A stretch of 64,000 bases of DNA. Origin: Chiridota heheva. Lineage: Eukaryota; Echinodermata; Holothuroidea; Apodida; Chiridotidae. The stretch covers positions 445,001 to 509,000 of the forward strand of contig JAIGNY010003771.1 of NCBI GenBank assembly GCA_020152595.1, read 5' to 3'. Of the stretch, positions 1-64,000 are shown piece by piece. The notes under the pieces were generated by a model. It ran no database searches. It saw nothing but the letters and a program-made list of their open reading frames with translations, and was not told where the DNA came from. Made by a program: the position numbers and the translations under genes. Within the stretch, counting starts at the first letter, position 1; each line of letters begins with the position of its first letter.

Positions 1-2820
1 TGCTAATAGCATAAAGAACCTATGCAGTCATGCTGGCGTGTGTATGTATGTATGTGTGTATGTATGTATTTATGTGTGTATGTGCATCTGTGACAGCAAG
101 CTTGAAAGCGCGATATCTCGAGAAAGATATACTGAATTCATGTTATGTGGTACACAGATAGCTCATGGTCTGTAGATGTGCCCTATTGTTTTTGGTGGCG
201 ATGTCATGCAGATTAATAAATAGGCAGGGCTTAATATATACAAAATTTTGAAATACTCTTATTTTGACAATCACATGTCTAATTTGTTTCATATTCAGTA
301 TAATTGTGTTGTTTATAGCCTGTGTGTATGTGTTCATTGCGTAAAATCGTTTAATATCATTAATATGCATAGTGGGCGGGGCTTAATATGATTGAACTGA
401 AAAGAGCTTGTAAACACTGTAACTGAAGGGGCTTAATTTTGAAATCTTCAAATGCTCATATTTTAACAATTACCTCTGCTTTGTTTGATATGTGGTATAA
501 ATATGTTGTTAGCTGCTATGAACAATATTGAATTTTATTAACGTGCATAGTAAGCGGGGTTTAATATGATTTTGCTGAAAAGAGCTTGTAAACATTGTAA
601 TTCAAGGACAATACAGTGGATACAGGTCATATGTTGTACACAAATAACCCATGGTCCATTTCTGTGCACTGTTGGTGGTGATGTCATGCATATCATTGGG
701 GATTTAATGTGAAAGAAAATCTTTAAAAAGTGATCAATTTATTGCAACCATATTTCTTCGCATCAATCTTGCATGTTTAAATTGTCAGCTATTGTGCATG
801 TATGCGCGTTCTTTTTCTCCAAAATAGTTTCTACAATATAAATGTAAGGGCAAAATTGATTCTCCAATCATTCAGTCAGTAATAGCCATGAAAATAAATC
901 ATAATGAGATGAGTGACATTCCATAGCCATTCAGAAAGGGCAAATAATAATAACTCATATGTCTTGCTAAAAATGGGGCTATGAAGAAGGTTGTTGAAGA
1001 GCTGTGACATAGCACTAAGCTGTGACATAGCACTAACCTGTGCGAAGTAATTCATTTTATTTCAAAAAAATCAGGACATAAAAGTGGGTGTTTTATGCCA
1101 TAAAGCCCTGGAGAAATCCTTTGTTTGAATTGGTTTCACATGGACTGTGGGTGGGTAATTCAGGAAGGTCATATAATTCTGTAATTAAAGAAATATTCCA
1201 CTAGTTTTTCATGTAATGCATGAAAATGACAATTAAAACTACAACTGAATAAAAATGTTGACAACATTAGCATTGCACAATAATTAACAACGTTGCCATA
1301 GCACTTATGATTCAGAAAAGGTTGCTCATTTATTCTATTTCAAGAATTTGTCAGTAAGCCCCACCTTAACCACCTACTCATTAATATTCATGACATCACT
1401 TACACAACATTCAAAACATACTGTATGTACAGACCATGGCCCATCAATGTATCTGATATAGCATAAATCTGGTATATTGTTCATGAGATACAGAATGGTG
1501 TTTACATCATTTAGCACTTTCACATTAAGCCAGGCCCACATGCATATTAATGACATCTGCTGATAACATAAGCATTTACACAATAACCAACAAAATGATT
1601 ATGCCCAATATGATGCAAAACGGATATACAGTTGCTCAAATTATCACCTTTTTGATATTTTCAATTTAAGCCCCGCCTACTTATTAATATGAATGATATC
1701 ACCAAAAAAAGAATTAGGGCACATCTACAGACCATGGGCTGGCTATCTGTGTACCAAATATGAGTTTACCATTCTTGAGATACTGTGTTTACAAGCTCTA
1801 ATCAACAAAACCATATTAGGACCCACCCACCCACCTACCCACCCACCCACCCACCTACCTACCCACCCACCCACCTATCCACCCACCCACCCACCTACCT
1901 ACCCACCCACCCACTCACCCACCCACCCACCTACCTATCCACTATGCTTATTAATACAATTCAAAGAACTAAAACACTCATTAATAACCAATAGATATCG
2001 TCAAACAGATAAAGTAACTGAAGTGAAGGTGATTAATATCATGAACTTATCTAAAACTAACAAACAAAACCATTATGTTAACAAAAAAATGGACCCCTTG
2101 ACCCATATAGAAACCATAGTTCCATGAAGGATCAGAAAAGATTATTCATAGAAAATTGTAAAGATGATAAATGGTGTCTCAGATTATGAGGGTATGTAAA
2201 CTGACAAGGAATAGCAGGATGTTTATAACAGAAACTTCAAAATTAAATAATTTGTAGTATGTTTGCCCAGGAGGGGTAATTTTGGAGTTAAAGAGAACAG
2301 AGTTCAGAGCTCTCAAATGTCTTAAGTTTATCAGTGAAGCCAATGACCATATCTATTAATATGCATAGTGGACGGGGCTTAACATGATTTTGTTGAAAAG
2401 AGCTTGTAAGCATGGTATATCTCAAGAACGGTAAACTGGATTCATGTTACATTTTGTATACAGATCTGCAGATGTGCCCTATTGTTTTTGGTGGTGATAT
2501 CATGCATATTAATGAGTAGGCAAGACTTCATGAAATAAAAAAATTGAAATGCTCTATGGACTATGTGGTACACAGATAGTCCATGGTCTGTAGAAGTGCC
2601 CTATTGTTTTGGTGATGTCATAATGTGAATATCTTGAAATTCTTATATTTTAACAATCACATGTCTGTTTTGTTTCATATTATGATTTTAGCTAGTTTGT
2701 ACATGTTCATTTAATAAAAACATTGAATTTCATTAAAATGCATAGTGGGCAGGGATTAATATGATTTTGCTGAAAGAGCTTGTAAACACGATATCTCAAA
2801 TATTTCATAATATGCAATGA
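1..2820. repeat. Mosaic of direct and inverted copies of one dispersed repeat family
   Basis: This 2.8-kb stretch has no credible gene. A block with the marks 'gcatagtgggcggggct', 'aaaagagcttgtaaac' and 'tctgtagatgtgccctattg' occurs on the + strand around 100-420, 540-690, 2340-2530 and 2570-2810. The same block occurs in reverse orientation around 1355-1570 and 1665-1810, as 'taagccccgcctac' and 'cacatctacagaccatgg'. Another + copy lies at 8990-9140. The first 90 bases hold a TGTA-rich microsatellite following a 'cctatgcagtcatg' segment that recurs at 8920 and, inverted, near 61240. The pattern fits a non-autonomous element amplified locally in both directions. No transposase, LTR or A-tail is seen, so the class is unknown. 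Confidence 0.6.
1821..1942. repeat. (CCCA/CCTA)n microsatellite
   Basis: About 120 bases of near-perfect tetranucleotide repeat, mostly CCCA with interspersed CCTA. It lies next to the inverted dispersed-repeat copy. The open frames across it encode only Pro-Thr-His or Tyr repeats and are artefacts. Confidence 0.95.
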
Positions 2821-3288
2821 CATAGCATTTAATACAAAATTAATTAGCATGAAAAAAGCATCGTAAAAACAAAACCTTTCGGTTCTGGTTGTATAAATAA
2901 AGGTAGTTTTACCCTAAGCAGAGCTTTGATAGTTGTATGTTTTAGTTATGGGAAAATATAGACAAAGAACAAAACTATTTTGTTGCCAGTATATCAGATA
3001 ACTTGCTCTAGAATGGATCATCTTTTTCATGTTAGGTGTAAGGAAAGATTATTGCATTTTACTGAACATTGATTCTGTGTATCAGCCATTGTTAGTTACA
3101 TGGTAATCTTTCAAGTTCATTATAAAGACAAGGAATCTCACCTCGTGCACTGATTTTCTTGATCATAAATACCTAAATGTGGGTTGTAAAGGTAAGTTTG
3201 AATAAAGGTATGGTATGTAATTTTAAGAGTAAGTTTCAAAGTATTGTATTATTCTTGTTAATACATCTTTCTTTGTTTAACTTTGCAG

Positions 3289-3391
3289 AAATTCCAGATT
3301 GCAGATCCTATATGCACTTTTTTATTTTCTGTCATTGTGCTTTTCACTACGCTAACCATTTTACGTGATGCAGTTCATGTTCTAATGGAAG
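3289..3391 (+). CDS. SLC30A: Zinc transporter (ZnT2/3/8-like), exon encoding transmembrane helix VI
   Basis: This internal exon opens after a pyrimidine-rich 'ctttgcag' acceptor and closes at a 'G|GTATGT' donor. Translation begins KFQIADPICTFLF and ends ILRDAVHVLMEG. It matches the sixth transmembrane segment and the start of the cytosolic domain of cation-diffusion-facilitator zinc transporters of the ZnT2/3/4/8 group. In these proteins an 'ADPICTF(L/I)FS' segment leads into 'TILRD...LMEG'. Family proteins exchange Zn2+ for protons to load zinc into vesicles. The exon starts in phase 0 and ends after one base of a Gly codon, which the exon at 7323 completes. Upstream exons for helices I-V, including the His/Asp zinc site, were not recognised in bases 1-3288. 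Confidence 0.85.
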
Positions 3392-3859
3392 GTATGTTAT
3401 ATACAGTATGCCTTCTTTCTTGTTGTGATAGAGTTGACACTGAAACTTTTGTTTGTTTTCTGTACCCAATTTATAGTGGTGTATTTGGAAGATTAATTGG
3501 TACAGAAATTGGGAAATTTAATTCCTCTGAACCCAAGCAGTATGAAATTTAAAAAGAATAAAGTTGTACTATAGTGAGAAGAGCGGGGGTGGGGAGGTGG
3601 TAGAAACTCATTTTGTAGCACCATTGTTGCTGTCATATATACTTAAAGCCATTGCTTTCCTGCATCCAACCAAATCTCCAAGCTTTTATAAGAAAATTGA
3701 ATTTTTTATTGGGAAATACAGCTTTAGTGCTGCACATTTTGCCTTCCTCTTCCGCTATCCAAAAATGGCTTGGTAGGTGTTTCTGATCACTCCAGCTGAT
3801 CTTTTTATTTGAAGAAACAACATTGAATGATGTTTGTGTATAGTAGTCATTTGAAAGGA

Positions 3860-6800
3860 TTGATTGAGACAATTACGGAGACAGAATGTCTAAACCTACA
3901 TATAACATATCAAAAACAAGTTGTTTTTTTAACATTATCCTATGAACATGAATTGTGCTCTGTGATCTTATCACAAACTTGATTCCTAGACAAAATTGGT
4001 CAAAATGGCTGCTCTATTGAAAAAAACTTTGATAACGAAAAAAAAAAAAAAAAAATCCTGCTCTCCTTATTTTTGCTTATATCTAATCTCTGTTTAGCAT
4101 GTCAATATGTGGGGTTGGTGTTCTTAAATTTCATAACTGTTATAGTAATGTTAGAAGATATTCAGCAAAATAGATAGTTCAGGCTATGTATCTGTATGGA
4201 GTTTGATTTATCATAAGGAATTGCCTTTCTCTGGGCCACTTCATTTCTAAATTAGGAAACTTTTGTTTCTGAGGAACTTAATTTGTGTAAGAAACATGAA
4301 CTTCTGTGAGAAATTTAATTTTAGACAGTTTCTTCTCAAGAATCTTATTTAGGTAAAGGGACTTTATTTCTGTGACAACCTTATGTCTGTAAAGGATTCA
4401 ATGAATAATGTAAGAGAATCGTTTTAAACTCGTCCTTACAGGCTCTGTTAGGAACTTCATTTGATGTACAGTAGTATTTGAATAGATATACATTGAATTA
4501 TTTAGAAAAGGATTCTCAACTTGACACTCTAACAAATTGTACAACATGTTTCATCTGTATCATTATTATTATTATTTTAAACATATACCATGCTTTATCT
4601 CATAAAAGCCCTAAGCGCATTATACAGACAGTAAAATTATATCAATTGGATCACATTACCTAAAATAAAGATTCAAAATATAAATGAAAGTAAAATCATA
4701 AAACAGAAAAGAAACCTAAAGCTTGAAATAGTATGGTGAATAGAGCAGCAAAATATGAATATTAAAGTTTCTGCAATGATACAGCAAACAACAGCATAGA
4801 GCTTCAAATCTTGATTGAGTAGGTGAAAGCATGGTCCATAAGGGTAGTAACCACTCCCAGCATGTTTTACTTTGATTTTAATATTAGCAATGTTAACAAC
4901 TATTAATATGAACTTTGGTTTGTGTAGGTGACAATATCAATACTTCTTAGCTTATGCTGGCACATATATTCTTAAGTTCCACTAAACAAACAAAACTTGT
5001 TTAACTGCTATTATAACATGACCTGTCACTCGTGATGATTTCAGTTTGCTTTTATTTTTGCATTTCCTTTCCTCTATTATAAGATATTACACTTTCTCTA
5101 TTAATAGAAAGAAAAAAACTTCAGAACAATTTTGTTAAAATTTGTATAATATTTTGTTGCAAACAAAATTCATATCCTGTTCCTCTCACCATTCCCCAAT
5201 ACAATAAATAAGATTTAAAACATTATTTTATCTTATTTCTCTAGAGATTTGGTGGTTACTGTTTATCAAATAAACTGAAAAGATCTTTTTGAATGTTGCA
5301 ATTATATTGTACTAGTTTTAAAAAGAATTGTTATACATGTGCTTCATTGTATCTAGGTATCGCAATGCCTGTGATGTAAGCCAGGACAAGACTAAAAATT
5401 GTGAAAATTAAAAATAGACGGTCGGCAAAAAGATATCATAAAACACACAAGACAAGATTTGTTGCTTTCTTAATAGCAAAAATGAAAATAATATTGTTTC
5501 TGGCAATGGGTTAGTAAATAAAAAAAATCTACAATTGCAATGAGGCTTCTCAAAATATCTTACTCTAACTTAAATGGCCATATCTACTATATGATGCGCA
5601 AATGTGGTTGTTTCCAGCTGATAATGACGTCAATAGCAGATCAGTATATGTTGGCACTCTCATCTCTCAATTTATGGGAGTGATGCAAAGCTCGTTGTAC
5701 GTTATAAAAACCAGATTTAACTACAAATCCTCATTTAAACCTGGTTTCTTTCACTACAGTCTATCAAACTCTATGACAGATATACACTCAATGGTATATT
5801 AGAACTTCACACTGTGCCCTAAACCGGCATAAATACCAAGTACATTTTGCACCCTCAATGGCGGAAAAACAACTTTTTTTATAAGTGTTAAACATATCAA
5901 TAAACCTCGGCGTTTATTGGAAATCTTATCTCTCTTCAGTGATTGTCACAAAACAAGTGATTACCAACAGCTCTCAACATTTACTCTCAAGAAATCTCAT
6001 AAACAAGTAAGAATTTAAAGGTTCCCAGACAACAATAAAATAGGAACTTAAAGACTCCCAGATAATAGTATGGAGACTTTGAAAGTTACATATTACCAGA
6101 AATCCTGTACTCATTTAACTTAGATTGCATAATTGCTATTCTAAACTTCTCAACCTCAGACATGGCATGGTTACTTGCATACATTACAAGTTTGATTGAC
6201 ATATATCTATTTTTCGGTCGTGGCTCTCAGGACACGGCAGGACTAGTATTGCTGAGTACATGCTGAAAATCTGCCATCTTTGATACGCTAACTTGCAAAT
6301 TTTAGAATAATTACAAATGTTCGTAAATCAAACTAATGATTTTGATCTATTTAAAAAAATGTAAAAGTTAATACTACGCGATTATTTTTTAAATGTAGAA
6401 ATCACAAGTAAAAATGTAAAAAAAATACAAAAAACCCCCTTGAAATTCCAATTTACAATATTTATTAGGCACTACCATTATAGATAGAGGTGAACAAAAT
6501 GTGTCAAAATAAAGATTATTTCTGGCCAGTGAACTGAAACAAGGAACCCAATTGTAGATGCTGTGGAAGAAGGCCGATGTGTTTTTGCAAGTAGTACAAG
6601 AACTGCGAACATCCTGACGTACTTTAATGCATCAAAACATTACATTCCTTGTTGGACTTCATAGAATCAGAAGAACTCTCTGATAGTGGGCAGAAGTGGA
6701 TTAAATGTGAATTAATGTCTGAGGACACTATCTGGAGTGAAATTGTATTTGCTGATCTAATGAGGAATCACTTTAGTTGTTTGGCCAAACCAAAATCATA

Positions 6801-6920
6801 TTGTAAAATGGCAATGGAAGTACATGTATTGGCAGTTTATTCTGTCCTTATTAATATGGGCTTCTTAAGTCTGAAACCTATTGCCACGACTGGCCCTTTT
6901 TAAGGAGCTATGCTTGTAAA
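3860..6920. other. Intronic AT-rich sequence, no gene recognised
   Basis: This is the first visible zinc-transporter intron. It has only short homopolymers (A-run near 4040), scattered short frames and a LINE-tail-like 'cctaagcgcattatac' near 4610. An 84-codon frame at 6649-6903 looks mildly coding-like, but I could not place it in a family; it may be an old transposon fragment. Confidence 0.5.
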
Positions 6921-6936
6921 TACACTGTGTGACAAT

Positions 6937-7195
6937 AGGTATATTTTACAAGTACATGTGGTACATTGTACATAGGTATATTTCAAAAGTATATGTGATT
7001 CATTGTATACAGGTATATCTTACAAATACACATGGTTCATTGTATACAGGTATACTTTACAAATGCACATGGTTCATTGTATATAGGTATACTTTACAAG
7101 TACATGTGGTTCATTATATACAGATATACTTTACAAGTACATGTGGTTCATTATACACAGGTATACTTTACAAGTACATGTGTTTCATTATATAC
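6937..7195. repeat. 37-bp minisatellite, seven tandem units
   Basis: Seven consecutive 37-bp units start at 'aggtata' (6937, 6974, 7011 and so on) and vary at about 2-6 positions each. The array ends just upstream of the zinc-transporter exon at 7323. Two long frames across it, reading Tyr/Ile/Cys-rich repeats, are artefacts of the array. Confidence 0.93.
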
Positions 7196-7322
7196 AGGTA
7201 TAAGTGCCCTTCTGTGTTTTCTTGTTGTTACTTGAAGCCTCTTAGCTGTATAGACTTCTGAGATACCTAACACAGCTTTTACTGTTTTGATCTCATGTTC
7301 CTATTCATGTTTATGCTTGCAG

Positions 7323-7457
7323 GTGTCCCAAGGAATATCAATTACAATGCGCTTCGTAGTGAGCTTGGAAAGGTCCCAGGTGTTCGTATGGCCCATGGCC
7401 TTCATGTCTGGTCGCTTACCACATCATGTATTGCATTGGCTGTTCATTTGGCTGTTG
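7323..7457 (+). CDS. SLC30A: Zinc transporter (ZnT2/3/8-like), cytosolic-domain exon
   Basis: This exon lies between a 'cttgcag' acceptor and a 'G|GTAGGT' donor. It continues the zinc-transporter frame with GVPRNINYNALRSEL, then a 'VRMAHGLHVWSLTT' segment and 'ALAVHLAVG'. This is the first half of the C-terminal dimerisation and regulatory domain of ZnT2/3/8-type proteins; the 'HxLHxWxL(T)' strand is a family hallmark. Phase 1 at both junctions fits the flanking exons. The preceding intron is 3931 bp and carries a 37-bp minisatellite. The following intron is 13,682 bp and holds the nested transposons. No lesion is seen, so the gene is probably functional. Confidence 0.88.
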
Positions 7458-7628
7458 GTAGGTTTTCACTCTTTATTGTTCAAATACTCAGTGTTGTTTC
7501 ATTTGATTATAATTGTGTCTTCCCTGTTCATAGAATAAGATGCATGAAGCTCTCCTTTACCTTTTGAACCAGTTATATAGGTGAAATAAAAAGTACCCAC
7601 TGGAAAGAACTTGCAAGTTTATACAACA

Positions 7629-8100
7629 GTGGTGGCATGGGTGGATGGGGGCAGGGAATCCCTGCTCCCTGCTATGTTTTTTGAGGCCACCAAAAGAATG
7701 AAAAGGGCAGTAAAATCATGATATGCTCTTATTCAAAAAGGAAATATTTTGCTATTAAAAGCAATTTTACCAAATGGACATTGTGTTGAAAAATTGATTA
7801 GAACTATGCAACCTCCTACTATACTGGGATTACCCAACATTATGCCAAATTTACGCAGCTCTGGTAGCTATACCTGTTACCTCTGTGACGGCAGAGCGAA
7901 CATTTTCGTCACTTAAAAGGATTAAAACATGCCTCTGGTCATCAATGTTACAATAGCTACAGGAATCCCTTGTTCTTATGAATGTGTTAAGATAAATTTT
8001 ACTCTCAATTGACGCTCAGCGTGTTATTAATATCTTTGGAAAAGGATCTGCTGAACTGTCTAAAGCTCTCTTTCAATTTTTGACAATGAATTTTTGAAAC
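7629..8100 (+). pseudogene. hAT-superfamily transposase remnant (C-terminal dimerisation region)
   Basis: From 7831 the frame reads a segment containing 'ALVAIPVTSVTAERTFSSL' followed by 'KRIKT'. This is the signature of the C-terminal hAT dimerisation domain found in Ac/hobo/ZMYM1-type transposases. The same frame continues to 8097 through in-frame stops at 7954 and near 7985. A 'cagtggtggcatgggtgg' at 7629 resembles a hAT terminal inverted repeat. Catalytic residues of the N-terminal and RNase-H parts are absent. A GC-richer block at 8600-8880 may be another piece of the same element, but this is not established. Confidence 0.7.
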
Positions 8101-8869
8101 CAATATTTTCTTTTCTTATTTTTTCATTTTTGAAACCCTCACCATAAGAATGTCATGACCCAAATGGGGACTCACAAGGACCTGGTTCCAAACAGAAAGT
8201 ACATATTACAATAGTTTATTAGACGGTGTACCATACCAAATGGTATGGTACACCAATTGCGCGGTATTTAAAAAATGGTGAGAACAAATTGATAAAATAT
8301 ATGCTGTATATTCTTCTGATGAAAATCACAGAATTGATTAATCAACAACAAAACATTAATCACACAATCCCACACCAAAAAAAAAAAAAAATTACACTTC
8401 AAAAAATTACGAGACCCATTACCCGTAACGTCACTATGCCTGCTATAGTTCTACTACAGTTGTTGACAAATTTCAATGAGCAATTCAGCACATAAAACCC
8501 AAGAGCTTTTACAAACTCTTTATATAATGCACACCTTCAGACTGTGTGACACATACCACACAGAAAGTAACCACTTCCCCCTCCCCCCGAAAAAGAAAAA
8601 AAGAGATTCCTGGCTTAGCCAGTGCCTAATTTCCTTCATGTCCTGTAGCTTTCTGGAACTTTGCCCCTTCAAAACACACCACGCGATTTGGCTTCAATTT
8701 AAATGCATTTCCTGTCTCTAAAATGCGTAATTTCTCAGAGCTTCCAGGAGCTTCGCCCTCTGGACCCTTACCAGGGCTTTATTCCTGGACCACACCAGGG
8801 GTCCTTGGGCCGGATAATCCAGCTGGACCAGATATCCGGTGCATCCCTACTAATCAGGAAATCTCCTTT

Positions 8870-9140
8870 AATTTTGGGCAAATCTTCAATTTTTGGTTCC
8901 GATGTGATAGCATCAGGAACCTATGCGGTCATGATGGCATGTGTATGTATATGTGTATGGGTGTGTGTATATATGTTTGTGACAGCCAGAAAGAACTAAA
9001 AAGAGCTTGTAAACATGGTATTTTAAGAACGGTAAACTGGATTAATGTATTATGTGGTACACATATAGCACATGGTCTGTAGATGTGCCCTATTGTTTTT
9101 GGTGGTGATATCATGCATATTAATGAGTAGGCAGGGGTCT
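8870..9140 (+). repeat. Copy of the dispersed repeat family seen at 1-2820
   Basis: The segment starts with 'gatagcatcaggaaccta' and 'gcggtcatgatggc', continues into a TGTA-rich stretch, and then carries 'aaaagagcttgtaaac', 'tctgtagatgtgccctattg' and 'catattaatgagtaggcag'. All of these recur in the first 2.8 kb. The 5' part recurs inverted near 61205-61290. This copy joins the two halves, TG-rich start and 'gagcttgtaaac' body, in one unit and so best shows the element's structure. Confidence 0.7.
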
Positions 9141-9297
9141 CACAATGATATTATGGCAGGTGTTGTGCACTTCACTAAGTAAGTTTGCAAATTCCTCACA
9201 ATGATATTATGGCAGGTGTTGTATACTTCACTAAGTAAGTTTGCAAATTCCTCACAATGATATTATGGCAGGTGTTGTATACTTCACTAAGTAAGTT
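9141..9297. repeat. 56-bp tandem repeat, about 2.8 copies
   Basis: 'cacaatgatattatggcagg' starts at 9141, 9197 and 9253, giving an exact 56-bp period. Units 2 and 3 are nearly identical; unit 1 differs in 'gtgcac' versus 'gtatac'. The array immediately abuts the older LINE fragment. Confidence 0.95.
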
Positions 9298-9299
9298 CC

Positions 9300-9508
9300 T
9301 CTATAAATGAAGAGCACTGAATATGGGGGTCTATAAACATTCATAATAGTTTAATTTGTATTGTTTACAATAGCTGACGAAATTCTATATTCAATTCTTT
9401 TTCATTCTCCTGATTGTTTTCCCTTTACTGTAATGCAATTCTTGAATAATAAGCCAACTGCCTCTCCTCTTTGATCTGACCATCCAGGTTGTTTAGTGCT
9501 GCCTTTAT
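9300..9508 (-). pseudogene. LINE endonuclease fragment (left part, split by the DIRS element)
   Basis: On the - strand from 9508 downward the translation contains 'WSDQRGEAVGLLFKNCITVK'. This resembles the RGGGVGLL(Y/F) motif of APE-type endonucleases of CR1/Rex/L2-like LINEs. The matching upstream part of the same reading lies at 17977-18340, ending '..KPGYQIIQ'. The DIRS-type element therefore inserted into this LINE between the two motifs. The downstream side is cut off by the 56-bp tandem array. Confidence 0.6.
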
Positions 9509-9653
9509 ATTTACTTCAAGTTATATCTTACCTTCCATGCTATAAATATGCAATCTGGTCCATGACCTGATTCTAACGCACTTCTAACCAAACTAAAAAG
9601 TTAGTTACCAACCCTGACCTCTGTAATACCTCTAATATACCTCACTTCTTTTC
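9509..9653. repeat. Left inverted terminal repeat of the DIRS element
   Basis: The reverse complement of this segment matches two right-end pieces. 9509-9545 matches 17657-17700, and 9525-9653 matches 17805-17930 with scattered mismatches. The left end thus combines sequence that is split between two copies at the right end, the kind of arrangement expected of DIRS termini with an internal complementary region. Confidence 0.75.
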
Positions 9654-10578
9654 AGCACGTTGCTGTCACAACATCGCTGAGACTGGTAGAAAAATTTATT
9701 CAGATTTTCACTATTTTGTAACATTTTCTTCCTTGCAGCTTCTACCATGAAGGTTTTTATGCTGTTTGGCACTTTATTCTAGCTTTTTTCCAGTCATCTG
9801 AGGTAAGATGAGGTGGCTATGGGCCCGGGAAATATTCGGTCTGACTCACAGGTTTTTCACCATTAAGATTACACTATAATTAGAGTGTTTTTAAATCCAC
9901 CCGTACAAAACTTGTGGCTAGAATGAGTAAGTCCCACTCCCGTGGGAGGAGGAAGATGGAGAGGGAAGGTGGGGGGGGTTAGTCCTTAAAGCACCTGGTG
10001 TGTTGGTTTTTATGTATTACATGATAGGATATTTTCAGTACAGGTTCTCCTATGCACTAGGCCAACTTCTCGATTTGCTGTTGGCGCATGTGCAAAAAGT
10101 CAACGTCATCACAGTATGGCTGAGGAGCCGGCTGCAACTAGCTCCAAGGAGCTACAGTTTGTACAAGAGAGCCTATTTATTATTTTACATTACCATACGT
10201 AGCGTGAGTTCATGTCTAGCACCATTTTAAGACAGAATTTTAGATTTGTGTGCTCGATTAGTGGGGCACAGGAGGGACCTTAGGGAGGTCTCCCTTGCAT
10301 CCTCTTTTTGAATAAATTTATCTTTTCTTTTTATCTTCACAGACACCAAGATTACAGTGGTTTGTGTTTTCCACTCTACCCCTGCATTTTCAAAGATTTT
10401 GCATTTCTTGCATTTTCTCAGCTTTCAATTTTTTTTAGATATTAGTCTATCTGATTCATTTTTCTGGTGTACTAAATTGCTGTGGCTTGCCTCATACCAT
10501 GTTTGATGTCTCCTCGCAGTGCTGTCTCGCCCACGTAAGAGTCATAAGTACATCCCCCGTAGGGGAACTTTGGTGTAA

Positions 10579-10581
10579 GTA

Positions 10582-10648
<67 letters not shown>
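10579..10648. repeat. (TA)n microsatellite
   Basis: About 70 bases of almost pure TA inside the DIRS element, with a second run of about 22 bases at 10710-10732. Confidence 0.95.
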
Positions 10649-10650
<2 letters not shown>

Positions 10651-10795
10651 TATAGTCTAACGCCGAATAGGTGTATACAATATAATCTAGTGCCGAATAG
10701 GCGTGTCCATTATATATATATATATATATATAGCGCCGAATAGGCGTATCCAATATAGTTTAGCACCGAATAAGCGTATACTGAAAGTCAACTAC
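10649..10795. repeat. Four copies of a hairpin-forming unit with CGCCGAATAGGCG
   Basis: Units of about 30 bp carry the core CGCCGAATAGGCG or one-base variants at about 10661, 10691, 10734 and 10763. The core is an interrupted palindrome (CGCC...GGCG). A (TA)n tract separates units two and three. The block sits in the gag-proximal part of the DIRS element. Confidence 0.8.
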
Positions 10796-11179
10796 TTACG
10801 CCGAGGTGTGACGGCTCGACGATACCGAGTAAGTGGGGTCATAGGCAGTAGTCAACTTTGTTAACTTATACTGACCAACCACCCTGGGGCACCACGGCTT
10901 GATGCTACTGAGTCGGTGGGGTCAAAGGTAGAGGTCTGTTGGGTGTAAGTCATAACTTAAGTTTATTAAGGAGCTGAGTTGCGTCTTAACAACGTAACTT
11001 AGAATAAACCACATAATACGAGTGTGCCACGTCTCAATGCTACTGTGTCGATGGGGCACAGGTAGTGGTAGGTGACTTCTTTTTACACTGCCGTAGGCCA
11101 CGGTTTTATGTAGAGACAGGTAGGAACACAAGGGGCAGTGTCTTAAGAAAGTTACAAGTAATTTTATGGCTCGCTGTAG

Positions 11180-12660
11180 AGCCAAAAGATTACTTTCACA
11201 GGTCTATACGGGTCCATTGTGCAGCCCCGTACAGGTCCATACTTCTCCATAAAACGGATTCAGAGCTCCATACGGGTCCGTGCCACGGTTTTATGGGTCC
11301 ATTGAACGCCCCCGTAGGGGTCCATATGGCTCCATAGCTAAGCTTTACCGGTCCATACGGCTCCATTGTACAGCTCCGTACAAGTCCATATGGTATCTTA
11401 GCTAAGCTTTACAGGTTTTTACGGCTCCGTGGAACGGGTCCTTACTGCCCCACAGGATCTGCATGGGGTAATGTACAGCATACAGTAAAGCAGGAATAGA
11501 TCAAACTCTATAGGAAGTGTAGCTATATGGAAGCTAATTTCTTCTTGTGCCAGTAGCCATTAGCTACATACTTCCGTGGCTGTTATTCTTATTGGGACGC
11601 ATACTGAGTACGGCGGTGGCCCCCACACGTATTCACGAGCTTTGTAGCTCCGTGGTGAATAGAAGCAAACGGAGTTAACGGCTCGTATAGTTTACGTAGT
11701 TCGTTAACACTATTGTATATCCATGCAGCTCCATAATACTGATAGCTATTCGGATAAGGATGGGTATTGAGTACGGCAGTAGTCCCACTCATGTAGCAAA
11801 GAGCTTTGTAGCTCCTTGGTGAATAGAAGTACACTGGGTTGACTGCTTGTATAGCGTATGTACCACGTTGATGCTACCATAGATCCATACAGCTCCTTGA
11901 AACTTAACAGAGATGCGTACTGAGTACGGTGGTACTCCCCCTCACGTAGCCACTCGCTTCGTAGCTCCATGGTGAATAGAAATTAACTGACTTAACGGCT
12001 TACATAGCATACGCAGTATGTTAACACTATCGTGAATTCAACCCCAGTGATTGGGTCAATGGCTCGTACGGTATGCGTAGTACGTTAACACCCTTACAAA
12101 ATCAACTCCACGTAAGTTAGTTTTGTGGCTTAGGTGGCCGCTTGTTATACAGTCCCAGGTTCGTGGTAGCTGTTAAAGGCAAAGTATAGTTTATGCTATA
12201 CGTTAACGCCTTCATAAAGTAGCTTCATAGGCTCCCTGCTTCACAGCATGTTAGTTAGTACAGCGTATGGTATCAGTTTTCTCTACATATGTAGCCATCT
12301 GCCCCGCAGTCCCATGGTTGTAACAACTTTCAGAAGTTAATGGTCCGTATAGCATACACTGTTAAGTTGTTGATATGAGTAGGCAGCGGCAACGCGGTTC
12401 TACAGCTGCAACAGCCTGTTCTAAGTTGACAGCGCATATAGTATACACAGGATGTAAACATCTTATTACAATAACTTAATAAGGTTTATAGCCAACGTCA
12501 ACGTTAACTTCCTGTATAGCATACGCAGTACGTTAATGAGATGCTAAAACAGATTAACGAAGTCTATAACGGACGAACTTTAGCCACTGGCTCCTCCGCA
12601 GTTCCACGGTTGCAACAATCAGTTCAACGTTAATGGCCCATATAGTATACGCCTAACAGC
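11180..12660. repeat. GC-richer tandem and inverted repeat block inside the DIRS element
   Basis: From 11185 to 11460 the words 'ggtccatacgg', 'ctccat' and 'cagctccgtac' recur in both orientations. From 11595 a unit of 150-163 bp starting 'actgagtacgg' repeats at about 11602, 11765 and 11916, each holding 'tagctcc.tggtgaatagaa'. A second word, roughly GTTAAC, 'gtatagc.tacg' and 'gtacGTTAAC', recurs at about 11675, 12060, 12190, 12340, 12430, 12505 and 12635. No protein-coding reading is convincing; several minus-strand frames merely translate the repeats. Confidence 0.75.
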
Positions 12661-12664
12661 TTCT

Positions 12665-14858
12665 ACGGCAGGGTGGGCAAGTCTCCCATATCCCATCTCT
12701 CCTGGAATGGTAAACTTCTCACCTCAAAAAAGGACATCGCTAATCACCTCACTGCCTCTTTCAGGAACATCTTGTCTTTGGCCAACTACCCCAATGCTTT
12801 CAAAACCAAAAAAGCTTGCGATGAAGCCTGGAGTATCAACTTTCCCTCTGACAACCCCCGAGAGCTACAACACCCCTCTCACCCTTTCTGAATTAAACCA
12901 AGCCATCCACGATGCTGAAGGCCCAGATAACATCCCCTACTAGTTCTTAAAACACCTCTCCAACAAGGCATCTCTCCAACAAGGCCACCACTACCCTACT
13001 CACCATCCTCAACCACATTTGGTCCTCACACTCCTTTCCCCCTATTTGGAGGACAGCTATTGTCATGCCCGTCCCTAAATCGGGGAAGGACAGTACCGAC
13101 CCCTCTAGCTACCACCCCATCATCCTCACCTACTGTCCCTGTACAATTATGGAAAGGATCATTAATTAGAGACTGAACTGGTTCTTTGAGACCAACAGAA
13201 TTCTCTCCCCTCACCAAAGCGGCTTCCAGAAACGTTGCAATACCCTAGACCAGTTAAATGTGCTCGACACTGCTATCCAGAAATCCTTTGCAAAAAAGGA
13301 ACAACTCATTGCCATCTTTTTCAACCTTGGGAAAGCTTTCGACACTACTTGGAAATACGGCATTATCCGCAAATTTTACACCATCGGCCACCTCCCCATC
13401 TTTATTCAAAACTTCCTCTTACCCAGGCAGTTCCAAGTTCCTTTGTCTGGGTGCCTACAGGACCTCACCAATCACCAGCCTTCATGTTGAAGCCAACGAA
13501 CCCCCCTTTCTGCTAAGGTGTAGAAAGCTTAGTCTCTCCTATGCTTTTAGAGTCCTAACCAGCAGCCAGAACCCTGTTTACAACCTCATTAGGTACCCCA
13601 ATTTCTCCACCCTCTTTAATAGGACTAAAGCTCTATCCCCTCCCCTTTAGCTTACGCATTAAATCAGACCTCCACCATCTTGGCATCAACCCCGTCACTT
13701 TTGGCACCTTCTCCTGCCCACTTTTCCTCCTTGGGTCACCCCTCCCTTCTATCCACCTGGGCCTCTCCACTCATCACAAAACCCAAACCTATCCTAACCT
13801 CCTCATCAATCTTCACAACCAAATCAAAGACCAACTCTCAAACTACACCTCCATCTATACTGATGGCTCTAAGGAAGGCGACAAGACAGCTGCTGCTGCC
13901 TTCATCCAAGACATCAACCTGAGTAGCAGGCTTTCCGACTCGTCCATCTTTTCAGCCGAGGCAAAGGCCATCTTCCTCGCCCTCAACTTGATTGAGTACT
14001 CTCTGCTTAGCCACTTTGCCATCTTCTCCGACTCCAAGGCTGTCCTTACTTCTTTACTCAAATCTTAAATGGGATAACCTCACATCCCACCTCCTCCTCC
14101 GGAAACTCCTTTCGCCCACCCTCTGCAGGAAAAGTATTATTTTCTTCTGGGTTACCCAGCCATGTTGGCATCCCTGGCAATGACAAAAGTGATGCAACCC
14201 TAAGCTTGCCTTCAACCTCCCCCTACCCCATTTATTGAAACCTTTGCTGCCATCAAACTGCTTATCGCTTCCCTTGTTCGTGACTACTGGCAAACCTCAT
14301 GGGACTCCCGAATTGATAAAAAACTCCATGTCATCCAGCCCACCATTCCGATCAAACACACCATCAACAACCTCTCTCGTGTAGACAACATTCATATTAC
14401 CCGTCTTAGAATAGGTCACACCCACCTCACTCACTCCCACCTCCTTATTGGATCCCCCCACCCCTCTGCAACAATTGCCATTGCACCCTCACAGTCTATC
14501 ACGTTCTCCTTGCTTGTCCCCTGTACATCCTTCCTAGAGCTACCCTCGCTCCCCACAACTCAATTGCCGAGCTTTTCCAGAAAAATCCTCCGGATAAAAT
14601 TATCTCCTTCCTTCATCATGCTTCTCTCTACAACCATATTTATTCCTCCTCTCCCACCCTCCTCTCTCTCTACTGTGTTTTATTTTCGCCCATGCACTTC
14701 TCTCGATCACAACTTTCTGACTTTTAGTTCTTGTATTGCTCTCATTCTCCCCCTGTTTTCTTTCCTTCCTACCTCTAAAATGGTATAACCTCTCAGGCAC
14801 AATTTAGCCCTCGTTGTCATGGTGCCGTTTAGCCCTCATCAACCAAACAAACAAACTT
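12665..14858 (+). mobile_element. I-group non-LTR retrotransposon (RT + RNase H), 5'-truncated and broken
   Basis: The copy begins in the linker before the reverse transcriptase and ends in a (CAAA)n-like tail at about 14842-14858. The RT region (about 12890-13480) holds segments matching 'W..A.V.P.PK.GKD...PSSYRPI', 'ILSPHQSGF' and 'GKAFDTTWKYGI', where LGKAFD replaces the usual DL.KAFD. An RNase H domain follows at about 13845-14065, with 'YTDGSK', 'FSAEAKAIFLAL' and 'IFSDSKAVL'. The C-terminal 'RLRIGHTHLTH' Cys/His segment lies at about 14405. The RT-RNase H order places it in the I superfamily (I or Nimb-like). At least five frameshifts or stops break it. Confidence 0.85.
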
Positions 14859-14859
14859 C

Positions 14860-15300
14860 CCCACCTCCTCCTCCACCATGCTCAGCAGCTTTCCATACGG
14901 GCCTCCTCCATGGGTTTCACCAATGTCCAGCATTTCGCTCACTTCTCTGCCCCGGTCCTCTTCACAGCGGAGCAGGCCCCATAGTGGGGTTCGTGAAAGA
15001 AGCAGGAAGCGCAAACGAAGAGGAAGGTTTCCATCCTTCCCTTACTTCTTTTTATCTTCCTTCCCACCTGAGCCCATAGGAAGAACAATAGAGTTAACCC
15101 ATGGGAGGATGTTTCCTGCCTTCATGGACTCCTTAAAATCCAGGCTTCAGTCTTGGGTTACACAGGCCATGGAAGAGAGGCTGCTGCCTTCCACGCAGCA
15201 CCAGCCAGCAGCAACCGATGCGTACATTCAACGATTCCCCGACTATGCGAGTTGTGGGGATGATGTCTTTGAAATCTTCCCTTTGGGCTGAAGATGGTCT
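14860..15300 (+). pseudogene. Gag-like segment of the DIRS element
   Basis: A 137-codon frame (14878-15291) starts at an ATG directly after the nested LINE and is rich in Pro, Ser and Arg, with a basic run 'RKRKRRGR'. Position before the RT and composition fit a DIRS gag or linker. No conserved motif fixes it, and the ATG may not be the real start because the LINE insertion cut the element here. Confidence 0.4.
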
Positions 15301-15439
15301 CACAGACGACCAGGGTCTCCCCTTTGAGACGCCAGTCATCTCCAGAGTTGCGGACCACTCTTTTGAGAAGAGGGACCCTCCCACCATGCCATTCCAGTGG
15401 CCTTGTGTATTATTACTTTTAATACACAAGGCCACTTAT

Positions 15440-16345
15440 GGCTGACAGAGGAAAAAGTGCTAGCTGTAAAGGTGATAGCGAATTTCCTCCTCTCACAGCA
15501 AACATCTCTGGCAAGAGACTGGCTGATGCTCATAGGCCGTTAAGCCAGTGTGGTGGATGTAGTCCCCATGTGCAAGTTTCACATGAGAGACCTACGTTTC
15601 CTTATGCTAGACCTTCTGTGGTCCCATCCAGGACACCTCAGTACCCCCGCTCCATACCTTCAGTGGGAACGGTGGCCCCCGATGTCTCTAGTGGTGGTGT
15701 GACCATTTCCACCTGTCGTGAGGAGCAAACTTCCACCTGTCAGACCTTCACCGTCAGTTGTGACGGATGCATCTTGGATGGGGTGGGGAGCACATTTAAC
15801 GTGGACCCCTATTGCAGAAACCCTGGCAAGTACTTGGTATATTCAACACATCATTATGCTGAAATCCCGGCAGTATGCCGGGGACTTCTACATTTTTTAC
15901 TTCAAGTACTGAGCAAACAGCTCAGATATGCACTGACTTAGCACCACTGTTGTGATCTCTCTCTCTTTCAGACAGGGAGGAACAAAGTCCAGGAGTTTCT
16001 GGAGTCCTTCCCCTCATGATCACGGATCTGTCGTCTCACCTTCGTGGAACATCCACAGGATGGGCGTGTTTACCACAGGTGACCAGAGCGATCTGGACAA
16101 CATTCGGCCTCCCGGACATAGGGCTGTCCGTGTCCGTGATGATCGCAAGCTACCGATTCTCTGTGTCCTGACTCCCGACCCGTGGGTATCAGAGTTGACG
16201 CACTTACAATGAAAGGGACTCACTACATGGGTTACGCCTTTCCGCCGTTCAGCATTAGTTCCGAGGGTACTAAGCAGGGCAATGTACGGCTGGGAGCACC
16301 CATTTGGCCTAGCCAACTGCAGTTCTTTCAGCTGCTCAAACATAT
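15440..16345 (+). pseudogene. DIRS reverse transcriptase / RNase H remnant
   Basis: After loss of the RT palm, the frame shows the DIRS connection region ('ARDWLMLIG', then 'VPMCKFHMRDL') at about 15505-15600 and an RNase H start 'VTDASWMGWGAHL' at 15759-15797. From about 15960 it continues with a segment like 'FRQGGTKSRS'. The 'P(I/V)(L)C....PDPW...LT' and 'YAFPPF' region at about 16150-16250 is typical of the RNase H to methylase/recombinase spacer of DIRS and Ngaro elements. At least three frame changes are needed. The polymerase YxDD box is missing, suggesting a deletion around 15300-15440. Confidence 0.72.
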
Positions 16346-16869
16346 TGCAGGCTTCCGGTATGAGCTTTTAGTCAGAGACAATTTATGTTCCAAAACTCAG
16401 GTAAACTGCACCACAGTCCCAGAGCACTTCATTTGCCTTTGTGGCCTTTGTCCGCCAATCCTTAGTGTAGCAAGGCTTTTCTGAGAAGTCGGTGATCCCC
16501 CCCCCCGTCCTTTGTCTTGCGGATGTTTTCTCATGGACTCAAGGATAGCTGTAGCAGCCATCCATTGAGGCTTCCCACTATGGTTGACGGTCACAGATGT
16601 GCGACGTGGGGAAGTTAGCCAAAAAAATCATTGTTTAAAGACCTTCTCCCAAGATTCTTGCATCCCTGCAGGTCGTGCAAGTTGTCTTAGGTATGCTGGT
16701 GAAAGCTCTGCTCGAGCCACCCCCACGTGCCCACTTAGGGAGTTGACGCTTGAAAGATTTCTGCTTTCCGCGGACTCGACTAAGGATAGGGGTGCTATTG
16801 GTGCGCCTTCTCCCAATGAAGGTCATTTTCATTTTTCTCCCGGAGCCAATACCGTCGCTTTCCTCACCT

Positions 16870-17180
16870 TCAGACCCATCTGAAACTGGATATGGTGCCC
16901 CGTCTGGCGTCTTTAGAATTGTTTTAAAAGTATGCAGTCAATGCTCGGCATTATAAAAGCATTCTTCGTTTTGTTACGGAGATCTCATCATACTGTGTCA
17001 CGAGACACTATCTCACAATGGATTGTCCAAACCAATTTCTTAAAGTGGTTGGCATTGTTTATGGAACAGCCAAGGTATGCATTCAGGTTGGAGGCATAGC
17101 CTCTGACATGGGATAATTCGTGCAGCCGTTGGGAAAACGCCTGTCGCATTTATTCCCTTGTTTTTGCTTGACTTACTTTA
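16870..17180 (+). pseudogene. DIRS tyrosine recombinase remnant
   Basis: At 16981-17046 the translation reads 'SHHTVSRDTISQWIVQTN', the conserved segment preceding the HxxR box in DIRS/Ngaro/Crypton tyrosine recombinases ('vsrdTisrWi'). A degenerate 'HAFRLEA' at about 17078 stands where AHS(T/V)R is expected. Upstream and downstream boxes, including the nucleophilic Tyr, are not readable. The domain replaces the integrase of LTR elements and is the main reason for the DIRS call. Confidence 0.68.
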
Positions 17181-17654
17181 CAAAGTTTGTGTTGCCCCAC
17201 CAACCTTTGCTTTAGCAAAATTGCACTCTAACTAATTTTTTCCTTGGTTCGGGAATTCCTCAAGTTGTCTTGGCTAACACACGCTTCGTTTTCAATCATG
17301 TATTTACTAAACAGTGCCGTCTCATGGACGAACTTGGTGAGTTTCGTTGCGTTATCTTAGACACTGCTATGGTATTTATACAGTGTCCGAATGCTCTTTT
17401 TATTGGTAGTTTTTTTAGTTACTAACTCAGGTTCATGTGGCGATTGCCACAATTACTGCTAACGGGTAGTAACCTGTTTGGCTTGACTGTAACTAGGAGT
17501 AATTTACTATTGTTTAGTAATTCCTTTCCAGAGGTTTTTTGTCCTTAAGAGGATAAGGAAACTAGTCCTTTAAATAGGGAAACTAGTTCGAGTATTAGGA
17601 CCAGCCTTTTGTAGGCTTTAACCTGAACTCCCTTCCTTCCGATCCGCGGTTGCA

Positions 17655-17976
17655 ATCTTATTGCATATTTATAGCATGGAAGGTAAGATAGAACTTAAAG
17701 TAAATTTACCCCACTCTTTGTAGTGGGGATATTTACGAGAGTTATACTTACCTTCTATGCATCCCGTCCCACTTCTCCTCTTGTTCAGGCCGCGGTGTAA
17801 TGTTAAGTGAGGGTTAGTAAAGGTATTACGGAGGTCAGGGCTGGGCTGGTAACTACGTTTTTAGTTCGGTTAGAAGTGCGTTAGAGTCAGGTCATGGACA
17901 AGATTGCATATTTATAGCATGGAAGGTAAGTATAACTCTCATAAATATCCCCGCTACGGGAAGCAGGGTAAATTTA
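17655..17976. repeat. Right end of the DIRS element: direct plus inverted repeats
   Basis: 'attgcatatttatagcatgg' occurs twice in direct orientation, near 17659 and 17907. Bases about 17697-17755 are the reverse complement of about 17925-17976; both carry 'gtaagtataactctc' with 'aaatatcccc', in opposite orientation. The left terminus at 9509 combines both right-end pieces in inverted orientation. Confidence 0.78.
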
Positions 17977-18340
17977 TTGAATTATTTGATAACCAGGTTT
18001 CTGTGATTGCTGCAATATTGTCATCCAAACAGCATAAACTTTGTCTAATTTATTGTTCAAAAATCGAACTTTCATGAGAGCCACAGTTGATTTTCTTTCC
18101 TTGTGATAATGAATATTATCTATTGTTAGTTGTCTTAAATTTAAAAAATTAAGCTTTTGCTTGGTTTTAGATATGGTTAAACTCCTGTGATTAATAATAA
18201 CTGGTATGTAATGCTGTCCGAAATCCCTTTTTGACTTCCCTCTATGATACCATTCATGTATTCCCAGCATCTTAAGATGTTTAAAAAGCTGAGGTGGTAA
18301 CAATGTGTTGCTTGTTATACCCATGTGTTGCTAGTTACCA
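17977..18340 (-). pseudogene. LINE ORF2 5' fragment (right part, split by the DIRS element)
   Basis: A 116-codon minus-strand frame (18324-17974) contains 'LGIHEWYHRG' and 'YIPVIINHR'. It then reads 'STVALMKVRFLNNKLDKV', a degenerate form of the 'LN..LLN.RSL.NK...(L/I)' opening of CR1/L2/Rex-type endonucleases. The frame runs to 'KPGYQIIQ' exactly at the DIRS end; the continuation is at 9508-9440. This copy predates the DIRS insertion. Confidence 0.62.
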
Positions 18341-18722
18341 TCATTACAAGTACACATCAAACTACTGGATTAAAACTTCATCATACAAAAAAGCTAAGTG
18401 AATGAAAACATAATAAAACAAATCTTGAAAATGTAGAATTTGAGCAGTCTGTAATTTCTCCATTGCTTATTTTTTTGCAGAAAAACATGTTCATTTGTAC
18501 TGATATGATACCCATTCACAACACTGCATTAAGGTTGACAAGAAGAATGTACTGTCAAGTCCCTCAACATTTTAGTATTTCCTTTTCCCATTTCATGTGT
18601 ACTTCTTGTAAATCTTACTTAAAACTGTTCAGATTAAAACAGAACAGTGATTTTAGTTTTGAAAATAAAAAAATAAATGAAAAAACCCGGTAGTTTGCTG
18701 TGTACTTGTAATGATGGTAAAC
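18329..18722. repeat. Inverted pair of about 40 bp around an AT-rich spacer
   Basis: 'tcattacaagtacacatcaa' with flanks at 18329-18370 is the reverse complement of 'gtgtacttgtaatgatgg' with flanks at 18684-18722. The first arm lies just upstream of the LINE fragment's coding part, so the second arm may be a 5' scrap of a second LINE copy in the opposite direction. Confidence 0.65.
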
Positions 18723-18724
18723 TC

Positions 18725-19665
18725 TTTGTCATTGCATTTTTTACACACAATATCTTGAATGCTGTGTGTCTATTTCTTGGGAAAAGAGGGGAGGGGTTAC
18801 TCAAATTGATATTATTTATATACATTTTCACGGACACTCAGACAATTGCTTACATAATTTTTGTTTATCCCTCCACCTAGTAAAAATTAAAAAGAAAGAA
18901 ATGTTCAACTATGCAAATTAAAATGGTGGAAAATATTGCTTATCACTGTAAGGCTGTTAGTCTTGTTTCTAGAATGCAAACTTGACAAAGTGAATACAAT
19001 TTTAAAGTACGGTATGGCACAGTAGTTGACAGCTTCAAGGGTCCTGACCAACCCATTTACAAAAATATCACATGAGTTATAAGTTTATGGGAAGAAAGTA
19101 TTCTTAGAAAATAAATTTTCATATCTACGAGTATGAGGAGGTATCAGCATTTCCATTTGCACAAAATGAATACCACTATAAACAAAAAATTGATTTAATA
19201 TAGTCTACAAAACAAAATCAAGATAAAGTCAGTAAATAAATACCAGTAAAAAAAAAATGTAAATTCTTTACATCCATAAAAAAATTACCTAAGTCCTGAG
19301 AGTCAATAATAAATACCAGTAAAAATTGTAGTTTAATTTAACTCTACAAATCAATCCAACAAAATCTAATTTTATATGCATGCCAATTCCCGCCGTACAT
19401 CTGACGACACTTCAACATTAAAGAGTCTTCAGATTCGTTTTCCCGAATTGAAAAAAAAGCCATTAAATTGATGTGTACTAATAGTTTTTCAATTTCTCGA
19501 AATGAACTCTGTACATGCCGCATGTACAGTGCAAAAATAATTGTACAGTGTTATTGACAGGGTGTGTGGGCCATAATGGGTGAATTATTGGTGACCTTGG
19601 GATGTTGTATTTTGCTACATGTTGAAAATCAGAACATCACTGATATGAGGGCATGAATCTTTCAT
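18725..19665. other. AT-rich intronic stretch, nothing recognised
   Basis: Only short frames and A/T runs are seen between the LINE fragment and the SINE. No repeat longer than a few tens of bases stands out. Confidence 0.5.
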
Positions 19666-19670
19666 GGAAT

Positions 19671-20125
19671 GATAGGTAGCTCAGTTGGTAGAGCGCATGA
19701 CTAAGACACTGGAGGTTCCAGGTTTGAGTCTCACGAGATAAAACTAGGAGATATTTCCACAGCTATGCAGACAGATACGCCAGACATTTAGGGCAGTAGT
19801 ATGTTGTCTGCGGCAACTACCCCTCATCTGACTGTTGCGAGAAGTGGACCAGTGGTTGAATGGCACTCACAGTCCATCGGATGAGGATGTTAAATGGCTG
19901 TTCCGATGGCAAGAGAGTCGCTCTGCCTGGTTCTCTGAACACTATTCGTAAAGAGAAGCTTAAAAGCGTGGTGTTCATTTCGCTTCCTGTTCCGGTCCAG
20001 TCAAGTTTATGGCACTGATATCAAATTGCTGCCTCATAATTTGACAGGAGCACAACATGTATGGCGCTCCTGACAGCTATGAAGTTAGTTATAACTAGTG
20101 CCTTATAAATGTCAGACATTATCAC
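19671..20125 (+). mobile_element. tRNA-derived SINE, probably Nin-DC type
   Basis: The head is a decayed tRNA with A box 'tagctcagttggtagagcg' (19677-19695) and B box 'ggtttgagtct' (19721-19731), spaced as in RNA polymerase III internal promoters. Further on, 'ccatcggatgaggatgttaa' at about 19876 and 'cgtaaagagaagc' at about 19949 resemble the Nin-DC core ('gatgagacgttaaa...gtaaagagcaggc') of marine-invertebrate SINEs. The 3' end near 20095-20125 ('gtgccttataaatg') is LINE-tail-like. It is a retrotransposon, not a working tRNA: extra bases and mispairs disrupt the acceptor stem. Confidence 0.72.
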
Positions 20126-21139
20126 TATTTGACATTATTGATGAGAGAATCATGAGAGTTTATTACAAGGATGACATGGTAAATAATTAAATAGATCTTT
20201 ACACTTGTAGATTATGTAACATCACTGAAACTTTTGCTTCCGATGGCTACCAACTTATTTCCTTACCTTGTAAACACGAAAAACTTAGTCCTCCATATCA
20301 AGGTGAATCCAAATCAAGTGATGATATCACTGAGTAAAACTTATTGCTAGAAATGTGTCACAAACGTTATTTTCTCAAAGTTTTGGCTCCGTGGTCTTTT
20401 ACAGTGAAATTCCAGCATAGAACTGAATTTTCTACGCTAAGCATTGATATTATTTATTATTATTTATTATTTATATCGTTTATGCAAGTACACACAAGTT
20501 TTAGAAAGCAATACGAGCGAGAAAATTTCTCGGGCATATATAAAGCGCAGAAATTGGATTGCACTGTTTGAGCGATGCATTTCCAACGCGTATAACACCA
20601 TATGCATACGTATACGCCACAGGGGTAAAATCACCTTCCACCAACCCACCAAGTAACATTAGCCACCAAGTGCCAACCTAATATCACGTACTGTTTTCCC
20701 AGGAGGCGCAACACAAAATTTATTATTCTAATCAAGTATTTGACCTCTGACCTTTGTCTGGGACATAAGTTTACATTACCCCACACCATGCCAACTAGTT
20801 TCAACTTGAGAGCTTTTATGGTTTTCTCGGGAGACACAACACAAAATGTGTACACACACATACCCACACACAAAAGTGTGTACAATACTTTATTGCCATA
20901 TATACTATTTGCTGCGATAAGATATGTACAAGAAATATGAGTGTCTGATGTAATTACTATAGTCTCATACCAGTCAATTGAACAAGTTTTGTTACACTGT
21001 ATTGTGTCCTTAGAGATATGAATTCTTTCTTCACCAGTGTATTCCTTGCATCATCCTTTATTGTACAGGATAAACATGCTTGATCACAGAATCTAAAATT
21101 GAAATGAAATTTACATTTTTTTTCCTTCTCATATTGTAG

Positions 21140-21285
21140 ATCCAGGGACCGACACTCAAGAAGTGTTGAACATTGCATCTGAAAGAGTCCGTAATAAGTT
21201 CAACATAGTGTACTCAACCATTCAGGTTGAAGACTATCAAGAGGAAGTGATGTCACAGTGCTCGCAATGTCAGGGACCTTGTTGA
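21140..21285 (+). CDS. SLC30A: Zinc transporter (ZnT2/3/8-like), terminal exon with stop
   Basis: The last exon follows a 'tcatattgtag' acceptor and completes a split Asp codon. It encodes DPGTDTQEVLNIASERV, then an 'FNIVYSTIQVEDYQEE' strand, and ends in CSQCQGPC before TGA at 21283-21285. In vertebrate ZnT2/3/8 the same place reads '...TIQVE.Y......C..CQ.P', so both the Ile-Gln-Val/Ile-Glu strand and the terminal Cys-x-x-Cys are conserved. The protein therefore ends with a potential metal-binding cysteine cluster, here with an extra final Cys. Candidate AATAAA signals occur downstream near 22280 and 22527; which one is used cannot be told. Confidence 0.9.
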
Positions 21286-21694
21286 GGTAGCTTTGAAAGG
21301 GCTCGGGATAGATTTGGGATTTAAACTTTAAGTAGGCTTTATAATTTGGGAATGAACTTATTTTCAAAAACATAATCAAAAGATTACCATATAAAGATTT
21401 ACCTGAAGAAAGTGGAGTTCGGCATGTTTAAATATTATATTGCAGGAATCGGAAGAATTGATTAAAACTATTATAATGGGGATGTTATGTGCAGGGAGAC
21501 CAAAATGAATGGCCATGAGAATGGTTTTAACATATTTGTGGTTTTTCCTCAAAACTTGAGCTATTATATATGGCATTACAACAGATTTTTAGTGGGATCT
21601 GGTGTCTGGATTAAAGGATATTTAGATTTTTTTCCTAATAAGGTTCCTTCTTTATATCTGAATAAGAACTTGAAGGGTCACTCAACCTTTACTT

Positions 21695-21895
21695 GACACA
21701 TGTGTTGATCTGATATGGCAGCCATGCTGGCATAGCTGCCTGGCATCTAGCCGCCATGCCTAACAGCCATGTCTGGCAGGCATGGTGGGCAGGCATGGCT
21801 GGCATGGCCGTCAGGCATCTGGCTGCCATGCCTAACAGCCATGCCTTACAGCTATGTTTGGCAGGCATGGCTGCCAGGCAGTAAGAGGAAGGGGG
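21695..21895. repeat. GC-rich block of interleaved GGCAGGCATGGC / GCCATGCC words
   Basis: About 190 bases with much higher GC than the surroundings. They are built from 'ggcaggcatggc', 'gccatgcctaacagccatg' and 'ggcatctggc', in both orientations and partly in tandem of roughly 80-90 bp. The words are mutually complementary, so strong secondary structure is likely. It lies about 400 bp after the zinc-transporter stop. A minus-strand Ala/Met/Pro-rich frame is an artefact. Confidence 0.8.
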
Positions 21896-21999
21896 TTGCA
21901 TTGTTAAAAGTAACATCATTTTGTTTTGGGTGAATTTTTCAAGTGCAATGTAACAATTTGTTGTGTGATAAATGATATAATTGGTCTTGTTTGCTCTTT

Positions 22000-24900
22000 T
22001 CAATAGCTCTTTTAAAAGTAACAGGTATCCATTTAATTCAGATCATTGAAGGAAGTGCATCTTCAATGCAATTAGTGATTATCATTTCAATGCAGGTTCA
22101 GACTTACCAAAGGGTGGAGATGCGCCTAAAATAGGTAACTGATAATAGTTTTAAGTGATTGAGTTGTTATAATGAATAATTTTCATACAGTGTCAATCAT
22201 TGTGAATATTTTGTTATTTACCAACATTTATTTTTAAAATGTCTTGTTTTATGATTATCGAAAATAACATCATCAGTTTCTCAGAATAAAAATGAAATTA
22301 AATGTGCACCAGTATAAGTTGTATGTGTGCTTAGTACAATACTTCAGTGCCCAAAGTGGCACTTGTGTAGAGGGACAGAGTTGGTATTGGTGAAGTACAT
22401 ATGACTTAAAAAACAAGAGTATGTTAAAACAAAAGTGTAATGGTCATGTTTTTAAAACAGATACAAAGAAACGGATATGTGTTTATATTTATTCTACACG
22501 ACACAAAGAAACAGAAATTGTACAGCAAAGAATAAACTTTATAAAAAAACATTTAAAAAAACAATAGAAAAGAACAAAAACAAATAGTGATGGGACATTC
22601 TGCTGAAAAGTGGGTCATTTTTTTATAATTTATTGAATGGTAATTTGAAATTTCTCAGGTGAAAGGGAACTATCTATTGCATGTGAAGATTTTATCAACA
22701 AATATTTGTAGTAGTCTTTCTTAACTAGAGAATGGTAATTGTAGGCAATTTTAGAATGGTGCCAGTTGATACATAAAATGTCTTTTTATATTTTAAGTAT
22801 AATTTAGAGCCTCAAGTTTTCTCCCAAGGTATTATCCCAAGATTATTGATTTTATGGTCTTACATTTCAAACTAATACATAAAATATTTACTCTTATACA
22901 GTATATAAATTTATTTCAATAGGATATCTATTAATTTGTATTGTGCTCAAGAAACTGTCATTAGAATAATATAGAAACATTATCTTGATTGACACTAGTC
23001 ATATGGATGTTGTGGAAATACAAGTAGATACGATTATGGTATTATAAGGTGCTTGCATACATAGAGGTGACGAATAAGAGTTCACTCAGGTAATGGACTA
23101 CCATCATCATTTACAAGAGGAAAAACTTCTTTGTAGGGAAAGTTCACAACTTATATGAGTAGGAATTGAACATGGATGTACATAGAAACAGTCAATCAAC
23201 AAGCTCTGAAAAGTCCTTGCTTTTCTTCTTGGATTAGTGAATATATAATGAGTTTAAACATGCCATTTTCAGATGAAGATTTTATGGCTAAAGAAGGGAT
23301 AAATGAACATCATTTTTGCAAAACTTTTAGTTAAGGTTTAATAATTATACTCATTATTTTTTTAAATTATCATTGATTGAAAAAAGGACGAATTTTACCG
23401 ATAAAAAGAATGCTACAAAACTGGAAAGTTTACCCCATAAATTTTCCCCATGCGATGTTTGTAATGATTCTCGCAACAAAGTGCTTTTTTGACTATGTGA
23501 TGTAAAATTTCTTTCTACACTTCTTCTATACATTGCAAAGCCTGCCAAAACAGTCAGGTGCACGGCAAATACAGACATATTCCGACTAGCGTATGATTGA
23601 AAATAAGGACAGCATGATTACGGTAAATACACTACTGCTATTGGTGTATACATATCACCTGACAGCAACACAGCATAGAGTGATATGCAAATAATGGACT
23701 ACAAACACAAACACGTGGAGATGTGATTGCGAGTGCTGCAAGCTTAGCTGGCCCAAAATCGATGAAAAGGATAGGCTATGATTTCAAGTGAAATTTGTGG
23801 TCTCATTTATACTCCATGATCTGGATGAATTTATTATATAAATGGAAAACAATTTGGCTAGACCGAAAAACTCGGGCTTAACTTACACTTAGAGACATAG
23901 CGCGTACAAAATATACTTAAGTGCTTGTCAAATTCTATGTTTTATGGTTCAAACTGTACACAATTCATAACCTTTCTTAGACCAAGTACTACCTGACAAT
24001 GCAGTTTGAATTAGAACTTGAAAATGAAATCCGTTAGGCTCTAACGTTACCGTTAAACTTTCCCAAAAGTATACTTTTTCGGCCAGAAATTACAATTACA
24101 AGCATAAAGTACGTCCAATCCTGTGAAATATCTCTAAATCGACACTAGACTCCTTGGAAACAATCAAAACAGAACTATTTTGAGGAAAAATGCACACTTT
24201 GAAATCTACTTTTAGCCTCCCTGAACGTATTCGCAACAAACTGTATTTGATATCAAAATGTGGGGTATCTTACAATCTTTCAGAATAAACCTTAGTTAAA
24301 TTTCAAAACCTGCCAAAACAGTCAGGAGCACGGCAAGTTGAACATATTTTGATTTTTAAAAAACTCAATGTACTCTCTTTAATGGCCAAATTACCCCAAA
24401 AAATATATTTCAAGTTGATATTTTACCAACTTGAATAACACAATAACAAACCAACGAAGACTACCAAAACAACCCTGCTCGGAACGGATTTCCTTTTCGC
24501 ACCACAAAAGTTGAGGCACTTATTCCAAAATGAAATCACAACTTCTTAAAAATGACCGGCTGGGCAGGGCTTGTCTCGAAGAAAATGATGTTAAATGCCT
24601 CATAATCTTGAGATTGTGGATTGACTGGGAAAACAATTTGGATGTAACTATTCATAACCATGTTTGTGGGTATAGACCTACATATTAGCCCATAGACTGC
24701 TAGACATGGACAAGCCGAGTAGTGCACGTAGATTAAGCACAGGTAACTAAAATGTATTCAAGGAACACAAAAGTGGGGGTGCTCTTTTTGCAAATATATT
24801 TGTATTTTAGCAACTAGAATTTGCTCACTCTCTTGTTTCTTTCTGATGTGAATTAAGTCTGTAGTGAATTAAGTTCATTCTAAAAGAAGTAAATTTCATG

Positions 24901-26870
24901 TGCAAACATGGGTCGGGATTTCATGTGCAAACATGGGTCGGGATGCAACAGCATCGATGATATACCGTTTATTGCGAGAGACACGGGTGGGATTTGCCCA
25001 CAGAAAGTGGGGAAAAGTTACAAAATGAAAGTTGCCCACCGAAAGTGTAGAGGATTGGGGAGGGTAGGAGATAGGGAGGGGAGGGGGGAGGGTCAGTCAT
25101 AAATTACAAAAGATATAAATATGGAAAGTGTCTCCAATGCATCCTCACAAACCCGCTTATGGCAAGAGAAGTATTTGATTTTTCTAGGAACTTTTTGTGC
25201 AAGTGTTCTTTAAATTGACATGAATCTGAGTTAATTACTCTAGTGAATTATGTTCTTTTATTGTTAATTCTATCATAATAAGTTTTTTCCACATTTAAAT
25301 GGTTATTTTATTATGGGTTTCATTGTTTACTCATGTTATGGAATATGAGATACATCTTCGCAATTATATTAAACATCCTAAATAGCTTAAGGTGTTGGTT
25401 CATTTATCAAATTGGTGAATGTCCTCTGAAATATCAATCAACCCGTAAGAAAATACCTTATTATTGTGGGTGGTTTATTCTTCCAATGAAATTTATATGA
25501 ATAAATTGTTTTTTGTGTGCTATCAGCTCTGAAAACTCATATTAGTGTGATGATGATATATATTTTCCACGAATAAAGAATTGATTAAAAATCATGTTAT
25601 ATTGGTTTCTTGTATTTTTGAAAAATTATTTTGTTGGATCAATTATGACACCCAGGCTAGGCCCCACTTTTGTATACATTGGTGATAACAGGTGTGGGTT
25701 GGATTGCTTCTGCTGTCAAGGACCCTACTTGAGTCTCAACCCACCAATTTCGGAACATCTGAAATATGGAACATTGGGGAGTTGTGAACTCCTGGTAACA
25801 CCTTTAACATAACATTGTTTTAAAATCATTGTTTCCACATTAAAATACGATTATCATACAAAAGGAGCCATGGAAAACATGTCCAATTCTGCATATTATT
25901 TTTGTCTGAGGAAATGACAGCTTTTTGATTACTTTTATCCAAACTGCACAAAAAAACAAATTGGAAGTAACAATCAAAATCACCACATCCATCTGATCAG
26001 TTAACTTTCTTAGTTGCCAAGGTTAACTTGAGAGGATACAAATCGACTTTAAATATGCTCTCAGTCGAAAAGTCAGGGTGTTGTTTTTGTCAAATAAAGG
26101 AAAATTCTTTCACGGAAAAATCTTTATTGTGGAAATAATACAGGTCTTGTATTGATACTCTGTCTTAAAAATGACTAAATATTCATAAGAAATAATTATG
26201 ATTAAATTGACCATTTGTATAACGAGCATAAAAAGTGTTTGAATATTCTTGAGAAAAATTGCCAGTTTGTTCAATTGTTGAATAAAAATCTTAATGTTTT
26301 TGTTCTTATGCATGAGAAAAGAGATATCCCATATCCTCAATTGTGATACATTTTGTCAGAATATTTGTGCCGATTCTTCCATTCCATTCATTGGGTAAGA
26401 TTTTTGTTCCTTTCAATTACTACCAAAATAATAGGCAATGAAAAGAAACGAAGAAGAAATAACACAAATCTTGGTGTGTTCACTAAAGCATTAAAAAGCT
26501 TGGAATATAACCCTGCAGAACTCCTAAATGACAGATTTGAAAAATGATTGTGCAAGATTCTTGTAATTATCATTTCGCTCAATAGTATATTTCACTTTCT
26601 TTAGTACTACATATAAATACATACAATATTTGCAAGAAAATTTACATCGCAGCAATAAAACTGATCTTTGATAGAAAAGCAAATATGCCATGCAATATAG
26701 TACTACCATAGTAGGCTACTCTATAATATGCTGTACAACATTCCACCTAACCACCTTAAGAGGAATGCCACCTGTTTGGCATGTGCTCATTACGAAGTAT
26801 AAAACGATCATGCCCAATTAAACGTCTGATGGGAAAAAGAAATGTAATAATAATGTATAAACTATATCCA
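22000..26870. other. AT-rich intergenic sequence without a recognised gene
   Basis: No frame longer than about 75 codons and no family motif was found. Visible structure is limited to a 25-bp tandem duplication at about 24895-24945 ('catgtgcaaacatgggtcgg') and a diverged direct pair at about 23545-23575 and 24307-24337 ('cctgccaaaacagtcagg'). Confidence 0.55.
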
Positions 26871-26877
26871 GAGTAGC

Positions 26878-26978
26878 CGATGCAAGTTTATGAAATGGTC
26901 ACTTGGCACTTATATTCCTAATTCCTGATGCAAGTTTTTTATGAAATGGTCACTTGGCACTTATATTCCTAATTCCTG
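26878..26978. repeat. Tandem duplication of about 50 bp
   Basis: 'gatgcaagtttatgaaatgg' and the following 30 bases are repeated once, identical except for two extra T in the second copy. It appears to be a recent local duplication. Confidence 0.95.
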
Positions 26979-27423
26979 CCTACATCAGTTTTAAATACCC
27001 TTATTTGGGTGCCCCGTCTTTGGCCCCGCCTCCCGAGCGCATTTTCAAAATAGTGCTGGTAGAGTCTCAAACTTATAAAAACTTGTAACCAACTGTAATC
27101 ATTGTGTACCCTATGTAATTTGATCTTACCCAGTATGAGAAGCTGATCTAGGTTAGAGCCCCTCTCATTGGTCCATTATTGGGGAGGAAGGGGGAATTTC
27201 TTGAATGTTGCAAAATTCAGTTCAGAAAAATCATTCATAATAGTGTATCTTAATTTCTCATTTACCACAGAAATTAACTGAGATCAGCAACTAACTATTT
27301 TAGGAAAAAGTTAAATGACCCATATTGGTTTTTCATATTCATGAGTACCATGCGAGTTTTGAAGCGGTATACCATGCAAAAAATAAACTTTCGTTTAACG
27401 TACGCTTACTTTCTTATGCTTAC

Positions 27424-27507
27424 AGTGTACATAATATATATAATATAATATATATATATAATATAATATATATATATATAATATATATAATATATATAAT
27501 ATAACAA

Positions 27508-27552
<45 letters not shown>
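27424..27552. repeat. (TA)n / TATAA-rich microsatellite
   Basis: About 125 bases of TA dinucleotides interrupted by 'ataatata' words. The Tyr/Ile-rich minus-strand frame over it is an artefact. Confidence 0.95.
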
Positions 27553-27559
27553 AAGATAT

Positions 27560-30500
27560 AGATAAAGATTTTTCTGTACGCATGTTACCTTACCTTTCAG
27601 CTTAATTCGGCATAGGAAATGACGAACTAGTTTTGCACGAATGAAAATAAATAAATGGGCAAACTTTTGTGAATGGAACTATTTTCAGTGTGTCACTTTT
27701 TACAAGTACACTACACACATAATAGCACTGCGCACAAAAGTGTGCTTATTTAGAATGGAATTCAGTATTGCATACCATGTGCGTGAAATCACTCGCTTCC
27801 TATACGCAAGTTACCAGCTCATTAATATTCAGTATATGCAACCAAGCATGACATTCTGATTGGTGAATGCTAATAGATATTTATTTGTTTACCATATTCG
27901 ACATTTTAATCGCCCCTGCTCTAATAACAGCCCACCCAACATTTTTTGACTAATAACATATTTGATTAATTTGAAGACTTAAAATATGTTTTGTTACATT
28001 ATCATCTTGCGTCTGACACTCAATACTTTTGTTGTGGTTTACAATACAATTGATTTCCGTGTGCCACCTGGCCTTTGTAACAAATATAAACAATGAATGA
28101 AATGGTACATTACTGAGGTTGTACATACAACTTTACAGAACATAATCAAATAGAAAGAAACCAATGCCTTGCTTCAATTGCATGTAAATAAGGTGTAATA
28201 ACTGCAAAAATAAGTATTTAGAACTAGCTGCTGATAAAACATTGCAATTTTGATCTTGTTGAGGATTAAAAGAAATAATTAGGAATAATACTACGGATTT
28301 CAGAAAGGAATAAACAAATTAAGAGAGATGATTTTCGTCTCCAACTTCTTTTAAATTGCAAACTTGACATACCCTCTGTTCATATGATATTGTGGGGCTA
28401 GTATAGGACCAGTTCACACAATGCAGTTCGAACAGCATACTATACGTGGCCCGGGCATAGGTGCTTATTAGCAATAACTTTACAATCAAGAGTTCCTCAC
28501 ACAGCTATTTCAGGTGAATAAGGGCTGTTAGGTTTATATAGAAATTATATGTTTGGTCTGTGTGCTATACATTGGCTGCAGCAACAAATCTTGTCAAGTG
28601 CTTTTTAATAGTATGAATGAATAGAAAAGCTTAATTAGAACTGATCACCATTATTAATTAATTATAATGTTAGAGAAAAAAACCTTTTCACACAACTTAA
28701 CACATCTGGCAACTAATTGCCTATTTGGGATCTAATTGACTATGTGTGTGAGCAAAGATCATAAACAACTGAAGACAAAGAAAGGAAGCACTAAATTTAA
28801 ACAACGCGTTTACAAATTTTCATTTTGTTAAAATATGTGATCTGATAATACTGTTACAATCCTGAATATAACAGTATTTGATTTTCAATATTACAGAGGC
28901 ACAAAACGTTTGGGCTGATTAAGGTTCAATATATGGAAGATTTGAGATGTATGGTTGTATACAATTCTTTATCCTTTTTTATTCATTCAAAAATGACTAG
29001 AATATCCAGCTAGATATTGGTAGAGGGTATGAATATAAGATTTTCATGAATTTTTGACAAAAGTTCAAGATTTTGAATAGATTTAATTTAGTTTACTGGT
29101 TGTTGCTTCTATGCATCCCTGGACCTTTAATTCTCCATAAAAGTTTACAAAGGCCATAAAACCAACCCAAATCCAGTGATGGATTATTCTTGAAATATTT
29201 ACAATAACAAATTTTAACCTTTTTTGTTATATATAATATTTTAATCAATAACACAATTTTTAAAGGATTAGTTCAATGGTCTAGCAAGTATATCTTATAT
29301 TAAAGAAGATTTTGAAAAGATAAAAGTGCTTATTTTTTTTTCCATTTGAATCTTATTCCATTCAACGTATATGGGTAGGTGGAGATTTCATATGCACCAG
29401 AAAGAGCTTTAAATTCTGAACAGAATGTCTATAAATTACGTCAAACCTGTAGTTTCTGAATTATAGCAAATCAAAGCCTGAATAATTCTTAATGTACTGT
29501 ATGGAAGGAGGAGAGCTCAAACTTTTTAAAATTTGTCCTAAATTTCAGTCCCTGAAAATCATACTATTTTCTTCTGATAAATTTTGATTGAGGAAATATG
29601 ACGAAGATTCAAGACCTTTTAGTAAATACTCAACTGCTCCCATTCAAATAAATCTATTTCAGGATTTAAAATAATTTAATAAAGCTCATGTTTTGTTTGT
29701 TGTGATGTCACAAAATTTAAATAAAATATGCATAATTTATTATAATAAATAACTTAAAATTGAAAATGCTGTAAAATAGTATATTCTAATTTCCATGGTT
29801 ACTAGCACATTCAGCTCAAGTTGTTGCTACCTCTCCATAGATCTTTAAGGCGATATTCCAGTTTGAAAAAGAAAAAAAAGGTGGAAAGTAAAAGGTTGGT
29901 GCTCTCATCATTACTTTCTTCACAATTAATATTGTATAACTTAACGTACAACCTGCTTCAAACATTCTTTAAATAATCTTTATAGGATTCTATTTTACTA
30001 CTTTCCTGGCACATCCAATATTTTTTAAGCCACAAAATCTTAGGGACAATGTACCATTAAGACTGGATTGTGAGTATGTGGATTAACAATTAGTCTTCAT
30101 TTTAGTCACTTTCACAGTAATTATATTTAGATTTTTGTATGCTTCATTATTTTCTCCCTTTTAAAGCCCTTAATTATACAAGATGAACTTGAACTGAACT
30201 GATCCTTTAAACACAGAATTGGCTAATTCTTCATTTCTATTACCTTCCCTAATTTATAAATAAATGGACATACTTAGAATGTCACCACATAAACTGAAAA
30301 CAGCACAAAATAGATTTTGGTGCTTCATTGATCAATAGTGCAAGAACTTAAGAAGAACATTCACTAGTTTCATCTCGTAACATACAGCCTAATCATGATT
30401 TTTCCTCCTATTGAACAAGTTGTGTTCATCCATCTTCTTATTCTCCTAGTTTCCATACAGAGCCACAAAATTAGTCTTATAATTTCTTGAAGAAGAATGA

Positions 30501-30955
30501 GACATGAAAAATACCAGTAAAAAATACTTGAGACAAATTTTTACAAAAAGAATATTAATGTTTCATTGTAATTATTGAAAAATACTTGGAACAATGTATA
30601 AAGCTAGAAAATATTTCAGTTCTAGACACCTAAAACTTACATGTAGTTTGAACCAAATAGCCTGGAAGTTCTATTTAAAACAAAAAATGTAGACACACTT
30701 AACGAAAATTTTTGTTAATAAGAATGAGCTAGAAAATGTCAAAACTAAACAAGTTTATAATGTTTTTGCTAAGATACATGCAGCCTCAACGATTGCTTAT
30801 GACTTAATTTAAGAAACTATTCAGCGATGCCAATAAATAATATGAAATGAAGATCACATGTATTTAAAGTAAAGGTAAACAATCTTTTCATTTGAATGAT
30901 ACAATGTGTGGAATACCTGTTGATATTATACTATATTTATATTCATATACATAGA
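27560..30955. other. AT-rich intergenic sequence, nothing recognised
   Basis: 3.4 kb without a credible open frame, known repeat motif or RNA-gene signature. Short A/T homopolymers are the only low-complexity features. Confidence 0.55.
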
Positions 30956-30963
30956 ACCATATG

Positions 30964-31650
30964 GTCGGTGGGCCAACCGTAGACCCCCCTTACAGATTTT
31001 CATCCACTACACTTTTTAGTTAGTCTGGACCCTCAGCAATCATTTTCTGCTTGTTTGCCATTAAACTGATGGTGGGTGTGAACGCCAGGGTGTTGTCATG
31101 GCAATGCCTAAATGAGAAACTGGAATTTTGAGAAAATGGCATATCTTTGTAACTGGATAAGTTATCAGCACACTTTAAGTATTCAGGTATATAGATTTGT
31201 TGCTGCCCAGTTGATTGCTATCAAGATTTAAGTCAATTGAGGTCGCGTTCATGTCTTTAAGGACCGTTGTCATGGCAACGCCATGATGAAGAAATGAATT
31301 TGAGAAAAAATGTCATTCCTTTGTATAGATTTAAAGCTGCTGGTTGGTTGCAATCAAGATCTCATTTACGTCAAAGATATACCTTTAATTGGTACTTTTG
31401 CCACTAGCGGGGCATTGGAGGGAGAGGGAGGGGGGATGGGTGTAGTCTCCCCTATTCATTTTTGTTAGTGTTGTCAATGAAAATTGTATATTTTGCCCCT
31501 CAGTCATGAATGTTAGGTATTATGTAAATTGGGTATTAATCCCGCCCCCATCCCCCAATTGAAATCTTACACCCGCCACTGGCTGTTGCTATGGCAATGC
31601 CAACGTAAACAAATGAATTTGAGAAAATGCCATAACATTAATTCATAATA
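30964..31650. repeat. Left inverted terminal and subterminal repeat region
   Basis: The outer 147 bases pair with 37492-37636. Inward, 'gttgtcatggcaa' recurs near 31093 and 31266, and 'tatggcaatgcc' near 31592. Companions such as 'gattgctatcaagattt' (31213) and 'ttgcaatcaagatct' (31347) are reverse complements of 'agatcttgattgcaatc' at the right end. A hairpin-type insert at 31398-31580 interrupts the region. Confidence 0.75.
31398..31580. mobile_element. Probable small hAT-type MITE inside the left terminal region
   Basis: A G-rich start 'ccactagcggggcattgg' and a C-rich end 'cttacacccgccactgg' are imperfect inverted repeats about 180 bp apart. 'CAGTGGCGGG...' is a common hAT terminus. It interrupts the element's terminal region and has no counterpart at the right end. 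No exact 8-bp target duplication is visible, so the boundaries are approximate. Confidence 0.5.
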
Positions 31651-33573
31651 CATATGGCCCCTTGATAACGTCATGCGCCATCTACTCAACAGTTGTAAAA
31701 CAAGGTCAAACAGTGGAAACTGCATTTCAGGCTGCTGCATCGGAAAGCAGGCGCATGGAAGAAGTCGCCATGTATATGCAACGAATCATAATAGCTGCCA
31801 AAAAAGATGCCTCGGGTATGCCCTGGCCACCCCCTCCAGGTATCAAACTCAAAGAATGGGACTTTCCACCAGTGCAAGTGTTAAATTTTCTTTCTGTACT
31901 TCTTGTCGGTAAAAAAATGGGAGGCACTATCTGCTGATAACACACGCAGAGTTTTATCGATTGGCCTGATATAATTTATGCCGTGACCAATAGCAGATGG
32001 ATAACACCTAAGCATTTACTCCTAGGAATGTCAGTCTGGCATCTGACAGGGAGAGCAGACATAGTGACACTGCTGAATAAATTTGGCCACTGTGTCATAT
32101 TCAAGACTACTAGAAATTCTCACTGCTATCCACATGACTATCAAAGACCATGACAGCCCCATTCCATAAGGTACCAAAACTCAAGGTAATAAAGTGCTAC
32201 ACTTCTGCTGGGACAATTTCGACTTGATTGAAGAAACGTCATCTGGTGCTGGAACGACACATTCGACCTATGGTCTTGTGATTCAAGAGACAGTCATTGA
32301 TTATTCAAGTGTTGAAACTGACGATATACCTTCAATTGCCAGGACAAAGAAGCGATCAGTGACAGATAATATTTTAGTTATGGAGCCATATTTTGTCAAA
32401 AAAATGTTGAACCAAGCCTTTGTGGTTCAATTTCTGAACATCAACACGCAAGAGATTACATTTCTGATGTCAGGGCATTAGACACGATATGAGTGCTGTG
32501 CAGAGCTCTACCACAATCAGTCAAGCAAATGGTACCTAGTTGGGGAGGTTGGATTTCTCTTACTGGGGAGAAAGGGGACAAAAGAGAAACAACTGTGGAA
32601 TACATGCCTCCAGTAAATGCCCCAATCACTGACAACGTGACTGTCATGCATGTGCTAAAGATCTCCCAGGAGGCATCTGCTGCTGTTGGACAGGCTTATA
32701 CAATTGTCACGTTTGATCTGGTTGCTGCTAAGAAGGCCTACGGAATTTTATGGTCGTATGCAGATCTATTTCGCAATGCCATAATTTGACTGGGGGCATT
32801 CCACATGGCATGTGCATACATCGGTGCATTAGGAAAGTATATAAAAGGGAGTGGATTTGTGGAAGTGCTAGTTGAATCTGCAGTGTGTGCAAGTGGTTCC
32901 ATCAAAAACGTCATGAATGGAAAACACTACAACAGGGCCAGGTATGTTATCTGAAGATCGCTGGAAGCTCTAGAACGGCTATTGTGGGCTTCATTTCAAG
33001 ATGAAGATGGATTAGTCATCGGTGAGCAAGAAATGAAGCTGATGTCAGTTCTGGCAAAAACACCAAATTCTGAACACTTGTCCGCTGTCAAGCAAAACTC
33101 CAAATGGAAGGAATGGATACAGAAGTATGATGAGTACAAAGCGATGGTGCGTGCTGGAGGAAATGGCACAATTCTGGCTAGGTTACATGGATAAGGCATG
33201 GCTCCTGATGCGTTTCTTTAGGGCTACAAGGATCAATGACATCACCTTGCACATGGCCTGTCTAGATGAAATGTGCCCTCTCTTCTTCGGTCAAGAGAAG
33301 CCAACCTATGCAAGGTATACATTACTTTACTTATACACACTTCCCAACCTGCCGCACACACATCCTGGTGCAATAGAGCAACTTAAGAAGAAAGGAATGA
33401 GTGTGAATTGCTCTGCAGTTCCTAACTCTCGCAATGCTGTGGATATAACAATAGAACAGACATACAACCGTCATGCCAGTGGGCATGGTCCAGGAATTAT
33501 TGGCTTCAGTCGCAACTTGGCAGCGTACCATAGGTAGAGTTTTACTCGGCATGCACGAGCTGGCTATCTAGAG

Positions 33574-34158
33574 GTAAGCATGATCTAGTGTATCTTATTA
33601 TAGGGGTGGTGCAATTGATAAATTTACATATAGACATGGGTTTTGTGGTAAGACGGGAAAATAGTTTTGATATGCATTTTTTAGTAACCATTTCTATAAA
33701 TTTGCCAAAAAAAGCTAAGAGAAAATATGCAACATTTTCTGCATCATATGAACAATATAAGGTTTAAAATAATTATTATAGTTTGACATAATTTTTATAA
33801 TTGCAAAGAGGAAGGGGGAGAGATCTGGCAAGTTGAAAAGGGTGCAAGCAATTTTCGACAGACTATTTTGTAATTTCACGCCATATACATAATTAGTGCA
33901 CTATCCCTTTATTGCTGTTTATCACATTGGAACGTTTTGTTCATTTTTATCATGTTTAGTATGTTAGGAAACCTTATTACATTTAAAGCTAGTAAAATCA
34001 TCCACATAAAGTCCTACATTTCTGCTCAATATGGATAGTGGTAAACTTTATATGCCGCTGAAATTAAATGTTTGTTTTACATTTCGAATGTATGTAAAGT
34101 TCAAAAAGCCAACCATATGTGTTCTGTAAGATCTTATTTTACTTGCATCTTGTTTCAG
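33574..34158 (+). other. Intron 1 of the nuclease-like gene
   Basis: Donor 'GAG|GTAAGC' and acceptor 'tcttgtttcag|GCA' flank 585 bases of AT-rich sequence. Joining restores '..YLE' + 'ATLDLAG' in phase 0. Confidence 0.75.
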
Positions 34159-35161
34159 GCAACACTTGACTTGGCTGGCATCAAGGATGATGAGGTAAGC
34201 AATCACAAAGATGTCAACCCATCAGAGATTGTACAGGGTGATTGTGCCGTGCGAAACATAATAACTGCCTTCCAGAGCTTTCTCAATCCTTTCAAGGTGC
34301 CTGATGCAGACAGGCTGTATTGTATATTATCAGGAAGACCAGTTTCAGAAGCAATAGCCAGTGACCAGCTCACTGTTGACACAAAGGGCACCAATGCATA
34401 TAAGAATTTTGTACAAACGACTCTAGCGAAGAGGACAGTCAGCTTTCACACGCCTATCAAGAAGCTGAGGTTGAAGACGTTTGCATCAATGTCAGTGAAA
34501 ATCACTGTGAGCAGCACTGTAAAAAAGACTAAGGAACTTGTTGCAGAAAGAAATCTTTTTGGACAGCTCATACTCCTTGCAATGAAAAATGAACTATGTA
34601 TGGAGAAGGTGATGGCATACCCACTTGGCCCAGTGCCTGGAGCCTCGCCACTGCTGATGGAGCACCAGTCAAAACAGACAAGGCAAAACTGCTACACAAA
34701 CTGGAAGGTCACACATTGACAAACAGGCCAGATTCTGCCATCCATGTTATTGATGGAAATGCAATGCTCCAAGCACTCACTCAAATCGCAGAAACCTTTG
34801 GAGTTGGTTCAACGTATCTTTGCACAGCTCCCAAATGCTACTTGTGTTGACTTTGTCACAGATACATACCAGCAACAGAGTATCAAGAGTATAGAGAGAG
34901 ATCGCCATGGCACATCACAATAATTCATCATACATGGTCCTCTTACAAGAGTACCACATGACTACAAGCAGTTTTTGGCAAACAGTACCAACAAAACGCA
35001 ACTTATCTGTCTAATTCTGCAAGAATGGAAGCAAGACACGTTCGCACCGAAGCTGAAAGGGCGGCTGGTGATGTTTGTCTGTGGAGAGAGCTGTTGGTGC
35101 CTAAGTAGCCAAGATGGACACAACCGATGTAGAAGAGGCCCCAAATTTGCGATCCAAACAG

Positions 35162-35431
35162 GTGTGTAACCTATTTAAGATATCTAAACTGCACAATGAT
35201 TACATTACTTTACTTTATCTTACCTTACCTTTCCTCACTTTTCTTCATTTAGCTTTACTATACTGTACTTCACTTATTTTACTTTATCTTACCTTACCTT
35301 ACCTCACTTTACTTTACTTAGCTTTACTTTACTATCCTGTACTTCATTTATTTTACTTCACCTTATCATGCCTCACCTTAACTTAAACTTTACTTTACTA
35401 AAATATATTTACATTTCCTCTTCTTTTTCAG
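35162..35431 (+). other. Intron 2 of the nuclease-like gene, filled with (ACTTT)n-like repeat
   Basis: Donor 'CAG|GTGTGT' and acceptor 'cttctttttcag|GAG' bound 270 bases. About 35205-35400 is a degenerate pentanucleotide repeat (ACTTT/ACCTT), giving a long pyrimidine-rich tract. Joining gives '..RSKQ' + 'EEADTR', placing the intron directly before a catalytic-type motif. Confidence 0.78.
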
Positions 35432-36789
35432 GAGGAGGCTGACACCAGAATAATACTTCACTGCTGTCATATTGCAACACATTGTACTGACTCAAGCGCC
35501 ATCATAGTTTGGTCACCTGATACAGATGTATTCCTGTTGCTGATGAAGTTTTCACAGAATATCAGGATACCACTAATCATGGACACTGGTGTTGCAGACA
35601 AGCGATGGTTGATTGACATCAGGTCAGCAGTCCTGGGTATTGGCAACAATCTTTGCAATGCATTGCTTTCACTCCACGCTTTTACCAGCTGTGATACGAT
35701 TAGTTCATTTGTTCATTTGTGCGTGTGCTGCAAAAAAACCTGCAATATGTTCCTGTCTTTACAGGTTTAGGTACAAGCTCTACTTTCAATCCAGGAACGT
35801 TTGATGATCTAGAAGCATTCACATGTCTTTTATATGGGGCAAAGTCAGGTGTCAATGACATCAACAAGCTGCGGTATACCATGTTCATGACACGTTACAC
35901 ACCAAAGAACCAGCTACTGTCCAGTGAAAGTAGCATCTACCTAAGTTTGCTTCCACCCTGCAGATTCTCCTTAAGGATGCATGTTGTACGTGCCAATTAT
36001 CAGGCCCTCATATGGAACCAAGCTGATTTGGCATATCCGGAATTGCCAAAGCCCGACGATGGTCATGGATGGGTTCTATGGGGAGACATATTGGAGTACT
36101 AATGGACAGAAGATGAAATGCTATCAAAGGAACTTATCGATTTAGTATTGGAGCAGGATCATGAAGATGATACTGAAGCTGACTACTATAACATGCAAGA
36201 AGATATGTTTGATGATGAGGAGGATGATGATGACTTATATGAATTATAAGAGAATTGACCATATGTGGAATACCATATCATATGACTACATTTTTTATTG
36301 ATCAGTGGTATTTACTTTCAAAGCCTAGCTACACTGAAAATAAATTGGGTTATCAGCCACAAATCTACATAGGAACAATTTTTCTGCTTTTCCAAAAAAT
36401 GTCCACCACAAAAAATCTTAATTAAAAGGTGTTGAAAAAAGCCACAAAGATGGCAGAAAGCTTAAGTTAATGTCTGTATGCTGCATACTACTTGTCAAAA
36501 CAATTCCACATTGTAGATATTCATATCCCTAATATGAATCCGGTCTACTGGTTTCTCATCAAGAAAGCAACTTAACGGGTCTACAGTAAACTAGCACTAC
36601 AAAGATGTCAAGTTGGCGTGAAAATCACCATGAACACCTTAATATGCTTCCCTTAGGACACAAGTTTTCAGTGAAGTTACAGATCAGCATTTTGTCTTCT
36701 CAGTCATGTCAGTAGGTAACCAAAAACATGCATGTATCTAAGTAACACATTAAAGTATGTTACAAATATAATAATGGTTTGTAGAATAC

Positions 36790-37636
36790 TGTAAGACAAT
36801 TTGATGTAAATGAACATTTCTCTAGGCATTGCGATTAAGCATGACTGTATTTAAGGACCCAGATATTGATTGCAATCAACCGGCTAATCTTAAAATCTAT
36901 ACAGTCCTATACATATATAATAACATTGTGATTTCATATTATATTGTAGCGTATTACAACTAAGATATGACCGGGGATATGACATTTCCAAATTAACCAA
37001 TTTCAATTTTTTTCACACATTTATTATGGCAACTTTTATGATTGGGCATGATTGTGACCTTACACTACATCCCTATAAGCCTATACACTAGCATTGTTTA
37101 CTTAAAAATATATGACAATTTTTTTTATATTTTTTTTATCACGGCATTAATTGACATGGCAATTGTCCTGATTGGGCATGACCGTGACCTTAAAAGACCC
37201 AGATCTTGATTGCAATCTAATAGGCAGTTTCAAATATATATACTTACACACTGGAATGTGTTTTTATGCTGTAAAGTTTCAAAGATATGACATTGTTTAT
37301 CAAATTCAAGCTTTTTGTCACTGAGTTGCCATGGCAAAGGTCATGATAAGGCATGATTGTGACCTCAAATGACCTAGATCTTGATTACAACCAATATGGC
37401 AGCTTCAAATTATATATACTTAAATATGTGTTTTAATGTTGTTTAGTTACAAATATATATTATTTCCTTAAATTCCAATTTCTATCACTACGTTGCCATG
37501 ACAACGCCCTGGCGCTCACACCTACCATCAGTTTAATGGCAAACAAGCAGAAAATGATTGCTGAGGGTCCAGACTAACTGAAAAGTGTAGTGGTTGAAAC
37601 TCCCCAAGGATGGCTTCGATATATTGGCCCCCCAAC
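36790..37636. repeat. Right inverted terminal and subterminal repeat region
   Basis: Four diverged subrepeats of about 150-190 bp carry 'ggcatgattgtgacct' (36837 variant, 37046, 37169, 37350), 'agatcttgattgcaatc' (36861 variant, 37201, 37375) and 'gttgccatggcaa' (37329; 37493 variant). The last 145 bases are the inverted partner of the left end. Confidence 0.78.
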
Positions 37637-37639
37637 TAA

Positions 37640-39400
37640 TAAGTTTAAGTTTTAAGTTTAGTACACTTGTATGGCGCATTATCTAAATAACTTATTCAAA
37701 TTCGCCTTCCAAAATATGCATATAAAGAAAATAAATACGAATGTGTATATAAGATAAGAATGAAATATAAAGAAAACAAAGAACAAGAAAATTATGAAGA
37801 GGACTTGAGAGCACAATTAAATAAGTAAGTCTTTAGCAAGGTGTGGAATTGTTTAAGGGATTGAGCAGATTTGATTGAAAGAGGTAAGTCATTCCGGCCA
37901 AATATTTGCAGAGAGCGATCGCCATAAGTAAGTTTACTTTTTGAAACATAAAGGATGAATGAGGTGGTTTTGAGAGCGAAGGCTCTCAAAACTCTGGTTT
38001 GTTAATAATGAAACATTTTGGTCAGATATAATGGGCCATGTTATAAAGGGATTTAAAAATGAGGATTAAATTTTAAATTTAATTCTATATGAGGCTCTCA
38101 AAACTCTGGTTTGTTAATAATGAAACATTTTGGTCAGATATAATGGGCCATGTTATGAAGGGATTTAAAAATGAGGATTAAATTTTAAATTTAATTCTAT
38201 ATGAGGCTCTCAAAACTCTGGTTTGTTAATAATGAAACATTTTGGTCAGATATAATGGGCCATGTTATGAAGGGATTTAAAAATGAGGATTAAATTTTAA
38301 ATTTAATTCTATATGAGGCAGGTAGCCAATGAAGATTTTGCAGTAGATAAAGTGATGGAGTAAAATGGTTGCTTCTTGTAACGAGCCTTGCAGCATAATT
38401 CTGAACAGGCTGCAACTTTTTCACTGTAACACCTGGCACCCCTGCAAGGAGGACATTGCAATAATCTATGCAGCTATGTACAAGTACATTTATAAGTAAT
38501 ATTGCAGAGCTTCTGTCCAGAAACTTCATGCACCTTCTGCTGTTAAACAAATGGTAAAATGCAGTTTTGCATTTGTGAATGACATGGTCAACCTTTATTT
38601 AACCAAGCGCCCAGATATTTGACAGTGGACGATAATTTCACTGTCATTACCAATAGCAATACTGCCAATATTTAATTTAGTTAGATGGTAATTGGATCCA
38701 AAAATAATGACTTTACTTTTTTAATCGTTTATTTTTTATTTTAGTTTGTTGAAAATCATCCAATCTTTCACTATTTTCAAAACAACCTTTAATTTCAGCT
38801 ATGGCTGAGATCACATTTGATGGATCATTGGCATTGAACAACATGTATACGCTGCGGTCATCAGCATACCATGAATACTGGGAGAAAAGGCTATCACAGC
38901 ATCAAACAGAGAAGATGCATACCATGTGAATAAGAGGGGTCCACAACAAGAGCCTTGAGGCACATCAAATGCCCTTGATTCAGCAGTGCCGATAAGGATT
39001 TTTTGTTTCCTTTGAACTAAACAGGATTCAAACCAATTTAAGATGGTTCCATCAATGCCAAAACGCTTATTTAAGGTTTTAAGAAGCATACCATGATCAA
39101 TTGTGTCGAATGCCACACCTAAAACAAGGAGCACTAGAATGACACATTTTTGTTTGTCTAGTTGTAGCAGTATATCTGATTGAATTTGAGCTAAAGCAGT
39201 TTGTGTGCTATGGAATGGGTGAAACCCTGATTGACAGGAAGGTAATAAGTCATGCTGCTGACTATGCTTGATCATTTGTTCAACAATGGCACACTCAACT
39301 TTTTTAGACAAGAAACTAAGATTGCTCACTGGTTGATAGTTAGCATACGTTACATCAAGCCCTTGTTTTTGATCTACAATCCTAAAACTTGGCAAAAGTT
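37640..39400 (-). mobile_element. CR1/L2-like LINE, 5'-truncated, with internal triplication
   Basis: On the - strand a 194-codon frame (39395-38811) starts at the RT domain. It contains 'NYQPVSNLSFLSK', 'DLLPSCQSGFHPFHST', 'AFDTIDHGMLLK' and 'FDVPQGSCCGPLLF', i.e. RT motifs up to box B. The YADD box follows in another frame near 38870. Later pieces continue at 38550-38290 ('LLINVLVHSCIDYCN', 'LHWLPASYRIKFKI') and 37989-37792 ('RSLQIFGRNDLPLSIK'). The 3' tail near 37640-37680 contains 'gcgccatacaagtgtac' followed by repeated 'aaacttaa' words. Stops and frameshifts make it inactive. Its tail abuts the right end of the 6.7-kb element. Confidence 0.85.
37981..38316. repeat. 112-bp unit tandemly triplicated within the LINE
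   Basis: 'ggctctcaaaactctggttt' begins at 37981, 38093 and 38205, an exact 112-bp period, with only one visible substitution between units ('ttataaaggg' versus 'ttatgaaggg'). The near-identity shows that amplification is much younger than the LINE. Confidence 0.95.
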
Positions 39401-39404
39401 AAGG

Positions 39405-40390
39405 CCTTAATATCTTCAAAAGGAACTTATAAGTCTATACTAATTAAGTTGATTTGCATAAATAAAAAAATAAATATTTCCTCTGATTTCTCTTAAAAAC
39501 CAATAATTCATACTTTATTTACATAAAACTGTACAAGTTTTCATGTTTTGATTTTTCAGTTTCCTGAATCTTAATGGCGCTTTACTTACATTCAAGAACT
39601 TTGAAGCATAGAATTGTGGCTACCAGCAATTAGTAGGTTATGAGTCTTACATAGGGTTTTTCCCTCCACTGTCAAATTGATTTACAGAATGTATTCAAAA
39701 GAATGGCAAAACTTTCTGCAAAACTGCAGAATATCCCATCCATGAACCCTAATCCTCTTTATCCCACTTAAAAGGATACATCATACAACATATCTACTCC
39801 TAAAAACTAAGCATTGTAAAATGATAAAAATCTCCCCACTAATAAAATCCTATCACACACATTTCTTAGAAGTGTTACCCTCACCTAATACCTTCATCTA
39901 CTCAACCTTCTCTCACCTATCCACTCACCTACTTGTCACATATCCACCAACCATACTCGAACAAACTTACTCCCACTAAATGTCCCAACCTCGATACGCC
40001 TCCCCTCGCTCCATTATATATTACCCAAGATCTACACTTTCCTCCTGCTGAATAACCTTACATACACAAAAAAACACAACCCCCTTAGTTTTCATCTCGA
40101 TTTCCCTTAAAATATATTCAAGTTTATATTTTCTATTAAAAATCAAATACGGATATCTGCCTTCCAAATCTGACTGAAAAGTCAATGAAGATTCATTCAG
40201 AGGTTAACCTTAATCATTTTTTTTATTGTCCTTTCACATCAAACACAGATATTTTAATTGCTATTCATGCCAGGAATACCTTTTGAGGAGTCTCCATTGT
40301 ACAACTTTCCTTTGAGCCAAGACAAAATTTCAATGGGAAATAAACTCATTGTTTGCAGTAACTGAATATTGTGGACAGACAGACAAATGG
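39405..40390. other. Intergenic, nothing recognised
   Basis: AT-rich, with a C-rich stretch of short tandem-like words ('ctcacctatccactcac') at about 39880-39960. No coding signal is seen. Confidence 0.5.
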
Positions 40391-40399
40391 TGAAGTTGC

Positions 40400-40405
40400 T
40401 TTATT
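40400..40405 (-). terminator. Candidate poly(A) signal (AATAAA) of the sulfotransferase gene
   Basis: TTTATT on the + strand reads AATAAA on the - strand, about 255 bp after the sulfotransferase stop. Position fits a short 3' UTR. Other TTTATT words occur further down, so use is inferred. Confidence 0.4.
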
Positions 40406-40659
40406 CCTATTAAGGAACTTCTTTGGCAATGGGATAAACATAAGCTTCAAAGACAAAAAGAAAATGTTTTGGGACCTGTCATACATTAGCCCTACAAATG
40501 TGACCTGTTTTTTGCATCAAATATGGTAACTTATAAATAATGTTGTTTTCATATATTGACAATTAATCTGCACAATATCAAATTGTCTAAAACAAAGAAA
40601 AAACTGAAAAACAAAACAGTTAAAAAAAAATGAATACCCTGTTATGTCCTTCACATGTA

Positions 40660-41523
40660 CTATATATCATGAATCCAACTTGGCATATCATAACCAAATA
40701 GTTCAAAATCTTCTTGATATTTCTGATAGAGTTTTTTCAGATCAGAATTTGGAACTTTCTCATAATGTGATGCCAGAATACTTTCTTGTGAACTAAATGT
40801 TGGGCTGCTATGGTTTGGTTGTGGAAATGTTACCACATCTTCTGCATCTGCCAAGTTGAGAATATAATCTGCATCTTGATTCAGAGTTTCAAAGTGGCCC
40901 AGAATATCATAATTAAAATCACATGGTCTACACGAGTGGGCTTGGAAGTGCCAATGCTTGTTAAGTTGTATCTCCTGACTGTCAATGATGTATTTGACAA
41001 ATTCTGAAAACTGAAGATCATATTGGCTAAATGGTATTTTAACTTTTCTGTACTTCTGTATGATTCTCATTCCAACTGATTTCTGCCATGCACCTGCTCG
41101 AGGGAATGTTGTATTTGGTGATAATTTATTTTGAAAAGCTGATAAAATTCTTGAAAAAGGATTCCTTGAAAACATGAATTTTGTATATGTTCTTAATATA
41201 TGATCACGCTCTCCAAAGCTGTACATTGACAGCTGTTTTAACTCGCGTTTCACCATCCTGTTTATTTCATATTGTGACATGTCATATGTTGAATTTGTCT
41301 TTCCTGCAAGGACATAGAAAACGCTCTTCCAGCTTGTGCAGGCAACTTTGGGAATTGAACAGTAAACTAACTTATACTTATCATCAACTATAAAATGACT
41401 AGGAGGATGTGAGACAAGATATTGAAAACTTCTTGTAGGTGATTTCCACTTCTCGCATCCCTCCTTGAGAATTTGATGGCGCTCCTCCTGAATGCTTTCC
41501 ACATCCTTTGATTCAACTTTTGG
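40660..41523 (-). CDS. CHST: Carbohydrate sulfotransferase (CHST8-14 / HNK-1ST family), catalytic last exon
   Basis: The exon opens after a 'ttttaacag' acceptor at 41524 and runs 287 codons, ending in TGA or TAA-type stop at 40660. It encodes the whole luminal sulfotransferase domain. The 5'-phosphosulfate loop 'CSIPKVACTSWK' is at about exon residues 56-67. The 3'-phosphate loop 'FSRNPFSRILSAF' is at about 121-133. A 'GHFETLNQDADYIL' segment and a C-terminal 'YQEDFELFGY' follow, all in family order. The enzyme would transfer sulfate from PAPS to a hydroxyl of a GalNAc, GlcA or chondroitin/dermatan-type glycan in the Golgi. The subfamily cannot be fixed. There is no lesion, and usual family length (300-420 aa) is reached with the upstream exons. 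Confidence 0.93.
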   Translation of the reverse strand, partial: PKVESKDVESIQEERHQILKEGCEKWKSPTRSFQYLVSHPPSHFIVDDKYKLVYCSIPKVACTSWKSVFYVLAGKTNSTYDMSQYEINRMVKRELKQLSMYSFGERDHILRTYTKFMFSRNPFSRILSAFQNKLSPNTTFPRAGAWQKSVGMRIIQKYRKVKIPFSQYDLQFSEFVKYIIDSQEIQLNKHWHFQAHSCRPCDFNYDILGHFETLNQDADYILNLADAEDVVTFPQPNHSSPTFSSQESILASHYEKVPNSDLKKLYQKYQEDFELFGYDMPSWIHDI

Positions 41524-41821
41524 CTGTTAAAAGATAAATAAATACTGTCAGGTCATTGAGAAGACATTTTTTGACACCTTTAAAAGCAAAGCAACCTTGT
41601 GTTTAAGAAAGTGATACAAATGCTGAGTATACCACTTCCATATTTAACAAATAATAGTTTGACATGTACCTCTACCAAGTATATATACCATTGAAACCCA
41701 GAGAAACCTAACAAATTCGAATCATAGACACACTTGTGGTACACATTTTCTGAAGGACTTCTGAGTTTAGCCTAATCTCCCAATTGTGAATACTGACTGA
41801 TCTGCATTATATCAATTGAGT

Positions 41822-43567
41822 AGATATCACCTTTGACAGTTATATAGCTTTCATTTGTAGCCCCTTTTCATGAAATATCACCTTTGACAGTTATATAACT
41901 TTCATTTGTAGCCCCTTTCATTAAATATCACCTTTGTCAGTTATATAACTTTCATTTGTAGACCCTGTCATGAGATGTCACCGTTGTCAGTTATATACCT
42001 TTCATTAATAGCCCAACTTTCATTAGATATCACCTTTAGCGTTATATAACTTTCATTTATAGCCCTTTTCATGTGATATCACCTTTGTCAGTTATATAGC
42101 TTTCATTTGTAGACCCTTTCATTAGATATCAATTTTGTCAGTTATAGCTTTAATTTGTAGCACCTTTCGTTAGATATCACCTTTGACACTTATATAACTT
42201 TCATTTGTAACTGCCTTTCATGAGATATCACCTTTGTCAATTATATTGCTTTCATTTATAGCCTCTTTCATTAGATATCACCGTTGAAAGTTATATAACT
42301 TTCATTTATAGCCCCTTATTCATGAGATGTCACCTTTGACAGTTATATAACTTTCATTTATAACTCCCTTTCATTAAATATCAACTTTTGTCAATTACCG
42401 TATATAGCTTTCATTTGTAGTCCCCCTTTCATTAGATATCACCTTTGTCAGTTATATAAGTTTCATTTGTAGCCCCATTCCATGAGATATCACCTTTGTC
42501 AGTTAAAGCTTTTATTTGTAGCCCCTTTCATTAGATATCACCTTTGACAGTTATATAACTTTCATTTGTAGCCCCTTTCATTAGATATCCCCCCTGTCAG
42601 TTATATAACTTTTATTTGCAGACCCTTTCATGAGATGTCACTTCTGTCAGTGATATTACTTTCATCAATAGCCCAACTTACATTAGATATCACCTTTGAC
42701 ACTTCTATACCTTTTATTGATAGCCTTCTTTCATGAGATGTCACTCTTGTCAATTATATAACTTTAATAGGTAGCCCATTTCATTAGATATCACCTTTGT
42801 CAGTTATATAACTTACATTTATAGCCCCTGTAAGTTACATAACTTACATTTGTAGCCCCTGTAAGTTACATAACTTACATTTGTAGCCCCTTTTATTAGA
42901 TATCACCTTTGTCAGTTATATAACTTACAATTGTAGCCCCTTTCATTAGGTATCACCTTAGTCAGTTATATAACTTACATTTGTAGCCCCTTTCATTAGA
43001 TGTCTCTTTTGTCAGCTATATAACTTACATTTGTAGCCCCTTTCATTAGATGTCACCTTTGTTAGTTATATAACTTACATTTATAGCCCCTGTCAGTTAT
43101 ATAACTTACATTTGTAGACCTTTTCATTAGATATCACCTTTGTCAGTTATTTAACTTACATTTGTAGCCCCTTTCATTAGGTATCACCTTTGTCAGTTAT
43201 AAACCTACATTTGTAGCACCTTTCATTAGATGTCACTTTTGTCAGTTATATAACTTACATTTGTAGCCCCTTTCATTAGATATCACCTTTGTCAGTTATA
43301 TAACTTACATTTATAGCCCCTTTCATTAGATATTACCTTTGTCAGTTATATAACTTGCATTTGTAGACCCTTTCATTAGATATCACCTTTGTCAGTTATA
43401 TGGCTTTCATTTGTAGCCTCTTTCATCAGATATCACCTTTGTCAGTTATATAACTTACATTTGTAGCCCCTTTCATTAGATATCACCTTTGTCAGTTATA
43501 TAACTTACATTTGTAGCCCAGTTCATTAGATATCACTTTTGTCACTTTCATTTCTAGCCCCTTTATT
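41822..43567. repeat. 50-bp minisatellite, about 35 degenerate units
   Basis: The unit is roughly 'gatatcacctttgtcagtta' + 'tataacttacatttgtag' + 'cccctttcatta'. It repeats with small length changes over 1.75 kb in a sulfotransferase intron. Two subtypes occupy separate ends: 'ctttcatttgtag' dominates 41.82-42.78 kb, and 'cttacatttgtag' dominates 42.80-43.52 kb. Confidence 0.95.
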
Positions 43568-43811
43568 ATTTAAAAAAAAAGAAATACGGCACAGCGACGG
43601 TCAGAGTCAACGTGCTAATCTAATGAGGTAAAAATGAAATCAGAGTGCCTAAATAAAAGTACAGAGAAGGTTAAGTATAAAGACCAATTAAAGTAGAACA
43701 GAGGGGAAAAGTAGAGGAAAGTAGGTACAGAAAAGAGATACAGAAATACAGGTCAACAGACTTTCAGAGAGAAGCATGCAGCTAGATGCAAATCATAACT
43801 ACAATACGTAC

Positions 43812-43924
43812 ACCAATGTCTTTATAGATAATTGAGTCACTTCCATTTCTTGTGGTCGTCGCAGAAGAAACAAAATTAGTCATGCCATTTCGGTAACGAG
43901 GTCTGAGGATGTTTTTATGAACAT
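43812..43924 (-). CDS. CHST: Predicted stem-region exon of the sulfotransferase gene
   Basis: On the - strand, acceptor 'ttctcttaacag' precedes an open 113-nt exon that ends at 'GGT|GTACGT'. Translation contains 'VHKNILRPRYRNGMTNFVSS' and 'RNGSDSIIYKDIG'. Its 5' end needs one base and its 3' end is in phase 0, exactly as the catalytic exon requires. It carries a potential N-glycosylation site (NGS), as expected for a Golgi stem. The 2.3-kb intron to the next exon contains the 50-bp array. Confidence 0.62.
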
Positions 43925-43929
43925 CTGTT

Positions 43930-46150
43930 AAGAGAAATAGCAAAAAACCGTTACTTTAAGCAACCATCTTAGATTCCTTGTAAAGAAACAAGAACTATGA
44001 CATAACACTATCAGTCGTCAAGGTGAAGAAAACATGAAAATAAAAACTTCTTGCTCTCAAAATTGTATTTTGTGTACTTGTGTGGTGGGGCATATATTAC
44101 ATGTGTATTTCTAGCCCCACTTTCAGAATGCCTGCTAATGTGAAGTAAAAATGCAGAAAATAAGGTAAAGAGTATTGCTTGCACGCTTTTGCCCCGACGT
44201 GAAAGCAGTTGGAAAACCAGAAAATCGGTTTTTCACCCGTAATAGCTTTGAACATAAACTGCATTACAGTAACTATAACTGCACTGTTATATGATAGCAC
44301 CTAACGATGTTTGTATCACAGTATTTTCTGTAAATAATGTCAACAATTATTTCAGTGTAATTGACGCACACCGGTCATGAAAGTGTCATCACATTAAGAT
44401 TGATGAACATATTGATGCACCAAAAGCAATAATACAATTTTAGATTTAATGGAAGGCTCTTCAATTAAATGTTCAATTTGGGGCTCTCACAAACGCACCA
44501 GGTTTGAACTTCCATCTCGTAAGCACTGGTCATTTATTTATGAAGAATCAATTGAAACTACTGGATTCATTTGATTTAGTTGTGATATAAACAATACTGG
44601 AAAACAAAAAGAAAACCAATTTTTACCATCTTTTGGCAATTTTTCACAGTGATATAGATCTTTGCAGTACTTCTTTTTTTCATTAAACATGAGTCAGACC
44701 AAATCCGCGGTTTCGTGGAACCAGTTTGTATTACGAAACCGGTAGAACTTAGCAAGCTTAGTAAAGAGTACCTTAAAGAGGCAAGTCGTTTTGAAGCTCC
44801 TAATAAACTTTGAGCTAGTTGTGCACAGACAAGAAAAGTTGTCCTGTATGTAGTAAAATGCAAATTTGATTTTATTGTTCAAATAAGTTTTCTTGCCTTG
44901 ATATATTAATCACACACAGCAATCTGGTGGATGTGTCCCAGTGATATTCATTTAAAGAAAGCACTCCTTGAAACACAGACGGGATGAAACTGCCAGTGTC
45001 ATTTTCATCCCGTTCGAAGAACACTCTCCCAAATAACACATCCCCGGTATTACCAGGGATCTATTATTTGCCCTTGGTATTACGCAATCATTTGGCCACA
45101 CAGGTAGCTGAGATAACTCGACAAAAAATGCTGTAATTTTATCAACCTTAGTATTTGAACATCATAGAGTTCTTACTTGGATCATTTATACCCTAAAAAC
45201 TAGTTTATTTAATTTGGTGCAGAAATCGTAAAAATAGCACCATTTTTAGCAGCATAATTCTGAGCGACTTTCAAATCTTGCCGACCTATTAATGTAACCT
45301 CCTCCTCTTGACACTATTTCGATAAACAATCCTGCGGTTTTGCCATTTCCATTTATCAGTGCAATATACGCGTAGAGCAAGGACTTTTTGTGTGTAGAGG
45401 TCAGGGGTTATGCACCATCGAGCATACTTACTACGTAAAGCAAACACGAGCGGTGCTGCAGTGCCAAAAGAATTTTCCAAAGATAATGATAGGCAGTAGC
45501 AATTACAAGTCATACACATAAATTCATGCTTCTTTAAATACAACTCAATGAATTTATACATTGGTTACTTACATTATATACAAGAAATGCACTTTACAAA
45601 TATGCCCAAAACTCCAAAGACAACACATATTGATGTTATTCAAGTGAAAACTCCCCTCGTGTTGCTGTTATACGGGGAGGAAGTTTTATTGTTGGAATGC
45701 TGCTCTTGACTTCTTAACTTCGAAATGAAGTTACGTGAAAATATGAAATATAGCGTCAATTTCTATGTTCAAGGTTGAATCTTCTAACAACTTGTCCTAA
45801 TAAAACAAATTTCATACCTTAAGAGGGCAAATTTTGTTAAAATACGAAGTGGAATAATATGGAAATAAAGTGGAAATAACTACCACATGTGGTTACTAAA
45901 ATGCCACAGGCACAGAAAATCAGGATGGAGTTCTGTTCAAGAGGCGAGTTCTGTAATGTGTTGGAAGATAAGTAGAGGGCCAAATATATCTAAGTCCCCT
46001 CAATTACTTCCACAAAATATTAACTTATGTATCTATCTATTGGGACCCATCAGCCATGAGGCCATAAATGCAGCTATTACTATCAAAAATCAAAACAGAA
46101 GCAATTAGCCATAAGCTGCCCAAGCGTGTTAATTTGATCAGCTGATTAAT
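43930..46150. other. Intronic sequence, nothing further recognised
   Basis: Part of the intron between the two predicted stem exons. Several short minus-strand frames (e.g. 45561-45289) lack splice context or family motifs. Confidence 0.45.
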
Positions 46151-46261
46151 ACAAAAAGCCTCTTTATTGATGTCTGGGCCAATACGCGCCTCCTGGCGTG
46201 GAGAGCTAGAATAAAGGTTACATGCCGAAAAGTTTCTCTATACAGCTTTCCGCACCCGACA

Positions 46262-46290
46262 CCGGACTTTTCATATAAAAAGTCCGGTAT
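46262..46290. repeat. Perfect hairpin ACCGGACTTTT ... AAAAGTCCGGT
   Basis: An 11-bp perfect inverted repeat separated by about 6 bases (46262-46290). A third partial copy 'cccgacttccggtatcccg' lies at 46304. The local segment 46185-46320 is GC-richer than its surroundings and may be a small element. Confidence 0.75.
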
Positions 46291-46329
46291 AATGATACCC
46301 CAACCCGACTTCCGGTATCCCGTTCTTGC

Positions 46330-48480
46330 TTACACTCATAACAAAGAGCCCCTACACAGAGCACTGCATGTGGAAGGTGCATTCAGGCTATCCAATTATA
46401 ATTGCACCTACATTGCATGTAAACAATTGTCATAGTGTGTACATGTGGTCAATGTTAATGTTAGTGAGGATGATAAGCAGGGATTGGTTGCATGCTGGTC
46501 TGGCAAGCAGGTGGCTTGTGCAGTGTAGTGTGAAATTGGCAGTCTAGATGCTTCAGGCAGTTTTGACCACTCTCCCTATAGAGAGGAATTTCTTCCTGTG
46601 AAGTAAAGTTCTCTTTGCGTTCCCCTTCACACTGCCAACCTTTCTGATAACTATCAATGATCCTGAATTAATCAATTAATCTCGGTATCAATTGATTTCA
46701 GCCTGAGGGATAACAAAACCAACCATGCACAGCAGTCTTAATATCAATCAGACAGGTGATCAGAATATAATAAGATTATACAATAATGCAGGTAACATAC
46801 ATGCTTGATTACCTATTAAATTAGTGACTTCTAGAGGCAACATGAATTTTATAACTTTAAAATTTACAATGAATCATAAATAGAGCAACAAAATAATCTG
46901 ATTTAAATTGCTTAAAAACTGACCATTTTACAACATTTTTCAATTTTGGGGGGTTATTGCGCAATAATTTGTGACATAGGCAGATGAACACATCTTCAAT
47001 TGTTTAAGCAAATACTATGTTTTTCAATCCTCTCTAAAAATTAATTCAAAGGTCAACATCTGATTCCATTCAAGGATTTTCAAACTTTATTGAAGACCTT
47101 TTCAAACCGAGTTTAGCCAAACATGAAACATCAGGGTACTTTAACCAATAAAATGCTGGGGAATTTGTCTTTCTACTAAACAACCAATCAGCTGCAGGGA
47201 AAATTGTAAACAACAACAATACGTGGGCATATTACCTTCATAAGCTTGTATGCACATACATAATTGTACAATAAATACATTACAGGTACGTACGTACCTC
47301 AACGTTATGTAAAATGTTTAAGCTTTGTGTTGTATGCACATATAAAGTATTTCAATTTGCGTCAAAGTTTCAACTGTTCTGCCTGAATAATTCTTTTGTT
47401 ATGGTTTTTTTGTTGTTGTCATATTCCAAGAGGATCCAACTGTCTTCCATTCAGACTGTCGCAGTTAAGGAATATGCGATAACCAGGTAAGATTGGAAGT
47501 TAAAACTTGGCCTTATGTACGTTTATAATACCATCTTCAATGCATGTAGTTGCACATTAAAATGTTGTTTTTGTGAACGGAACATTGCATGTTGTTGGGG
47601 TTCACATTCATTCAACATTTACGAAACATTAAAAATATTAGTGCACATTTGAAACACAAAAATAGGATGGAAATTGGCAAAAATGCTTCAAAATTTAAAA
47701 CGTTGGTTGATGTTCAGTGCGGAGAGCCTAATGGTATGAAATTGTGCCATTGACCTCACTGCACAAAATGTGAAAATAGTATCGAGAACTTTTGGCAGCA
47801 AATCCCTTGTATCTGTGAATGAGACAAACTAGTTTTACATATCAGAAAAAGTGTGCGAATGGAGAGGATACAGTTTATATGTAGTTTTCTGTTTGGTATG
47901 GAATTTCCTAACCAAATTATGCTGCCATTTATAAGTCTCAGTGAAGTGCGTATTTGTGTATGTATGATTATTGTGTGAAATTGTATTTTTAATAGGCTTG
48001 ACAACATACGCTAATAAATTGTGCAGACGATCAGGATTCCCCAGATTTTGATTGGCCCATTATGGTCACGTGAATTTCGGCCATGTGACATTATTTAAAT
48101 AAGATTTCCGGAAATTACCGATTCCGATATGAAAAGGTCTATACTTCTGCGGCAACAGAAAATCACGATGAAGATATAAAATTTATAACTGGTTAAAATT
48201 GAGAACATATTTTAAAGATTTCAAAGGATATTGAGCTGTGTTCATCTGATGAAATAAAGTACTTTGCCTGAATTCTAAAATCTTGAAACTTTGATGGACC
48301 ATAACTCAAAAACTACACAAGCTTTTTTAAAGATGTAAAGGGCATTTTACTCAGAATGTAATGTTGTGTGTCATACATAAAAACTGCTACATGTCACTAT
48401 AGACTAGACTTTTAAATAATGCAAATAAATGAGCATTTACATTCAAAGAGATTACAGACAACTATGAGGAGCGTCTTGTC
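46330..48480. other. Intronic AT-rich sequence, nothing recognised
   Basis: No frame above about 85 codons and no motif. A short 'tacgtacgtacct' run sits at about 47287. Confidence 0.45.
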
Positions 48481-48489
48481 AGTGTCCAT

Positions 48490-48715
48490 ACCATCCCCTT
48501 TCCACGTAGAGACGAATGTAAAAATGCATAGTGATGAATGTTATTTTCAAAACTTATTCGGCATAGTGACAAATGTGTGGAAGTATATGAAACTTTAAAG
48601 ATATTTGTCACTATGCGAAATTGAATTTCATCCAATTCTCGAAACTGTATATTTTACATTCATCACTACGTAGAAAGAGGGATATCATCCGTTTTGACAT
48701 AGTGACGGGTACACA
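48490..48715. mobile_element. MITE-like palindromic element
   Basis: Left arm 'cccctttccacgtagagacg' + 'aatgtaaaa' (48495-48525) pairs with right arm 'ttttacattcatcactacgt' + 'agaaagaggga' (48650-48682). An inner pair 'gcatagtgacaaat' (48558) and 'atttgtcactatgc' (48603) forms the core. Together they make an almost complete foldback of about 200 bp without coding capacity, in a sulfotransferase intron. A further 'catagtgac' follows at 48699. No target duplication could be settled. Confidence 0.7.
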
Positions 48716-49423
48716 TGGCGACTGTTGGGTCGACTGGACATACTGACAAATGTGTTTAAACACATATTGCTATGATTGATATATTTCTTTTTCTTGTTTT
48801 CTATAACTAAGAAATAATCTAAACTGAATAATACAGAAATAGCATAAACAAAAAACAGATACTTGTAAATCATGTTAATTGCATTCAAACAGGGTTAATG
48901 GCATTAACGTATATTCACCATTTAGTCAAAACAAATAAATGCTTTTGCATTTTTGCCCCTACATTTCGAAACAGGGATGATATATTTCATATCTTACAAT
49001 TGTATGGATATCAGTGAAGAAGCAAAACAAAAAGCTACATAATGTTAAAATTAGGCAAAATTTATGAAAATAGCAGCCAACATCCAATTGACCACTTTAC
49101 AGCACTTTAAATGCAAGCATTAATGTACATAATTTTGAAACTTTGTAATGTATGATCAAAAAATATGACTGCCAGATTTTCTTATGTAATTTAGTATAAA
49201 CCACCATAGATTTTTGAAGAGGAGTTTAAAATTCTGATATTTTACATTCCTTATCTTCATTCTGAATCAAAATCTATAGTAGCTGGAACAGATATTCTAA
49301 TTACTTTAATAATAGAAATCCAGGTAGGTACTATACATCCCTTTCTCAACAGCTAAGATATGTCCACGGCTGTTTGTTAAAGCAGTTGTGAAGCACTGGT
49401 AAATGAAGACCCACTGAGAATTG

Positions 49424-49984
49424 AACCACATACCTCTAGCATGAACCACAGACCTCTAGCATGAACCACAGACCTCTAGCATGAACCACAGACCTCTAGC
49501 ATGAACCACAAACCTCTAGCATGAACCACAGACCTCTAGCATGAACCACAAACCTCTAGCATGAACCACAGACCTCTAGCATGAACCAAATACCTCTAGC
49601 ATGAACCACAGATCTCTAGCATGAACCACAGACTTCTAGCATGAACCACAGACTTCTAGCATGAACCACAGACTTCTAGCATAAACCACAGACCTCTAGC
49701 ATGAACCACAGACCTCTAGCATGAACCACAGACCTCTAGCATGAACCACATACCTCTAGCATAAACCACAGACCTCTAGCATGAACCACAGACCTCTAGC
49801 ATAAACCACAGACCTCTAGCATGAACCACATACCTCTAGCATGAACCACAGATCTCTAGCATGAACCACAGACTTCTAGCATGAACCACAGACCTCTAGC
49901 ATGAACCACAGACCTCTAGCATGAACCACAGACCTCTAGCATGAACCACAGACCTCTAGCATGAACCACATACCTCTAGCATGA
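49424..49984. repeat. 20-bp satellite, 28 tandem units with higher-order pattern
   Basis: The unit 'atgaaccacagacctctagc' repeats with an exact 20-bp period from 49424 to 49984. Variants occur at a few positions (gac/tac/gat, cct/ctt, atg/ata). The variant triplet 'tacct','gatct','gactt' appears at 49591-49640 and again at 49831-49880, i.e. 12 units (240 bp) apart. The array lies in a sulfotransferase intron. Confidence 0.98.
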
Positions 49985-50928
49985 GGTCCCAGTAATTTAG
50001 AATGTTATGTAAAGGCTTTTGGATTTCTTTCTTTCCAATCACACACTAAAAATCTTACCCAGATTAAGAAATCATGAAACTGGTCACAATTTATGCTTCA
50101 AAAGAAAAAGACCCAAATATACATCTGAACTTAGGGTGGTCAGCCCATTATAGTTTCATGACTTCAGAGTAATTCTGATATTCTATGTAAAATAAAAATA
50201 CAAAGCTAGTTTAATGAAGAAGAAGGATGAAGACAAGTCTAAGTACTAACACATTTCAAAAAGAGAAATTTAAATAATTACAAATACAAACTTGAGAATT
50301 ATGTTTTTTTGTAAATTCTCTTTTAAAGATAACTACGAGATGTCAAAAACTACTTCACATGTTTGAAATTTAAATTTCAGACGATATTCAAATAGCAAAA
50401 TTTACACTATATACAAATTTGATCATATAACTCAATCAAAAGGCGCAATGTACAATGTGATTTCAAGGGTATACCCAGCCTTTCAAATTGGAGAAGATTT
50501 CAGTGTTCAGATATTATTTTCAACTGAAGAGCAAACATAAATAAATCATTGCCTCTAAACAAATCTGGACCTTTCTAGCATATTTCCTGCTTCTCCTTTG
50601 CCATACACTTCTTATTTGGCGGGATCGTTTGGCTATTTTGACCCTGATCTTTATCCATGGATTCTTAATGTCTGCTTACCAACAAAAATATGAATAGTAT
50701 GTACTGTGTAGTAATGCTGACATTTTATTTTACTTACTGTAGATACTTCCTAACATCTTAAATCATATAAATAATGCAAATTACAATCTTGATTTCTATG
50801 CCATTTTTTAAAATAACAAAAACTGTTAACCAAGAAGCTTATCAAAAACATAAAATGAAAGATTCTGGATTAAGTGGAGCATGGAATTATTTTAGTAAGT
50901 GAATCTGAAGCTCATGTACCATAAATAC

Positions 50929-50973
50929 CTGTCTCATTTAGGATATCTTCCTCAGAAAAGTTGGTGTAATCTT
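50929..50973 (-). CDS. CHST: Predicted small stem-region exon of the sulfotransferase gene
   Basis: A 45-nt exon between 'atgtttttcag' and 'ACAG|GTATTT' on the - strand encodes 'DYTNFSEEDILNET' with two potential N-glycosylation sites (NFS, NET). It ends one base into a codon, matching the following exon's start. A 45-nt open stretch between splice sites can occur by chance, so the call is tentative. The exon with the start codon and transmembrane anchor was not found. Confidence 0.4.
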
Positions 50974-51673
50974 CTGAAAAACATGAAAGTTATATGAGCC
51001 ACTGCAAGAAGTGCAACTTGTACATTCTCATTTGAGAAATAAGACTCATGCATATTACAGTTGAAAATGCAATTCAATGAATTGAGACAACATGCAATGA
51101 AAACATGAAACAGCTACGGAATGTAAACATGAAACTAAACAAGTTTGGTAGGTGGAACCTGAAAAGTGAATTGTTTTTCATGACTGGGATGAAATTTATG
51201 ACATAAATAACATAATTTGTAAAAATATGAATTAAGGGTAGGTAAGCGTGATAACTGGAAAGAAGGCATGCATGTGTTACTTCTGGATATCATTAAATAC
51301 AACCCTTCGTGAGAGTTGTTGGGGAAATTTTACCAGTGTCACACTGATTAAATTTTCTGCACAGACAGCATACTTTCTCTGGATCCTCAATGTTAAGTGA
51401 GTATGACTAAACTGATCAAGAAATGTGACAGTATTTCCCCCTTCTCACTTAAACAATTGTTCTGATAAGTCTCCTTTTTTTCAAATGATAAACTTCAGAT
51501 TATCATAGCATAGGATGAATCATCAGGGCAATGAGTCAGTCTATATCAGAATATATAGACTTATTCTAAACAGGAAATCCTATCATGTTTTGTTTAATGT
51601 TCATACAAAGAGAAATGTAGGATTAATTCAGAAATTAAGTTTATCAGTTATGTAAAATAATAGAAAACTAACT

Positions 51674-52690
51674 TCAGTCAGTTCGTATACCATCCTCTAC
51701 TTTTTGAAGTTTAGTTTCATAAAATGTACCCTTGATAAGATCTCCTGTTTTATCTCCAATTCTGTAAACTGGTGATGTTCTTGGTAATCTCCCAGCAATA
51801 ATAAATAATTCTTCTGTCCAATTAGCATAATATTCCTTTTCGAAGGTCAACTTTGTTTTACTAATATGTACCACATCTCCAATATTGAATTTATATTTTG
51901 TCTGTTTCTCTTTTGCTGGATACAGTTTTTTCCAAACTGTACTTTGATTTTGAATATTTACTTCTACTGGTTTCATACCTATACTATGATGATAACGATG
52001 ATTGTATGAATGAACAAGCTTATCCAATACTTTGTAGTACTGTAACCTATTCTTGTAGGTCATGTATTTCCACATCCTTGTTTTAAGGGTACGACTAAAA
52101 CATCCGACAACAGAAGCTTTTAATTCACTTCCTGATGAATAATGATGGGTTTCTTGCTTCTTCAAATACGTCTGAACGGTACAATTGTAAAATTCTGTTC
52201 CTTTAATCACTTAGTAAATTGATGAGTTTTCTTCCCAAATCAAGAATGTTTTCTAGAGCAAGTTCAAGATCTTTTCCTTTCTTAGATTTCAGAGGAATAA
52301 CCCTGGCATATTTTGAAAATACATTGATGCAAGTCACAAGGTATTTTATACCCCGATTGTACTTTGAAAGTGATGTCATGTCAACTACTTCAATTTGCCA
52401 TTAATGAGCCATGCCCAGTACTTTCTCCTTTTTTTCACAAACTGTTTTCGAACAAGTTTGTGAAGGGTATAAGCATCCTCCTTTTGTAACCATGCTTCAA
52501 CATCCCTATATTTTGCAGTGGGATTCACCCCTCTCTCACTTTGGTATAAAGCATCCTTACTCCCAAACCATCTTACCCCAAACCCTAAAGGATGAGACAG
52601 GCCATAGTACACTTCCCTTCTGCACACATCAAAACTCATCATGAATGCAATACCACTGATTTTTTCAACTGACTTAATGAATCTACACAT
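51674..52690 (-). pseudogene. Polinton integrase, frameshifted
   Basis: Two overlapping frames on the - strand make up the gene. 52690-52385 reads the N-terminal part with 'YYGLSHPLGFG' and a 'LQKEDAYTLHK' segment. 52210-51674 reads the C-terminal catalytic end ('SVVGCFSRTLKTRMWKY', 'LVHSYNHRYHHSIGMKP') and a chromodomain-like tail ('FNIGDVVHISK', 'YRIGDKTGDLIKGTFYE'). The middle, with the first catalytic Asp region, lies in a third frame at about 52400-52205. It is a DDE-type integrase that would insert the element DNA. ERFNRTLK, typical at the catalytic Glu, reads GCFSRTLK here, so the Glu appears lost. Confidence 0.85.
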
Positions 52691-52845
52691 GTGAAATTGA
52701 TATAAATATATTTTACTTGTAACTGTGACGGTTTTTATTATTTATTACATGATGAAAATAATTAAGTTGTAACTGCATATACTATGTTTTTATTATTATT
52801 TTTTTTTTTTATTATCTCTTAATGTTTAGTATTTCCTTTTTTCGA

Positions 52846-53011
52846 AAAGGGATATTATGCTAATTGGACGGAAGAATTATTCATCATTGCTGGGAGATTA
52901 CCAAGAACACCACCAGTTTACAGAATCAGAGATAAAACAGGAGATCTTATCAAGGGTACATTTTATGAAACTGAACTTCAAAAAGTAGAGGATGGTATAC
53001 GAACTGACTGA
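52846..53011 (+). pseudogene. Inverted duplicate of the integrase C-terminal tail
   Basis: On the + strand this segment encodes the same tail as 51850-51674 on the - strand ('YYANWTEELFIIAGRLPRT' to 'KVEDGIRTD' and stop), with only a few substitutions such as TPPVYRI for TSPVYRI. The two copies face each other across the rest of the integrase gene. Confidence 0.88.
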
Positions 53012-53092
53012 AGTTATATATACATATATATATTGACCGTTCCGGAAAATGCGAGAGTCATTCCTCTCGATTAAGAACATCAGACAGCATCA

Positions 53093-53845
53093 TGGAAGAC
53101 TTCTTTATTACATTACCATGCAAGCAACAGTTCTATGCATTATTATCCTGAAAATAACGTAACTAAATTTACCACCGAACTTCACAGACCCATACATCTT
53201 AAGGGAGAATGTATCTTTGGCAGAAATATCATATCCTCATACATGGTACACCGTTTTATCAGCAAACAACCAGTTGCAATTATCTAGTGAGGAAACAGAT
53301 AATGAAGGCTCTGCCACAATGGAAACAAGACATATACCTATGGGGTATTACAGCAGCCCAAAACAATTAGTTGACACTTTGAATGATCTTTTTGAAGACA
53401 ATGTTAGCTTTTCAATCAATCCTTCGTCAAAATGTACTATTAAAGTTGAACCACCTACCATGCTTGAATTAAGTGATAATTTGTGTGCTATGCTGGGATT
53501 TTAAGAAAAAGGCATATGGGATACACAAACAGGCATCAGGCCCATCGATCTTCATCGGGATTATCACAATCTGTTTGTTTACACTAACATTATAGAACTA
53601 CAACTGGTGGGGATTCAAATGTGCCACTATTGCACACTGTTGAAGTGAACCACAGAAAAGAGGGTCAAATGGTAACATTAACCTATACAACACCTCATCA
53701 TGTACCCTTACAAAGGAAAGATTTTAAAACCATCACTATTGATATAAGGACAAGTAGTGGGAAGCCTGTACCATTTGAAAGTGGGAAAGTCATAGTGAAC
53801 TACATTTTCAGCAGAAGCGCTCACTTTGTTTTGCCTAACCCCTAA
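53093..53845 (+). pseudogene. Polinton minor capsid (penton, single jelly-roll) protein, broken
   Basis: The copy opens at ATG 53093 with the 'MEDFFITLP' start common to Polinton minor capsid proteins. It shifts frame twice before 53217, runs 53217-53504 ('YPHTWYTVL', 'RHIPMGYYSSPKQLVDTLN'), breaks again, and ends in 53621-53845 ('RKDFKTITIDIRTSSGKPVP', 'VNYIFSRS'). The protein would form the pentameric vertices of a virion-like particle. At least three frame changes make it nonfunctional. Confidence 0.8.
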
Positions 53846-53865
53846 ACAACCGTGTCATATACAAA

Positions 53866-54175
53866 ATGAACAGGAAAGTCTACGTACAAGACCCTCAGAT
53901 TTATGAAAGATATTACATGAACCACATTGGTAGTGGCATACCCGTGTTTCAAGGAACACAAGTAAAACAAGGTTATGGCCTTGGTGGCCTTATCGGTAAT
54001 CTTTTTCGATCAGCAGTACCTCTTTTGAAACATGGAGCAGCTGCTCTTGAAAGAGGGTCCCTTTCATCAGGTATGAAGATAATGGATGACAACCTACGAG
54101 GCAAGCCCTTTCATCAGGTATGAAGATAACGGATGACAACCTACGAGGCAAGCCATTATAAGAAGCCATACTCCA
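53866..54175 (+). pseudogene. Small glycine-rich hydrophobic Polinton protein (pVI/pX-like), with internal duplication
   Basis: The frame starts at ATG 53866, 20 bp after the minor capsid stop, and carries 'GSGIPVFQGTQVKQGYGLGG' followed by 'LFRSAVPLLKHGA'. Gly-rich amphipathic segments like this occur in small proteins next to Polinton capsid genes and recall adenovirus core or membrane-lytic proteins. A 48-bp direct repeat (about 54063-54110 and 54111-54158) changes the end of the frame and leads to an early stop at 54121. Confidence 0.5.
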
Positions 54176-54378
54176 CCGTGCAAGCACTTCTGCAAGAAAA
54201 CTTACTTTCCGAGCATAACACGGTTTGAACCAGAAATTTGGAGAAAAAGTTCAGTCTACATGGCAACAGAAAGCTATAAAGCATCTTGCCACACTTTTTA
54301 AAATCATTTCCAAAAAAGTTAAGCACCAGAAAAGACCTGTTAATATTTTTGATTAGATTGATTCCGTTTGTTTCTCAC

Positions 54379-55755
54379 AATGGCACTTGCAGATGCACAT
54401 TCTTGTCTTTGCACTAAAACAGAATTCGACCTTTTTACAGTCCCACCGACACAACAAGCATAGCTAAAGGAAGATGGGTCACTTATAACCCTGTTTCATC
54501 ATTATCGTCAGGGTCACCGATTGAGTTTCATATTGCGGAAACAGCAGAGGATTATATTGATTAATCACAAACCATGATGTTTGTAAAGCCAAGATTCTCA
54601 ATGGTGACGGAAGTGACTTAGCAGAAAATGCACCCGTGAGACCCGTGAACCTCTTTCTTCAATCCCTGTTCGGTCAGGTGGATGTCAGTTTGAATGAAAA
54701 ACTTGTGTCTCAGTCCTCTGCCACTTATCCCTATCGAGCTATGATGGAGACATTGTTGAATTATGTTTACGGTGCCAAGCAGACTCAGTTAACAACACAA
54801 CTATTTCATAAAGATACAGCGGGGAGAATGGATGCTGTAAACCCTGGAGAAATCAGTAATTGGCTAAGTGTTATACCTTCACTAATCAAAGTAAAACTGT
54901 AGATATGGTTGGCCCCATTTACTGTGATATCTTTCAACAGAAAAAATACCTTTTGAATATGACAGATATGAAAGCAATATTTACTGTGATATCTTTCATC
55001 AGGAAAAATACCTTTTAAATATGACAGATATAAAAGCAAAGCTAAACCATTCGAAAGATACATTTTGTTTAATGGCACAGGGACCTGCAGTGGATTACAA
55101 AGTAACTATTCTAGAGGCTAGTTTACTTTTAAGGGAAATTAAACTTGATCCCGAGTTGTTTTAGCCCATGCCAAGGGATTGAAAATTAGTCCAGCAAAAT
55201 ACCCCATAACTCTCGCTGAAATGAAGACATTTTCCATTCCAGCTGATAATCTGTCAATACATAAAGACAATCTTTTCCTGGGTACACTTCCAAAGCGTGT
55301 CATAGTTGAATGTGTCACCAAAATAGCATTCAACGAAGCATAATAACACCTTTTAATTTTCATCATTTTAACAACAATCACGTTTTTCTATCTGTAGATG
55401 GTGAACAGATATCACATAAACCTTTAAAACCTAATTTCTCTGGGGCAGTCATTCAGAATTATGTTTCATCTTATCAGACACTTTTTTTAGGGTTAAATAA
55501 ACTGTACGTGGATAGGGGGAACACTATTTCCAGAGAAAAATTATGGTAAGGGATACACTCTTTTGCATTTGATTTGACCCCAGATTTAGCAGCTGGGGGG
55601 CATTTTAATCTTGTGAAACATGGAAAACTAGCTCTGGAACTTCATTTTTCAGAGGCTCTTCCACAAACAGTGAAAATCATAGTGTATGTAGAACATGAAA
55701 ATGTCATCCTGATCGATAAAAGCAGGAATGTTATAACTGATTTTGTCATTTGACT
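54379..55755 (+). pseudogene. Polinton major capsid (double jelly-roll) protein, heavily broken
   Basis: The copy begins near ATG 54379. The best-preserved part (54636-54902) reads 'FLQSLFGQVDVSLNEKLVS', 'YPYRAMMETLLNY' and 'LFHKDTAG', the typical N-terminal jelly-roll of Polinton and adenovirus-lineage major capsid proteins. Later fragments up to about 55755 change frame repeatedly. A short tandem duplication near 54915-55030 ('tttactgtgatatctttca' twice) adds to the decay. It would have formed trimeric capsomers. Confidence 0.82.
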
Positions 55756-55771
55756 TTGATGTATGGTTAGG

Positions 55772-56035
55772 CCATGAATACTTTACAACTTCTTAGTCTT
55801 GGATTCTGATAAATTTACAAAACAAATTGTTAGAAATGTGTTACCATTAGATCATTTACCACAAAATGTGGATTCTTATCCTTCCATTTACGTTGTGAAC
55901 AGATTCAACTTCTGAACCTGGATCACATTGGGTCGTATTTTATTTTAACGCCAGTTGACATGGAGAATTTTTTTATTCTTATGGAGAAAATTCAGCAATA
56001 TACAAACCCCTTTTTAATAGACTGTTTTTGTTGTT
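55772..56035 (+). pseudogene. Adenovirus-type cysteine protease of the Polinton, truncated
   Basis: After an 'MNTLQLLSL'-like opening near 55772 the translation contains 'LPQNVDSYPSIYVVN' and, one frame on, 'GSHWVVFYF' at about 55925 and 'GEFFYSYG' at about 55960. The (G/E)HWV...F(D/Y)SYG pattern is the His/Asp region of Ulp1/adenain-type maturation proteases. The catalytic Cys region is missing because the reading stops at the junction with the polymerase at 56035. Confidence 0.68.
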
Positions 56036-58400
56036 TCACAAAACCATCCACACACATACCAAACAAATTTCTTTCACCCCTGTTCTTTGCATGTTGAATG
56101 TTGATTTTATTTTTTTGGATAAATAGTGCAACCATTTGAGAGCTTTGACACTTTGTGATTTACCTTCCTCATACCCAAGATGAAGGATGATGGCTATGGT
56201 GTCTGGCTTGGGAAATAAAGCTCTATATGCTGAATTATAAGCACTTGCAATGGTCACTGAAGACCTAAAAGGATCGACACCTGTAAAGACTTCTTCTGTC
56301 TTGGTCAGTTATTTAAATATTTCTCTGAATTTAACCATACAAAGGTGCAGAATATCTACATCGCTTCGACAATACGTAACAAGTTCTTTTTGCAAATCAA
56401 ACTCAACACTTTTTTTTTCTTCTCCCTATTATACCACTCTATAAATCATTTTCTTTCTGGTGGCATCATTTTGTCAATTCAATAATATTTTGGTTCTGGA
56501 AGAGAACGTACATAATTTTGATTTAAAGAGTTGCTGAAAAAATGAGGGAAATGACCTTTTACAAATTTCCTAAATGCTAAACGCCTTTGGAAATTGTCAT
56601 AGGGGCAGAGTCATAAAACTTAAACTGTCTAGAATTCTAATTCTGGGATCTTCTATTTCGATCATAATTAATTTAGTGCCCCTTAATACCACAGTAGGTG
56701 GACAAACTGTTTTACAATCTATCAAATATTCCAATAGAAAATACCCATCATAGGCCTGCATATTATGTGCTAAAAACAATACTATCATGATGTTGTTCAT
56801 GAAAAAGCCAATCCCCAAACTGTTTCAAAGTGTCCAATCCATTAAAAACCACTTCCCTTCTATTCTCCTTTCCAGTTTTCACAATCTTTGACTTCATCAT
56901 GATCTAGACATTTTGTACAGGCCCATTGACATATCACTAAATTTGGAACATGTTTCCCAGTATCTTGCAAACATTCAAAGTAAAAAATAAGTATTTAACC
57001 CCATCCCATTTTTTTAGTCTTTTTGATGGTTTACGTTGGTAATTCAGATTTTCCTCAGGCCCCTTCATCACCATCTCTCTTTCTTTTATTTAAACTTGTA
57101 ACCTGATTTTTTAAGATTGTTTCTACGTTGATCGGTTTCATGTAACATTAATGTGATAATCGGTTCACATATTCCTTACAAATGTTACAGAAGTCATCAG
57201 CACAGTCATGCTCCTTTAAAGTCTTCTGAAATTTGCTAAAATCGTAACACTTTTTACAACGAAAAAGTTTTTCACATATGGAAATCTTTTTCACTTTACC
57301 CTTTTTAATTTGATGATTGCGGTAATGTGTTGTTTTTAAAAATTTGATTACAGTTAGAATATACATGCTTAGTACTCTTATCAATAATTCCCCACAAAAA
57401 AAAAAAAAGAAGTATAACATACAATATATGGATCCACAATATGTGGATCATATGGATCACACATATGATGTGCAGGCACAGAGTATGTTTTCAAACATTT
57501 ATTACAAAAATATTTTGCGCTTAAAAATTTGGCCATGGAGGTAATAATATGAGAATGATTCCCTGCATAATATAAGGAAATTGTGTTTGCAGCTTTGGGA
57601 CCCTTGAGTATAAATAATAAGACGGTATTCAGGTAACAGTACCTTTTGAAATTGATCATACATTCAAGCATTTACAAAACCTGATTGAACATTCCCCTGC
57701 CATAAAGCTTCAGTGCGTTTTCTCATACTGGACCATATCCTTTTCGGATACTTTCCCATTGTGGGTTGTTTTTCCTATAGGGATATAATTGGGCCACGAT
57801 GACCGCCCTACCAAAACATATATATTTTCTGTTTCTGTAGGAGGTGTCGTAATTCTTAATATGCTTTGCTTTTCTTTTGGAAAAGTAAAAATTTTCTATG
57901 AGCCCCTCCATTGGGAATCCTAATGATCATAAAGTGAATCATTACTCCTTCATGGAGATAAAAATCTTTATTCAACTGAAGAATTTTTTCAAGTACTTCA
58001 AAAAATTTCTCAGTGGCAAAATTTCTTTTCAACATGAACAGTATGGCATTAGGGTGATCTAGCTCAGGTGAAATAATAACAAAACGAAAAAATCTGTGTC
58101 TGCAACATCATTCAACTGATGGTCCACAAGGTATTCAAAAGCGAATAAAAGCAGTGCAAAAATATCCTGAATATTTTGTTGAAATTTTCTAGCTTTTCCA
58201 TATCTAGGTCCAAGCTATATATTCTTTGTTCACCATTAAAAAATCTATGATGGCGAGTATGTAACAAATTCCACCTTACGAGTTCATTAAATTCGAGTTG
58301 CCTATTGCTATCATCACTCCCATCCCCCTCCAACCACCCACTGGGATCAATGGTGTTTTCTAAACTATGTATTTCATCATTTTTGAACTCATTATGATCA
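56036..58400 (-). pseudogene. Protein-primed DNA polymerase B of the Polinton: N-terminal and exonuclease part only
   Basis: On the - strand, from high to low coordinates, the copy first shows zinc-ribbon-like segments with paired cysteines: 57671-57381 ('YFCNKCLKTY', 'HHMC') and 57420-57148 ('FRCKKCYDFSKF', 'CNICKEYV'). The exonuclease box 'HNMQAYDGYFLLEYL' follows (56818-56597), then a 'SDVDIL' box near 56370, and last 'TIASAYNSAYRALF' (56257-56036). The polymerase palm (YxDTD) is absent, since the reading meets the plus-strand protease at 56035. Several frameshifts occur. The enzyme would replicate the element from a terminal protein primer. Confidence 0.8.
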
Positions 58401-58735
58401 CGACTGATAATATATGTGTCATGGTTATACTAGAATCATGAACATTCCTTCCCTACATCAAATAGATCCTTAGTACCGTGTTCACCATTCCTATCATTTA
58501 CAGATATAACACTCTCTTTGCTATTATGGTCAGCTCTATTATTCTGAATAACTTCATTTTCCTCATCATTCCAACTAAAATGATCTATTATCTCTGCCAT
58601 GTCATTACTTGCTTCAAACAAACTTGGTAATTAATTACTCGTTGAATTTGTGAGGCTTGAAAGCTTTTGAAAGGGACAGTGAATTTAGTTGCCCCTGATT
58701 CTTTTGCACCCACTTCATTATTATTTAAAATACCT

Positions 58736-58985
58736 CTTACATGTACATTCGCTTGCGATAACCTCTTCGCCCATTGGCCACATCATCCAGTTGAGGAAAT
58801 ATTGTTTGCAGTTCCTCTTGATGCCTCTGCTCCAACGATGGTTGTCTTCTTGAAAGCCATGTCCTTCGGTGAATCTTCATTTCTTCCAACAAGAAATCCA
58901 AATTATCTTCCAAAAGACTTTCAGGGAGAACATATTCAAAATCTCTTTGGTTGATTGACCAAATGCAAAATGGAGATATTCTGGT
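58736..58985 (-). pseudogene. Small Polinton open frame of unknown function
   Basis: A minus-strand frame of about 80 codons ends in TAA at 58736. It contains 'EYVLPESLLEDNLDFLLEEM', 'HRRTWLSRRQPS' and 'QLDDVANGRRGYRKR'. Its composition (acidic then strongly basic) is coding-like, whereas the plus-strand frame over the same bases looks like a shadow. It could be an N-terminal piece of the polymerase or a separate small protein; I do not recognise it. Confidence 0.4.
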
Positions 58986-59555
58986 TTACCAGATTGATTA
59001 ATTTGCCTCCAACTTTCCATCCTGAATTAAAACTTTTAATCAGACGAATATAGTTATAGGCTATGTTCCACTGGTTTAACATCAAAATGTAAAGTGTAGA
59101 AATTCCTGAGAATTATTAAATATTTAAGAAACAATATACGATTTTGCGATATTAGGGTCAGAAGATGTTTATAATCAAGTTTCAAAGTAAGATAAATATG
59201 CAACAGGTTTTTTTTGTTTATGACAGCATACAATGTACCAATATTCCAATAATAAAATTTATAACAAGAGTTTAAAATATGTAATCATCAGCAAAAACAG
59301 CAGAAAAGAACATGTAAGTGTAGATTGAAACACCTATGCTTTGCTTGACCTAAACTCCTCTTATATCCTGTTCGAATGTTTGTAAACATTGTGTTTCATG
59401 GCAAATGTCAAGATAAACAAATACAAATCACCATTTTTCAGTGTCCTAGGAAATGTCCTTAGATTGTTCTTTATTTGTAAACAATCTTACTTAGCCAGAC
59501 ATTGTCGGACAAAACACTTTGGAGAACATTATTCATCACCAACAGTTACGGTCTG
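58960..59555. other. Gap between Polinton genes, nothing recognised
   Basis: AT-rich with no frame showing a family motif. The packaging ATPase (Walker A GxxxxGKS/T) was looked for here and elsewhere in the element and not found. Confidence 0.45.
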
Positions 59556-59560
59556 TTACA

Positions 59561-60333
59561 TTATTTCCGAAGATCCAGCAGTTTTCTCATGTTGTTTGTC
59601 CCTCCATAAAAAAAATCAATATTTGTTTTTATTGCTGAGTTATACATACACACAGCATACAGTACGTTCTGCCATTTACCCATCAAAGTAAAATCGTACA
59701 GGTGGGTATGGACTAGTTTTGCTATAACTTCTCCTACCTTGGGAAACAAACGCTGTAGTTCTTTTCACTGTTTTATCTTTAGCATGCAACCTTTACGAGT
59801 CGGTATAGACTCTTCTTTAATGAACAGCCGAACATCTACGTAAACATTGTTTTTCAAACGTTTCACACACATCATGACTTCATCACCCAGTGGCCACTTG
59901 TTTGATTCTATGTCCTCCTTGGAGGATGAACTGATCAGAGTGGAAATTGCTGTGTTCACCTTTGGAGTCGACTGTTTCATCGCTTCCCACTGCGTCGTTT
60001 TAAGTGCGATTCCAATTATTTCACCCCAAATTGCTGAAATGCACTCAGATGAATATAAACTCGTCCTTCGTAAACATTTACAGAGATAAAATCATCGTTT
60101 CCCAGATAGTAACGATACGATCCATTCGGCTGCAAACCCTGTTTAATATCCCGAGGCAGAAGTACATTTTCATCTTTCTTTTCTGGTGTGTCTTTCTTTT
60201 CTGGTTCGTCTTCCTTTTGTTGGATACCACTGGATTCTCCCACAACCACAAGTTTAGAATTGAACACATTAGGATAAATCCCTGCTTCATCTGCGCCATA
60301 AAAAAATGCCACGATTATTAAGGGTAAGTTCAA
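59561..60333 (-). pseudogene. Tandem PC4-like (ssDNA-binding coactivator fold) protein, broken
   Basis: The frame opens at 60333. After an acidic/Lys linker with repeated 'EKKD' words, a first PC4-like unit reads 'YYLGNDDFISVNVYEGRVYI', 'HLSAFQQFG' and, after a frameshift near 60018, 'GIALKTTQWEAMKQ'. A second unit follows with 'WPLGDEVMMCVKRLKNNVYV', 'IPTRKGCMLKIKQ' and 'LQRLFPKVGEV'. In PC4/p15, 'L......V.VR.F.....PTKKGI.L...QW..L' is diagnostic. The second unit has TGA exactly where TGG (the conserved Trp) is expected (about 59765); the frame continues to 59561. It would bind single-stranded DNA. It belongs to the Polinton by position. Confidence 0.6.
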
Positions 60334-60639
60334 ACTTGCTTTCCAAAGTTTAGAAGTTTGATTCAGGTAGTTTCACTGTGTCTCGTTTTTGGCTAAAAGT
60401 GCTACCTTTGAGGAGCAGGGGCTTGTATTCTATTCATTTTCCCTAACAACCCTCTTTGTGTAGTCATTTTCATGAAACTGTGTTTATTAACAACACCCAA
60501 ACACGATTTTCTATTTTCTGTGGACTGTCCTACCTTCACAACACCCAAAACATTTCTGTTTCCATGGTCTCTTCTTCCCTGACAACCTAAACATTTTCAA
60601 AACTTTATTCAATTTTTTAGCTCCTTTTCCTTCTGTTTC

Positions 60640-60910
60640 TTCAGTCTTGATCATTTTTTTTTTCCTTCTCTTTACTCGTTTTTGATTGATATTTATTCTC
60701 TCTTCTTTTTTTTCATTTCTTTATTCGTTTTTAATTGATACTTTTTTTAAATATCTTTTCATGTTTTTAATTTACATTTCTTCTTTTTAACTCTTTATTC
60801 GATACTTATTCTTTTTTGAACTTTTCATTTTTTAAATTATATATATATATTTTTGTTGTATCTCTCATTCTTTTTTAATTTATTTTAACTTTTTTGTTTT
60901 GTTTTGCATA
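60640..60910. repeat. T-rich low-complexity tract
   Basis: About 270 bases dominated by 'ctttattcgtttt' and 'ttgatacttattc' words, a loose tandem of about 60 bp. There is no coding signal. It may be the eroded edge of the Polinton. Confidence 0.7.
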
Positions 60911-61199
60911 TACTATTTATACAAGTATACTCTCCCCCAGACAATTGTTTTCCTTATCAATCCCTTTCTCTCTAAACACCTTCTGTTGCCATGTGACATC
61001 AGCTCATGAAAATTCCAACACTTAAATGCTAGTCTTTAACCTTCTTTTTAGGCCTTTATGACTTCATTGATCTGTTCCTACCTCGTCCCCGGATGACATC
61101 ATGTCACTTTGGGGATCTCTGACGTCATGGTGACGTCAAAATATAATGTCACTCCCTGGAGTGTCCTCAAAATGGTTCTACCTCGAGTGTTATCATTTC

Positions 61200-61295
61200 T
61201 ACTCACACACATACACCCATACATACACACACCATCATGACCACATAGGTTTCTGATGCTATTGCATCAGAACCAAAAATTGAATCAAGCTTCTC
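61200..61295 (-). repeat. Inverted copy of the dispersed repeat seen at 1-90 and 8880-8990
   Basis: The segment runs 'cacacacatacacccataca', then 'ccatcatgaccacatagg' and 'gatgctattgcatcagaacc'. It is the reverse complement of 8885-8975 with few changes. Just upstream, 61119-61139 has two TGACGTCA-type words ('ctgacgtcatggtgacgtca'). Confidence 0.75.
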
Positions 61296-61299
61296 AAAA

Positions 61300-62600
61300 C
61301 GTTTACCAACATTCTTTTTGTAAATTAACCAGATTTTTTGCAAATTTGTTGTAATATGATTGTTCAGAAATGTTCTGATTTTTTTAACTAATCTAATTTA
61401 GTAAATTTTTGTGAAAGTTCTGGCTAAAGGCAAGTGCCCCCTAACCTCCCAGTGAATACGCCACCAGTTGCTCCCTCCAACACACACACAAACATTAAAA
61501 GTAAAAGTTTTTCAACTAGAGGAAATTTACGCCTATTTTATCGCAGAAAATTATTTTATAATTGGTTGAAAGTCAGTGTTTTTGAAGAAGTCATTCTAAA
61601 TGCACATGAAAGAAAGCAAATTCAACCGCTGCTTTACCATTGTGCTGCAAAGCTAATTCTTTGTCAGTTTCAATCAATCTTGAAATGAATTCACTTCTGT
61701 ACGTGTGGTCACCAATCACCTTCATGCACATAAGGCTGAGTGTGATTTCAATATTGGGAAACACAGACTGAAGAAGGAACTAAATCGAAATACACATTTT
61801 GATACGCGCCGAAAATAATATGTTACTTATGGGTTTTGTAGTGCTTGAGCGCTGCTGTGCCGGGTCACGTACAACAAGGGCTCCAGATGGGCCTCGGTAC
61901 AAAGATCAAAGCCAGATCCAACATTTATTTTGCTCACAAGGGGGAACCAATTTACATGCACTATTGCTTCTATGTTTTATTACTCATTCATATAAACATT
62001 AATTTTTCAAATTGATGAAATATTTACGGGTCCCTTAAGTCACAGGGCCTCCTGGCAAATTCCAAGTGTGCCCATGTGATAAGACTCTTCTGTCTATTCA
62101 TATACCTAATGGTAAATGTTTCCCCAGTGAGCAGGTAGCGAAGGTCATAACAAACAGTTTTGCAGTTTCATGATAATTATTTTGGCAAACTTTCTGAAAT
62201 TCACAAGAACTTTGTCACAATCTGTTTTCAGTAGTGCACAGCTTTAATATCAGTTATGAACAAATGAAGCTGTGTTTATAATTTCAGTCTTGATTATGTG
62301 AAAATTGCCGTGCAAAACATGGCTGCACGGCACACTAGATGAAATCTTGCCCTATGCACCATCCCACAATTTTTCAACTGTAAGCTAATTCTCTCATATT
62401 TTGATGGATTCGAAACCCTGAAATGCTGTTTTCCATAAATATGACCCAGAATGATAAATTATGTTGCTTATATGCTACACAGCGATAGCCCCAGCAGGGG
62501 AGGGTATAGAGTGAGGCCCCTTGCCTGCACTCACAATTTGTCAACTGTGAGCTAATTCTAGCATATTACCAATGAATACTGACACTTTAATTACAGTTCT
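61300..62600. other. Intergenic with a diverged direct pair
   Basis: 'caactgtaagctaattctct' at about 62378 and 'caactgtgagctaattctag' at about 62538 mark a diverged tandem pair about 160 bp apart. No gene was recognised. Confidence 0.5.
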
Positions 62601-62649
62601 CTATATCAATGATCCAGAAATAAACAATTCATGGTGCCTACATGATAGT

Positions 62650-62790
62650 AGAGAAGGGCGGTACCAAGAGGGGGTGGGAGGGTGGGGGAGGGTGGAAGGA
62701 GGGGATGGAAGGGGGAAGGGGGGATAAAGCACCAGAGCAATGTACCAGAGGTGGATTTGTCCCATTTCAAAAAAAAAAAAAAAAATGCCC
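62650..62790. repeat. G-rich tract followed by poly(A)
   Basis: About 75 bases (62655-62730) are almost pure purine with many GGG/GGGG runs, enough for several G-quadruplexes. A 17-base A run follows at 62769-62785, which suggests the 3' end of a retrocopy or processed transcript. No parent sequence was recognised. Confidence 0.7.
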
Positions 62791-63477
62791 TGCACCTTGA
62801 TATTAGATAATCAGAGTTGGTGACAAGTTGATGAGCCATGTTAAAAATGTGGTGATGGGGAGGGGTTGGGGGAGAGTTGATAGTGTGTACTTAGACTTTG
62901 GACTGGACTGAAGGCTTTTTTAGTGGCAATTGGTTGACAGCACTTGGTCAATTAGAAGCTGATGGTTGGCAAGTGAAGTTATTGTATTAGTTACCAGAGT
63001 TCTATCGTGTGAGTTGGGATGATTTTGTACTTAAATATGTCATGAATGGTTGTTGTGACGATGCATAAAGAAGGGATGTGCACTTTGATCATGAAGGTCA
63101 CATCAGGAGGCATGACAAAGTTATAAAAGGGTAATTTGTTGTTGAAATATTCAACTAGGTTGTACAGTTGTGTATAACAGAAAAAGGTGAGATAATTAAG
63201 CATCAGGAAGACTAGCATGCAACACATATTCTTTGGGCTGACAGTGTTGATAGCGATGTCGGTTGACTATTGAGGTGGTATGTTTGGTGAGGTGGTGGGT
63301 TCTGTGATGACTGCAATATTAGCTGATGGATGCAGTGTGTTGGTAGCCAGTGTTGCTTGTTTTAGGCTCGCTGGGTTGGCATGGTTGTAGGTGCGAAGTT
63401 CAAAATGCCTGCGTATATTTGAGTCTTTGCTTTATTTGAGTCCATTTCTTTGCAATTTATAGCAGTGGTAATATGCC

Positions 63478-63720
63478 GACTGAAGGCTGGATTTCAGGTG
63501 GGATGGCATATGGGACAGGGTGGGATGGCATATGGGACAGGGTGTGATACCAAGTGGGATAGAATGTAATGGCCTGTAGGACAGGGTGGGATGGCACGTG
63601 GTACATGGAGGGATGGCATGTGGGACAAGGGGGCATGGTATATGGGGCAGAGAGGGATGGCATGTGGGACAGGGTATATGGGGCAGGGTGGCAAGGTGTA
63701 TGGAGGGATGTCATCTTGAT
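63478..63720. repeat. Degenerate minisatellite with GGGATGGCATATGGGACAGG core
   Basis: A unit of about 22 bp ('gggatggcatatgggacagg') repeats with many length variants, at least nine recognisable copies. Two more 'tatgatggcatatggg'-type traces lie near 63728. The His/Pro-rich minus-strand frames over it are artefacts. Confidence 0.88.
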
Positions 63721-64000
63721 TGCAGGTATGATGGCATATGGGTCATGTAGTGGAATGGTATCTGAATTTCATGTATGATTTTCTGTAGGGAAGGATGTAA
63801 GATGGGGCATCATGCAGAAGAGAGGGTAGAATGGCAGTTGTGACAGAGGATGGAAAGCATGTTATTAGTGGTGACAGAATTTGTATTGTTTGCGATGTCT
63901 GGTTAATATCTTGAAATTTTGCCTATGTGCGAACCTGATACAGAGACTTTATTCCATAAATATATGTTAAGGTAGGTCAAATATCCAGTTTCATTTTCTC

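Follow-up and report, generated by a model that had tools for sequence, protein, structure and literature searches.

The window, the whole 64,000-nucleotide stretch of Chiridota heheva DNA analysed here, contains at positions 30962..37638 (+ strand) a degenerate 6,677-bp element that is likely to be a decayed copy of an Academ-type cut-and-paste DNA transposon. It is likened by description only to AcademX, a lineage named after XPG, and the single protein of its intact ancestor would have consisted of a transposase domain, represented by a DUF6589-like region, followed by a nuclease of the FEN/XRN superfamily. Such elements (AcademX) are probably not new to the literature, and the window copy is mainly a further example of them; the most useful new detail is that two distantly related families have end signals that match.

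The termini of the element were placed by comparison with other copies. A target-site duplication, ATA, occupies 30959..30961 on the left and 37639..37641 on the right. The left inverted terminal repeat extends over 30962..31323 (+), with a 15-bp terminal motif at 30962-30976, and the right one over 37280..37638 (-), with the terminal motif at 37624-37638. The best ungapped core of the inverted ends (30988-31104 and 37493-37609) comprises 117 nt with 92% complementarity, and gapped alignment lengthens the arms to 30995-31323 and 37280-37602, i.e., about 330 aligned bp at 78%. The first-pass annotation had reported inverted termini of about 147 bp and limits of 30964-37636; the inverted termini are indeed present, the arms are longer than it supposed, and the other copies place the limits at 30962 and 37638. 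In the copies of the window's family, the aligned ends start on both sides with TAGTC(G/T/A)GTGGGCCAA. Throughout the 1.1-Gb genome surveyed (G000), the 15-bp motif has 81 exact occurrences, compared to none for its reversed control, and the inverted ends therefore exceed chance expectation; the corresponding numbers for the 13-bp form of the motif are 111 and 5.

A genome search with the left core yielded 131 candidates, the best 40 of which include eight inverted pairs with a spacing of 4.4-5.5 kb. When the EEADTR-SPDTDV exon was used as a protein query, 644 candidates were obtained, of which the best 150 were scored, and 20 of these places were taken as 10-kb loci (L031-L050, L043 being half N). 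Each of the 20 can be aligned to the window element, with 87-93% identity for most of the long pieces. The presence of the second nuclease exon in 20 of 20 loci is no evidence, because the loci were picked by matching that exon. A motif scan of the 21 loci (these 20 and the window) produced 16 end pairs, with no pair in L034, L035, L043, L044 and L045. Judged by eye, one end in each of L039, L040 and L047 and both ends in L048 are chance sites, which leaves 12 pairs of true ends. Identical 3-bp flanks (TTA, TAA, ATT, TAT or ATA) border nine of the 12 pairs; identity over 4 bp was found in none of them. When the right flanks of all 16 pairs were shuffled, the mean was 2.3 matches, and none of 20,000 shuffles reached nine. 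Inverted terminal repeats that many copies have in common and a duplication of fixed length (3 bp) are the marks of a TIR DNA transposon, and the earlier proposal that this family is a DNA transposon is thus upheld by the related copies, which share both features.

Several other features occur in the vicinity of the element. A reverse-transcriptase remnant (RVT_1, E 8.8e-14) is located just beyond it, at 38814-39398 (-). The 288-aa open frame at 40663-41526 (-) matches Sulfotransfer_2 (E 1.9e-54) and probably belongs to a sulfotransferase gene of the host. A satellite-like array with a period of about 50 bp and a higher-order period near 200 occupies 41821-43544, and an integrase-core (rve_2) match at 51677-52210 (-) is weak and below the cut-off (E 0.0096).

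The gene of the element lies on the + strand. Remnants of N-terminal coding sequence (31623..32478), including SGAGTTHS at 32242-32265, are followed by the DUF6589-like region, a probable transposase domain (32493..33573; VTFDL at 32706, DITIEQTYN at 33442). Beyond GT-AG intron A (33574..34158), the segment 34159..35161 encodes a linker and the first half of the FEN-like nuclease domain (IDG at 34749, VTDTY at 34855). The TTACT-rich GT-AG intron B (35162..35431) precedes the second half (35432..36249; EEADTR at 35432, SPDTDV at 35513, SCDT at 35687), which ends in an acidic tail and the stop codon TAA (36247-36249). The two introns are supported, because joins of short stretches across them restore the residue order of the intronless relative P0001. 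Both the GT-AG introns and the motifs of the first-pass annotation are therefore confirmed in place, and VTDTY is an additional motif, absent from its list. The coding parts of the window copy are broken by stops and frameshifts; the exon at 35432..36249, for example, shifts frame near 35700 and meets a stop at 36100.

Among the 20 other loci, the N-terminal part (31750-32650) is kept as in the window only in L037 and L044 and was not found in the other 18; half of the L043 sequence consists of N, and more of the 5' half is missing from L035 and L045. An insert of 1,368 bp at 33459/33463 is present, whole or in part, in 13 of the 20. It resembles, with 87% identity, a LINE fragment at 13491-14855 of the window; that LINE-like stretch includes a frame (13559-14065) with an RNase_H match below the cut-off (E 2.5e-4). 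In view of these gaps and inserts, it seems that copies lacking an intact gene were amplified, in the manner of non-autonomous elements. In the last exon, the copies differ from one another by 3.5-8.8%, with a median of 5.9% (210 pairs, 21 sequences). Singleton variants in this exon are even across codon positions (73/79/86), as neutral decay predicts, and variants common to several copies favor the third position (16/15/27).

Structure prediction assigns the nuclease family a FEN/XPG-like (PIN/FEN-like) fold, and seven catalytic acidic residues, judged by order and context, are present in order in the family. The likeness to FEN1/XPG nucleases that was originally read from the motifs is thus supported by both the predicted fold and the acidic residues. 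With the FEN1/EXO1/XPG/XRN superfamily the nuclease has in common this predicted fold, the order of the seven acidic residues and, in relatives, a GCD followed by a GKGK-type stretch. It differs from that superfamily in its low identity (7-16% in the structural alignments shown), in the replacement of E-x-E by E-x-D (EEAD) and in the SCD of the window copy, and it is missed by Pfam XPG_I. Pfam and PDB sequence searches with pieces of the nuclease returned nothing significant. The first structure model, derived from an alignment of nine rows, was of poor quality (pLDDT 54), with no Foldseek match past E 0.001; its Foldseek VIA list contained XRN1, T5 FEN and XPG, mixed with unrelated rows. Profile-profile comparison (hhalign) with archaeal FEN1, based on 47 of 53 loci (those among the first 50 that passed a length filter), gave a probability of 1.2, the profile being shallow (Neff 2.0), and a match to EXO1 over the GCD region was weak (E 0.26). 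In a partial literature search, no description of a FEN/XPG-like transposon nuclease was found. A scan of IMG/VR with the relative gave one pattern match and no confirmed relative. A virus-derived element was considered and rejected, as Pfam scans of the element's frames gave no viral family at the cut-off.

A second family carries a related nuclease between ends of the same type. Its two copies, L026 (contig C1526) and L024 (contig C125), are 93% identical to one another, and their nuclease shows 31-44% identity, by piece, to that of the window's family. Inverted copies of TAGTCAGTGGGCC stand on either side of both genes and bound elements of about 8.0 kb at C125 74162-82122 and C1526 8503-16511; the two copies are similar from TAGTC inwards and different outside. 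Past the first 15 bp, a forced alignment of the second-family ends with those of the window revealed no obvious resemblance. The C1526 copy has the duplication ATA, whereas the left flank of the C125 copy reads TTA and its right flank ATA, so that a perfect 3-bp duplication is absent there. ATATGAGC adjoins the right end of the C125 copy and recurs 14-21 bp outside its left end (L104, L106). Additional inverted pairs of the 13-bp motif, of the A type like those of the second family, are found at C748:231183-234820 and C2643:1412001-1419618. For another relative, L029, the 3' flank has no inverted copy on its own contig among the best 40 of 766 candidates. The 13-15 terminal bp common to two families with such widely differing proteins suggest that the protein they share reads or cuts these bases. 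The second family also bears on the idea that a host FEN/XPG-like gene or pseudogene was captured between unrelated repeats, outside the machinery of the element. The broken state of the window copy, and the deletions or LINE insertion in most copies examined, would suit such a capture, but a distant family in which the same terminal motifs enclose a related nuclease would not, nor would the Pfam XPG_I matches, which fall at four other places in the genome, outside the listed copies; we reject this explanation.

The region upstream of the nuclease reaches the curated Pfam cut-off for DUF6589 (PF20231), albeit weakly: the match within 33043-33537 scores 27.1 bits against a cut-off of 27, and the same region of copy L039 scores 31.2 bits (E 1.2e-7, profile positions 134-360). 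At least 27 DUF6589 matches are listed genome-wide. Those on C2068, C2797, C1952 and C938 overlap nuclease-family matches, and those on C2596 and C2038 are inside copies of the window's family; the other 21 places have no neighboring nuclease among the matches listed. At C2067:37614-44080, a Helicase_C match lies about 4-6.5 kb from two DUF6589 matches on the opposite strand, and this locus is perhaps a helicase-bearing relative. The DUF6589-like region of the window element is, on sequence grounds, a probable transposase domain, and the element offers a functional setting for this Pfam family.

The DUF6589 region may carry a DDD/E active site with which the ends are joined to the target, and the nuclease may process a strand at the ends or the target, by second-strand cutting or by removal of a flap or hairpin; such processing would fit a staggered 3-bp insertion. 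Of the two roles originally proposed for the nuclease, that of helper seems the likelier. It seems very improbable that transposition is catalyzed by the FEN-like nuclease itself, as the enzyme that cuts the ends, with the DUF6589 region serving only for DNA binding or structure. The full acidic set, the terminal motifs common to two nuclease families and the PDB sequence search with the DUF6589 region (no known fold, one irrelevant match at E 1.2) speak for this role, but FEN/XRN enzymes act by hydrolysis of DNA or RNA and are not known to join strands. A version in which the nuclease specifically cleaves the shared TAGTCNGTGGGCC ends, and transposition proceeds without a DDE active site, appears slightly more improbable again. 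The published lineage that matches the element also sits, in the portions of the sources used here, in a superfamily counted among the DDD/E ones (PMC10045372, PMC9587614). The first-pass annotation had held the element to be unlike the DDE types, a distinction that is not sustained, given this placement of AcademX, whose anatomy matches, and the second conserved region (the weak DUF6589 match) upstream in the same gene. With the nuclease assigned by prediction to the FEN/XRN fold, its acidic set complete, and the same 13-15 terminal bp kept in two divergent families, the question of which domain reads and cuts the ends becomes directly testable.

The element could also belong to a separate, undescribed superfamily of TIR transposons, in which its own transposase and a FEN-like nuclease have converged on the AcademX arrangement; we consider this unlikely. 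The TAGTCNGTGGGCC terminal motif and the cysteine-rich C-terminal stretch of the relatives, which is TCR-like (TCR/CXC) in Pfam at E 0.0085, below the cut-off, are absent from the Academ descriptions compared, and Pfam found no DUF6589 in the intronless relative P0001. Against a separate superfamily stand the duplication length and the nuclease, both in agreement with AcademX as far as it is described in the portion of PMC10045372 used here, and the size of the element, which is of the same order as that of bivalve Academ elements in the description compared.

An Academ-type, AcademX-like transposon thus remains the preferred assignment. In the part of the published account drawn on here, AcademX, a lineage of the Academ superfamily, encodes a nuclease and generates duplications of 3 or 4 bp, whereas AcademH encodes a helicase and generates duplications of 9 or 10 bp (PMC10045372). 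Duplication length distinguishes the Academ lineage with a nuclease from the one with a helicase, and the element bears on the wider question of what accessory nucleases do in eukaryotic cut-and-paste transposition. If the window element is indeed an Academ, AcademH belongs, by the same account, to its superfamily, but differs in its helicase and its longer duplications; duplications of 9-10 bp were not found here, no flank pair matching over 4 bp. Like AcademX, the window element is a TIR element with a nuclease, recognized here by predicted fold and residues, and its 3-bp duplications are within the 3-4 bp described for that lineage.
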